A DNA stretch of 64,000 bases. It comes from Deuterostichococcus epilithicus (lineage: Eukaryota > Chlorophyta > Trebouxiophyceae > Prasiolales > Stichococcaceae). Position numbers and translations under genes: made by a program. The notes beneath the pieces were generated by a model. That model saw only the letters and a program-made list of their open reading frames with translations, had not been told where the DNA came from and searched no databases. The stretch covers positions 3,472,001-3,536,000 of the forward strand of contig JAVTLE010000014.1 of the NCBI GenBank assembly GCA_033439295.1, written 5' to 3'. Below are positions 1-64,000 of the stretch, piece by piece. Positions within the stretch are counted from its first letter, which is position 1. Each line of letters starts with the position of its first letter.

Positions 1-344
1 GGCGCACAATAAAACTGCGACAACGGCGCGTGTGCACCCCACAAGAAATCAGAGCTCCCAGGCCCAAGCATTGCCAAAACATTCAAGCAGCGTGAGCAGG
101 CCTGGAAGCTTGCAGCGCCCGCATGCGTGCTGACCAGAATCCCAACCGTGAGCTGACGTCCCGTGATTCACTTCAGTGTTCCCGATGAGGTGCGTTGCCG
201 CTGAGCGGCGACGGCACAGCCGCGCATCAACCTGCTCGCCCCGGATCCCGTAATGCATGGCGCGCCACGAGCCACCGGGCAGAGGCGTCAGCCGCCGGCG
301 CCGCCAAGGCCGCGGGCCGGCTGACCGAGCCTGCTAGGCCATCA
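1..344. other. Flank downstream of the K+ channel gene
   Basis: This stretch lies beyond the stop codon of the minus-strand K+ channel gene and probably holds its 3' UTR. I see no convincing exon, RNA gene or repeat in it. Confidence 0.5.
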
Positions 345-3300
345 TCAATCGCGGTGCGCGCTGCCGGCCGGCTCGGGAACCTCGTCCATCTTTGACTTGA
401 GGTAGCGGGCGACGTAGCGCGCGCCAACCCGGTCGGCCTCATCGTGAGCGGTCTTGCCCCAGCGGTCGCGCACCCACACGTCCGCCAGCCCCTCCTCCAC
501 CAGCAGCTTGACCTGGCACAGGGGCGTGTCGACACGCGGTCAGCCAGTCACACAGGTGATGGCCTGTGCGGAGGTGGAAAACAACGCGCCGCTGCTGGCG
601 CACTCACGCCTGCCGGGCGTCTCGGGAGGCAGGAGTGGGGCCCACAAGCGGGCCCCGAGTGGGGGCGGGCGTACCGCCGACAAGTTGCTCTCGCAGGCGG
701 CGATGTGCAGAGCGGTCCGGTTGTCGTAGTCTGCGGCGTCGACCTGCAGGGCCACAGCGGTGACCCTTAGGCAGCGGGGTCCGACAGCACGATGCCCCCA
801 GCGGCACGGCAATTGGCCAAGGAGGGCACCGCCCACATGCAGACTGCTGGCCGGCCGGCAGCGGGGCGCAGTCGTTCGACATATCTGCCGACTGATTCCG
901 GCGCCTGCAGTGCGAGCAGTCTCGCTGCAAAACTCTGCTGCAGGTGAGCACCCAGACATGTGCAGCAGGGCGCGCCTCGATGCCGGCGTGCAGGTAGCGC
1001 TTGAGCAGCGGCAGGTTGCCCTTGAACACCAGCGTGCACAGCTCGCTGGCGGTGTCAATGCGCGCCATGCGCAGCCTGCAGCGTGGGAGTCGTGTGCCCC
1101 GTTCAGTACCGCCTCGTCCGACGGGCCTGCGCAGGTCCGTTGGGTCTACCGCCGTGCAACCGCACCGACCGTATGCACGACGCACCCCGGCGTGCAGAGC
1201 TGCGATTCTTCGGGGCGTTAAGAAGGGCGTCAAGATAGCTTTTGATGGTTCAAGGAGGGAGAACGCACTCAGCGCCGTGTTTCCTGAGGATGGCGACGAT
1301 CTCGTCGTGCCCCGACTTGCAGGCTTCATGCAGTGCCGTGCCCTCCAGGTTGTCTGTCAGCTGCATGGCGCACCCAGAGATAGCCAGTCAATTTGCGAGG
1401 CAACAGAATGCAATTGCAGAACTCCATTTCCAGGCTCTGATCTGAGGGGCAGGAGGTCAGTCGGCAGAGCATCGACAGGCTTTTCAAGCGGGTGTCGCAG
1501 AGGTGGCACCCAAAGCAAACCAGAGTCTGCCCACAAGCTCATGCCCAAACACCCGCATGCGCTGGCGCCAGCAGGACGCCCCGCGGGTGCGCATGACTTT
1601 TGAACAACACTTCAGGCAGGGGGACAGGCGGGAAACCACCTGCGGGTCGCAACCCGCTGCCAGAAGAGAGTTGACGACATCGGCGTGGCCTTTCGCAGCC
1701 GCCAGCATGAGCGCCGTGCGGCCGTCGTAGTCCGAGCTGTCCACCGCAAAGCCCTGCCGCAGCATCTGCGGGTCCCGCCATGCGCGTGCGTCAGACAAGG
1801 CGGCAAGAACACTGATGTTCACACCCACAACGATGGGTCGGCTCGTGCGTGAAGTCGACCTTTCAGGTTCGCGTTAACGGGCGGTTCAGTTCTGGACGCG
1901 GACGACTGCACTGCCATGCCGGACTGGACTCCAATCCAAATTCGTTCCGTTCAATGTGTTGCACTGCCGATGCCTCAGGACTCAATGCCCTAAAGGCGCG
2001 CACCTGCCGGACCTTGCCATTGTCGCCTTTGCTGGCTGCATACCTGCAGGACAGCATCATTTCGACGCACATCATGGTCGGTGCTCAAATGTGTCAAGTA
2101 GCACGTCAATTGCCTGCTGTCAAGAACTCCACACAGCAGGCAGCCGCCAAAGCCACTCGTTGCCAGGAATCGTCGACATGGGACGTGCAACATCCATGCA
2201 GCAAGGTGGGAGAGCGCACAGGAAATCGGTGGTCTTCTCCTCGTCCTGCTTGGCGATGTGCTGCAGCACCAGCGTGCGCACGCGCAGCATGTTGCCGACC
2301 GCCTGCGCTCACCCCGCTGGAGCTCACACCACCGTCCAGTCCAACTTGATGCAGGAAGCGTGCGCGCAGAATGATCACACAGGGAAGGCAACACCTATAT
2401 GCAGCGGCTCGCCTCCCTTCACCATGCCTTCAGGCAAATGCAACATCAAGAGACGCCGCACCTGCTCCTGGCGAGGGGTGAGGCCCGACTCCGATAGTGC
2501 CGTGCGGGTCAGCGTCTGCGCAACACAAGCCCAGTGAGCGTCAGGGGCTGCAGACCTTTGACGCCATCCAGTACTGGCTGATAGGCATGGCTGCATGTGC
2601 GACTGACAGGATCCATTCTCGCTCATAGCGCAGTCGCGCGACCGTGCCCAAGGCGCGCCGCGGTGTCTTCGACTGCAGCTGCGCCTGCAGCCCTCCACAG
2701 CGCGGCGAGCCGCTTCGCAGTGCTCCGCGACAACGGCTGTCTCTCAGCACCGTGGACTGGTGCACACAACATGTATCAAACCAGGCTTGAGAATGGATGG
2801 GTAACATGAAACCAATCCTGGCGCACCATGCTGTCCTGTGCCAGTTCCGGGCGCGCCGAGAAGGTGCTGTCCTCTGTTTTGCCCTCCGCGGATCCCCACT
2901 TGAAGCTCAGCGTCGATGGCAGGTTGTCCAGCAGCTTGCGCGCGCCCATGCTCGCGAACTCGCGCTCCATCACCTGGCGGCGGCAGCGCAGGACTCGCTC
3001 ATCAAGGCAATATGTGTCTGGTCCCAGGCACAGACATGTCAAGCGGCACCCCGCCCTGCGCATGGGCTCCCGCAGGCATGTGCCGCACGCAAGTTGGCAG
3101 AGAAAACAAGTCCCCCCAAGTGGGGAAGGCGGGAGGCGGGAACAGGTTCGACCGACAATATTAGGCGCACTGAAGAGGCGCATGCGAGGATCAAACGAAT
3201 AAATGCAAAAGGGGAAATCCATGCCTGCTGGGTGTGCTCGCCCAGGTTCTCCAGGGTGGTGCGCGCGCCAATGGGGTAGGTGTTGCACACCCCCTGGTAA

Positions 3301-6300
3301 TGGCTCCGCGATATTGTCAGCACCTGCGCAGGCGGCGTCACGATCGGATGGTCGGGCTCACCCTGTGTGATGGCAGTTGAAAGGGAATGACCATGGCCTT
3401 CGATGACGACTTGCCTTTGCGACCGTCAGAGATCTGACAGACTCCATTTGCACGATCTCCGTGAAGAAGGCGATCTCGGCAATGGCCTCGCCATCCCCCA
3501 GAATGCTCCTGCGCCACAGGGCAGCGCTGATGGGCAGTCCACAACACACTTCAGGCGAGTGCAGGGACGTTCCAGTTCCTGCGCACAGGAGTGAGGGTGT
3601 GGGGGTCCACAAAAATGCACATCGCAGCACTTCATGCATGCGCACCGGCTGCCCAGGTGGACGCTCATACCGCCGCCGCCGACGGAGCCCGCGTGCACGC
3701 TCTCGTCCTCCTTACCGCCGCCACCACCGCTGCCGCCGCCGCCACCGACCGTCTCCGCAGGCCGCACGACCTCAACCAGGCCGCCCACCACGATCATGAG
3801 CTCGTTCACGTGGTCTCCCTCCGCCAGGATCTCCACCTGCGGCAGGATCGTGGGGCGGCGACACCTTCTCCCGTGGCACGGCGCAGGGTGATGACACACT
3901 ACCGTTCGGTTCACTCTTCTCAGAGCCAGGTTGCTGTTCACAGTCTGTGCAGGGCTGACACGTCCTGGGATGATCCGATTGGCACAGGTGACAGTTTGGT
4001 GTGGCGGCTGCTTGAAGGAGGGAGGGACACCGAGACGACAAAACGCACCCCGGGCATGAATAGCTCCACGCGCGAGACGCTCAGCAGCGCGTCCATGTAC
4101 CGGGTCTTGCAGTCCTTAAACAGGTAGCATCTGCAGGAGTGCTGCTGCCGGTCAATGTCTGGCGCCCCAGGGCGGCCGGGTCCGGAAGTTGCACAGGTGA
4201 CCTCGACAGTATTCATCGGGAGCTGCGATCGGGACCAGACGTCGCAGATTTTGCCAGACGAATCTGCAGCCAGAGTGCACCGGTGGGAGCAGGCTCACCT
4301 GCGCAGCTGCTGCAGGTACAGGTGCCGCAGGATGCGCCGCCTGATGGTGGATGGGTAGATGGACAGCACCTGTGAGCGCACTGGGGTGTCAGGAACGAGA
4401 CCAGCAAGGCTGATTGACGCACCAGGGCTGCAGCGGACTGCTGCACAGCATTCAGGTCCCAGCGCTGCAGCAGGGCGGTGAAGGCAGGCCAGCGCTGAGG
4501 TCGACTGCCAAACGAGCAAGCGCGCCTGCTCGTCCGAGGCTTCTTCGTTGTTGAAGAACAAGCGCAGATGCTCCTGCATGCTCTGCTGCAAGTTCTGCGA
4601 CCAGAAAACAGCTACTCCGTCACAAAGCCACTGCGACTGGTGGTTCCCCGACCTTGCAGTCGGTGCGGTGGGCACGTTCCGAGCAATTTCGGACCCCTTG
4701 AAACTCTTTGCACAGGCTGATTCCCAGGCGCCAGTTGAGCAGCACGCGTGCAGGCCGATCACGAATCACAGTGCATCCGGCACACCTTGGGGATGCTGTT
4801 AACTTTGCTGTACTGCTTCAGGTTGCTGGCGCGCTGGCGGTAGTGCCCTGTCCGCTCGTCACCCTTCATGACCACAAGAGTAATTGTGCCCACAATGTAA
4901 GCGTTGAAGCCTGCAGACACATTCCAGAGGGACGACTCTCAGTCAGATGATGGTGCATCTCGCCTCCGGTTAGATGATTGCTCACGGCTAAACAAACGGG
5001 CGGGGCCTCGACCACCGTCAAGGCGGGTGCATTGGCAACAGCGGCATGCATGCTGTGTGCAGATTTAAACGTGTGTCTGGCGGCGCCGTGGCAAACCAGT
5101 GAGCCGGTGGACCGTACCAATGGTGAACAGCATGAAAATCAGGTTGAAGATGGCCTCCGGCATGGACGCGGCATGGAAGTCGCCGTATCTACATCAGGCA
5201 GGTCTGCCTTGGTCATCGGACAGCTTACGACAACTTCCTCCACTTGGCCATCCTCCTGCAGAGACAAGTCGATGTCCAAGGCTACGAAGCAGGCGTTGCA
5301 TGCATGCTGGAGCGACTCACCCCACAGTCGCGACGGTGGTGACCGCCCAGTACAGCGAGAAGACATACCTGCATCGCCCCAGCAGCACTTGCTTGAGTCA
5401 CCATGTCAACTGCACTGAGAAGCGGCCACAGCATGTACCGGTACAAGTCCGCCAGCTCAACGCCAGTACACCCACTTGTCGAACTTGTCCGGCCAGGCTG
5501 TCAGCAAGTCTGGGTACATGCCGAGCCATGTGCCCGTCGTCAGGCCCTCCTGGCGTGCAATGTAGTAGTAGGCGCATCCTGCGCAGCAGGAGCAGATGCG
5601 AGTAAGTTTGCGCTGGCGCATTGGACATGGGAGCGTCTGTGACGTCTGTAACAAAGCAGCTGCAGGAACACTGCAAGGCTGAGCAAACAGCTCGATCTAT
5701 CGCTCGAAAGCAGCTCTGGCCTGCTGAAACCAAGACCCTTACACAAACACTTGATGCGGGAAACAAACACTCAATGCGGAAAACAACATCGTCTCCCGCA
5801 GGCTGGAGCGCGGCGGGGTTGCAGATCAACAACGGCTGTACAGCAGATGCACAGCTGGTCTCCGCACCTGCCCAGTGGCAGCTGTAGATGATGTACACGA
5901 AGTTCCTCACCATCGTCGTCCAGAAAAGCGACACCACCAGGTTGTACTCCAGCACGCGGAAGAACAGCAGCACGCGGTACATACGCAGCTGTGATGAGAC
6001 ACAAGGAATCATGCTGTCAGCATGAGCAACATGTGACAGCGATGCAGCATCCGTGAGGTCGCAGGTCGGTCAATGGCCGTCTGAAGGCAGCGCATGGAGT
6101 GCACGCCGTACGCTGGTTCAAACCATTTTGTTTGGTTATTTAAACTCAGAAACATGCGCGGGAGACCCACCAGGCGGAGCAGCTTCAGCAGCGACACGTA
6201 GCGTGAGGTGTTGGACGTGTAGCATGGGGGCCAGATGGCCTCGACGATGATGTAGTCGAACGGGAACCACGCGATGATGTCCACCCAGAAGCGGAACCTG

Positions 6301-9300
6301 TCACGCACAGCCATGCAGCGCTTTACACACGTGTTGTGAGAGAACGAACATGTACACTCGGTTGCAGCCACACGATGCCATGCTGCTCCAGAATGCGTGT
6401 CTGATGGAATGGCGCAATGATTCAATGGGAGTCTGTTTTGCCGCCCACGTTGCAAGTCTTTGCCCTGTGACTGTCTGCAAGCAGTAGTGTGCTGACGTGA
6501 GGCATGGCGCGCACTTGAGGTAGTGTCTGGCAATCATCCTGCGGTCCGTGATGAGCACCTCCTGGTCGTAGTAGGCTGTGAAGAAGGACAGCGTGATGTC
6601 TGTTGCGAAGACCTGAGCATTCACAGCAGCCCATGTCAGCGACGGCACTGGGGAAGGTTGAGTTGGCACGCGCGTGAATGGGACAGGGCTGGCATGACGA
6701 ACAGCCCGCAGACAACAGGGCGGAGCCACGAGGCTGTGCGGCGCGTGTGTCAGTTGCAGACACTGCAGCAGCGACATGCGCGCACCGCAGCCGCTAGATA
6801 TTCGAAGAAGGCGGGGAAGTCATTGTACGGGCACAGGCCCGGAACCGACTGGAATGCCACCACCCTGGCAACACGAATAGATGTCTCCTCTGAGCAGTCA
6901 CGGCTTTGAATCCTCAAGACGCGCATCGGGCAGGGGCCCACAGCAGCTTACTTGGTGAGCAGTGGTTGTCAGACGAGGGCATGCTACGTGCGCACCAGGG
7001 CGTGACGATGCCGGTGAGCGCCGCCCAGAAGACTGTGACCATCAGGAAGCTCCTGCACCCCATCAACTGCACCCGGTCAGCGCGCAGGCGACAGTTTCGA
7101 TGCATCAGCCCTGTTGCGGCAGGTTCTGCTGCACACCCAAAGCCCGGCCCGACACCCTGTCGGCATGCTCTGGTGGAGTGGCCGGCAGCGCGACCTTCAA
7201 CGCTGCGGGGGCACGCCCAGGCGCATACGAACTGGCAGGCCTGCCTCATTGGGGGCATGACGTCGACAGGAACGGCTGCCCACCTGTAATATGGATTGAA
7301 GGGATGGATGGTCCAGGGCGGCATGTCCAGCACCTCCTGTGTCTTGACCTTGCGCCCACTGTCGTCGAGTTTCTTCCACTGCAGGGTGCACATGCACGAG
7401 CACCTGTCAGGACATGTTCTTATACACCGCGCTTGCCATGCCACAGCAGCACAGGCAGCACAGGCCATGTCACGGGAATGCCACCGGCTCGTGGACGGCT
7501 ACTGGGTACATCTCTGCTATCGCTCCTGATATGGTGCCAGAGCACTTGGACAATTGCCAGGGCGCAGCAGTTTTGGCACAAAAATGTAGAGCAGGGCGAA
7601 CTGGGTTTAAACAAGCACCTCGCCGTTGACTTTTGGGATGCTGCGGGAGGCTGTTGAGCGCTGCGACACCTCCCGCAAGCTGCGCGACCGGTTGTATGTG
7701 TTGGTGAAGTCGCCGCCGCTTTCCTTCGCGAGCTGATTCGCCACTTCGAAGAATTTGCCGCTTTTCCCGCCTGGCCCCCGGCTGCTGACCGAGTCCTGCA
7801 GGACCACGGATCACCCGTCATGCCGGAGGGTCGTCGCATCGAGATTTTCAGGACTGCCAGCAGGTGGTTTGGGCCACAGGGCAACACTCACGCCACCCTC
7901 TTGATGAGGACACGAGCCTACAGGAGCGCACGACCAAGGGGTTCCTCACACCTGCCACCATTGCTGTGATGCTCTGGATCCGGCTCGAGTGTTTCGACGC
8001 AGGGTCTCACCTGCAGGCCGTTGGCGCCGCCGCCATGGAAGCTGTCCTCGTTGAGGTTAGCGGCGTCGGTGTCATTGTCAGCGGAGCCGCTGATGGTCTG
8101 GCTCACCTTCAGCTTGCCCTTCGTGGCCAGCATGGCCGCGTTTTTCCAGGCGCTACGAGTCGAAAGAGTGTGCTGTCAACGCTGGTGCGCGCGCCGTGCT
8201 GCACGCGCCCCCAGGCGATATCACGGAACACATGGAAGGTCAACAAGGCAACGAAATCCAGCATGTCTGCTTCAGCACATCCAGGAGGCAACGGCGCATA
8301 GCGAGCAGGGTGTGCACTTCGTTGAGTCTCGCACCGGCTGCCGCTCAGCTTCGAGGTGAGGCTGCTGGAGTTCGAGTTGGAGTTGCTCCTGTCCTCGTCC
8401 GTATCTGAAGCCGCGCCGCCTACCGACGGCGTGCGCGGCGTCCCCGGCTGGCTGGCGCTCTGCCACTGCGGCCGCAGCGCAGACCAGGAGACGCGCTGCG
8501 CGGTGCTGTTGCGCGGCCGGCGGCTGTCGCCCGCCGACCAGGTGTTCATGTTGTTCTCTGCGTCGCACACATGCCGAGGCATCGTGTCACTCATCCCGGC
8601 CGCAAGCCGGCCAGTCGGGCCTGCCTTAACCGCAGCGCTGTGCCTTGTGAGCGCACGCTCTGCACACAGGTATCCACGTGCAATCCGGATCCGAGGACTG
8701 GCAGTTGCACTGGCTGAATGCACGGAGGGGTCCGGGACCCATTCGGACTGCTCTGCACCTTGGTTGGCGTCTTCATCCTCGTCGTGCTCGTGCAACGCGT
8801 GCAGGCTCGGGTTGCGCCCCAGGCTGCCCGACCGCTGCCGCTCCGTTTTCTGCTGTCCCTCCCTCAGGGACGCCTTGTGCGCCAGCACCGCCGCCCTGTA
8901 GGCGCCGCCCTGCGGCAGCAGGAAGGATGATGCGCTCGTTGCTGCGCTTGTGGCAGTGCAGGTCGACGAGCCTGCTGAGAGTCCAAACCCCTTCTCAGCG
9001 TCTGGGGTCCCCTGCGACCGTGCCGTGCTTCCTTGCAGTGCAGCAGTGCAATCTCACTCGAAATCAGGACGGTGCAGGTAGTAGCAGGCAGCGCACTCCA
9101 TGCAGAAACTCTGGCGCTACCTTGCGCATCAGCACCCAGCAGGCTGCAGCGAAGCTCAACAGATTCTGGGGCGGCACCTTGCGCACTGAGCCCTCTGGTG
9201 AGGAGGGGCTGCTGTCGCTGCCCTGTGTGGCGGCTGCAAAGATGCTGGGCCGTGCCGGCGAAGACCCTGGGATCCCCAGCGTGCCCTGCAGCAATAGCGA

Positions 9301-9749
9301 CATGACGACGCCGTGAACCGAGAACCTGCGGCAGCATGCGTGCCCGCGTGCATGCTCTTTGCAGAGTTTGCGGTCTGCCTTTATTGGCACCGTGACAGGC
9401 TTGCGCAGGACCCCCAACTACAGCTCGTGCACTCGTAGCCCGCGCAGGTCATCCACCACGGACTGCCGGTGTTCGCAGCAAACCAGCATGCAATAGCACC
9501 GCATCAAAGACTGACCTGCTGTAGCGGAGACAGGCCGGTCAGGAACTCCGCCTGCGCCGCATCGGCCTGCGCGCCGGCTCGCGGCTCCTGCAGTAGCGGC
9601 GACTTTGTGTCGGCACCCACGTCCGTGCTCTCGCGCTCGTCCATCTCGTCGTCATCTTCATCGCCGCCGGGCGCGGACACCATCGCGCCATCCTCCTCCT
9701 CCCCCTCTGCCGCCGCAGCCGCCGCCGCAGCATCGCCGCCAATGCCCAT
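345..9749 (-). CDS. Plant-type Shaker K+ channel with CNBD-like domain and ankyrin repeats (AKT/SKOR-like)
   Basis: Voltage-gated K+ channel of the plasma membrane or an endomembrane, split into many exons. Reading down the minus strand: an Ala- and acid-rich N-terminus (9749–9504), Ser/Asn-rich linker (about 8.9–7.6 kb), the pre-S1 motif WTIHPFNPYYR near 7.35 kb, S1 near 7.05 kb, S2 near 6.6 kb, S3–S4 (6.35–6.15 kb), S5 (about 6.0–5.5 kb), the pore with filter TTVATVGYGDF (about 5.37–5.1 kb), S6 plus C-linker containing FNAYIVGTITLVVMKGDE (4.92–4.80 kb), a CNBD-like fold (3.9–3.1 kb), and ankyrin repeats such as DSSDYDGRTALMLAAAKGH (about 1.75 kb) and DAADYDNRTALHIAA (about 0.74 kb). The stop codon is at 347–345. 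Domain order matches plant AKT/SKOR channels. The phosphate-binding cassette has QMESVRS where cNMP binders carry an Arg, so cyclic-nucleotide binding is doubtful, as in plant relatives. An acceptor-like CAG sits just upstream of the chosen ATG, so a further 5' exon is possible. Rectification direction cannot be read from sequence. Confidence 0.9.
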
Positions 9750-10887
9750 GCCGCCTGTCAAGGCACGGAATGATTCATGTTTGAGAGCAGCCGGCGTCAG
9801 AGAAGGCTGCCGCTCCCTTTAGTGTGCCGCCGCCGCGCAGGTCGCCAGCATTGCACAGTCGCCGGCGGCACTGCATGCATCTGGGTCACGCAGCATGTGG
9901 AGAATGCGAGTCGCAATGGCTACACGTGTGAAAGGAGAGTTCATCGGCCTATCAAACAGGCTTTTGTTGTGATTGCATTATCTCAATGCTGCTACAGTAT
10001 TGCAGCATTGCCGCATCACACTGTGTGCCTCGGCACATGCAGCAGGGGTTGGCTGTCCTTGCAAGCCAATACCATGCTTCGGCTGTGTTTCGAGCGCCGA
10101 AACAGGCAAGTTTGCATCTTCTCAAGGTGATCTCAGATTTGCTTTCCCTCGGAGTGTCGGGCATGTTGAAACATTGCGATTTACCGAGACCTACCGAGCG
10201 GCGACAGAACGCACTCCACATTTGCAATGTGAGGACATCTCTCGCACGTCTGAATGAATCCGATCTGCAGCATGCCGTCGAGAGGCGGTACAGAGCAGGG
10301 TTGCAGCCAGAGGAGTGCGCTGTGAGCTTGTCGGGCAGTGGTGTCCGCTGCTATCGTTCCCAGATGCGTAAAAGACGCAAAGCTGTTCGATTGGAGGATA
10401 CCGTACCTGAATTCAAACGCGGCTCGACAACTTGCACCTCTCCTCCGAGACCTACAAGGTGAGATGGGCGGTGCGGTCTCGCAGCGCCCCGCGCGGCGAG
10501 GCTAAACGCCACTGGAAGTCTTCAAGGTTGTGACCGGGCTTCGATCTGTGTTGCACCATGATACTGAGGCGCGGGCAGCCTGTCAAGGTGCGTGCACGTG
10601 ACCCGCCAAGGACCACGTGGATCTGACTCGAGCGGGCTGCCTTTCAGCTTATCTAGGGGCTGGTACGGTAGGGCGCCTTTGCATGTGTCGATGTGCGACG
10701 TCTTTGTTGTGGACCCGTGCATTCCGCGCAATTGAGCTTTCGGGGTCGCACGACACGATCTGTAACCGAGACAGGCTACCATGTCGAACTTGGCGCGTGC
10801 AGGCGCACTGGCGACGAGCTTGCGGTGTTTTGTTCGGCCATCGTCGTGGTCTGCAACTGACTGTGCAAGGTTCGCATGCAGGGGGAC
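9750..10887. other. Divergent intergenic region
   Basis: This lies between the starts of the K+ channel (−) and a small unknown gene (+), so it probably holds both promoters. An ATG at 10362 opens about 32 codons ending at a donor-like AG|GTGAGA near 10460. That could be an upstream exon, but I could not join it in phase to later exons. A 9-bp hairpin (CAATGCTGC / GCAGCATTG) sits at 9984–10010. Confidence 0.4.
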
Positions 10888-11659
10888 ATGATGCGGTGTC
10901 GAACCCTCACGACTGAGATCCATCGTGTGTCTGAGAGCCCTGCCCCAAATCGCAGGGCGGCTGCTTTGGACACCTGCGGCGCCGGCACCTCGCTGCCTGC
11001 GGCATACTCCAGTGGGCGTGCTGAGGAGGGAGAGGTAAGCAGGGTGTTGCTATGGCCCAATTGCTTCAAAGCGAATGCATAGCGCGCCTCACACAGCCAG
11101 GCCCGCACATTGTGTGAACTGGTCACCATGCGCATGCGGCCGGCTGCCTCTGGTGCGCTCTGCAAGCCTGCTACGACACTGCGACTTGCCTGCTTGCGTC
11201 AGGAGCTGAATTATCGGTCGGAAGACGTTACAGAGGAGGAACTCCAAGAGCGCAAATCGAGGGCTGTACGAGCTTGGATGGTGCGCATGCGGCCATCATT
11301 AGGCTGCGACATGAACTCTGGACATGCACAGAGCGATGGCAGGAACAATCTGCAGCGGGAAAGTCCGTTGCTGAAGTGACTCTGCCTCGATACAGGAAGC
11401 GAACGTGGGCGCAGACAAGATGAAGCTGGCCAAGATTTTGAAAGACCACAACTGTCTGGTCAGAGGCGGTCCGGAGCAGGGCCAGCGGCTTCTGGATGCT
11501 CTGCTGGTGCGTGGTCGCATAATCGAGTGTGCTCAGCCTTGGGAGTTGATGTCAATCTTGTTCATACACATGCAAGGCAGCATTTGACAACTGCAGCTGG
11601 GTCTGCAGGATTGGAAGGCCGACGGCGCCGTGAGTGAATCGCCGGGATCTGGACCGTGA
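10888..11659 (+). CDS. Small protein of unknown function, four exons
   Basis: I do not recognise this protein. Four exons join in phase 0 with good consensus sites: 10888–11034 (donor GAG|GTAAGC), 11203–11280, 11396–11506, and 11609–11659 ending in TGA. The product is about 129 residues. The N-terminal third is Arg/Ser/Ala-rich and could be an organelle-targeting leader. The rest is charged and helical-looking, with an acidic stretch SEDVTEEELQERKSRA followed by KMKLAKILKDHNCLVRGG and a C-terminal DWKADGA. No transmembrane segment is visible. It is convergent with the TRIC-like gene, about 145 bp away. The consistent phase across three introns and protein-like composition are the only support; there is no family match. 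Confidence 0.5.
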
Positions 11660-11803
11660 CGGATGACTGGCTGCCATTGGCTGACACTGAGAGGAGGAGA
11701 TACGGATACCCAGCCAGACGGTTACATTACTAAATTGCAAGCCAATTGAATACGCAAGCCAATTGAACACACAAGTGAAGCCCCATGCAATGCTGCTCCA
11801 ATT

Positions 11804-13271
11804 TCACTTGGTCTTCTTGCTCGGCGTCACCGTTGGCTGCTTGCGCGGCTGCGCGCCTGGCATCGGCACCCCGGTGGCTCCGTGCAGTGCCCAGGCTAGC
11901 GGGTAAGTGAAATCGACTGGCCGCCCAGTCAGGTCTGCCGCAATGCCGTGCGCGATGAATATCGTTGTCACGAGCGCCATGCCTTCGAGCGGCTTGAGCA
12001 CCCCGAAGAAATAAACTGTCAGCCAGTAGAGCAGAGAGCCGAAGAAACCCGTGCGCAGCGGGAAGCCGGGCTCGGTGACCTCTGAAGCGCCTGCGTGCGC
12101 AAAGCAAATGACAAAGAACTCGGCAACCGATGCGGTGTGCAGACCAGGGCGATTTTGGCCTCTGACTGGGCACCACAGGCCTGCACGCAGTACAGAATGC
12201 TGGTGCTCATGAGGCACTCTGTTTGGCTGCACGGCTGCAGACGCCCCATGCGCTTGCTGCTGGCCTCACCTTTGAGCTCTCCTGTGAAGTGCTGGATCAA
12301 GTCGACAAGAAGTTTGCCGCCCGACGCGGCAACGGTGCCAATAAAGAGCGCCGCCGCGATGACGCCCGGAAACATCTGCTCCGAGATGTCCACCCGCTGC
12401 GCGATGATGCCTGCCCGCAGCATGTTCATGCAGATCTGCAGGCAGCGGGAGTGCACGCAACATCACACCTTTGAATATGCGGAACGCACGACGGCAAAGT
12501 GTTTGTCTTTGGTCTGCCTGTCCCTCGGGCAACCTGTGCCTAAGAGCGGATGTCTGGATGGGGACGCGCCGTCCAGATATTTTGAGAGTTGTTTGGCACG
12601 ACGCATTGTCCTTGCCATGGATTTCCCACCTTCGTGACCATGCGAACCGGCAGCAGGCTGTGCGCCCGGTTCACGACGTCTCCCGGCGAGTAATTCATTC
12701 CCCACCAGCACAGCGTCCATGTGACGCCGATGCTGTTGTCCTGCAGGGGCGGTTCGATGTCGTGCTTGCTGATGTCACACTTGGCTGTTGACAGTCTGCG
12801 ACCTGGCACGAGCGTTTGCGCAAACTGGGGATCGGCTTGTGAGCCCTTTACGGCATGTGCTAGCGTGCGCACCTCAAACAGGGCGACGCCAGCGCGCTGC
12901 GGCGCTTGCAGCACCAGCGCGCTGAGGACGCCGCCGCCAAAGGCTCCCAGAAAGCCCGTCTGCGGATCCACGTCATTGGCATGTTCATGGGCGGTCCAGA
13001 TACTAAGGCCACAGCCGGCATGTCGGAACGGCGACTCACCCAGTAGCTGAGCAGGAATTTGTCCTTGTTCATCTGGAACCAGCTGGACACCACCTGGAAG
13101 TGGGCCGGCCGTCAAGCTTGAGAAATTGGCCGGGTTTGGTTTGCGCAGTGCTCGGCTTTGCAAGATGTCACAAGATGACACCTCGCTCACCAGGCAGTGG
13201 GCCATTAGCTTCCATTGAAACGGTATGCTAGTATACAATGCCGCCAAATCCTGCAGGGCAGAAGCAGTCAT
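11804..13271 (-). CDS. TRIC-like (TMEM38 family) intracellular cation channel
   Basis: TRIC channels are trimeric K+-permeable channels of ER/SR membranes that supply counter-ion flow during Ca2+ release. The first exon runs from ATG 13271 to donor GTGAGC near 13190 and encodes SIPFQWKLMAHCL. Exon 2 (13093–13040) encodes VVSSWFQMNKDKFLLSYW. The next exon holds FGGGVLSALVLQAP and WWGMNYSPGDVVNRAHSLLPV, which match the family's glycine-rich FGGG helix and the 'CP.D.V......LPV' lipid-binding region. A later exon (about 12.44–12.27 kb) has the second glycine-rich helix GTVAASGGKLLVDLIQHF. The last exon ends at the TAG-equivalent stop at 11804 after a basic KKTK tail. A start 12 bases upstream (13283) is also possible. 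The gene diverges from PIGF, another ER membrane protein gene. Family assignment rests on motif pattern only. Confidence 0.7.
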
Positions 13272-13760
13272 GGTTGCCGGCATGTGCACATGATGAACGA
13301 GCTCATGCTGCCAGTTGCAGACCATTCTCACAGATCGTAAACTGAGCTTCATCTTCATTGTCATCAGTAAGTACACAATTGTCGTCAGCGTGCATATGAC
13401 CTGGAGCAGCGTGACCGCCATGATGGTGTGTCGTGATGCCAGAGCCTGATAAAATTTGAAAAGTCCAGCCGCTCTGGGGCCCGAAGCGGGATTGCAGCCT
13501 TCGAGCGACACGGTTGAAGCAGCACGATCGTCTGAAGTGCAGTGTAACGATGCCATGCGCAAGAAAGAGACGGTGGTGCAATTCGCAGGGGGCGGAAACG
13601 GGGGCAGGCATGTTTCTGTCGTTGCACAGCCAAGGCACGGCGTGCTCATCAGCACGGCGTAGTCATTAGCAAAGATATAAGGTGTGTCTGTAATATAAGG
13701 CCCTTCCGGGCGGCGTCGAGTGTGACCGGCGCATCTTGGAAGCTCGCCCGATATCATAGC
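13272..13760. other. Divergent promoter region between TRIC-like gene and PIGF
   Basis: The region contains the 5' ends of two ER-membrane protein genes transcribed outward. A minus-strand frame stays open across it, but composition and context do not support coding. No specific regulatory motif is identified. Confidence 0.4.
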
Positions 13761-14928
13761 ATGCCTCGGAGGCATCACACGCTCCGTCTCGGGGCACGGC
13801 AGCACCCTCTGCCGCTCAGCATCGGCCAGCTGCTGATTCGCCAGCTGCTGCTGCTGGCGGCAATCGCGCTTGCATGGTCCCGCATTCCCGCGGCGTCACG
13901 CCGCGCCACAGCGGACGACGTGAAGCCCTGCATTCGCACGTTCTTGGTGAGCGCCTCCTCTTCCTACTGTCACCGGTGGAACCAGACAACCCCAACGTCA
14001 GTGACCTGACTATGACGTGCATCCGCTCCTGTGGCGCAGCTGTGGTTTGTGCCGGCGACAGTGCTGCTCCACGCCGCTGGCTCGGCGGTGCACGAGGGCC
14101 CGCCGCTCGGGAGCCCCGTGCGGAAGCGGCTGGCAGCCGTCGCAATCTGCGGGCCGCTGGGCGTCGCAGCCTTCTTCTGGGCGGCCATCGTGTGCGGCGT
14201 CAGCTTCAGCGAGCAGGCCTGGAGCACCCTCCACTGGGCTGCCCTCATGTCCAGCTATGTGGTGAGCTGCACGTGCCGAAACTCGGTTGTCTTGCGCAGT
14301 CAACGTGAGGAAGTCACGATTTCCGGCAAGATTGCATGTGGACCGGAGGTCCTCATGCACAAAGCGGAGCCGGCGCGCGACGCATGTGTTCTGCGCAGGC
14401 GGTGCCGCTGGCGGCAAACATCGCCCTGGAGGGCACCAGGTGGCAGTATGTGTTTGCGCACTGGCAGCCCAGCGGCACTGACGAGCTGAGCGCCGCCGTA
14501 CCAGCGTTTGCAGCCATGATCGCCACCTGGTTCGGCGCATTCCCGTAAGTCGACCTCGCATTGCATTGCTTCATCAGCTGCGGTGTGGTGTGTGGCTGCC
14601 TTCCAGTTGGCGATAGATGCAAAATGATTCAGTAAGACCCGGACTCAATATGCGCTGCTCCAGGACCCCTCTGGACTGGGGAACGCAGTGGCAGGTATGT
14701 AAGTTGGGTGGCTCAACCTCATGGATTGCCGCCCCTTCTCGATTGCTGTGCAACTTCAGAGCCCATAACGACGGCTGACTGCCGCACTTGCAGGTGTGGC
14801 CGGTCAGCTCTGCCATATGCGCGGCAATTGGCTATGTCCTCGGCGTTGTGGCTGTGGTGCCAATTGCTCTCTATATCCGACAGAAGGCACGGAAAGGACG
14901 GCATTCAGAGACGTCCTGGGAGGATTGA
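13761..14928 (+). CDS. PIGF: GPI-anchor biosynthesis protein PIG-F
   Basis: PIG-F is a multi-pass ER protein that partners the ethanolamine-phosphate transferases (PIG-O, PIG-G) in late GPI-anchor assembly. Five exons fit in phase: 13761–13946, 14040–14261, 14399–14544, 14664–14694 and 14794–14928 (TGA at 14926). The diagnostic C-terminal stretch spans three exons: ATWFGAFPTPLDWGTQWQ, then VWPVSSAICAAIGYVLG and a last hydrophobic helix followed by a basic tail (IRQKARKGRH). Several hydrophobic helices precede it, starting with LLIRQLLLLAAIALAW near residue 25. ATG 13761 is the first in-frame Met before that helix. Length, about 240 residues, is typical of the family. Confidence 0.9.
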
Positions 14929-15206
14929 CAACCCCGCAGTTGGTCGAGCGTGCTTATGTGACTTGAGAGTCGCGGCCATGCGTAGGTGAACACAGAGATT
15001 GAGTCCGGGTTGCTGCACCTGGTTTGCTGGGGATTTTTGCTGGTGCCATGCTGCGCACGAGCTTGTTCAGGAGGTTTGTACATCTGGGTGCTGATCGTTC
15101 ACAAGGAAACCACATCTGACGACGCAGACTCATTGTGTATCAGCACTTCGTCGAGCCATCGACTTGAGCCGTCAGCCAGACATATTTCGTTCACACAGCG
15201 GGTCTA
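14929..15206. other. Convergent intergenic spacer
   Basis: This lies between the stop codons of PIGF (+) and the unknown minus-strand gene. It presumably contains both 3' UTRs; nothing else is seen. Confidence 0.4.
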
Positions 15207-16074
15207 TCACTTGGCTGGCGTGTCTGCAGAAGTCTGATCCGATGATTCCACGGGCTGCATGAGCACCTTGAGATCGCTGGCCCGCTGCAAGACAGCGGCT
15301 CGAATGTCAATGCAGTAACCCTTGATAGCACAGACTCCATTGAAAGCAGAGGCAGTCAATACACGGATCCAGTTGGCCATGGCTGTTGCAGCCCTGTGCC
15401 ACTCACCTCAAACTCGCAGGCCTCCTCGGCATTCAACCAGAAAGCACGCTTTTTCAGGTTCTGTGCGGCGTGCATGAGCGTCTGGTGCGGCAGCGCCTGC
15501 AGACACTGCAGACGAAAACATGCTGCTCAGTCAGTCGGCGTGCGTGATGCTGTTCAAACATGCATGCACTCACCAAAAGATGCAGTGTTGCAACTTTTGG
15601 GACGCGCCGACAAACACTCCGGCATCGAGCTCTGCAACAATTCAGGCATCTCCAGCAGCACTAGCCTGTATCATCTCCGCTTTGCGTGCTTCATCGTCGC
15701 AGTCCTGCAGGTACACCGCCAGGTGGCTCATCTGCTGCAGCGCCGGGCTGCCGCTGTGGTTGGCAAAAGCGTCTGGCACCGAGTCCAGCACGCTCGGCTG
15801 CGCCTGGTTTGCAGGGCTGGCGGCTGCCGACGTCCCGTTGGGCTGACGCTGTTGCTGCGACGGCTGCTGGGCTGAGGCTGTCGGATGTGCGGATGTGACC
15901 GGCGTGGCCGTTATGGCTGCAGCGCTGGGCGCTGGGATGGACGGCATGCCGATTGCCATTGCTGCCATGTTGTGGCGTGTGGCGCGCGAGCCACTCACTC
16001 AGATCGCTGCCTGGATCAGGAGGCGACAGCGCATAATTTGGCCCAGCTGGCAGCGTCGTTGAATAAAACAACAT
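15207..16074 (-). CDS. Unknown protein with Ser/Pro/Gln-rich N-terminus and helical C-terminus
   Basis: I do not recognise this gene. A model that stays in frame starts at ATG 16074 and splices at a GTGAGT donor near 16014 to a CTGCAG acceptor near 15918, giving the join SDL|TITATPV. A low-complexity Thr/Ala/Gln/Pro segment follows, then the helical MSHLAVYLQDCDDEARKAEMIQ (about 15.73–15.66 kb). A downstream exon near 15.5–15.41 kb encodes LPHQTLMHAAQNLKKRAFW. The last exon, joined at an AAG acceptor near 15320, gives YCIDIRAAVLQRASDLKVLM and a stop at 15209–15207. The join between the helical exon and the 15.5 kb exon is unresolved. The charged helices suggest a coiled-coil or complex subunit, but that is inference. 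Confidence 0.45.
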
Positions 16075-16715
16075 CGTCTGTTAGGGTGACGCACACCAGT
16101 GCCAGTGATTTGCAGCTTCTGTACGCCAAGACATCACAGGAGGCACAAGGCAAGCACCAAGTCTGCGGCGTTGCCAACCTGCTTGGTCAGACTGCTGAGC
16201 TCTCGACCGCTCTTCTCATAATCGCAACAGCAGCAACAGGAGCTGCTGTATCGGATTGCAAATTTGATCGTCGTCGCTGCCTTGGAAAGTCTCGCGGATC
16301 TCACTGAGCGGCCCAAGCTGTCAGCACCTGTTGATGCTGGTTCTGAATTGCTGTTTGGTATACACGCAATTCCAGCGAATGCGAACACAGCGCTGTAATC
16401 AAGGTGGAGGTATGGACGTGCGCCAAGCGTGTAGAGGGTCGGTGGGAAGCTGGGAACACGCGGGGTGAGATTGCTGAAATGCTGAAGGCCTGAAGCCAGG
16501 CGTGATCGCAGGAAGGAGCTGCTTCCGCGGCGTCGCCCAATAAATCCTGCTGGCCAGAGCCACTGTTTGTTGCTCAAATGTGAATGGTTGCTCGAGCGAC
16601 TGCATGTACAGAACACCGCTGAATATGGTGCAAGGTTCGTGCCAACCACAATTTACGGCGACAGCCGCACTAGCAGCTGCGCGGTGCGCGCCAAGCGCAA
16701 GGCAACTGCTTGCGC
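16075..16715. other. Intergenic region upstream of the unknown minus-strand gene
   Basis: This lies between the stop of GET3 and the start of the unknown gene, both on the minus strand. It should hold the GET3 3' UTR and the promoter of the next gene. No convincing exon or repeat is seen. Confidence 0.4.
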
Positions 16716-19092
16716 TCAGCGTCTCGTGCACAGCTGCTCTTCGAGCGCTTCACAGTGCTTCTTCAATTGGGAGAGCTCCTCCTCCAGCTCCTTCACCCTG
16801 CACGGAGGCGCAGAGAGCAGCACCATCGCAAATCGCTTGCACATGTACCTGGCAGTCATCAGCACACACCGGACACCAGCCGGTGAATCGTCCCTTGGGC
16901 ACCGGCAGCTGCGCGTGTGGCAGCAGACTTGCAGCTGCCCCTCACCTCGACTGCTCCGCCGGCTGCGAAGGTGGACTGTATGGCGTCAGGAGCCACTGTG
17001 AGAATTCCCTAAGCGCCGGCGTGCCCCTGATCTCCTCCTCCGTCAGCGGCAGCTTCACGATGTGGAAGTCCTGCAGGTTTTGATCGTTACATGCCTGTCT
17101 TTATATGCTCGACTGCACATGCCAGTACTTGCAATATATCACTGCAGCGCGCATCAGTGGTGCACCTCGTACAAGTCGTCGTACTGACGGAGATACTTTT
17201 CCTGCAGAAGCAAGGTGCACGACGAACAGCTCAATGCAATGCACAGAAAACTCGTATGCCTGCGGCCATGCTCGGGAACGAAGTTGTATGCAGCACGAAC
17301 GTGCGCTAGGCGCGACCATAGGCTGAAGCAGTGGCCCCGACCATCAGGATGTGCAGCGTGCACTCGCGCACCTGCATCTTCATGCGCGCCCGCAGCAGCT
17401 TGGACGATGACGCTGCACCAGCAATAGACACAATGGTCAGTCTGCATCGTGGCCTGCACTTCTGCGCGGCAGCCTGAGATCGCACACAGACAGCTGGGGT
17501 GCATGCTCCAGCGGCTGACCACATCACGGCAGCGCAGCGGCCGTGCCTGCCTCCGGCCACAGGATCTGGTTGATGACGATGTGCTGGGTGTCGATCTCAA
17601 ACTTGGTGAGCTCCTGCACCAGGCGCTCCGTCTCGTACAGCGACAGGAACTCCGGGATGCACACGCACACGAAGGTGGTCAGCTCCGGGTCCCGGAACTG
17701 CTTATTCACCTCCTCCACCACCGCCTGCGATGGGTGCGTGCTCACATGAGCTACGTGTGTCAATTCTCAGCGCCTCTTCATCCGTGCCGGGGAGCCTACA
17801 GGGAGCTGGTGTCAGGTGTCAGGCAGGCTGCAAGCAGCATCGCGCCGCTGCCTCCATGATGTGCGTGGCTGAGGTTCAAGCGATGCTATCGGTCAAACTT
17901 TGAGCTATCTAGGACGCGTCTGTGCAACAGCAAAACGGGCCGGAGGTGCCGACCTTCAGCTGGTCGAGCTTGCCCATGAGGCCGTCAGCAGAGTCGAGGC
18001 CTACAGGTCCGCCCAGCATTTGGGCCACGGTGCCGAGCATGCCGCCGAGCGCGCCGCGCATGCTGACCAGCTTGCCCAGCGCCTTATCGAGCGTGCTGGG
18101 GAACTGCAGCAGCCGCAGCGTGTGCCCCGTTGGCGCGGTGTCGAACACCACGCAGCTGTAGTCCAAGCTCTGGACCTGTCGGTGGGAATGCGCACGACAC
18201 AAGAGTCAGCGCAGAGCTGAGCAGATGGTTGCACACGATGCACGAGCATGCGTGTTGCGCCCCAAAGCTGAGGGGAAGGGTGGGGGATGTGACATGGGCG
18301 AATCTCTGCGGTGTTGGAAGCACTCGTCCTCGTGCAGCATGCACCTGTTTCAAAACCTCAGCAAAGCTCATCGCCTCGTCGATGCCAGGAATGGCGCCGG
18401 CAAGCTCCGACAGCATGCCTGCCGACCCCTCCAAACCCGCCAGCTGACCCGTTTGCGGGTTTGGATCGACCTCCTGCTCGCACGCAGGGACACGACAGTC
18501 AGTAGAGACAGTCAGACGCATGAACGCAGTGTCTTCAGTTGTGCCTTGGCACCCCAGCTCGTTGACCAACACGTCGCATGCTTATACACGCCCAGAGATG
18601 GGGCCAGCGACTCGAGGGGGCCGATGCTGCTCACCATGGCATAGAGGTTTGTGAAACCGTCGACGAGCGTTGGCGTGGCACTGAACTTCTGCCGGAAAGC
18701 GTCGCTCAGGTTGTGCGCTGGATCTGTCGAAATCAGCAGCACATTGGGCCGCACGCCGGCCAGCTGGAGCGCCACGGAACATGCTGTGGTTGTCTTCCCC
18801 ACGCCGCCCTGTCCAGGAGGGCTGAATCTCATTCACCTGGAGCGTTGTTGCAACTGCAGGACGCCGTGCAAACCGTGTCTGTCAATGCCGTCACAGTGGC
18901 AATGCCATGGCGCCGGCGCCGGCGCCGGCTCCGCTGCCGGCCGGCGCAGTGCTCTGCCCAGCATCTCGCCGTTGGATTATCAGCGAGTGTCACGCTGACC
19001 TTGCCTCCAACGAATATCCATTTGTAGCTCTTCTCTAGCAACGACTGCAGCGTTGGCTCGTATGCCGATGCCTCGTCTGCGGCATCTGCCAT
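16716..19092 (-). CDS. GET3: GET3 ATPase, plant cytosolic type (tail-anchored protein targeting)
   Basis: GET3 is the ArsA-family ATPase that carries tail-anchored proteins to the ER membrane receptor. Exon 1 runs from ATG 19092 to 19000; exon 2 begins at 18808. They join to give the deviant Walker [17 protein letters not shown]. Switch and family motifs follow: [50 protein letters not shown], then [16 protein letters not shown] and [15 protein letters not shown]. The zinc-binding CxxC of fungal and animal GET3 is absent, with [13 protein letters not shown] in its place, as in plant GET3a. The last exon (about 16796–16716) encodes a coiled coil, [20 protein letters not shown], ending in TGA. 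I recall plant GET3a having a similar tail. One intron near 17.55 kb may use a GC donor (CAG|GCACGG). The gene diverges from the CLC gene. Confidence 0.93.
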
Positions 19093-19770
19093 CTTTAGTC
19101 TGAGCTCGAGCCTGATAAGGCTGCCACGGGTGCCTCTCTACTAGCTGCTCATGCTGAACGGTGTAAACATGTCTGGCCAGCTCAGCCGATGCCGTCTTGA
19201 AACTCGAGTGCAGGTGGATCTGCCTGTGAGAACCAGCTCAGAGGTGCGTCGGACGCGTCGGCAGCGAATGCAAGGCGGCACAGCGGTCGGCGGCAAGCTA
19301 CATAGTCATGACGCAATACGCAGCAATGATCTCAAATGCCGATGTGCAAACCGCCAGTGTGGCTCCGAAACGCCGGTGGTCATTGTGCCATCTCACTTTG
19401 CGTTCACAAGACTTGCAAGAGCGTCAGCACGAAAACCCCGTTCAGGACTTGTCTCTGAAATCACACCGGGCTTCTGACGCAGCGTCAGCCGCTACCGGCG
19501 GACTTGCTTGTAGTCAGTCAGCACGTGCGTCCGATTCGCTGGTGCAGGCGACCTGGGATCGAATCGCCTTCAGCGCCGCAAACGTACTCGCAGCAGTCCA
19601 TGCATAGCGTATACTCGGAGCGAACCTGGGCCGCATTGGCGCGCTGAGGCAAGGGGCTCGCTGCTGGCTGCAGCTGCCTGCGCAACACAGGCAGCGGCGT
19701 GTGTGCCGCTGAAGCGCCGTGCGAACCGCCCTATGGTGGTCTTCGTCCCGAATCACTAGCTGAAATCCGC
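19093..19770. other. Divergent promoter region between GET3 and CLC genes
   Basis: This separates the start codons of GET3 (−) and the CLC gene (+). It should contain two promoters. No exon, repeat or RNA gene is evident. Confidence 0.4.
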
Positions 19771-22700
19771 ATGGTCCACGGAGAGAAGGAAGCTGCGGCG
19801 CCGCTGCTGCCGCTTGCTGCGCCTCCCAACAGGCTGCCAGGCATGTCTCCATTGCGCCTTCGCCCTGGCTGCGCATGGCTGCGTGGCCTGTCTGTGCTCG
19901 ATGCTGCGTTGCCGAAACCGCACATCGCCTTGCTATGATCTTGCAGCGGAGCCAGCCACAGACGTGGCGCTGCCGGTCAGGCGTGCCAAGAGCTGGCTGC
20001 GTGCTGAATTTCACATTTGCCGAGCGCTGCAGCCAACGGCAGCGACCTGTGGAGCCCGGAGGATGACCAGCCATTTACGCTGGACGATGACGAGGACCAG
20101 CCCTTCCCGGCGTCGCCCTCCGAGCGCTCCAGCCTCAGCGCTCGCTCCAGCTTCGGTCCTGCCAGCTTCGGCCGCGGCAGCGCCGCCTCGGCATCGGCAC
20201 AGGTGGGGGTCACGCACTGGATCGCACAGCTGCTCGGTCGCGGGGCGCGGCTGGTTGTGAGCCATCTTGTTAAGCACCTTTCACTGCTGCTTTCGTGCGC
20301 CTGTGTGCCAATCTGTGGGCACTGCTGTCCTGCAGCCACAGTACGACTTTGAGTCGGCGCACGTCAACCATACCTACTCTGCGGCAGGTGAGGCAGCATG
20401 CTTACAAACCTGGGCACAACTTCGCATCCGAGTGCATGTTGTGGGCCACATCGACCCCAGGACGAACTTTCTTCGATTTGCGTGTCACAGAGCGGCAGCG
20501 GCTGAACCTCACAGAGAGCATCGACTACCTGCCGCCCAACAGCAAGGTCTACAGGGAATGGCTGCAGGGGCAGCCCCACAGGTTGGTCACGGCATTGCGA
20601 GCCTTCTGATATTGCTATCGATCAGTACAGCGGGACGCATGTCCCACCATGCATCCTTCCCGCATTGCCGCAAACTCATCGCGCGCATCAGATCAGAACC
20701 GCGGCCCCCTTGCTGCAGGCGCGCATGGGACAGGTGGTTCATGATGGCATCGATCGGGGCGACTATCGGCCTTATCGGCTACTTCCTGTTCCTGTTCATC
20801 AGCATCCTCAGCAGCATCAAGTTCGAGTGCATGTACTGGCTCGTGAGCCACGCTGGGTGCGCCCCCTCCAGCATCTTCGACTTGTGCTTTCTGGGCAATC
20901 TTTTCGTAGCACCTGTGCTCGGAGGTGTGCATCTTCCGTGCAATGACATAGGATACAGCCGGGAAACCGCCTGAGGGGAAACTGTCTCATGATGCTCAGG
21001 TTATTTGCCGCCTGGATGTTCAACATGGCTTTCAGCACCCTGCTGGTGGGCGTTGCCACCTGGACCGTCGTGGAGATCGCACCAGCCGCGGCAGGTGAGC
21101 CGCCCTTGTGATGCAGTGAGCCGCTGTTGCTCACGCGGAACGTGGGACTCGGCGTGAAAGCGGTCTGTGTATCACGGGCGGAGGAGAGGCCTTCTTTTTT
21201 CTGAATGTGAAATGTGTCTGCTGCAGGCGCGGGTGTTGCTGAAGTGATGGTGAGCCTGCCTTGACCGCTCTAGACTGCCCCAACGGTCCTGTGCATTCTT
21301 TATGAGTCTCATGCAAGGACAGATGCATCTGATGCCTGTCGGTCTGCCTTCCAGGCGTACCTCAACGGCTGTCATGTGCCCAAGATCTTCAATGTGAAGA
21401 CGCTGGCCGTCAAGTTCATCTCGTGCGCGTGTGCTGTGGGTGCGGGCCTGCCGGTCGGCCCCGAGGGCCCCATGATCCACATCGGAGCCCTGGTGCGTTG
21501 GACTAGTCCGACCTGTGCACATGGTTCTTGCTGCGCAGCACCAGGCATTCGCAACACTCAGCGTGCAGGGGTGGTGCTGCAACTAAGCACAATGTGCCCT
21601 TGCCGCGACGCAGATTGGGTCGGCGCTCAGCCAGGGCCACTCGACGACGCTAAACTTCAGCACGGGCCTGTTTACGCGCTTCCAAAACCCGAAGGACCAG
21701 CGCGACTTCGTGACGGCGGGTGCGTGACCCGTGAATGCGGCGCAGCCTGCAGGCTAGGCAGTCTGTGTAGCTAGCTTTTGAGGACACATGGAGGAACTTC
21801 ATGTCCGAGCGTCACAGCTGGACCGCAGGATCTGCCATCGGCGTCGCCGTCGCTTTCAGCGCGCCGATCGGCGGTCTGCTATTCGCGTTCGAGGAGGTGG
21901 CGAGCTTCTTCTCGACGAGCCTGGGTTGGCTCATATTCTTTGGTGTGTTTCATCTCAAAATGCACATGCGCAAGTTGCATTGGCTGGTGATCTGCGTCAT
22001 TCCCTGCCGTCCATGCTGTCCTGTCCATGCCGACGAGTAGCTACACTGTGCGCTTGCAGGATGCATGGTATCTGTCCTGATGCTCAACACCCTCAGATCG
22101 GCGCAGACCCTGCTGTACGGAGGTGAGCACAGTTCGAGCGCACTGGTCAGGTATCTTTAAGGCGCCACGTGTGCGGCAGCTGGAAACACTCATTGGTCTG
22201 AGCATGGCGATTTCTTGCAACCTTGCGATGATCACCTGAAATGACTTGGAAGCTCTTGTGTGATCAGGGCAGTTTGGCCTCTTCGACGGCGATGCTTCGA
22301 CTGTATTCTATGAGGCAAGCGCCGCCTCGATTGCCTCCTGACGCCGTTGGCAGATGCACCTTGATCCCCGGCACACAATACGATGCTCTCTGCTGGCGAT
22401 GCACCTTGCGAATCGGTGACACTGAATGCAGTGCGTGTCAATTAATCCAAGCTCGCACCCTGCCGCAGGTCCAGACTGTCCTCTCCAACCACATTGTGTC
22501 AATCATCCCGGCAGCCGCCATCGGGCTCGTGTGCGGCGGCCTGAGCATCGTCTTCACGATGCTCAACCTCAAGGTCTCCCGGCTGCGCCAGAAGTACATC
22601 GGGGTGACTTTATGTTGCTTCCTTACATGCATCGCCCATCACACCAGCAGCATACTCGGTGACTGCTCTTCAGCTTGATGTCTCGGCTGTGGACATGTGA

Positions 22701-25700
22701 TGTTTGCCGTGGAAGTTGCTGCAGCGGCTGACCAGTATGGCGGCACTGCAGGTGGACCGACAGCGGCGCATGCTGGAGCCGCTGCTGTTCACAGTCCTGT
22801 TCGTGTCCGCCGGCATGCTGCTGCCGCTGCTGTTCAGCTGCCAGAAGCCCGACTGCGTCAACCAGCAGGTGGGACGCTTGGGACGTGGTTCGCTCGGGTC
22901 GAGCAAATGTTTCGTCCTGGTCGTGTCACCCAGCAGTGCGATGCCTGGCATGCGGCAGTGCAGCGCTGTCGTGTGACGCGAGTGAGGCGAGCAGTGCACT
23001 GGAGCAGTGAGACGAGGTGCTGACCACAGGGTATCACCGAGCCGGTCTGCGTGAACGGCACGTCGCCCGACACCTCCCAGCGGACCGCTGAGCGTGGGCT
23101 GGAGCACTGGACGTGTGGGACCGTCAGGGGCCTGGGGCCCATCCAGCCCTACAACCCCCTCGCGGTGCTCATGGACGTGCCGGGTGCGCGGCATCACGAC
23201 GCGCTGCTGCATCGCCCGTCCTGGTTACGCGACTGTTACTGCATGCCCCGCATCGATGCGATGATGCACCCAGTCAGGTCCTCGCAGGCAGCCTGGAGCC
23301 TGGTAGCTCGTCGCCTCTTACCACGACCGCGGTGCTGAAGACTCCAGCCTCGCCACTGCAGGAGAGGACGCCATCCGGCACCTGCTGTCGCGGGGGACGC
23401 ACCGCGAGTTTGCCTACATGCCGCTGCTGCTCATGCTGGTGTTCTACTTCTGCGGCGCGGCGCTCATCGCCGGCAGCGCGCTGTCCACTGGGCTGTTCGT
23501 CCCCATGCTGCTCATAGGGTGCCTCGTGGGTGAGTCTCTCAGCACCCAGATCTCCAACCCTACGCTGGCCAAGCTTGGTCCTTGCAAACGTGTTCGCAAT
23601 GTCTGCAAGTCGACTCAACATGGTCCTGGATGCTCTTGACGATAGTGCGATGGGTGACCTGCAGGGCGCATTATGGGCTTGATAACGCTGGATATTGCAG
23701 CTGCGCACGAGGGAGCCGGGTGCGTCCTGGCCTCAGCCTTCCACGACTCGGCTCTGTGCTCTGCACATTGGCAGCTGCATAGTTCTCGTGCGGCAGTCAA
23801 GGACGCTGCCTTAAGCCTCTCCTCGTGCTGCAGAGCGGCGCGCATCTTCTTGCCGCCAAGCCCCTGGGCATGGATCGACCCAGGCGTGTTTGCGCTCTTT
23901 GGCGCGGGCGCGTTCATGGGCGGCACCACGCGGCTCACCATCGCGCTTGCAGTCATTATGATGGAGGTGACTGGCGCATTGGCTCGGCTCATGGCTGTGT
24001 CCTGCACCTGAATGTCCCTTCAGACTGGAGCAGACGCTGTTGTGGTAAGAATCAAGCGGCGGCTCCTACTGCTTGCAGTCACACTGGACGTGAAACTCCG
24101 AGTGCTGGCTGCAGATGTCCAATGACGTGCGGATGCTGCTGCCCGTGCTCGTCGCCATCATGGTCGCCAAGTGGGTGGCGGACGCGGCCACGCACAGCCT
24201 GTACCATGGGCAGCTGCATGTGAAGGTGTGCCGCCTCATCGGTTGGTCGCCCTTTGTGAAATGTAAACGCCTGCAGAGCGGTGCGACCTCCAGGCCGCAG
24301 CCCTTGGCCACCTGCTGCTTGCTGCCTGCTGCAGTGCGGCATCTCGTTGTCTAGAGCACTGAGGCACCCGGTGGGACCATCTTTTGCAGGCCATTCCGTA
24401 CCTGCCGGAGGAGCCTTTGGCCCAGATCAGCCTGGATCTGCTGCCCGTCTCCCACCTGATGCACTCGCCAGTGGTCACCTTCCAGGTGAGCATCATTGAG
24501 CACATTGCACTCGCTGGCTTGCATGATACTGTACGGGTGCACAAACCAAGCATGGCCATCACAGCAGGCAATCTCCGGCCATGCTCGCGGGGCGCACACA
24601 GACGGCATCGCTGACGGCGCTGCGCATCCGTGTGCCACTACAGGAGCAAATGCAGCTGAAGGACCTGCGCTGGGCTCTGCGCAACACTACGCACAACGGC
24701 TTCCCCGTGGTCAGGGACACGAAGAATGGCCAGGTGAGCACGCGTCTCGCGCGCCCAAGCCGTCGACCATCTCCTCTTCTGCAACTCGATTCGCACTTGC
24801 GGAGCGCCTTCGTTCGTCAGGCTGTGTTATATCTCCGTACATGCTGTGCTGAATGCTTCCTGAAGTAGCTCATACCGGGATCACGATGAGCAGCTCCGCA
24901 AGCAGATGGACTCAAGTTGTCCGCTATCGCCGCCGCAGGTGTTTGTGGGGCTTGTGGTGCGGGACCACCTGATGGTGTTGCTGCGGCAGGCGCTGGGCCG
25001 CGGCCGCGCAGACGGCGAAGCGCTGTCCTACTCGGACCTCAACCGGCGCTACGTGTCGGCCGCCGCCCAGCGCGTCATCAGCGAGCAGCAGATGGCGGTC
25101 CTCCAGGCGGGTGCCCTGCAGGGCTCCTGACGTCTTTTCCGAGTCCATGAGCAGTCCATGCAGTGCTGCATACAAGCGCCATTCCCCTTTTCTCCTGCAG
25201 GACACCTCCCCCCTGATAAACTCTGCAAATCTGGGCGTGATCCTACACCTTAAGACAGTCGTTGGCCTGAGACCGGCTCCGTACATTGCAGGCGACCGAC
25301 GCCGGGGATCACAGCGACGACCGCAGTAGCTCGTCGGCAGGCGGCCTGCTGGACTTGCGCCCGTGAGTGGGTTGACACTTGCCAAAGATGGCGCTGCCAT
25401 GTCAACCCTGCGGCATGTCAACCCTGCGGCACGGTGAGCGTGCACATCTGGCCTGTGCCCCAGGGGCTGAGGTCTGCTCCCGCCCTTCCCGCAGGTACAT
25501 CAACACGAGCGCCATCACCGTCGACGAGGGCTTCAGTGCAGAGCGGACGTACATCCTGCTGCGCACCCTGGGCCTGCGGCATGTCACCGTCGTCGACAGG
25601 CAAGTGCCTTGCCCACAATGGCGGGAGCTGCCTGGCGCTGCTCAGCGAGTGTCCGTTCTAGCACCTCTGTGTTGAAAATGCGTGCCCCAGGAAGCACTGT

Positions 25701-26021
25701 GCTTTGCTCTGTGTCCTGAAATAGGCTATCCATTTTTGTTGCGCAGGTTCAACCGTGTCAAGGGCATGGTGACGCGGAAGGACCTGCTGGGGTACAAGCT
25801 GGATGAGGCAGTGCAGGTGAGGGACGAGAGCTCAGCGCATAACTCTGCTCAATCATGTCAAACCTTGTGCTGAACATTTGGCAGGCCGTCGGCACCCCTC
25901 TGCACGTCGCAGTTGCGCAACCTTGTGGCGCGTCGCTGTCGCGCAGGGCGCCTACTCGGAGGACGCCGGCCTGCTAAGCCCGGGGCGGCGGAGTCCGCCG
26001 CCGGACTCTGACAATGTCTGA
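19771..26021 (+). CDS. CLC-family chloride channel or anion/H+ antiporter with two CBS domains
   Basis: A eukaryotic CLC protein spread over roughly 20 exons. The proposed first exon (ATG 19771, MVHGEKEAAAPLLPLAAPP) joins through a GC–AG intron (CAG|GCATGT) to an acidic N-terminus (DDQPFTLDDDEDQPF, 20041 on). Helix B is near 20.75 kb (WFMMASIGATIGLIGYF). The selectivity motif is GAGVAEVMAYLNG (about 21.07–21.37 kb) instead of the usual GSGIPE. The gating-glutamate motif GLPVGPEGPMIHIG is near 21.46 kb and the third motif TGLFVPMLLIG near 23.50 kb. WIDPGVFALFGAGAFMGGTTRL follows near 23.88 kb. CBS1 covers about 24.39–25.1 kb and CBS2 about 25.5–25.9 kb. The last exon ends at TGA 26019–26021. 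A TGTAA, the usual chlorophyte poly(A) signal, lies at 26093. Channel versus antiporter mode and the anion carried cannot be settled from motifs. Confidence 0.93.
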
Positions 26022-26278
26022 TCATCGCGAGCGGTCTGCGAGGGGTTTCGTGAGGTTTGAGGAGTGTTGGAAGGGTATGTCCAGGCGGGTTATGTAAGCA
26101 ACATCAGGGGACATAACGAGCTGAAGCTGTGAGCTAGCTGCATCGCACAGACATGCAGCATCAGCACTCATCAGAGCTCAGTCATTCGTGGTGCATCGCA
26201 ATCCTCGAAACTGCGGAGTTTGCCACTATCCCAAGGCAACATCGCGCTGCAGCTGTGAGCAGAACTGCAGCCGGGATC

Positions 26279-29200
26279 ATGTCGGGACAGAAGAACAAAA
26301 GCAATGGAGCCAACGGCAGCTCCAGGCGCAAGCTCTTCGTCATCGCAAACGGTGGTCGAATTGCGCAAGCGCTGCAGCAGTGCATCGTGCGTACGTTGAC
26401 CTGGAAGACTTCGGCTGGTGGCGCTGCTGACCATTCTGACGCCATCGGGCTTTGCGCATGCAGGCAAAAAGGCCGGCGATGAGGGCTTGCGGGAGGGCAT
26501 CATGAAGCTGCGGGAGGAGGGGCACACCGTCGATGTGCGGACCTCATCCATGTGCACTCTGTTTGCTGCATAGCGGCAGCGGCAGGCGTGTTGACCCTTC
26601 ATGCTGATCGGCAGGTACGCGTGACATGGGAGCCCGAGGACGTGGACCGCTACATTGCGGAGGCTCTCAAATCTGGCGCCAACACCATTGTGGCCGCAGG
26701 TGAGCATACCCCGTCATTTATGGCTTCAACCTCCTTGGTCGCCCGTGCCCCCCATCTCATGGGTGTCTCGAATACATGCGCAATCTCCTGCCGCAGGCGG
26801 TGACGGCTCAGTTAACCAGGTGGCGGGCGCTCTGGTGCGGGCTGATGCGCCGGAGGACACCGCCATGGCAGTCATTCCTCTTGGGACGGCCAACGACTTT
26901 GCCACTGGCCTTGGCATTCCGGAGGTGAGAGTCGCCGCTCACGAAACGTTGTCGTGACGGTGGTATGCCATAAATTGTCTTGTGTGCCAACTTCCATCAC
27001 ATCTGCTGCTGCAGGACGCATTTGAGGCCCTGCAGCTGGCAGCCAGTGACACAGCCTCCCCAATCGACATCGGTGTCGTCAATGACGAGGTGCGCAATGC
27101 CACATGGTCTCCTTCACACTGCAGCACCACCTTCAGGTCGAGTGTTTCGCGCCAGCAACCTTGTGGCTGCAACACAGCAGCTGACACCGTCCCTGATCTG
27201 CCGCTTGTACCTTCTCACCTCTCGTGACCTGCCGTCCAGGTGTTTGTCAATGTGGGAACCGGTGGGTTTGGGGCCGAGATAACCGAGTCCACAGACACCG
27301 GGCTGAAGGATTCCATCGGCGGTGCGGCATACATCCTGACGGGTCTCACGTCGCCGCAGAAGATGTCTGCCAGGCAAGCACGCATGTGCTGCACCAAAGC
27401 CTGAGCTTCTTCAAGCTTCAAGGATCTCGCTCGCAGCCCAACCCTCTCGCTCGAAAACCCCCGTTTCTCCGTGCGGTGGATGCAACGCGACCTGTCGGCA
27501 CACTGTTTACATGGAGGGATGGGACCGCGTGACTGGAGAGGCCGGATTGCGGGACGCCCACCATGCTGGTGGAGACACTGTGCAGGCCACTGAAGGTGCA
27601 GGGGTGCGGGGTGGTCGGGCTACTGACAGGGCAGGGCAGGGTGCTCACTGCATGTTCCATCTTCTGCATGCAGGGACGCGCATGCGAAGATGCCGCTGGA
27701 CGCGCTGGTGAAGCAGGACGATGCGTGGGTGCCGCTCGCCGACATCAAGCACGACAGCATCCGGATGGCCAAGGACGCCGGCAAAGAGTACGCCGAATTC
27801 GACGGTGAGCGGCCGTCGCTGATGGCGTGTGGCCACAATCTCTGCGCCGTCTCCACGAGCAATTTGCATGCATCCAAATGCGATGCACAGCAGAAGCTGG
27901 TTGACCTGCTCCTGTCGTGTTTGCAGGCAAGCTGCTCGTGCTGGCCGTGGGCAACGCGAGACAGGTAAGCTATGTGCCACGGTCGCCCTTTGGACTCGCT
28001 TCCAGCTGGTGGCATGGCAATGGTTCGCATCAACAGGCGCCAAGCATGCAGGTCTGCTTAGACTCGTTGGTCTGTTGATGCGTTGCAGGCTGGCGGCGGC
28101 GTGCAGCTGTGTCCGGATGCTCAGATCGACGATGGCAAGGTGTGCTCAGTACATACGTCCATGGCCCACCGCGTAGGCGCTGGGTCGAAAAGGCAGCACA
28201 TCAAATTAATCAAGAGCTGTTTATGTGACGCTGAACACTTTCTGCGTGTTTTAAAATGCATTGATCTTAATGACGTTTTGAGGTTTCGATCTTTCTGCAA
28301 CGTCTCATTCCTGCCTGGGACCTGCAGCTGGATGTAACGTACATCCTCAACCCGCCCCTCGGAGACATCCCTAAGATCATTGCCGGCATGCAAGGTGGGA
28401 TGCTCCCTCGCAAACAGCCGCATCAGCGTTGCAGCCAGGCATCAAGTCGCCAGAACTGTCCGGCTACAGCCTCTTACCTTGTGGAAGTGCATTGGATGTG
28501 CACAGCCTGGCTAGCATCGCTTGCCATCGAAGCCCCTAGGCTCGAAGCCCCTAGGCCCGTCGCATATGTCAACTACCATGACCCAACGCTTCTGGCGCAG
28601 ATGACAAGAAGCTGGAGGGCCCGATGGGCATGCTGCGGTGCTCCTGGCTGGAGGTGGATTGCCCAGATGAGCTGCAGGTATGTGCGAAATTAGGGGGTTT
28701 CCATGGCAGGCCTGTTTGAGCATGCGGCAGCGTAGTGTCATGGCAGAGCTCGCACGCATGTGTTTGCAATGTCGCATACCGCGACAGCATTCTGGGGTCC
28801 TCTTCTTGTGTGTGGCAAGCTTGCTGCGGCATGTGTGACGCAGATCAACCGCGATGGCGAGCCGATGCGGGCCAAGCACTTCAACTTCAAGGTGTGCCTC
28901 TGCACTGCTCTTTCTTCGTGCAGATTGTGCAAGCCTCTCCTGCGTGCTTCATCTGACGAAGTGCGTGCCGTCCAGGCTGTCTCATGAGCAATACGGCCTC
29001 CCGAATATTCGAATAGGGTCCTGGGAACAGGAGGCAAGACCCAGTCCAATCAGCAACGGTTCCATTGCGATGCAGGTCCTGCCGCGCCGGCTGGAGATGC
29101 ACATGCCGCACACGGACCTGCTATCGCAGAAGGGCGTCAAGAACTCGCCGCGCACGCGCTTTTCCCAGAAGATCGAGGCACAGCAGCAGCGGCAGGAGCG

Positions 29201-29640
29201 GCAGCAGTCGGCTTTCCAGCCGAAGAAGGTCCTGCACCACCCGATGACAAAGGTGTGCAAAGCAGTTCTTCCTCCGAGGCGAGCCTGTCTGGTGCCGCTC
29301 CTGCCGCCGCGCGTCTGGCTGCCTGCCTGCGCACCATTGGCACCTGCGTGGCAAACCGCAATGCTGGCAGCAGCAGCAATGCACAGCCACACTGCGCTAC
29401 CAGGACTCGATGCGAGCTTGGCTGCAGCGCTGGGGGCCAGGCGACTTGTGCTGGCGCGCAGCCAGCTGCACATGGTGTGTTGGAGCAGCTGCTTCCATGA
29501 TGCTTCCATGGTATCCTTTAAACATGACAGCCGTGCATGCTGTGCAGACCGTGCTGAAGACATCGCTGGTGTTGGGCGTCGGCATCGGCTTGGGCATGCG
29601 CTTTCAGCGCATGCGTGCGCACTCCACGCGCTTCATGTGA
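26279..29640 (+). CDS. YegS-type lipid/diacylglycerol kinase
   Basis: A DAGK-catalytic-domain lipid kinase that closely follows the bacterial YegS pattern. The first exon (ATG 26279) is a basic leader followed by RRKLFVIANGG. The nucleotide-binding motif GGDGSVNQV starts at about 26797 and PLGTANDFATGLGIPE at about 26880. Next come IDIGVVNDE, FVNVGTGGFGAEITE, LLVLAVGNARQAGGGVQLCP, then the C-terminal sheet domain with INRDGEPMRAKHFNFKVLP (28.84–29.09 kb). About 40 residues near 27.68–27.80 kb (from DAHAKMPLDALV) form an insertion relative to the bacterial form. The C-terminus has a charged Gln/Arg-rich segment and a short hydrophobic helix (LVLGVGIGLGM) before TGA 29638. The intron after 27373 has a GC donor (CAG|GCAAGC). 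Substrate is unknown; diacylglycerol or phosphatidylglycerol is inference from the family. Confidence 0.88.
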
Positions 29641-30176
29641 GAAATGGGTGTCGGCGCTCGCGCTGCACAGAAGTCCGTGTCGGAGGTAGAAAGCGAGTCC
29701 GCACTTTTCAGTGGTCTGTCCAAGCAGTTCAGAGCCAACGCCACGAGCGTAGTTTGTCGCCCAGCCACCGAGCATTCGATTGACGCACATGTGGTCGAAC
29801 TCTTGTTTCGGTCTTTCCGCTTTACAATGTTTAGTCTTGCGAAGTATTGCGTGCAGCCTGAAAGTATGTAGTCCTACGGAGAGTGTGGACGAGTGAAAGC
29901 AAATTTGAATGTAGAGTACCTACTGTGAGCGTCTCATCGCCCCGGACGTCTTCTCTCGCATGGTGCTTCATCTCTTCAAGCTCTTTCGAAGAAGCTCAAC
30001 TGCAGGCGTGCCGTCGTGCTGCTAGGGTGGTCAACCACCGTCTGTCAAATTATCGGCGGGCGATGACACTTTGGAAGCAAGGTAAGCGTGACTTCTCACA
30101 GCCTGAAAGTATCACCATGGTACACGGGCTTACGTTCCAAGGCTTTCCGCAGACTTGAAAGGGGGCAGGCGACACA
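29641..30176. other. Intergenic region
   Basis: This lies between the YegS-type gene and the first copy of the tandem pair. I see no coding exon or repeat. Confidence 0.4.
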
Positions 30177-32157
30177 ATGGCTTCTAGCATGCCAGATGCC
30201 TCGCAGTACATACTCGAGGACGGCGCGATCACTTTCGCATACCGCCCCCAACCCCGGCACCGCTCACCTCAAGTCGGACAACGATGTCGGAGAGTGAGCT
30301 GCTTCTCGAACCCGCCTCCCTGAACCCGCCTCTTTGATGGAAAACGATGCGCATGCTGCCATGCAAGCTGCCGCGTCATGCGCACTCTCGGACCCCGGTC
30401 CCATGTCCTAGCAGAGTGCTGGGGAGCCAGGATCGCTGGGCGTGGTTTCGGCAGCAATTGGTTACCTTGCAGGAAGATGAGGCTGGCACTGATATGGGTT
30501 GCTGCACGATGTCGTGCTGCAGGTTCTACATCATCCTAAGCCCCACGCGGCAGGGCGCCAAGCACCGCCTGCCCGTTACTGCTATGCACCGCCTGCCGGT
30601 GAGTCCATGCGGCATGACGCCGCTTGCCTGATACCTCCTTGATTACACTGCACTCTAGACGCAAGCTGGCCAACTGTTGTAGCAGCAACAACCTGAGCAG
30701 CAAGTTCGAAGAGGGTGCTCGACAGAGTTGCATGCTGTGTACTTTGGACCTCCAACATCACACATCTCTCATGATGACGGGTCCTGACGAGAGCGCAATG
30801 CTGCCGGCAGCTGTCACGAGGCGTGGGGCGCCAGGGCCAGGAGCGCACCGTTGCGCTGGTGGCCCGTGTCGCCAACACTCACGACGGAGGCCCTCCACAA
30901 GGCGCTGGATCAGGACATCGTGTTCGACACCCCCGTCGTCGACGCCGGCAAGGGTGTGCCGGACTGCACAAGCGTCCTGCCCTGCCCCTTGCAGTCGTAT
31001 CACATGCGCGTTTGCCATTAAAGAAGCACCCACTGCTGCGCACGCAGGCCCCAACGTCAGATCACCCCCGTTCTTGCGTGCCAGGGTTGTACTCCTTCAT
31101 CGGCCATAAGATGCCGGAGACGTTCCTGATCCACGAGCTGCTGGAGCCGCCCGAGCCAGGCCCCGAGCAGTAGGTGCTGGCCATCGACAAGAGCGGAAGC
31201 TTCAAGGTCCAGATCAAGGTACGCTTGTTTAAGGGCATCTGGCGACTGCTGCCACTGCATGCACCTGCCTGGCTGGCTGTGCCTCCTCATGCATGCGGCA
31301 CAATCAGGCGCAGTCCGCAGCTCGTGCCGGCTTTTGAGCCGGGATGGCATATGTTGTGCAGAACCCGCTGCCCACCCCACGCGCAGCATCGGACCACATG
31401 CGCTGCTTGCACTCGTCACCAAGGTGATGCAGTCTCCCTTGTGCCTTGACACACTCTAGAGTGTTGCGCATTGCACTATTGCAGTACGTGTGGGCGACGC
31501 ATCCCAACACCTGCAACGCTTGTGCATCATTTCTTGCATCTTCGGTGCTGAGATTTGGCAGCGACTGCTGCTCTCGCAGGCTCCTGAGATGCTGAAGATC
31601 TTCGGCAAGGAGCGCTGGGTGCCGGTGGACGACCTCACCCTGCTGGACTACGAGCGAGTCGAGTGAGCGACTGGATGCACCACTTCAGAGAGATTGCGAG
31701 TGACTGCTTGTGCACACGCTCGCTCGTGGTGTCAATGCGAGTTACGCAGACGGAAGCAGTGTCTTGACGCTCGACGTTGTGGACATTGTGGCCGCTGCAC
31801 AGGCTGCAGATGTGGCCTGTAAAGCGCACGCTACCGGGTGCGCCATCTCTTCCTCCCGCCATAGCTCTTATTGCGAAGGAACCCTGTTATGGATTGAGCA
31901 GATGGCATGCTGGAGAGCCTCCTGCATTGCATGGACCAGCGCTTCTTGAAGTGGAGTCCAGGCTGCTTGATGGGGGCGGTGGTGCTGGGTTGCAGGCGAC
32001 CTGAGAGCCGCAGTGATCATGCACCTCGATGCGCTGGCCAACGATGAGGAGCTGCAGAGCGGCACACCGCTTGGCGGCACGGAAGCAGAGGATGAGGAGG
32101 AAGAGCAAGACCAGCCCGCCAAGACGACCCTCAGGCTCAGCCGCTGGTACAATTAGT
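30177..32157 (+). pseudogene. First copy of a tandem pair, disrupted (uncharacterised bacterial-like family)
   Basis: This is a paralogue of the gene at 33020, aligned exon by exon: ATG 30177 with YILEDGAITFAYRP, then FYIILSPTRQGAKHRLPV (about 30521), ERTVALVARVAN (about 30840), LYSFIGHKMPETFLIHEL (about 31085), FKVQIK, APEMLKIFGKERWVPV (about 31580), LTLLDYERVE, and a last exon ending in TAG 32155. Three lesions are visible. One extra base near 30245–30262 shifts exon 1 away from the homologous frame. A one-base shift inside exon 3 separates the ERTVALVARV part from the rest. An in-frame TAG lies at 31171–31173, right where the sister copy has an exon–intron junction. Splice sites and later exons look preserved, so decay is recent or the lesions are assembly errors. 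Alternatively a shorter product is made. Confidence 0.6.
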
Positions 32158-33019
32158 GAGTCGCCTGCCGATTGCGGCATTGGCAGCAAGCAGCCAGTGC
32201 AAGAGTGAGCTGTATGTCACGTGCAGCAGAAGGGCTGAGACTTTCAGGAGGGTCGTTGATGGCACGAGTTGAATCAGCAATCTCGGTGCTAACTGCACTA
32301 CTAGTCGAGCAGCGGTAGCGTGCGATCGCCGACTGCACTGCTGGATCCATGACGCTTGCATGATCACGACTGACAAGCGACTGCGACAGATCGTAGTGGC
32401 TGAGACCTGACTGAATGTTTGTGTTTGAGCAGTAGATGTCCTACTGAGCGCATTGGATACTCATCTGCGGGCGGCAGCAGTTGACTGATAGCGGACGTGA
32501 CAGAGGTTTCCTGCCTGTGTTCATGCCGAGTGGTACTCTCACGGCTTGTCGGACTGTCGGACGACGACAGTCTAGGATGCTCCTGCTGCGCGATTGCAAA
32601 TCTTCCACTCGAGCTGATGACCATTGGCTCATTATCTGGCGGCCGTGATCTCAGCGTCCTTGCTACGAGCGTCCCACCACATTGTGCACATGCAGAGAGA
32701 GCGCCTCGACGTGCGTGCTGCAGACACGGGAAATTCTTGCCGCTTGTGACACGCCTCTCGAGCCCTGTGCTTTCCAATTTAGGTCGCTGAACCATTTTCT
32801 GGTGGAATAAGCCCAACGAACCCTGAGGTGAGTGTGCTGACAGGACTGCACTGGTACCGACCGCACGCCCTGCCCCTGCTGTCGATGCGACTGCGAGCAT
32901 CGCAGACACAATCGGCAAGCTGGCCTTCTAAGGCACTCATGCTCTCATGTATGTATAAGCCGAATGGATGTGACAATCGTATTCGTCGACTCGCTAGCCG
33001 TGGGAAGGAGCTAGGCAAC
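32158..33019. other. Intergenic region between the tandem copies
   Basis: This holds the 3' flank of the first copy and the promoter of the second. Minus-strand open frames here lack splice-consistent or protein-like features. No repeat stands out. Confidence 0.4.
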
Positions 33020-34824
33020 ATGGCCACAGATCCTACGCCCTTCATCCTCGAGGAAGGCCAAATTGCCTACGCATACCGCCCCCTCCCCGGCGTCTCGCAC
33101 CTCAAATCTGAGCAGGATGTCGCAGAGTGAGCACCTTTGCATGACGACCGTGTCACGGTGTCATCGGATGCTCGTATGAAATGATGTGCATGGTGCACCG
33201 AAGAGTCGCACCTGCAATAATGTGCAGCCGCCATTCCTTCACAGTCAACACACGTTAATCAGGCCTAGCTTGCAGCCGGGACCCATTGCCTCGTGCATGC
33301 TGCAGGTTCTACGTCATCCTGAGCCCCATATGGCAGGGCGCCAAGAACCGCCTGCTCGTTTTCTCTAAGAAGCGCCTGCCGGTGCGTGCTTCTGAGTAGA
33401 ATGCCTGGGCCGCCAGAGCAACACCAGCTCTGGCCAGACATGACCCAGCAGTATGGTGTCCCGGCGGGAATGCCGTCTCGCTGGCTGAGGTTGGCACTCC
33501 GATGTAAACGCAAAAAGGTTGCATGCTGCTGGTTAACCGCTGATGCATCCATTGGGCGACACATGCAGGACAGGCACCAATTCGCATAAATCCTGCACTA
33601 CAACAGCTGTGCTATCATTTACTCTCAGCCAGCACACCCTGCACCAGGACGTGAACCATCCAGGAGAGGAGCGCGCGGTTGCACTGATCGCACGCGTGGC
33701 CGACAGCTACAGCGCGATCCGCACGGCGCTGGGCAGCGACGCCGCCGACGCCGGCACGGGTATGCCCGAGCAGGCTGATGCATCCTGAGACCAGCGCGTG
33801 CTCACCGCTCGGCTGTTCATGCAGACAGACATCAGGGATGAGTGCCGAGATGCGAGATTCACTGCATCGGCACTCACAATCGATCCTGGTCGCCCAGTCA
33901 TTCCAGCGGAAAGCTGCAACGACAAACCCTTGCTGACCTCACCGCTGTGTTGGTGCCCCAGCCAGCCGCCCAGATTGAAAAAGTCAGAGCATCATGTCAC
34001 CAATGCGCGTAGGCATGTACAGCTTTTTGGGCAAGGGCATGTCGGACACGTTCCTGATGTCCGAGCTGATGGAGCCGCCCCAGCCAGGCGCCGAGCAGCA
34101 GGTGCGCAGTTCTTTATTATTGACTGCACTGCATCATGGATCTGCAGCAGCAGTGTTTGCGGTGCATCGCTCGTCGCGCACAGTGTCGCATACTCAATGC
34201 GGAGGCCACATCCCCTTGCAGGCTCCCCTTGAATACGCTGGGTGCTCGCTACTGCTTCTGCTGAGACAAGCTCAAGATTAAGTCCTCAGTTGCCACTGAA
34301 GATTGGAATCCATGTTGCAGGCCCTGGCCATCAAGAAGGTCAACAGCTTCAAGGTCCAGATCAAGGTGCGCGCCCGCTGCCGCTCCGTGCACAGCATGAG
34401 TGCGGCGCATCTGCATTCTCGAATTCTCCTGGCTGCCACCGCCCCAACCTACTCGATGATCTGCGCAATCACCTGCGCCGTTGCTAGTTCCAGCAGACTT
34501 GCAGGGGCAGCCTCATAACCAGCGCAAGCCTAATGTCGTACGGGCCTGCCAGCTGACTGCTTCAGCATCGCTGAGGATCACAATCAATGATGCGCCATCG
34601 CAAAGCCCCGGCAACGGCACTTGGTGTTTGTTGAGCGAAGAACCGCGAGAAATCTTTGCTCAAGCACCAACTTTGCGCACCTGCACCTGCGCAGAACCCG
34701 CTGCAGGGCCACTCTCGCACCATCGGACCGCACGCACCGCCGGACGTCGTCACCGAGGTGTCAAAACATCATGTCTGCAAGCTGTGACGAAACCACGCAC
34801 ATACAACTATATGTGCTGCTGCTG

Positions 34825-34868
<44 letters not shown>

Positions 34869-35882
34869 GCTGCTGCTGCTGCTGCTGCTGCCGCTGCTGC
34901 TGTTGCTTCAGCTCAGATGTGCACATGATGGCAGTGGCCTGCCGGCAGCTGCCCCAGCCCCCAGGCGCAGTCAAGCATGGAGGTTTGTTGATGTGCGTGC
35001 TGCACTCAGGCCCCTGAGAAGCTTCAGTACTTCGGAGACGAGCAGTGGTACCACATCCCGGACATCACGCTGCTGGACTACGAGCGGGTCGAGTGCGGCT
35101 CCTTCGCTGCCTTGACTTCGCATTCCCGAGAGCTGGCTTGGAGCATGACGGACGTGCAAACTGCAGAGGCGGGGTGTTAGATGTTCTGTGGCCTCCAGAT
35201 ATGACACAGACGTAGTCAGTCGTTATTGTCCGACGAGCCGTCGGCGCCTCGAGTTGCAATGACGCGCTGCCTTGCTGCAGGCTGCAGCTGTGGCCGATCA
35301 AGCGCAAGATCGGGGGTGCGCCATGCAATGCATCTGGGCAGTCTCGTCAGCCTATGTCTCTAAGGCCTGCATTCCTCGTGTGTGTCTGCTTATCTTTTGA
35401 TGCACAGTCTGCGTCACTGTCCGTTTGTATTTAGCTTTGTGCCATGCCAAGCATGCAAACTGATGGTGACATCACCCTGATACACACCGCAGACGACCTC
35501 AAACAAGGTGAGCGTACATTACATCCCGCGCCTGTATTATGCACGCAACCAGCATCAAAGAGACACACTGCTGACGCATGGCTGACACCCACCGATTGCA
35601 CAAAGCTTCTGCTGTATCGCTTGTGGCTGAGATACCCAAAAGGCGACGGGGATGCTGCGCACTATCCAGATTGGGAACATATGCAGTCCCCGCCTTCTCT
35701 GCAACATGACACTCTCACGGTGCCCCTGACGCCTGGCCGCCACAGGAGTCATCCAGCACCTGGAGGCGCTGGCGAAGCAGGAGGACCTGTATCACATGGG
35801 CGTGGCAGCCGAAGATGAAGAGGCGGGGAAGTCGGTGGCGGGCGGCACAAAGGGAATTTTCGGCCGCTGGCTGGCCAAGTGA
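33020..35882 (+). CDS. Uncharacterised bacterial-like protein, intact tandem copy
   Basis: The function is unknown. Exons join in phase: ATG 33020 (PFILEEGQIAYAYRPLPG), FYVILSPIWQGAKNRLLV (33306 on), ERAVALIARVADSYSA (33660 on), MYSFLGKGMSDTFLMSEL (about 34016), KKVNSFKVQIK (about 34321), a KLQYFGDEQWYHIP/LLDYERVE exon (about 35010–35091), a short LQLWPIKRKI exon (about 35281), a five-codon DDLKQ exon, and a final exon ending in a GIFGRWLAK tail and TGA 35880. From memory, bacteria have an unnamed conserved family with the same 'FYIVLSP....RL.V..KRLP' core and a late LLDYE motif; this needs a search. There is no signal peptide or membrane helix. The intron between the FKVQIK and KLQYFG exons carries a CTG microsatellite. 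The homologue just upstream is disrupted. Confidence 0.65.
34814..34907. repeat. Interrupted (CTG)n trinucleotide microsatellite in an intron
   Basis: About 30 near-perfect CTG triplets with CTA, CCG and TTG interruptions lie in an intron of the intact tandem copy, CTG on the sense strand. Length polymorphism is likely. Confidence 0.95.
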
Positions 35883-36305
35883 AGTGGGCGTTGCTTGCGA
35901 CGAGCTGCGCACCGACCTGGGGACTGCAGGGCCAGGAAGCGGCGGGCTTCCAGGAAGAGGCGGGCTTTCATGTGACTCATGGGCAGTTTTCACAGCCACG
36001 CTAGTCTGCTCAAGATGATGTTGACGGCAGGTGCATGCAACGAATGAGTGAGGAACGATGATGTCATGACGCTGCAGCACACGGCGGCCGCAGGCGCCGT
36101 GCGTGCTGCTTACACTCATGTGCAGCATAACATGGAAACCGTTAACTAGGAAAAGGACATGCCAGTGGACCATCTGTCGCCAGGGGCCAGACTCTGCTGG
36201 ACCAATGGTGCTTTTGGCAGACGTTCACGTGATCGACTGCACGGTTGCAACCAGTGTTTGCTCGCTTGCCTGCTTGCCTACGTGCATGCCTGCTTGGAAC
36301 CCCGA
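35883..36305. other. Convergent intergenic spacer
   Basis: This lies between the stop codons of the intact tandem copy (+) and the unknown minus-strand gene. It contains only short local repeats of a GCGGGCTT-like word near 35938–35970. Confidence 0.35.
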
Positions 36306-37331
36306 CTAGCACGACCATGCCCGTTTTCGCAGTAATTCACCCTGAATTGTGCTGCAAAGATACAATCCAACCCGCGATCGTATCACAGACGGATGGGACC
36401 GCGGCTGCCAGGTCCTAATGATACTAAACCAAGACTGAAGATGTCCTGAACCTAGACGCTTGGTGGCAGCCCAGCTGTGCGTTCCAGCACCCACCTGCAC
36501 AGGCACGGCGCGGTCAGCAACAGTTGCAGTAGCCTTGCAGAAGATGATAGCACAAGCTACACCTCTGCTGAGGGTTGCACCTGTTAAGTAGCTATTCCTC
36601 GTGTCATACAGAAGCTGCAGCTGCAGAGAATAGCCACTCACCGCTTGTGCTGCAGCTGCTTCCACCACATGTGCTCCCAGCTGTCTGTGACCGCATCCGG
36701 ACGCCGCTGCAAGTCAAACAGCACAGTTTTGCATTGGTGCGCATGCCCTGGATTCAGCTGCATTGCTAGAATCTAACTAAGATATTTTGACATGTTGCCT
36801 TCTACCTTCGTTGTGCTGCAACATGTCATTTATGGTTTCAGGCGCTGCCTGCTTACCACCAGGTGGCGGGGCTTCTTGCCCTTCAGCGCCTCTCGCCGCC
36901 GGGCCGCCTCGTCTGTGCATGCCATGACGTAGTCCGAGCTGCAGGCCGCACACAAGGTGGTGAATGTACATTAGGTGAATCGAGGTGTGTAGCTCTGAAA
37001 GTGGCGATGCTGTAGTGCAGGGTGTGTCGACTCTGTGCGGCAATCATGTACCACTGCCTTATGGAGTGCTCACGTGAACTTGCGCGGGCGGATTTCGCTG
37101 CCGAGCACCCGTCCTGGTAGGCTGAGGAAAGCCAGTGCCAGCTGCGCAGCATCATCGGAACAGTCGTTTCAGCTCCTGCGCATGTCCGGCAACATCATGG
37201 GCAGCTCGCAGCAGTCCTGTGTCCTCAGCTGTCGGACATACGTTGGAGCCGATGAAGCACATCTTGAAGAAGTCCTCGCTGACGTGGGGAATGCCGGCGT
37301 CGCCTCTGAAGGGCGCTGGGTTGAGGTCCAT
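36306..37331 (-). CDS. Small protein of unknown function
   Basis: I do not recognise this product. Exons chosen by phase and splice consensus are: MDLNPAPFRGDAGIPHVSED up to ...FFKMCFIGSN (37331 down to a GTATGT donor near 37240), LALAFLSLPGRVLGSEIRPR (acceptor TGCGCAG near 37147), SDYVMACTDEAARRREALKG (acceptor near 36940), RRPDAVTDSWEHMWWKQLQH (about 36714–36650), and a short final exon TIQGELLRKRAWSC ending at 36306. The result is about 130 residues, basic at the C-terminus, with one mildly hydrophobic stretch in exon 2. A small organelle or membrane-complex subunit would fit the size and composition, but that is inference. The CAG acceptor upstream of the chosen ATG allows a further 5' exon near 37.43–37.66 kb. 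Confidence 0.45.
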
Positions 37332-37721
37332 GTCGGGCAACGGATTCGAGGAGGGCGGCTGAGCAGCAGAGCAAACAGGGCAGACGAGACGAGGAGCGAA
37401 GCCTGTTGCTTCCAGTACGCTCACGAGTATGAAGCAAGGCCGCCGAGCAGGGAGCGTTCTGACGCCCGGTGGATCTGCTTTGCTGTCGGAGCAGGCCCGC
37501 GACGGGGAGTTTTGTCAGGGGATATAGGGTTCCTGAATCATCCTTATGTAACTCGCCTGCCACTTGGCGTTGTGGCGTTGCATACGCCCCTGTTTGTTTG
37601 GTGGTGGTTGAGCGCGTTGCTGGCACGCCCACATCGGCAGTGCTGCCTGGCATCGGCCTCTCTGGCCGTTGGGCGTGTCGATCAGCAGGCTGCGACTTGC
37701 GCCGCAGTCCCAGCTGCCGCG
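37332..37721. other. Divergent region between unknown gene and ArfGAP
   Basis: This should hold two outward promoters. A minus-strand open frame with a donor-like CTC|GTGAGC near 37424 may be a 5' exon (perhaps a targeting leader) of the unknown gene. Confidence 0.35.
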
Positions 37722-40611
37722 ATGGCGTCGGCGAGTTCCCTGAAGATTTTACGGGAACTGCAGAGCAGACCAGAGAACAAGGTCTGACTGCGCCAACGGC
37801 GTCTCAGCATGCACCGCTGGCAATTGGGGAGTATGCCGGCATCATTTGCTGGGCTGGCGACACTTTGCTCGGCGTCTCGTACGAGGACCCTCGGGCACAG
37901 CGGTGCTGGATCGGGGTGCTATGCGCAACCTCCCGTCCATGTCCATGTCGGCAATCCAGGCCGATCTCCTTCTTGCAGATTTGCGTGGACTGCGAGGCGA
38001 AGCACCCGCAGTGGGCAACCGTGTCATATGGCACCTTCATGTGCTTGGACTGCAGCGGCAAACACCGCGGACTGGGCGTGCATCTCTCCTTCGTCAGGTA
38101 CTGGGGCTTTGAGCATCGGCCGCGGCGCTGCATGTCCTCAGTTACAATTCCAGCCGTGCGCCAGCACTTACCGACACTGGAAGTGGCCTGAACCTTGAAT
38201 GCGCTGCCGCACCGCAGGTCGGTCACGATGGATGCCTGGTCGCCGGAGCAGTTGCAAAAGATGCAGGCGGGCGGCAACGGCAAATGCAACGCATTCCTGA
38301 AGAACTACGGCATCGACAAGCACACGGACATCAAAGAGAAGTACAACTCCCAGGCAGCTGAGGTGAGGCGTGGTGGCGTTGGGGTATGTGGATTGGGGCT
38401 CCCTTGTCTTGTCAGCAGCTTGCCATTCATCGTGTGGGAGGCTGTGTGGATCCGTGGTCTCGGAGGAGTTACGCGACTGGATGATGCACGGGCGCCAGAG
38501 GAGTATTGATCTGCCTTGGTGCCATGCTAGCTTTCCATGAACCAGCATTCATCTGCAGTGATCCGTTCGGAGACGGAGCGTGTTGGCTTACCGTCGTGCA
38601 GTTCTTGAGGGAGAAGGTGAAGGCAGAGGTGGAGGGACGGTCGTACACCGCGCCGCCGCCTTCCAGCGTGCGGTCACCTGCAAAGCCGCAGCGCAGCAGC
38701 AGCCGGCCCGCCGCCAATGGCAGCGGCCAGGACGAGTGGGGCGAATGGGGCGGCGCCAGCAGCAGCCAGGTGCGGTGCCACCCGGCTCGCTGGGTCGGAA
38801 GGGTATCGAGATGCTCAAGCTTTCTTCGGATGCTCCAGCTCCTGTCAGCGACTGGTCATGTGACAGGGTCTGCGACGCGGCAGACGGTCTCCCCCGGCTT
38901 TGCAGGCCTCAGCAGCGCTCAATGCGCTCATTGTCGCGCACCCAGGGGTGTTGATGTATCCTTCGGCCGCGCTCACTTCTCGGGCTGCTGCTCTTGACCG
39001 CGCGCGGCCTGACCCACGCCAGCCACGCTGTGCGCAGGCAGCGCCGCAGGGCAACAGCCGGTCGGCGTCGCCGAGCCGCGGCGCATCCACCGGCAACTAC
39101 AACAAAGCGGACCTGGAGGCGTCCGCCGCGCAGAAGGAACAGTTTTTTGCCAGCCGCATGCAGCAGAACGCAGGCCGCTCGGATCGCCTGCCGCCCAGCC
39201 AGGGCGGCAAGTACGTCGGCTTTGGCTCCGCTGGCAGTGCGCCGCCGCCGCCGGCAAACAACGGCGCCGGCATCGACCAGGTCACCACCATGCTGTCCAG
39301 TGGCTGGAGCCAGCTGTCCACAGTGGCGGGTGAGGGCTCGTGTCAGCGCTGCATGGTTTCAATCTGTTTGGTGCGGCAGAGGCCGCAGCAAAGCCGAGTG
39401 GCCGCTCCAGCATCAATGCTGCACCCTGTATAGAAGCTCGTCCGCCATGTGGTGCCCTCTCTCGCTGTCATGCTGCAGTGCACAGGGTGGCTGGCCAAAG
39501 TGAACCCGCAGGGCACGTGAGGGCGTCAGGGCATGAGCGCGCGCCGACGCAGACGTGAGCGTGGCTGGTGCCCCGCGCAGGCTCGGCGGTGTCGCAGGTG
39601 CGGACGAGCGAGCAGGTCCAGCAGACGGCGAGCGTGGTGGCGGAGAAGGGCAAGGAGTATGGCACCAAGGGCTGGGGCCTGATGCGCAGCGTGTACGCCA
39701 ATGTCGCCAGCCAGGTGGAGAACGTCGCCAACGAGCACGGCTATAAGGTCGACCTGGGTGCGTCCGAGAGAACTTGGGTTTTATATAGGACTGGGTCGTG
39801 GCCCTCCTGCTGTTGAGGCATGCTTGCGCCGCCAGCGACGGAGCGGACGAGCGGTTGACAGGGGTCTGTGCTGCGTTTGTGCTTTCTGAATTGCAAGAGA
39901 CTTCGAATCAGTTGGACGGCCAGGGTCCCAAATGCTGCGCAGGTTCTTGCACTGGCAAGTTTGCGAGCAGCAATGGAGCCTGACTTCTGGATGATCTGCG
40001 GTAATGCCCTATATCTCATGTGGTGCTGAGTCGCGCTGGGGTCCTGGTACAGGGGCGAAGAGCTTGCAGAACGGCGGCGGCGGCATGGCGGGGGCCCGCA
40101 GCAACAGCCAGCCGCAGCTGCACCACGACATGGACGGGCAGCCGGTGGACGGCAGCTCCTGGGACGCGCCGGCGCGGCAGTCGTCCGCCGGGCGCACAGA
40201 CCTTGACGGCGCCGGCAGCGGACGGCAGGGCTCGGCGGGCGCAGGTGGCAGTCGACTCGCGCACAGCGCCAGCACCGGCAACGCCGCCTTTGCCGGTTTC
40301 GAAGGTGTGCTTGCAAATGGTGTGAGCCGGTCTGGCGTCCAAGATCGGCGACGCTGATCATTCACTTCCCCGCCTGTGCTGGTGCAGCCTTTGCTGATGG
40401 GCAGCGGATTCCACCACGATGCAGTCGTTCAGACGGCCTGTGGAAGCGTTCAGACGGCCTGTGGTGGTGCGCAGATGCGACAACAGACTCGACGTGGGAT
40501 GACCACTCGTGGGATCCGTCGCCAAAAGCGGCCAGCAAGCCGGCTCCCAGCCGCGCTGCGGCGGAGCCGGCGACGCTGAAAGCAGACAGCGACGACTGGG
40601 GCAAATGGTGA
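37722..40611 (+). CDS. ArfGAP1-type Arf GTPase-activating protein
   Basis: It stimulates GTP hydrolysis by Arf1 and acts in COPI vesicle dynamics at the Golgi. The zinc finger is intact: exon 1 (37722–37781, MASASSLKILRELQSRPENK) joins exon 2 (37979–38097) to give the C4 finger ICVDC-(16)-CLDC with a GKHRGLGVHLSFVRS segment carrying the conserved Arg. Exon 3 (38218 on) encodes SVTMDAWSPEQLQKM. The C-terminal half is Ser/Pro/Gly-rich with several W-centred motifs (DEWGEWGG; WGLMRSVYANVASQVENV near 39.68 kb; DDWGKW at the very end). It resembles ArfGAP1/AGD6/AGD7 lipid-packing and coat-binding tails. The stop TGA is at 40609. The best family fit is ArfGAP1, not ArfGAP2/3. Confidence 0.9.
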
Positions 40612-41241
40612 TTGCCGCTCTAGGCTAGCTAGCTTCGGGGTTGAGGGGTGGTGCGCGACTAGTTAGCTGCAGCGGCAGCAGGGGTCTGCTTGTCTAGGGA
40701 ATGATAAAAGTCGCCGTGGTACCGCTGCGTGCAGCATGCGGCATTGCGGCACAACGTCGAATTCATGGGTCCTGTGCGTCTGGTCCGTCACACCGTCGAA
40801 CCTAGCGAGAGGTTATCAGCGGGATGAAACTTGTGCTGTAGATGCCGAGTTGGTAATGAAAGGGGCAAGGTAGCGCGCACACAATACTTGCAAAATGCAG
40901 AGCTGCAGCCATGCTCAGCAGCTCCGTCCCCGTCACTGCTGCAAGCGTCGCATACAAATTTGCGCAGATGAAATTCACATCGAGGACGTTGCTAGCGCTA
41001 GTAAAGTAACGCGCACAGCCTGCTTTTCGCACAGCTGATCGAAACTGTTCGATTGCCATCACCTGCTCCCTCTGACACGCGTTCTGCACAAGTGAAGGGC
41101 GCCCCAACACGCAAGACATCGTTGATCTCTCGAACTTCGCGAGTCAGGGTCAGGCCGTCCGAATCGAAGGGAGGCCCACGGAAATAGGATAAGCGCACAG
41201 CTGCGCGCTGTGCCACAGCGCAGCGGGCCCCCTCAGTCGCC
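40612..41241. other. Intergenic region
   Basis: This lies between ArfGAP and TXNDC9, both on the plus strand. A 105-codon minus-strand frame here has hydrophobic runs but no start context or homology I recognise. Confidence 0.4.
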
Positions 41242-42812
41242 ATGAACTTCGGGGGCGCCGCGCCAGACATGGCGGAGAAGATGGTGAGGCGTTCTCTGAT
41301 AGCATCACCCACACACCTAACGCACACCTCCTGCCTGAAGACCGAACGCACGCGCTTCCATGCACCCGGCAATCAATTGCTGCATATGTCGTGTATGCAG
41401 GACGCCGACAACTTCCGGAGCAAGATGAACAGCCTGGCGTACGGCAACGTCATGGCGAAGGCGGCAGAGGACTATAAGCAGGTCTGCAAAGAGGTCAACA
41501 CCCTCTCGCCCGCACGGGGCGCCATGCGTCCTGGTCTGAGTCCGTCATAGCCGTTCTGGGGCGCGCGGCATTGCGGCGCCCCGAGTTCCGTCAATCTATA
41601 CCCATGCTGGCGGGTGGTAGAGGGCCCTGATTCCATCCGGCATGGTAAACCATCCGATTGCGAAGGGCTTCTTGCCGTCGCAGGAGCTGCTGGCGGGGGA
41701 GGCGACAGAGCGGCAGCAGGGGGCGCGGCAGCTGGACGTCAGCGACCTGCGCAGCGACCCGGAGCTGGAGAAGCTGCACCGCGACCGGCTCGCGGAGCTG
41801 CAGGCTGAGGTGGAGAAGCGGGCCACCCTGCAGCGGCGCGGCCACGGCGAGTACCAGGCAAGTACCAAGCGTTCTGAGGCCCTCCGTGCGCGCGCCGGCA
41901 TTCCGGCTGCTGCAACACCACAGCGGCGGCTGCATGGCTGGACAGGAGGGTGGCATGGCAGGGTCGTGGATCCTGTACCACCTGGCGCTCACCACAGCTG
42001 CTGGGACCCGTCGATTCAATCTTCATCCCTTGGCAGCACCCGCACTGCATGCCGCAAATGGTGCCGGCAGGTCCTCGCCTGACCCACACACAGCCGCCAC
42101 GGGTCGCTGCAACAACCGGACGATATTTCCTTGCAATCAGCAATCCAGCATTGGCATGTCGTTCGCGCGCAGGAGGTGAAGGAAGCAGACTTCCTGGACA
42201 CGGTGACGCAGACGCGGCAAGTGGTGTGCCACTTCTACCACCGCGACTTCGTGCGCTGCAAGATCGTGGACAAGCACCTGGAGCAGCTGGCGCAGGAGCA
42301 CTTTGGGACGCGCTTCATCAAAGTCTCAGCGGCGGTGCGGGCTCTTCCTTCAGAGGCATGAAGGGGGCTGCAGCCAGTGACATGCTGGGTGGAGCAGGAC
42401 TGCCGCTGAAGGACCACACGCCTTTCGATGCATGCTGTAGTGATACAGCATACCAGCTTGAGGATTCTGGAAGCGGATCAGGGTTCCGAAAGGATCACGC
42501 ACCCTGACGGTGAGTGTTTTGCACATGCAGGAGGCGCCATTCTTCACAGAGAAGTTGCAGATTCGCGTGCTGCCGTGCCTCATCGTGTTCCTAGACGGCA
42601 TCGCCGCGGAGCGGGTGGTCGGCTTTGACGCCTTCGGCAACAGGGACGACTTCACCATTTCAGAGCTGGCCGCGTGGCTGCTAAAGGCGGGCGGCGTGTC
42701 ACCGAAGGTGCAGACGCGGTTGGGACCCCCAGAGCACATGAGAACTGCCGTCAGGACCAGCAGGCTCAATCGGAGAGATTCGGACGACGAGGATAGCGAC
42801 TTCAGCGATTAG
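41242..42812 (+). CDS. TXNDC9/PLP3-type phosducin-like thioredoxin-domain protein
   Basis: Phosducin-like proteins of this class help the chaperonin CCT fold actin and tubulin in the cytosol. Five exons fit in phase: 41242–41283, 41401–41481, 41684–41857, 42173–42334 and 42531–42812 (TAG). The N-terminal helical part contains LAYGNVMAKAAEDYKQELL and DPELEKLHRDRLAEL, ending in RRGHGEYQ. The thioredoxin fold has VVCHFYHRDFVRCKIVDKHL, FGTRFIKVSA, then EAPFFTEKLQIRVLPCLIVF with the cis-Pro and the GF-(5)-DDF motif. There is no redox CxxC, as usual for the family. The C-terminus is an acidic DSDDEDSDFSD tail. Intron 3 has a GC donor (CAG|GCAAGT). Confidence 0.92.
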
Positions 42813-42871
42813 AGATTGTCTCAACCTTTCAGCAACGATTGTACATCAGGGGTCAGAGACTGAGCGCGAAA

Positions 42872-42937
42872 CCGTGACCAGCCAACCTCTCAGATTGAAC
42901 CTCACTAGTCGGACTTGCACAGCTGAAGTAGCTCAGC
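42872..42937 (+). repeat. 66-bp direct repeat, left copy
   Basis: This copy starts CCGTGACCAGCCAACC and ends AAGTAGCTCAGC, 60 bp after the TXNDC9 stop. It matches 45277–45342 in the same orientation, with three differences seen by eye. The two copies bound the repeat block. Confidence 0.9.
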
Positions 42938-43006
42938 AACAGACTGTGGCTCTGGGTTCTCTCTTTTCGTCCCTTCGCGCGCACTGGCAATCTAGCGAAT
43001 GCGACA

Positions 43007-43194
43007 CTCCCTCCCTCCCTCTCTCTTCTCTTCTCTTCTCTTCCTCCGTTGTATGCGGTTTGCTTCTTTTCTCTTCTTTATCCGCTTCAAGACATGGTTC
43101 AACGGAAAAGGCGGACGTGGCGTGCAGTGCGGGCGGCGTTTATTCGAGAGGCTCAGTCCACGAAAGCTACGCGAGCATGCAACGGAAGAAAGCC
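43007..43194. repeat. Left arm of a large inverted repeat
   Basis: The arm runs from a CT-rich tract (CTCCCTCCCTCTCTCTTC) through CGCTTCAAGACATGG and GGACGTGGCGTGCAGTGC to CATGCAACGGAAGAAAG. It matches the reverse complement of 44992–45180 at most positions, with scattered substitutions and small indels. Confidence 0.88.
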
Positions 43195-43571
43195 ACAACA
43201 ATCTTTCTTCCGTTGTATGCATATTTTCTTCCGTTGCAGCGCCAACATTCCTTTCTTCCGTTGTATACATCTTTTCTTCCGTTGCTTTTCTTCTGTTGTT
43301 TGTTTGCTCTCTTCAGCTGGCGCTGCAACGGAAGAAAACATGCATACAACGGAAGGAAGGAAGCAGAGTCGCATCCCTGGGAGTATTTTCTCTTCAGCTG
43401 GCGCTGCAACGGAAGAAAACATGCATACACCGGAAGAAAGCCAGGATTGGGACTTTCTTTCGTTGTATGTTTGTGTTCTTCCGTTGGCGCTGCAACGGAA
43501 GAAAGCCAAAATTATTGGGACTTTCGTCCGTTGTACGTTTGTTTTGTTCTGTTGCAACGGAAGAAAACAAT
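43179..43571. repeat. Left array of CAACGGAAGAAA words in both orientations
   Basis: The 12-mer CAACGGAAGAAA and its reverse complement recur about ten times, allowing for single-base variants. The last ~146 bp (from about 43426) is one full copy, in the same orientation, of the tandem unit at 44570–44930. The long open frames crossing this block on both strands come from its low-complexity repeats and are not genes. Confidence 0.85.
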
Positions 43572-44569
43572 GGGCGCTCGCCGGGGGCGAGACGCGAGTT
43601 TGATCAGATCGCTCGAAAGGCAGCAGCCGAAAGGGGAGCAGCCAGGCCGCTAATAAGGCCGGCTGAGGAATGACAGCACTGGAGAGCACCCTGTAGCGAA
43701 AACGGCCACAGCAGAATGACGCATCGTTACATGCAGCAGCTGGCATGGCATGCTCATGCTGCCATGATCGCGGACTGATACGGATAGCAAATCTGCACGC
43801 TCCAGGGCACTGACGGCTCGGGGTGAGGAAAATTCAACAATTGTGTCTGAGTATCAGCGCGACATGAAGATTCCACGCCGAAAGCGCTCGCACATCACTG
43901 CAGAAGCCTTTCTGACATCTGCTGGAACAAGCACGCGCAATTTGCCGCATGCAGCTTGTTTGGCGAGCATCCCCAGCCTGGACATGAACAGCCCCCCTGG
44001 TACTTGGTAAACTTACCCACGAGCTACTTGACAGCCCCCGCATCACTGGTTACAGACCTGTGACAAATCTTTCCCCCGTGGTTGATCTCTCCGAAACGCC
44101 CCTTCTGCGACCTGCTGCAGCGCGCAGGGGTTTCCAGCTGCAGCACCCGTGCAACCTGCGAGCGGACCGCTCTGCAGCGCGGAGGCTTCCGAATCACAGT
44201 CTGCGTCTGGCAATCTCGAATATCACCCTCGTGTTCATACCTAGCAATAAGTACCCAGAATCATCCCCCGTTCTATAGAAAATCGTACTAAGGGCGCGGA
44301 AACGATTCTTACATCAACTCGCCAAATCTTACAACGCCGGCTGCCGGGGCGCCGTTCGCACGGCCAGCCGCAGCAGGAGGCGCCTGCCTCACGCGAGGTC
44401 TGCAGAATGGCCCAAGGAGCAGCTGACTGACCAGGGAAGACCTGAAGACGCAAGGTGACTCCGGCAGAAGGCGGAGGAGGTTTCCCGTCGACGACTCTTA
44501 GGGTTTACTACGGCCAGGCGGAAAACTTGAGTGCATAAGTTTGAATCACCGAAGGTGATCAAACTAAAA
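43572..44569. other. Unique core between the two arrays
   Basis: About 1 kb of non-repetitive sequence sits inside the repeat block. I find no splice-consistent exon, transposase motif or RNA gene. Confidence 0.4.
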
Positions 44570-44930
44570 ATGCATACAACGGAAGAAAGCCAGGATTGGG
44601 ACTTTCTTCCGTTGTACGTTTGTTTTCTTCTGTCGGCGCTGCAACGGAAGAAAGCCAGGATTGGGAATTTCTTCCGTTGTAAGTTTGTTTTGTTCTGTTG
44701 CAACGGAAGAAAAAAATGCATACAACGGAAGAAAGCCAGGATTGGGACTTTCTTCCGTTGTATGTTTGTTTTCTTCTTTTGGCGCTGCAACGGAAGAAAG
44801 CCAGGACTATTGGGACTTCGTCCGTTGTACGTTTGTTTTGTTCTGTTGCAATGGAAGAAGAAATGCATACAACGGAAGAAAGCCAGGATTGGGACTTTCT
44901 TCCGTTGTATGTTTGTTTTCTTCTGTTGCT
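44570..44930. repeat. Right array: about 2.4 tandem units of ~146 bp with hairpins
   Basis: Each unit begins with a hairpin of stem TACAACGGAAGAAAG / CTTTCTTCCGTTGTA and a 12-base loop. Hairpins start at 44575, 44721 and 44868, a period of 146–147 bp. A second, weaker copy of the hairpin lies within each unit after a GGCGCTG linker. Confidence 0.9.
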
Positions 44931-44991
44931 CTCCGAAAAGAAAAGAAAACCGCGTACAAAGGAGGAAAGAGTGAAGAAAGAATAGGGCGCA

Positions 44992-45180
44992 CTTTCTTCC
45001 GTTGCATGCTCGCATCACTTTCGTGGACCAAGCCTCTCGAATGAGCGCCGCCAGCACTGCACGCCACGTCCGGCTTTTCCGTTGAACCATGTCTTGAAGC
45101 GGAAAAAGAAGAGAAAATAAAGAACGAAAACGCATGCAACGGAGGAAGAGAGGAGAAGAGAGAGGGAGGGAGGGAGGGAG
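44992..45180. repeat. Right arm of the large inverted repeat
   Basis: This is the reverse complement of 43007–43194 and ends in a GA-rich tract (AGAGAGGGAGGGAGGGAGGG). A further CAACGGAAGAAAG word lies just outside at about 45208–45220. Confidence 0.88.
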
Positions 45181-45276
45181 CGCGCGGAACGGAAGGAAAA
45201 TGCATACAACGGAAGAAAGCCAGAACTGGACTAGAGTAGCGGGAGAAGACCCCAAGTTGGAAGGCAATGCATGTAG

Positions 45277-45342
45277 CCGTGACCAGCCAACCTCTCAGGT
45301 CGAACCTCACTTGTCGGACTTGCACAGCTGAAGTAGCTCAGC
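45277..45342 (+). repeat. 66-bp direct repeat, right copy
   Basis: This is the same sequence and orientation as 42872–42937 and lies about 340 bp before the RanGAP start codon. Together the copies bound about 2.4 kb. Confidence 0.9.
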
Positions 45343-45682
45343 GTGTCAGACGCCCGTGAATGCTTTGCTGCGCCGAGGTCAGGCAAACGGCGCACTGCCG
45401 CATGGCGAGGATGCACCTGGCATTGGGCGCTGTAAGCGAGCTGTCTGACGGGACAGACAAGATGACGCAAGTGGCAGGGCTTGCAGTGGCAGTCAGTCTG
45501 AGTGCAATTTGCGCCGCGTGCCCTTGCGTCTTGCCAACTGACAAGCTCAGGAGAAGCGAGCATCTGCTTCGCGCTCCGCGCTGCGCTCGTCGTCAAAGGG
45601 GAAACGTTCGCCGAATTCGATCTTGAGGCGCCTGCCTGCGCCGCTTTGCGCGCGCCGCCGCGGAACGCGTTCGTTCTCGGGG
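45343..45682. other. Promoter-side flank of RanGAP
   Basis: Between the right direct repeat and the RanGAP ATG I see no gene. It should contain the RanGAP promoter and 5' UTR. Confidence 0.4.
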
Positions 45683-48600
45683 ATGGCGGGTCAGCAATGG
45701 TCGCTGACGCCGGAGCAGCGCGCCATCACCGTCGAGCGTATCACAGCGAGCATCACCAATTTGGCATTCGCGCGCGGTGTGGCGCTGACCCTGGATGACG
45801 CCCGCAAGGCGGCTGCCACGGCGGAGAAGACGGCCCACACGGTGGCGCAGGTCGAATCGCGCACGACGACGGGCTCCCGCCCGGAGACTGAGAGCCTGCA
45901 GGCATATACCAGGTCAGTTGGTTGAGCGGCATGCAAATGCGTATTGATCGGTCGACAGAGCAGGCTGTAAGAAGCCTTGACGGGGCGCAGAGCTGAATCT
46001 CTCTTGATTTCTTCTGAATTGTGCACAAACCAGGAAGCTGGGCATGCTGGTGCTGGAGGCGGCAGAAAAGGCGGGCAGCGTGTCTAGCGGGGACGCGGCT
46101 GCTGGCGAAAATGGCATCGCAGAGGTGAATGTCGCTGCGTCCCTGACGCCTGGCGGAGCTGCTGTACCCATTTTAATATCCAAGTAGCTCTCAACTGCCA
46201 CGAGTTGCAGCTGCATCTGGCCTCTATCACATAGCGCATGGGCCAGGTATGGCACGCCACATGCCCGAGATGCCGATCTCGAGGCGATTGTTATCTCTGC
46301 AGCGTGACACTCTGGACCTGAGCGGCGAGCGGGCGTTCCTGAACCGCGAGCTCGCAGAGGACGCGCTCTCGCCGCTTCTGGCAGACAACGCCGCCATCAC
46401 AAAGGCGAGCACCCGCACAGCGAAACCTTTCATGCACAATGGGGATTATGGCACCCCTGCTGCGCATGCCATGTGAGCACGTGACAATGCCGTGCAGTCG
46501 GGGCGCCGGGCTCGCCTGGGCCGTGAGTGCAACACCGCCCAAACTGCAGATCAAGCTGAGCACGAAGAGCTTTGAGCCGGCGGCGGCGGAGGTGCTGGCG
46601 CTAGGGATCGGCAACGTGCGCGGCAGCCTCGTGGACGCGGATCTTTCCGACATCATCGCAGGTGGCCCCTGATTTTGTATATCCCAAGTGGCAGCTACGA
46701 CTTGTGCACACTGTTATCGCATGTGCCGGCACTGGGTGTTACCTTCAATGGTGTGCAGCCGCGATGACGCCCTTGCGGATACCGTTCGCTGTCGGTGGGG
46801 AACTTGCTCCAGACATGTTATGCAGCGTCGCGCTCTCTGGAAGGCTGTCGACAGGTTTGCGCGACTGATTAGGGATCTGGCTTCGGGGGGGCAACAGGTC
46901 GCGCCGCGCCGCTTGACACACGCTCTCTGAACCTCCCGCGCAGCGGGCATTCCACAGTCCTAGAATCCGATCTAGGGTTGTCCACGAACCTGCAGGGCGG
47001 CCCGAGGACCAGGCGCTGGAGTCGCTGCGCATAATCAGCGAAGCGGTCGCAGCGCACGGGCGGCTAGAGGGCATCAACCTCAGCGACAATGCGCTCGGCG
47101 AAAAGGGCGTGCGCGCCTTTGCCGCCGGCCTACGCGACCAGGTGCGGCGTCAGGCAGTGCGCCAAGCGTGGATGCTTGCTCTTGAGCAGCTGCACTGTGG
47201 CACCATGGCATCCAGCTGCATGAGCGTGTCCAGCTGCAGCATGCAATCGCGGTTGTGCGCAGGCCGCGATTGATTGACGAGACAGACGGTGTTGGCGTCC
47301 TGGCCTGGTATCGCTGCCCAGCCCTGACAGTGGCCATCCGCAGGCGGCGCTGCAGCGGGTGGCTTTCCAGAACGTGGGCGCGTCCATCAAGGCCTGCCGC
47401 GCGATCGCGGAGCTCATACCCAGCAGCCAGGCGCTGGCGCAGCTGCACCTGTTCAACAACATGAGCGACAACGAGGGCGCGGCCGCGATCGCCGAGCTGC
47501 TGACGCGCTCCCCCGCGATGGCGGACTTCAAAATGGCGTCCTCCCGTGTCGGCGCCGAGGGCGGCATCGCGCTCGCCAAGGGACTGTCGGCAGGTGTGCA
47601 CAGCCTGCTGGGCCTGGCGCACAAGCTCAGGGTCCGGAGTGGCACAGTGGAAGTGTGAAGGATAGTCGGTTGCTGGGCTCCCTGCTGCCTGCTGCTCGGC
47701 AGTGCTGGGCGGACCTGCACGCTTGCGGCCTCGTCTGGCGGCACACGAGGAGCTTGAGGTATGGATCTCAAAAGACAAGAACAACAGGTCTCGATCGACA
47801 ACGCCTCCTGCAAAGAATCGCAGGCACCAGCCTGGTGCAGCTGGACGTGAGTGACAACCCGATGACGGGGGAGGCGGCGCCGGCGCTGGCGGCGATGCTG
47901 GGCCGCCATGCCGGGCTGCGGTCGCTCAATCTGTCCGACACAGCGCTCGGCGATGAGGGCGTGTCCGCCGTCGTGGAGGCCATCCACGCCTCCTCTGCCA
48001 GCCTGGAGGTGAGTCCTGCCTCCATGGCTGTTCAATTCCAGGGGCGACAGGCTGCGGTCTGCCGGTGATCTGGGGGCTGCGCGTGCCCACAGGGGTTGGC
48101 GCCCTCAAGTTCCCCGGTTGCTTTGTGCCTCAAGACGGAGGCCCAGCCTGGGAGCTCTGATTCAGCCGCACACTGCATTTCTCAACCTCAACGAGATCCG
48201 GCAAAATCCGCTCTCAGGAGTCTGAAATGAAGTCTTTGTTCGTACCGAGCTGATGAGGATTTGTCACACGCCGATGCAGGAGCTGAACCTGGCGCTGAAT
48301 GAGGTCACGGAGGAGGGCGTAGACAGCCTGGTGGCCTTCCTGCAGGGCCGGACCGCGCTGCAGCGGCTGCAGCTTCGTGAGAACGAGCTGGGCGACGAGG
48401 GCGCCGCCGCCCTGGCGCCCGCGCTGCAGGTGCTGCAACGCTGATGCCCTTGAGGGTTTCTAGAATTCTGCAGCCTGCAGCCGCAGTTGCGACGTCTGCA
48501 CTGGCAGTAGATGGTCCCAGACGACGCTGCACCGTTTCGGCCAGCTGCAGCTGACCCGCAGCAGCGTTGGCTCCTGGTCGTCAGAGATATGCAAAGGGCA

Positions 48601-49230
48601 TTTGTGCCGATGCGCTAACACGTGGTCGAGAAAATCATTGCCGTGCTCTGTCTGCCTGCTGTCGTCACATGCTACCTGGCTGCGATGTGGCGCCATGGGG
48701 CGTTCGACTTGGGCATTGCCCTATAGAACGTGCAACCAGCATCTGCTTTTCCCATCGGCAGGGTTTGTCGGGGCTGCGAGAGCTGGACCTTTGCGGCAAC
48801 CAGATCCGGGGGCACGGCGCACTGGCCGTCGCGCGGGCAGTGGCGCAGCTGCCGTGCATGGCCTCCTTGCAGCTAGACGAGAACGAGATTTCAGACGCCG
48901 CCGTCTCGAAGATCAAGGTGTGCGGAGACTGCCGTTGGCAGCGGCTCTCCGACGCTGAAAAACTCAGTTGGAATTGTCCGGACGTCGCTCTCTTCTCGAA
49001 AGCTGTGCTGGCCGCAGCAAATGCGACTATAATCCGCTGATCGTATGAAGGTCGACCTCAGCTGCGCACCTTGAACTGCATCTGTGTAGGCAGTGCTGGC
49101 GGCCGCCGGCAAGGCGGACGCCCTTGGGTCGCTTGAGGAGAATGACCCCGACGCAGACGAGGAGCTCGAGGACGATAATGATGACGTCGCGGGGCTTGCA
49201 GACCAGCTGTCTGCCGCGGCCATCCAGTAA
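45683..49230 (+). CDS. RANGAP1: RanGAP with N-terminal WPP-like domain and leucine-rich repeats
   Basis: RanGAP stimulates GTP hydrolysis by Ran on the cytoplasmic side of the nuclear envelope. The first exon (ATG 45683) encodes a WPP-like domain, with QWSLTPEQRAITVERITASI, GVALTLDDARKAAATAE and ESLQAYTRKLGMLVLEAAEK across the first splice. This domain anchors plant RanGAP to the envelope. Leucine-rich repeats of the RanGAP type follow from about 46.6 to 48.95 kb, for example GRLEGINLSDNALGEKG, LHLFNNMSDNEGAAAIAELL, LVQLDVSDNPMTGEAAPAL, LQLRENELGDEGAAAL and LRELDLCGNQIRGHGALAV. The C-terminus is acidic (DPDADEELEDDNDD) as in RanGAPs, with TAA at 49228. The WPP tripeptide itself is not conserved: the Trp is followed by SL. 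Confidence 0.9.
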
Positions 49231-49693
49231 TGTGGCGGTGTGACGAATAGAATGGATGTGATGCAGCCGGATCGCGACATGATCGACGGCCGACGGCGGG
49301 CTGCGTCTGTGCTTTGGATGAACTAATTGTGCGAGTCTGCGCCCATTGGCGACTACCATATTGCTGCCTACGCATGCTTGAGTTGCAAAGGTGCGGCAAG
49401 TGTCCAAAGAAGGAGGCAAGAGGGGAGAATCCTCCTTAAACGGCATATGCCGCAACATTCGACTCGGCGGAGAATGCTGAGATGCCCTGTATTGGCTGCG
49501 ACTGACACCTGGCCAGACCTCGGCTTCTCGCTTCTGAGTTGCTGGCCCAGCATTGAGTCGCAAAGACCCCAGATATCAGCCTTGAAATCACAGCCGCACC
49601 AGTCTGTCAACTGGACCAGCCCCTTGCAGGGGAGTCACTACTGCAACAGTTGATAAGCAGCCATCATTGCAAAGCTGCACAAGCAGAGAGCGT
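49231..49693. other. Intergenic region
   Basis: This lies between RanGAP and the mL59-like gene, both on the plus strand. Nothing beyond expected UTR and promoter sequence is seen. Confidence 0.4.
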
Positions 49694-50546
49694 ATGGCAG
49701 CCCTCCTTGCGAAATATGGAGCAGAGGCACTGCGGCCGCAGTGGGTGAACGGCACGTGGCGCAAGGCAGCCATCAGTGCCAAGAACCAGGCTCGGCTTCG
49801 GAAGGAGGCGCTGCTGGAGGGCAGGTGAACTTTTAGTAGCGCGCGGATGTGTGAAGTGACATCGTCAGGCGCTGCTCATGTGCTCATGACATCGAGCTCC
49901 TGTCGACTTTCTGTATGTGCCGCTGCTCCTGCAACAGCACTGTGCGATTTCCTCAAGCTGTTGGCGCCTGCTGCAGAGACAGGCGATGACCGTGCGGACT
50001 CCCAGCACAAAGCGAACGTGCCTTGACACCGCTGTGGCCGGCTGAAGGATTTTGTGTTGTGACAGGCCGTGGATCGGCGACGAGCTTCTACAGTCCACTG
50101 CCGCACCCAAGCGGAGGAAGCCCAAAGGTCACAAGCACGACCGGGAAGCCGCAGTCAGGTTTGCTGGTTCTGCCCATCATCACATCCGCTCGTCCACCAT
50201 GTATCTGCAATGGCTTTCCGCATGTGACGCATCACCCTAAAATGTCCACCTATTCTTTGACGCAGGCAAGCGGAAACTGCGAAGAAACTGGAGGCGATGT
50301 CCGAGAGGGTTGCACAGCATCGGGTAAGCCCTGCGCTGGCTGCGCGTGCCGGTCGTTCGACTGGTCTCCGCTCGCAGGAAGTGAATGTCACCGTTGGAGA
50401 CACCTGCTTGCCAGGGTGACGCTTGCCAGCGCCTGAGCTGCGCTGCCATGTGCGCTGCGCAGGAGTCGCGAGCACTGAAGGACGGATCCATCCTGGACCA
50501 GCTGACGATGACGCCGGCGCAGCGCCGCCTGAAGCAGCGCCAATGA
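49694..50546 (+). CDS. Probable mitochondrial large ribosomal subunit protein mL59
   Basis: Four exons join in phase: 49694–49824, 50066–50158, 50266–50323 and 50463–50546 (TGA 50544). The product is about 121 residues, very basic and helical: LRPQWVNGTWRKAAISAKNQ, RLRKEALLEGRPWIGDELL, KRRKPKGHKHDREAA, then KKLEAMSERVAQHRESRALK and a C-terminal MTPAQRRLKQRQ. The 'W..PAISA+..A.LRK..L..G..WP' opening followed by the K(G)HKHDR block is the pattern I associate with mL59 (yeast Mrpl25 family); this is recall, not a search. It would act in mitochondrial translation. The stop codon overlaps the start of the next ORF in the sequence ATGA, which is unusual for a nuclear gene. Confidence 0.55.
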
Positions 50547-52723
50547 CCGCAACGTTGTCGGGGCCGCGGCCACCGTTGCCGTTAGCCAAGCGGCCACGAC
50601 TCGCAGCGGACGGCAGCACAGCTGCGTGGCAGGAGCAGGCGTCAGAGCAGTTGCCGCAGGATTCAGCAGCCGGCGCGGCAGATGCAGCAGCGGAGGCGGC
50701 AGCGGAGGCGGCAGAAAGCATAGCGGGCACCGCAGCCGCGGTCGCGGATTCCAGTCCTGTGGAGGCGGACGCCGCAGGGCCGCAGCGCCAGAACGTTTGC
50801 CCGCTGCCGCTGCGCTACCTGCGCAGCCGGCGGACTGAATGGCAGCCGCACTGTGCGAAGGTGACGCTGAACGTGCGGCTCGATGGGCGCATCGTCCCAG
50901 CCGCTGCCGGTGGCGCGCGGGTGTCCTACAGCCACATCGCAGTGCTGGACGGCTTCATCGACGAGCCGATGCGTCGGTCTCTGCTGGACTTTCTGACGCA
51001 GCCGGCGGGCGCCGCCATGGTGGGCGCCGCCACGGCGGCGTCTGCCGGCGGGGCTGCGGGGCCGGGCCGCGCGGCAGCGGCCGGGCTCGTGCCGGCAGCA
51101 GAGGGCAGCGGACCAGAGGCGGGCAGCAGAGCGGCAGGCGGCACGGCGGCAGCAGAGCTGGGGCTGCCTGGCGACAGGTGGGAGCGGCGAACGGCGGATC
51201 AGGCGGGGCAGAGACCCACCTGGGGCGTTAAGGTGGGCGCCAAGACCTTGCATCCTTGTGCTGAGTGAGACATATCTGCTGCTGCACCCAAATGCTGACC
51301 ACCACAAAATCCTGCAATCTCAGGAAAGAGAGGAAGCATTCGTGCCTGGATCAGCCTCCGCAAATCGCCACACCTGCCAGTTGCCCCTCTCGCAAGCTCT
51401 GTGTTGCCCCAATGGTTTGAATATACGCTCAGCCCCCAGATCTCGTTAAGTGCTGAATCACTTCTGCGCTGAACTCTCAGGAGCACGTGTTGCGGGAGCT
51501 GGGGCGCGGCGAGCTGCCCGCGGTGCAGGAGGTGCACGCGCGGCTGCTGGCGCTGTACCCCGAGTATGACATCGCCCACATGCCGTCGGACCTCCTCCAG
51601 GCTGGAGGGCCTCCGAAACCAGGGGCGGGGCCGCCGGAGCCAACGGCGGGGCAGCGTCAGCCAGAGGTGGGCACATCGCAGCCGGAGGCGGGCGCGGGCG
51701 GGCAGTGCGGCGAGCAGGGCTCAGACAGGCAGGGGTGCGGCAACGGAACATGCGGCGGCTGCGCGGATGGAGCGTGCGGTACGTGCGCCGGCAGCGGCGG
51801 GCAGGCGCATTCTGCAGACTGTGACCAGTTCGTGGCAAATGCAGCGGTGCACGGCGACTGCTTTGCGTGGCACATCGATGCTGATCCTGCGGGTGCGTTT
51901 TTTGCATCACCCTGACGATCGCCGCCCGGCTGCATTGAGCTCTGAAGGGCGGTACCCAAATTGCAGGGCACGAGCATGCAAGAGAACAGCGGAAGGCGTT
52001 TATTGCACCGCTTGTTCGCCCTGCTTGATTTGGGACAGCTTCTGGACCCTTGCCTGGTCAGCCAGAAAGAATCTCCCGTCTCCTTCCTTGCAGGCCTGCC
52101 AGAGTCGCCTTGGACAGCGGCTTTTGGCGACTACTGCAACGGCGAGCCGGGGCGCCCGCTGTTCGTCAGCCTCATCCTGTACCTCGACGAGGACTGGCCG
52201 CGGGAGAACGACAGCGAGACGCTGTTCCTGGACTCGGGCGCCGACGTCGGCGTTGTCGTGCGTCCCAAGCGCTACCGCGCCGTGCTCATGGACCAGGTGC
52301 CTGCCTGTCGACTGGCCATTTTCTGGCTCCGAGCTGCTTCCCCTGACCTTTTTCGTTTCTGGGCTGGGCATGTGCATCAGGTGACAGTTTTCCTTCCAAG
52401 GCGGCATGGGGCGCCCTTCCTTTCGGACCCCAGTCGTCTGAAATGTACTTGCCAAGAGACATGGTGCTCCAGACAGGTCCATGGACAGCGCAATACCTCA
52501 GATGCTGTCGAACTTTGCACAGGATGTGCTGCACCGCCTGTCCGCGCCATCGCCAGCGGCCGGCCGGCCGCGATTCTCGCTGGTGTGGAAGCTTCTGTTC
52601 GTACCGCGTTCTCCCGAGCAGGCGGCGTGCTTAGCACGGCGGGAGTGGGGACTGCCAACCTCTTTTGCAACCGCCGCGCGAGTCGACGCCGTCCGGCGGG
52701 CGATGCTCAGCCAGCCAAAGTGA
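50543..52723 (+). CDS. 2-oxoglutarate/Fe(II)-dependent oxygenase, prolyl-hydroxylase-like
   Basis: Four exons: 50543–51232, 51481–51892, 52094–52296 and 52523–52723 (TGA 52721). The N-terminus is an Ala/Glu-rich low-complexity region, then PLRYLRSRRTEWQPHCAKVT and VLDGFIDEPMRRSLLDFL. The double-stranded beta-helix core is clear: the HxD iron ligands in FAWHIDADP (near 51.87 kb), PLFVSLILYLDEDWPREN, the distal His in DVLHRLSAP (near 52.53 kb), and the 2OG-binding Arg in GRPRFSLVWKLLF. So iron and cosubstrate sites are complete. Just before the HxD is a Pro/Gly-rich stretch and a tight cluster of Cys (about 51.70–51.83 kb), not typical of the family. ATG 50543 is the first in this frame. The substrate (protein prolyl or other) is unknown. 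Confidence 0.85.
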
Positions 52724-53321
52724 CATCCTATCTCGCCTGGTTGCAACTCTGGGCGGTGGGCTCGACACCCTGTTTGAAACTTACTGTCGACTGAGCATTT
52801 CAGTTTGCGTGAGGTAAATCGAAAGGCCCGCGAAACGAAGGTCCGAAAGGCCCGCGCCAGCGATTGCCCGATTGGCCTCATCCCTCGTGTGTAACAGCAC
52901 AATTTCCCTTTCCTCGCTCCTCAGCTTCTACAGCTTCCGTAGATCTCCCTCTGCAACAGAAGACTGAACGGAGCATTTTCCAGTCTGCAGTACTCGTGTT
53001 TACAAACATACATCGTGCTGGCAGCCCCGTCTGTAAAGTCAAATTTGACTCGATCTGATTTCCGGAAGCTTAGTGCAGCTCGTCGCCCGCGGCTCCGAGG
53101 AAGCGCTTCATCTTGGAATCATTCTCCGTTGACACCGTCACATTCTGGGCAGGGCCGGGTGTGGAAGAAACTGTTCAGTGATTTGATCGTAACTGCAACT
53201 CTCCGCGTAAGGCGTCCCTCTACCTGGCAAATCTCGTCGCCAGCCAATCACACGACGGTCCACCAGACCTGACAAAATATCGGTCCATCTGCGTCCGGTA
53301 CCGCGCATTGAGGACTGCAAC
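52724..53321. other. Intergenic region with a short repeated GAAAGGCCCGCG word
   Basis: The word GAAAGGCCCGCG occurs twice about 24 bp apart (52820–52856). A TGTAA near 52887 could be the poly(A) signal of the oxygenase gene. No gene is seen. Confidence 0.45.
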
Positions 53322-54530
53322 ATGGCCACCACCGCCGCGGCAGACAAGGCCAAGGAGTGGTGGACACGCGCCAAGACGGCTGCAGGCCTGGAGGAATTGG
53401 AGGAGGAGGAGCCGGCAAACACCTCCCTGCTAGACAGCTTCAACGATGCGACGACGCTCAACAAGACGCAGGTGGGCGGCACGGGGCCTGCAGGGGCCTG
53501 CATGGACCAAGCGCTTACTGCTGTCGGGGCATGATCCGAGCGGCCGTGATTTGTTGTCTCCGACAGAGGGTCTACGGGTTCCTGATCTGTGTCGGCTGCG
53601 CCATCTTCTTCGGATTCATGTCCACACTCTTCGTGGTCATGCCCACGAAGTTTGCAGGTGTGCAGCATGCGTCTGAGTTGACTGTATGCATGTCATGAGG
53701 CGGAGTGACTGATGTGGTGTGCGAGACGCCTAGCCTCCATGTCTGCATTCGCAGTGCTGTTCACGCTGGCAAACATTTTCGCCATTGGAAGGTAATTACA
53801 ACAATCGCCTGCCCTGCCAGCAATTGCAGCCGACGGACACTCATGCCCAGCGGATGATAGCCCCTTGTCGATATACATGGTGCCCGTGCAATTTCACTAG
53901 CTTCTTTCGCGTGTCACCTGCCTGCAGCACGATGTTTCTGTCTGGGCCGTGGACGCACATTAAAAAGATGATGGAGAAGGGCAGGTGAATTCTGGCGCCA
54001 GGAGGTGGCAGCGTGTCTGGACTGAATGTGCAGGTGCAGTGTAGCTGCCCAGCCTGTCGTGCCCTGCCCTCACAATGTTTCTTGCGGCTCTCCCGCAGGA
54101 TCATTGCGACAGTGATCTACTTTGTGTCGATGCTTATGACGCTCTACTGCGCCATCCATGTGCGCCCCTCTGACAGATGTTACACTCTGAATATGCAAAA
54201 AAATTGCTTCGCAACGATGGACACTTTGGTAAGCTGCACTCAAACTCTTCGCGCTCTGGTTGCCGCTGACAGAGGCTTCGCTGTGACTGCAGATACACAG
54301 CGCAATACTCACGCTCATCGCGATGACAGTCCAGCTGCTTGCGCTGCTCTGGTAGGAGTTTAAAACTGCATAGAAACAGCTGCATCGTACGCGACTGGGC
54401 GTCAATTAACGTGACGCACATTATGCTCGTAGTCCTGCTGTCGGCAAGTGAGCAAAACAGATCTGTGTTTTCACCCAGGTACTGTCTTTCATACATCCCG
54501 TACGCTCGGCAGCTTGCGGCTCGTATGTGA
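53322..54530 (+). CDS. SFT2-family vesicle transport membrane protein
   Basis: SFT2 proteins are four-helix Golgi/endosome membrane proteins implicated in retrograde vesicle fusion. Seven exons join in phase: 53322–53471, 53567–53657, 53755–53791, 53928–53984, 54099–54159, 54293–54351 and 54479–54530. After an acidic cytosolic N-terminus (LEELEEEEPANTSLLDSF) come RVYGFLICVGCAIFFGFMS, FAVLFTLANIFAIGSTMFL with SGPWTHIKKMMEKGR, the helix RIIATVIYFVSMLMTLYCAI, and a last helix LTLIAMTVQLLALLWYCLSY, then a short basic tail. The GST.FL.GP..Q.K.M...R pattern is typical of the family. Confidence 0.92.
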
Positions 54531-55548
54531 GTAGCGACGCTCACACATGTCAAGAGCGACCATCTCGCAACCCTTCGAATGCAACTCTATCTTCACTGCA
54601 CGTGTCTTGTTGGCAACTGGACTGGGGTTTCTTACGACATGCGGGGGTCTGCATTAAGTTTGCCGTGTCTGTGCAGGTTTGGAGTCGAGCTTCCGAGTTT
54701 TGTGTAGCTATTTGCTCAGATCTGAGCAATGTTTGATGAACGATTGCTGTTAAGTGGCTGATGGCAGAACTCGAGGGCAATGCTGCGCTGTGGCATACGC
54801 TAGATACCTAGACTTGTGGCACCTCGGTGCCTCACATGCGTGGCAGCAGATTTAATCAGCGCACACTAGGGTACATTGTTGCGCGGGCGATCGTCGCGGC
54901 CCACTGGCTTGTCGTGAATGCACTAGAAGCAGCATCTTCAGGGCCCCTCCGTCCCCTACTAACCTACTTTCCACAGCACATGGACTGCGCCCGCAAGTCA
55001 GCAAGTGAAACTGCGGTGCCCAAAAATGCGCCGACATGGCGAGTGATGCTAATCTGGCATTGCGGTGCACAATATGGGGCAGACCGATGCGTTCAGTCCC
55101 GCAAGGGTCCTGAAGGCAATTGTGGTACGTGCCGCCGCAAGGTTTTCTGGCGGTGTGTGATGAGTCACGCCACGTGGCATGTCTGCAATTTGCTCATCGC
55201 CAGATGCCGTTCCTCCCTGCCGGACTTGCATTGGGTTCTGCAGCTACATCTTATTTCCAAAGGTATCAACAATCTCAGCTGCGTTGCTGTTGCGTGTTTC
55301 GGAAATGGCCCCTTCCGAAAGCACTGCGATGCGAGAGTGAAGGGCCAGCGCAGGCAAACATGTGCTGGACTATTCACAACCCTAGAGCATGACTCCGACC
55401 GATCGAATGTGCCTCTTTTTCATTTGATCCCGCGAGCGGGCAACGGTAGCTAGGCAACGCTGATATCGTAAAATGGCAAATTCCGACACCGAGCGGAGGA
55501 GAGTCTGACAAGAACAGACCGAAAGACAGAAAGACTAGAGGCCCAAGG
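54531..55548. other. Intergenic region with a 206-codon open frame of doubtful status
   Basis: About 1 kb before ATE1. A plus-strand frame with an ATG at 54836 stays open to 55453. It is Cys-, Trp- and Arg-rich, and I recognise no family. The frame ends only 95 bp before the ATE1 ATG, so it could be a 5' leader by-product, an unknown gene or chance. Confidence 0.3.
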
Positions 55549-58500
55549 ATGAATGAGGAGCATCTGAACCTCCTGGAAGACTTTGGAACCAGTTCAAATC
55601 ATTGCGGCTACTGCAAGCGCGACGGCGCGACGAGCGTCAGCCACGGCATGTGGGCACACTCACTGTCGGCGGAAGCTTACCAGGTGAGCATGCAACGCAA
55701 TCATATGGCATGCTTGCCAAGCGCCGTGCGGTCGCTTCCCGTCAACAGCGAGTGGCGCAGGCGCTCCGGCACAACCGTCCACATGTTAAATCCATGTCGA
55801 CTTCCAACATGGCGACCCTGTTCGCAGGAGCTACTGGATCGAGGATGGCGGCGCTCTGGGCGCTACATCTACAAGCCGGACCTGGCGACGTGCTGCCCGC
55901 AGTACACCATCCGCCTGGACTCCCGCCTGTTTGTCGCCACTAAGGTGACCTCAGGGTTTCAAGCGATTTGTCGCAACCGAAGCATTCTCACGCTTTGAAG
56001 AGCCGGGTCTGTGTACGAAAACCACAGTCGTCGTCCCGGATCTATCGACCACCGGCCGCGATATCGACGCTGGTGGTGTGCTGCCATTGACCTGTGGCGC
56101 ACATGCTGCCTCGCAGTCCCAGCAGCGCATCAGGCGCCGGGCGGAGGGCTTTGTGTCGCCGCCCCAGCCCAACGGCAGTGGCAGCGCACCCCCAAACGGC
56201 AGCCCCCGGCGGTCCCTGCTAGGCGGCGCCACACAGCTCGGCGGCAAGTCTGCGCAGCCAGCGCCGCAGCACAACGAGCTGTCTGCAGATGCCTGCATCG
56301 GGCTGCTGTCGAGCGCCATTGACGCCGCGGTGGGCAGCTGCGTCGCTGCGGGCACGCTGCCGCAGGCGCAATATGCTGGCAGCAGGGTGGCGCGGCCTTC
56401 GCAGAAGCAACAGGCGGTCCTTCCAGATGGTGTCAGGCGAGTTCAAGCTTTGTCAGGCGAGCTGGATAGCACATCTGTCCGGCGACGTTGATTGCACCAG
56501 CGGCAACCTATCGAGGCTGTGTTGAAGACGGCCTGCTCGCAGCACGAAGCCAGGTCTGACAGCAGTAACATGGTTGAGTCGCCTGTTCATCTTTGGCTGC
56601 AGACATACATCGCCATCTGCCATGGCCGTCGCCAGCGCTGCACGCAAAGCGCAGCCGCAGCAGCAGGAGCAGTTCACGGCACATGCTGTCGCAGACACGC
56701 TGGCAGCGTGCCTGAACGACGGGTGAGACTAAATATGACATGCAGGCCACATGTTGCCGTGTCGTGAGATGTGACGAGGACCAGGCGAGGGGCATTGACC
56801 GGCCCAGGATGTTCGTTACTGTGTTGCCGTGCAGGGCGCTGCCAGCTGGCTGGACAGTGGCGTCCTCAGCTGGCTACCTCAATTTTGCAGCGCCACCCCA
56901 GCAGCAGCAGCAGCAGCAGCGGCAGGAGGCCTTGCGGAATGGGTCGAAGGAGGCGGAACAGCCAACCAAGGGTCCTGCAGTCCGGCACAGCGCTGGCGGC
57001 GCTGCAGCCACAACAACCAGCAGCAGCTTCGGCGGCACGGTACAGCCATCGAGCGCCGATCCCGTGGTGCAGAGCGATGCGTCCACGCCAGCCCAGGCAG
57101 AGCCCCGGCCGGCAGAGCAGCCCGAATGCATGGCTGCTACAGAAGCAGCAGCGGCAGCGGCGGATCTGCCGCGGGTGCGAATCGGCAAGCGGCGCAGCAG
57201 CAGCAGCCGCAATGGCGATAGCCTGGAGGGTGCTTCGCCTCCATCCAGCTGGTCTCGCCTCTCCGAAGGCTGGCAGGTACGCGTTCACAAATGCAGCCCG
57301 CTCAGCAGCGCTGCTGACGCGGACGCCGGCCCCTGTGACAGCCTGCACTGCCACTTATCTTGATTGTCACACGGCCCTTGTCCGCCTTCGTATGTGGGAG
57401 TCCCGATGTGGAAACAACTGCCTGCCTTAGTCGGCGCAGACGTCGCAAGCTGCTCTGCATCTGCGGCTGGCTGTCTGCCACCTTCACCCAGGGTTTTGTG
57501 ATGTGCTATTTGCAGGGAGTGGAGGGTGGCTCGCCGATGTCTGTCAGCGGCGCCTCGCCGCTGCTGAGGCCGCAGCACCTGCTGCGCAGCGGCTCGCTGG
57601 CCGCCGTCACCAGCAACTGCCAGGATCCCATGCTCGCCAGCAGCATGGTGAGTCATGGCCTGCTTTGACGGCTTGCATCAAAGCTGCAGCCTTCCTGAGA
57701 CCTCTGGCGAGAACGCATTTGTTGCGCGTCCTGGCATCAGTCGTTGTGCACGCAAAACTGGACAGCCCTGCATTGCGGCGCCTCAGTAGAACCTCTCTTG
57801 AGGCGGCAGCAGCACCTTTCGAGCTCCAGCTCGTGCACACGCAGGCCGTGCTGGAGCGGTCTGAGAGCGCGCTGCAGCTGCAGCTGAGCGCCTCGCCAGG
57901 CGCCAGCCCCATGTCCGGCATGGCGGCGCCTGAGGTGTGGGGCCCAGGGTTTGGCGGCGCCGCCGGGCCTGCGCAGGATGCGGGTGCGGCTGTTTGTCCG
58001 GCTGCTCTTGCCTGTGATAAGGTTGAGCAAACTTACCACTTCTGCTGGAGGAGCTCGTGTTACACCTCTGGGACATCGGTCAAGCCTGAGATCATGTCCT
58101 CACTGCAATACAATGGCGACTATCGCGCCCCTACCTAATAGATGGCGTTGCTTCTGCAGCAGACGCGGTGCATATACGGGAGCCCAAGCGCAGCCGCTTG
58201 CACGCGGCGGAGCTCGAGGAGACTGCGGCGTCGCAGCCGGCAGACGAAAACTTCTGGCACGAAAGCGGCACTGCAGCTGCAGGCCCTGGCGGAGTTTCTG
58301 ACCCCCAGGGTGCAAAGCTGACCGTGCGGATGGTGCCCGCCACCCGAGAGGTGAGCAGGATGTCGTTTATGTACGCTGGCACCCTGACATCAACACTGCT
58401 GTCTCCTGCATTTCACCTGCCACTGTTGCATCAGGCTTCGTGAGTGTCCAGGCCCCGCGAGTGAGGACATCTCATGGTGTGCATGGTTGTCTGCAGTTGG

Positions 58501-60458
58501 TGGACACAGAGTTCGCATTGTACAAGGACTACCAGGTGCAGCAGCACGGCGACAAGGCGGACGAGGTGAGGCATGCGGCTGCACAAATGTGGCGATTGGT
58601 TCTTGTCCATGCCACCACATGGCATTTCCCAACATCGTCATCCGCTTAGAGCCATACCACTCCACAGCGGGGACATGAAAGCTGAGCTGCGCAGCATCGC
58701 ACAAACTGGCCGCTGGCTGCACAGGTGACAGTGCGGCAGTTCGTGCGCTTCCTGGTGGACACACCGCTGCCGCCAGCCGCGCGCCAGGACAGCAATGGCG
58801 CCCTGGACGGCGATGACGGTGCTGCAGCGGCCGCCGGCTCAGCAGCCTACGGCTCGTGGCACATGCAGTAAGCTCAGAGACGCGCAAGCTGCAGCTCCTG
58901 TGCTGCAGGCTCCCTGCCCTGTGATGTGAACTGCAGCTTTAGGCAGCGCACAGCATCTATCCCCCACCCCTCCAAACACCGAACAGAAGTGCATCAGTCT
59001 GTTGCCTGCATCGCTTGCAGGCGGCGTCTGTGCAGGTCGAGGTGCATCCTGATCCTGATCCTGATCCATCTTTTCGCTGAAGGTACTGGCTGGGCTCCAG
59101 GCTCATCGCCGTGTCCGTGGTGGATGTGCTGCCGAAGTGCATCTCCAGCGTGTACATGTTTTGGGACAAGAGGTGCCTCTCCCCCGTCCGCAAGCAACTC
59201 CCCTGCGTTTTGCCTGCCCTTGACAGCTCCAGCCGTGCTCCACCGCCTTCAGCAGCACTGCAGCCTTTGCGACGGGCGGCAGCCCCGCTCACCCTGAGTG
59301 TGCGGATGGCTCGCAGCCCCTCCTCAGCCCCCTTGCGCCACGGCCACACCCGAGAACGACCAGACCGAGAACGGTCGATGTTAAGACCGGCTGTGGCACA
59401 GGCATGCGCACCTGTCGCCGGGAAAGTACTCTGTGCTGCGGGAGCTGGACTTTGTGCGTGCGGCGTCCGGCGCGCGGCCGGCGCTCACGTACCTGTACCT
59501 GGGCTACTACATTCCGGACAACGAGAAGATGACTTACAAGGTGCGGCTATTTGAATTCGACGCCATCCGGCGCAGGCGTGTGCAGTCACACACAATGTTT
59601 TTGGACGTGTGAACGCCACCCTGCATGGTCCACGAGTCGGTGAGGGCCGGCAAAGGCTGTCGGAACAGCATCATCGTCCGAGCTGTGGGCGGGGTGCAGG
59701 TAGCCGAACATTCTTGGAACATTCGTCGCCTTGTCTTCCGCAGGCGGAGTTCAGACCCTCGGACCTGCTGTGCCCCGAGTCGCTGGCTTGGGTGCCGTAT
59801 GAGCGAGTGCACCGCCCCACCCGGGGCCGCGGCGCTTACATCGATCTGGCGGCCGTGCCGCGCTCGCTGGCCGGCCTCGGCATGGAGCACGGCGTCCTGC
59901 CGGATGGCCGACCGGATGCCTCCCGCACACAGGTGCGCACGCGTTCGAAAGCACGACATCTGCAGCGCGTCAGCTGACACTCCCGTGCCTTGCCAGCCGG
60001 CCCACCAGTTGTGGAGGGGAGGGCTGTTCAATGCGCGTCTGCAATGCCGCTGTGCCGTTGCCCCGCAGCACCACGAGAGCATGCGTCAGTGGCTGACCGC
60101 TGTCCCCTCTGACCCACCCCCTCCCCTCCCCCTCAATTGTAGGTGGACGACGCGGCCATCCATGCGTCGATGCTGCTGCTGGCAGGCGGCGGCGCGGGGC
60201 GGCAGCTGGTGCGCCTAGGGCTGCTGCTGCAGGCGGGCCTGCTCGACAAAGTGAGCGGCGCCTTGACAGCAGCATGTGCATGCCAACGTGTCTGCTTCTC
60301 CGATGCCATGGGGGCGAGCTTTCAGCAGTCCCGACATGCCTGCTCAAGGCGGTCACGCTGCATTGCAGGAGGCGGCAGATGTTCTGATGAAGCGAGTGAG
60401 GGCCGTCCACCGCCTTGTGGGGCCCACCGTCGGGCAGCGCATGATGCTTGTCGTGTAG
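55549..60458 (+). CDS. ATE1: Arginyl-tRNA–protein transferase ATE1
   Basis: ATE1 adds Arg from Arg-tRNA to N-terminal Asp, Glu or oxidised Cys, feeding the Arg/N-degron pathway. Exon 1 (ATG 55549) has the family start: [20 protein letters not shown] then AEAYQ; exon 2 gives [19 protein letters not shown] and [11 protein letters not shown], so the four conserved Cys (CxxC plus CC) of the N-terminal metal/heme/Fe–S site are present. A very long Ser/Ala/Gln-rich linker (about 56.1–58.0 kb) with a short polyglutamine run follows. The catalytic C-domain runs from about 58.7 kb: [57 protein letters not shown], ending VGQRMMLVV and TAG 60456. The protein is longer than plant ATE1 because of the linker. 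Confidence 0.93.
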
Positions 60459-60994
60459 GCAGGGGTGACCAAGTCCGAGCAAGCCGGTCAGCTTCCAAGT
60501 GCCCGTCAAGGTGCTCGGGAATGTACAGTAGTGACGCGAGGGCTTGATGTGATGATCGTGCATGGAAGCAGTTTGTACTGTTTTAGCTGTTGCCGCTTCC
60601 TTTGTGTTAGCTGTTGTCAATTTCAAGGGCAGACTTTGAGGCGATCGCTTTCTGCCGCCGAGGAGGAGCTGGGCTGTGAGCTGCGGCCCTTCCGTTTCAG
60701 CCCCAAACCCTGATCAACGTGACGTAAACGGCAGAAGCCACGGTTGAGGAGCTTCTGGCGAGGCGCAGCAGAGCCGAATTCGCGATTATTGCACTTGTGC
60801 AGATATAAGTCTGCAGCTTAGACTGGCAGCCGGCTCGGCGAAGGACCCGCTCACACCTCTGATTGTTCTCAATCTTGACCAGGATTTTCGCTCGGCAAGC
60901 CTGACCCTCTGAAAACCGCAGCAGCAGGGCTTTCAATCCGTTTAAGCATCGATACGCTCAGCCGAGCCTCCTGCCGTGGCAGGCAGCGAGCATC
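60459..60994. other. Intergenic region
   Basis: This lies between ATE1 and VAP, both on the plus strand. Nothing beyond expected UTR and promoter sequence is seen. Confidence 0.4.
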
Positions 60995-62465
60995 ATGGCT
61001 CCAGACCTGCAGATTTCACCTTCCGAGCTGAAGTTTCGCTTCGAGCTGCGCAAGACGATCCCGGTCACGCTGTCGCTGTCCAACACCGGCAAGGAGAAGA
61101 TCGCTTTCAAAGTCAAGACCACTTCGCCGAAGAAGTACTGCGTGCGGCCCAGCTCGGGGGTGGTGGAGCCAGGCAACACAAAAGATGTGCAGGTCATCAT
61201 GCAGGCGCAGCGCGAGTACCCACCGTCCCTCGAGGACGTGAAGGACAAATTCCTGGTGCAGTACACCGTGACACCGCCCGGCACCCGGGAGGTCGGCCCA
61301 GACACCTTCGACCCCGCCACCAACAAAGACATCCGCCAGACGAAGCTGCGTGTGCTGCTGGTGAGACCGTTTGCCGATTACGGACAAGCGCATCCACTCC
61401 GTTGCGACACTGCAGCGTCTTTGAGCTCCAGCCAAGAATCCTACAGGCCGCAGATCCGTGCCTTCCAAATGAGCGGAGGCGAGCCCACTGGGCGACGCAG
61501 TCCTACTCACATTGGCAGCCTGCACGGCACGTGATGGCAGATCTTCGTTCAAAGCTTTTGAGCCTTGGCCTTGGAGGGTCAAAGAGAGGCGTCGATCTCC
61601 TTCCAGGTGGGCCCGCCAAAGCCGCCTTCGCCGGTGCCAGAGGGTGTGGAGGAGGAGGTCAGCCCCGCAAAGGTGGCGGTCAAGGACGATTCGGCGCCGG
61701 TGTCGGTGTCTCGTGGCACCGCGGACTCGGACTCCTTCGCACAGGAGCGCAGCCGGCTGAAGAGCGACCTGCAGAAGGTGGGTCGATGATGTTGTTTGCC
61801 TGCACCGCACAGGCCAGGACACCAGGAGACACGGGCAGCGATCATGTTGGTCGCGCTACACGAGCAGCGGCATCGCAAGGACTGCAGCAGGGACCATTCC
61901 CGTTTGACGTTGCTAGTAAGCTCGGCCCGAAAGGGCTTTTGAACCCGAACGAGCTTCTGGAACAAACTTCTGGTGCTTTCTTTTACACCGCAGGCGCAAA
62001 AGGACAAGGCGGACCTGAAGAAGCGGCTGGACTTGCTAGAGCTGCAGGGCCAGGGCGGCGGTGGGCGGCGGTCGCAGCAGGCGGCCGCCACCGCCGCTGG
62101 CTTCAGCACCTGGATCGTCCTCATTGTCGCCGTCCTTGCCTTCCTGCTCGGCAAATACTTTGCGGTGAGCATCGTGCTCAGCTGCGCATGCGGAGTGGCG
62201 TCATGGGCTGTGCTGTTGTTGTGGTCTGCAGGCGTGTCCCTTTGTGCAGGCACCATTGTCACGCTTCTGTGCATGCTGGCATCCACCCGAACTTGCCAGA
62301 ACTGTAGGGCACCAGATGTGTTCGCATGCGCCTTCAAGTGGGTCCGACCGGAGAGCAACAGCCAGCTGGGGATCTATGCTGCAGGCGGCTGGCATCCCGA
62401 AGGGCCTGTCCAGCTCGTCGCTCACAGCGGCGGTCAATGACACGCTCGGCGGCGCCGCGCCCTGA
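60995..62465 (+). CDS. VAP (VAMP-associated protein), MSP-domain ER membrane-contact protein
   Basis: VAPs are tail-anchored ER proteins that bind FFAT motifs at membrane contact sites. Exon 1 (60995–61360) encodes the whole MSP domain: LQISPSELKFRFELRKTIPV, LSLSNTGKEKIAFKVKTTSP, KKYCVRPSSGVVEPGNTKDV, DKFLVQYTVTPPGT, consistent with the FFAT-binding face (K-T-T-P-K-Y-V-R-P). Exon 2 (61607–61777) is an acidic Pro/Ser linker. Exon 3 (61994–62164) has a short coiled coil (KDKADLKKRLDLLELQ) and the tail anchor TWIVLIVAVLAFLLGKYF. Exon 4 (62385–62465) adds a 26-residue polar tail after the anchor. That lumenal tail is longer than usual, and if exon 4 were skipped or used another acceptor the tail would change. 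Confidence 0.9.
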
Positions 62466-63274
62466 CGAGCATGCGGGCAGGATTGGGAGCCTGCAGGGCA
62501 GCAGCTAGGCCCTGGGGCGTCTGCTTATTCACGCTGCCGCTTGGTTGGGCAGGCGGCAGAGGATCAGAGAGCTGCGGGGGTAGCAGCTGGCGGCACACAT
62601 TTATGGATCACTCTTGTTCGTGACTAGGGGTGCGTTGCTGCATCAAGGTAGTGTGCGCTGGCTGACAGGCTGAAGCATCCAGCACGCACGGCGCACGCGG
62701 CAATCGATTGTGGCAGTAGCATGCATCTTCGACGTGCGCCCTACTTGTCAAACAGTCAATCTGCGAGGGGCAGTACTTGCTTGCCAGCAAGCAGTGAACA
62801 TCCGTATCTAAAACATACTGCTGCGCTCAAGTGGCCTGTGCGGGACAAGCGGGCGGCACCGCCTGCACCTGAGCTGCCGTAATCAAGGCCAAGCTTGCTG
62901 TGCTCCGCACCTTGTGTCCCTCTTCTCCACACGACTTCACTTCTCACTGTGGGTCATCAAGGCATCAAGTGTGTGTCTGTAGCTTTACCGTACTGATGCC
63001 AGGTGGCACCTGTCAGCGCACTGTCAACAATTGAAGCTCGTGTTGTGTTGTGCCCAGATACCGTCTTGCAGCTCGTATTTCACGGCGCTTCGCGTTGTTT
63101 CGCAGCTGCACGAATACCCGGTAAATCAGTATTGAAGGGATCACCTGGGAGTCGTTGCCGATGGGCGGTGCAATTCTCCAATGTCGACAAACAATCTGCT
63201 CGGCAGCTTTGTCTCGACATATGATAAGCCGTGTGAGCTAGTGTTGCCGTTCGCGAGCTCGCCCTGCTGGTGAC
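62466..63274. other. Intergenic region
   Basis: This lies between VAP and the transporter gene. I find no exon, repeat or RNA gene. Confidence 0.4.
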
Positions 63275-64000
63275 ATGAACGATGGACTGCCGCGTGCATT
63301 TGGCGTCCGTCCCAGCCCGGAGCGCTTTGGCGGCGGCGAGGCCCAGGGGCAGCAGACCCGGCAGGGGGGCCGCCAATTGATTGTAGCGTCCTGCTTTCTG
63401 GCAACCTTCGTCGCCTATGTGGAGCGCACCGGGTTCTCGGTGGCGTACACAGCCGCGGCAAAGGATCAAGCGGTGTCGGAGGCCGTCAAGGGCACAGTAT
63501 TGTCCTCGTTCTTCTGGGGCTACGCATTGTCGCAGGCGAGTCTCCCAGCCACACCCTGCCTAACGGCCTCAGCCACTTTGCCACGACCATGCGGCCTGCC
63601 ATGCGCAGCCCGTGCGGCCAGCTGCAAGCAGCTGCATGTATGATCGTCTCACATTTGAAGTGGTGACTGGGGACGTGGTCTGCAGGTGCCAGGTGGCTGG
63701 GCGGCGCAGCGCTGGGGCGGGCGCAACACGCTCATGCTGTCGTTCCTGCTGTGGTCGATCGCATCGATCCTGACGCCCATCAACTCGCGGGCCAGCGCGC
63801 CGATTGCGGCGGCGAGGGTGGCGGTGGGCATCTCGCAGGGCCTGCTGATCCCGTCGATCCACACGGTCTTGGCTCAGGTGGGGCCTTATGCACAGCAGCA
63901 CACACCAGAGAGCGCTCTTCTGGTGCTCACGCTGCTGCAATTCAAACGCGGTACAGCTTGAAGCTTGCCAGCTCAGAATTAGAATCAGTGCCTTCTGCAT
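63275..64000 (+). CDS. SLC17/PHT4-like major facilitator transporter, 5' part
   Basis: The gene runs off the window. Exon 1 starts at ATG 63275 with a polar Gly/Gln-rich N-terminus, then TM1 IVASCFLATFVAYVERTGFS, a loop with AAKDQAVSEAVKGTVLSSFF and the start of TM2 WGYALSQ. After an intron (acceptor near 63687) comes VPGGWAAQRWGGRNTLMLSF, the conserved TM2–TM3 MFS loop, then LLWSIASILTPI and ARVAVGISQGLLIPSIHTVL (TM4). The 'FFWGY..SQ.PGG..A.+.G' pattern is that of SLC17 and plant PHT4/ANTR anion (often phosphate or organic anion) transporters. Substrate and membrane are not determined; the short N-terminus is not an obvious plastid leader. Confidence 0.82.

Follow-up and report, generated by a model that had tools for sequence, protein, structure and literature searches.

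The mL59 and oxygenase genes described here quite probably form a nuclear bicistronic gene of a green alga, probably a trebouxiophyte, in which one mRNA carries both reading frames and the second is translated mainly by leaky scanning. The two genes lie on the forward strand of the window (the whole 64,000-nt stretch that was analysed) and meet in an overlap of stop and start codons, and their linkage appears to recur in several relatives.

The first gene, ORF 1, occupies positions 49694–50546, and its spliced model joins four exons (49694–49824, 50066–50158, 50266–50323 and 50463–50546) across three introns, all GT–AG, into a frame of 366 nt encoding a product of 121 amino acids. This product scores 35.6 bits against PF18126, above the curated Pfam cut-off of 31.5, which marks it as a mitochondrial large-subunit ribosomal protein of the mL59/mL64 type. 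Its best structurally solved relative is At4g22000, a chain of the Arabidopsis mitoribosome (E = 6.8e-8), and by its likeness to solved mitoribosome chains the protein would take its place in the mitochondrial ribosome. The closest full-length homologue, P0001, shows 70% identity over 99%. With the protein as query, the alga’s own 46.8 Mb genome yielded no second copy, returning the locus itself and one chance-level match (E = 0.37); a PF18126 family search of the same genome gave no matches, and its search control likewise gave none.

The second gene, ORF 2, runs from 50543 to 52723 and also consists of four exons in the spliced model (50543–51232, 51481–51892, 52094–52296 and 52523–52723) separated by three GT–AG introns, which leaves a frame of 1506 nt and a product of 501 amino acids; no second copy of it was found in the 46.8 Mb genome. 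The two frames meet at CAATGACC, where the ATG of ORF 2 (50543–50545) lies over the TGA of ORF 1 (50544–50546), so that an ATGA at 50543–50546 (+) is shared as an overlap of 4 nt. Both the spliced models and the direct sequence bear out this overlap as the earlier, sequence-only reading had described it. That reading also took 50543 as the first ATG of the oxygenase, and this stands, for the nearest upstream stop in the frame is at 50417 and no in-frame ATG lies between that stop and the overlap. From 50417 to 51000 the frame contains in-frame ATGs at 50543 and 50969 only, the latter falling within the conserved oxygenase domain, and 50543–50545 is on this sequence evidence the sole usable one. 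The frame is also without a stop from 50420 through mL59 exon 4 to the overlap and hence, judged from the alga’s own genome alone, an upstream exon or a non-ATG start would be possible. Two relatives favour the start at 50543: P0085 aligns with the oxygenase from Met1 in BLASTP (61% over 154 amino acids), and P0095 aligns from residue 16 in BLASTP and from Met1 in a global alignment, both being machine-predicted proteins whose starts are the gene caller’s choice.

Linkage of the two genes in other algae was measured by the identical nucleotide size of the longest contig recorded for an mL59 and an oxygenase protein cluster, using 114 mL59 rows (120 listed of 164 matches, minus 7 without a contig, plus P0020) and 66 oxygenase rows (73 matches minus 7 without a contig). 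The longest contig is equal in at least eight mL59/oxygenase pairs, at 1902, 3418, 4655, 6729, 17260, 24745, 40390 and 283995 nt. In 400 offset controls, in which the sizes were moved up or down by 1 to 200, the pairs averaged 0.415 and never exceeded 2, against the 8 observed; above 3 kb, 7 pairs were observed and the controls averaged 0.06, again with no more than 2. Contigs shorter than 7 kb, of which there are four, necessarily hold the two genes near each other, and the longer ones (17260, 24745, 40390 and 283995 nt) indicate the same contig, not adjacency. No size-matched oxygenase row exists for 106 of the 114 mL59 rows, many of which are short or fragmentary contigs. Consecutive EukProt gene names in one species add a further case, in which P0101 (scaffold14.g1232.t1) is the mL59 and P0040 (scaffold14.g1233.t1) the oxygenase. 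Conservation of the linkage in several relatives is thus strongly indicated, and with it the adjacency in related algae that had been put forward as a check on the sequence-only reading, by the shared contigs, the consecutive names and one fused annotation from Trebouxia; in three Chlorella and Micractinium assemblies the genes stand apart.

This linkage bears directly on whether the overlap is a coincidence. Over both genes, stops included, 80 of 624 codons end in A, so that a TGA stop overlain by an ATG is no rarity as such; the unusual part is that this ATG is also the sole usable start of a real downstream gene. We find it scarcely credible that the genes are unrelated neighbours, with an ATG that merely happens to overlie the stop codon and an oxygenase that really starts elsewhere. 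Such an arrangement would draw on the frequency of codons ending in A and on the 27 YAG acceptors between 50420 and 50795 that could bring in an upstream exon, but it is contradicted by the conserved linkage and by the N termini of P0085 and P0095, which align from Met1. CAA accounts for 2 of the 32 glutamine codons in the two genes, and one of these is the last mL59 codon (50541–50543), which creates the oxygenase ATG.

The fused annotation is P0111 of Trebouxia sp. C0006 (WJX82_009835), whose first 95 residues are mL59; after the join come about 80 residues that agree exactly with the same strain's oxygenase P0025, and the last five match neither protein. An error of gene prediction at the same locus probably explains it, and it is this model alone that implies a common strand for the two genes in relatives. 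Taken at face value, P0111 would exemplify another arrangement, in which alternative splicing yields an mL59–oxygenase fusion protein in some transcripts, and the oxygenase frame of the window, free of stops between 50420 and the overlap, would permit such a product. We nevertheless judge this to be highly improbable, given that the KGHK and N[GR]EPG.P motifs occur together in P0111 only among 194 homologue records, that P0111 is without part of each protein and ends in its five unmatched residues as a mispredicted gene might, and that P0025 is annotated intact in the same strain.

Conservation of the overlap itself, a second check proposed with the sequence-only reading, is another matter. 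Five of the nine linked oxygenases exclude ATGA by their second residue (P0027, P0031, P0038, P0040 and P0067, which begin M-Q, M-E or M-G), as does the Trebouxia oxygenase with M-L, and AUGA is therefore not a general mechanism of the linked family. The other four are compatible with the overlap on their protein sequence alone, P0023 and P0095 beginning M-T, P0054 M-N and P0073 M-M, so that its conservation is not general but may extend to some relatives. An oxygenase tree of 50 rows (that of the window and 49 of the 73 matches, P0095 being left out) has good support for 25 of its 47 inner branches and leaves the deep order unresolved. Linked oxygenases are spread over several of its branches: P0023 stands beside the window gene, P0025 of Trebouxia forms a further separate branch, and P0027 is unplaced. 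The linked scaffold14, 6729, 17260, 4655, 24745 and 40390 sequences fall in a well-supported clade that also contains Chlorella and Micractinium, in which the two genes are on separate contigs in Chlorella vulgaris (D9Q98), Micractinium tetrahymenae (ABPG75) and Micractinium sp. CCAP 211/92 (ABPG77). Because these species nest beside scaffold14, loss of linkage is the simpler reading of their arrangement.

Two of the shared contigs also speak to the transcript. The proteins of the 3418-nt contig (P0001 and P0023) and of the 1902-nt contig (P0098 and P0027) have no insertion at any of the six window intron positions, whereas genomic relatives such as P0013 and P0085 seem to continue into intron sequence there. 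Beyond both ORFs, 1579 nt are left over in the 3418-nt contig and 591 nt in the 1902-nt contig. The simplest reading of these sequences is that the two contigs are assembled cDNA holding both ORFs.

The distribution of polyadenylation signals points the same way. TGTAA is the poly(A) signal of green algae. On the forward strand none occurs from 48001 to 52889, and hence none between the mL59 start and a candidate signal at 52890–52894 (+), which lies 167 nt past the oxygenase stop. At background rate, about 0.9 TGTAA would be expected after the mL59 stop. A rough calibration was made on 13 presumed last exons, of which only three have a true-looking C terminus, and in these the first TGTAA lies 368 nt (L026), 41 nt (L060) and 280 nt (L071) past the stop; over all 13 stretches of up to 1 kb, TGTAA occurs 12 times in sense and 4 times in antisense orientation, and 6 of the 13 are without a sense copy. 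Given these figures, and since the putative leucine-rich-repeat gene upstream is also without one, the absence of TGTAA lends mild support to one mRNA. That neighbour, a putative gene at 48555–49230 (+) with LRR scores below the Pfam cut-offs, ends 463 nt upstream of mL59, and no forward-strand TGTAA lies between the two. On the other side, the next gene, which runs from 53322 onward on the same strand and starts about 600 nt past the oxygenase stop, encodes a membrane protein resembling Got1/Sft2 (PF04178, 76.7 bits, with the exons joined by eye). The two-ORF transcript offered as a candidate in the sequence-only reading is in this way supported, indirectly, by the linkage in several relatives and by the lack of a forward-strand TGTAA from the mL59 start to 52890.

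The same observations have to be set against an arrangement of two overlapping but separate transcription units. Here the oxygenase promoter would lie inside mL59, with mL59 exon 4 serving as its 5′ UTR, mL59 would be polyadenylated within the oxygenase gene, and the linkage would stem from shared regulatory DNA. Genes are close in this region, with 463 nt separating the putative LRR stop from mL59 and roughly 600 nt separating the oxygenase from its downstream neighbour; many alternative isoforms in Auxenochlorella are predicted to come from internal promoters; an assembly that joined overlapping transcripts would also yield two-ORF contigs; and Chlorella and Micractinium tolerate separation. 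We consider such an arrangement unlikely, as with an overlap of 4 nt any mL59 3′ UTR would have to lie within the oxygenase gene and, more weakly, as no forward-strand TGTAA follows the mL59 stop until 52890.

In the ORF 2 product, H361, D363, H439 and R452 occupy invariant columns of a 16-row alignment, and the motif H-x-D-[AC]-D-P is present in 50 of the 50 family members examined. PF13640 (2OG-FeII_Oxy_3), which several homologues bear in precomputed annotation, scores 20.6 bits on the window oxygenase and 24.4 on its homologue P0027, both below the 27-bit cut-off, and the protein is therefore assigned to the 2OG-Fe(II) superfamily only and not to that Pfam family. It has the H-x-D...H iron triad and, to judge by P0027, the double-stranded β-helix that characterises the superfamily. 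The fold comparison used the AlphaFold model of this homologue (pLDDT 93.8). Its top Foldseek match is PHD2 (E = 8.9e-7; TM 0.40 by query and 0.54 by target), and in a second structural alignment an algal P4H, the Pseudomonas putida P4H, PHD2, OGFOD1 and Tpa1 are near-equal (Z 12.4–13.3); judged by this model, 2OG oxygenases of the prolyl-hydroxylase fold would be the nearest to the ORF 2 product. A sequence search of the PDB with the oxygenase returned one chance match only (E = 0.96), NCBIfam gave a partial match to P0027 far below cut-off, and the oxygenase alignment found no relative in viral_contigs or genome_contigs, as expected of a eukaryotic gene. Together, the PF18126 score, the iron triad and the fold of P0027 support the identities of an mL59-like protein and a 2OG oxygenase that had been read from the sequence alone.

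OGFOD1 acts on a ribosomal protein, and EF-Tu is named in structure entry 4iw3. That some fold relatives of the oxygenase act on proteins of translation could be a hint to its function, and a suggestive one only. Residues 16–19 of the oxygenase (50588–50599, +) read KRPR, in the context LAKRPRLAADG, and match the NLS-like motif K[KR]x[KR], from which a nuclear signal may be inferred. The motif occurs in 31 of 50 oxygenases, against an average of 4.8 and at most 11 when the sequences were shuffled 500 times; 29 of the 31 carriers have it outside the core, and two solely in the core stretch VRPK[RK].RA. The 19 oxygenases without it include the linked P0027, P0054, P0067 and P0073. In the window protein the motif suggests that the oxygenase may be a nuclear enzyme. 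The functional link between mitochondrial translation and an oxygen-dependent hydroxylase that the sequence-only reading had envisaged is not supported, nor is a mitochondrial role of the oxygenase, since the KRPR motif is NLS-like and published pairs are mostly without shared function, many being predicted to be functionally unrelated (PMC11892635).

With regard to known systems, nuclear bicistronic loci of green algae were reportedly described by Gallaher in 2021. The green-algal bicistrons of PMC11892635 (Duenas 2025; preprint PMC11291117) resemble the present locus in having a short ORF 1 and a longer ORF 2 on one strand with minimal spacing, a linkage kept across algae and a mitochondrial protein as one partner, and overlapping stop and start codons are known for some bicistronic loci of Auxenochlorella. 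The ORF 1 medians given there are 357 and 291 nt, and the two ORFs of a pair lie a median of 183 and 40 nt apart, whereas monocistronic neighbours are separated by medians of 3415 and 2518 nt (PMC11892635); the corresponding values here are 366 nt and −4 nt. Collinearity in that work means that orthologous ORFs are neighbours on the same strand in other algae (PMC11892635). In contrast to the published bicistrons, the mL59/oxygenase locus is without clear AUG depletion in ORF 1 and has a weak ORF 2 start context. CDC26–TTM3, a conserved nuclear bicistron of plants and algae (PMC11892635), likewise places a small protein first, although the proteins are others. The mL59–oxygenase pair was found neither in literature searches nor in the text of PMC11892635, and the supplementary locus lists, which lie outside that scope, may hold an earlier listing. 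Most likely, the locus is an addition to an already described green-algal bicistronic arrangement.

We propose the following course of expression for the single transcript, which we infer along with its translation route. A single promoter upstream of 49694 would give rise to a pre-mRNA from which six introns are removed and which is polyadenylated after 52890. The mature mRNA would then hold ORF 1 (mL59) and ORF 2 (oxygenase), overlapping by AUGA. Ordinary cap-dependent scanning would produce mL59, and the oxygenase would be made for the most part by ribosomes scanning past the start of ORF 1, as in Auxenochlorella, where mutational tests support leaky scanning (PMC11892635). At the AUGA overlap, ribosomes that finish mL59 may also restart immediately and contribute some oxygenase. 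We favour leaky scanning as the main route of oxygenase translation, with fair rather than full confidence, and such a restart is the alternative.

The start contexts fit leaky scanning imperfectly. The starts of ORF 1 and ORF 2 both carry C at −3 and differ at +4, which is G in ORF 1 and A in ORF 2; published ORF 2 starts, by contrast, tend to lie near consensus, with A or G at −3 and G after the ATG (PMC11892635). Within ORF 1 there are 3 ATGs against 3.62 expected, a ratio of 0.83, for which the published medians are 0.71 and 0 (PMC11892635). One of the three, at CDS nt 23, is out of frame and is flanked by A at −3 and G at +4; it opens a 10-codon ORF (49716–49748, +) that closes inside exon 1, and the two in-frame ATGs come after it. 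Pure leaky scanning would be expected to lose ribosomes at this second ATG, and some oxygenase translation may stem from restart, either behind the 10-codon ORF or at AUGA behind mL59. A weak ORF 1 context, few AUGs before ORF 2 and a consensus-like ORF 2 start are, in the published set, statistical tendencies and not requirements of each locus (PMC11892635).

A stronger role for the overlap can also be envisaged, in which an old bicistron was fused at AUGA in the lineage of the window, and oxygenase synthesis is coupled to mL59 termination instead of depending on leaky scanning. Termination–reinitiation at AUGA is a viral mechanism, as in victoriviruses, and the likeness lies in the overlap of stop and start as AUGA, whereas the mL59/oxygenase locus is a cellular nuclear gene with introns. 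Coupling of this kind seems to us a doubtful account of the locus, yet if true, it would tie the output of an oxygen-dependent hydroxylase, PHD-like and probably nuclear, to that of a mitochondrial ribosomal protein at a constant ratio.

Under the preferred reading, a bicistronic gene translated mainly by leaky scanning, the locus lengthens the short list of nuclear bicistrons by one conserved candidate. Its imperfect start contexts make it a natural test case for leaky scanning versus termination-coupled restart, and hybrid annotations like P0111 may serve to find further bicistrons in annotated genomes. A linkage that is kept in several lineages and absent in Chlorella and Micractinium lets the purpose of the bicistronic arrangement be asked.
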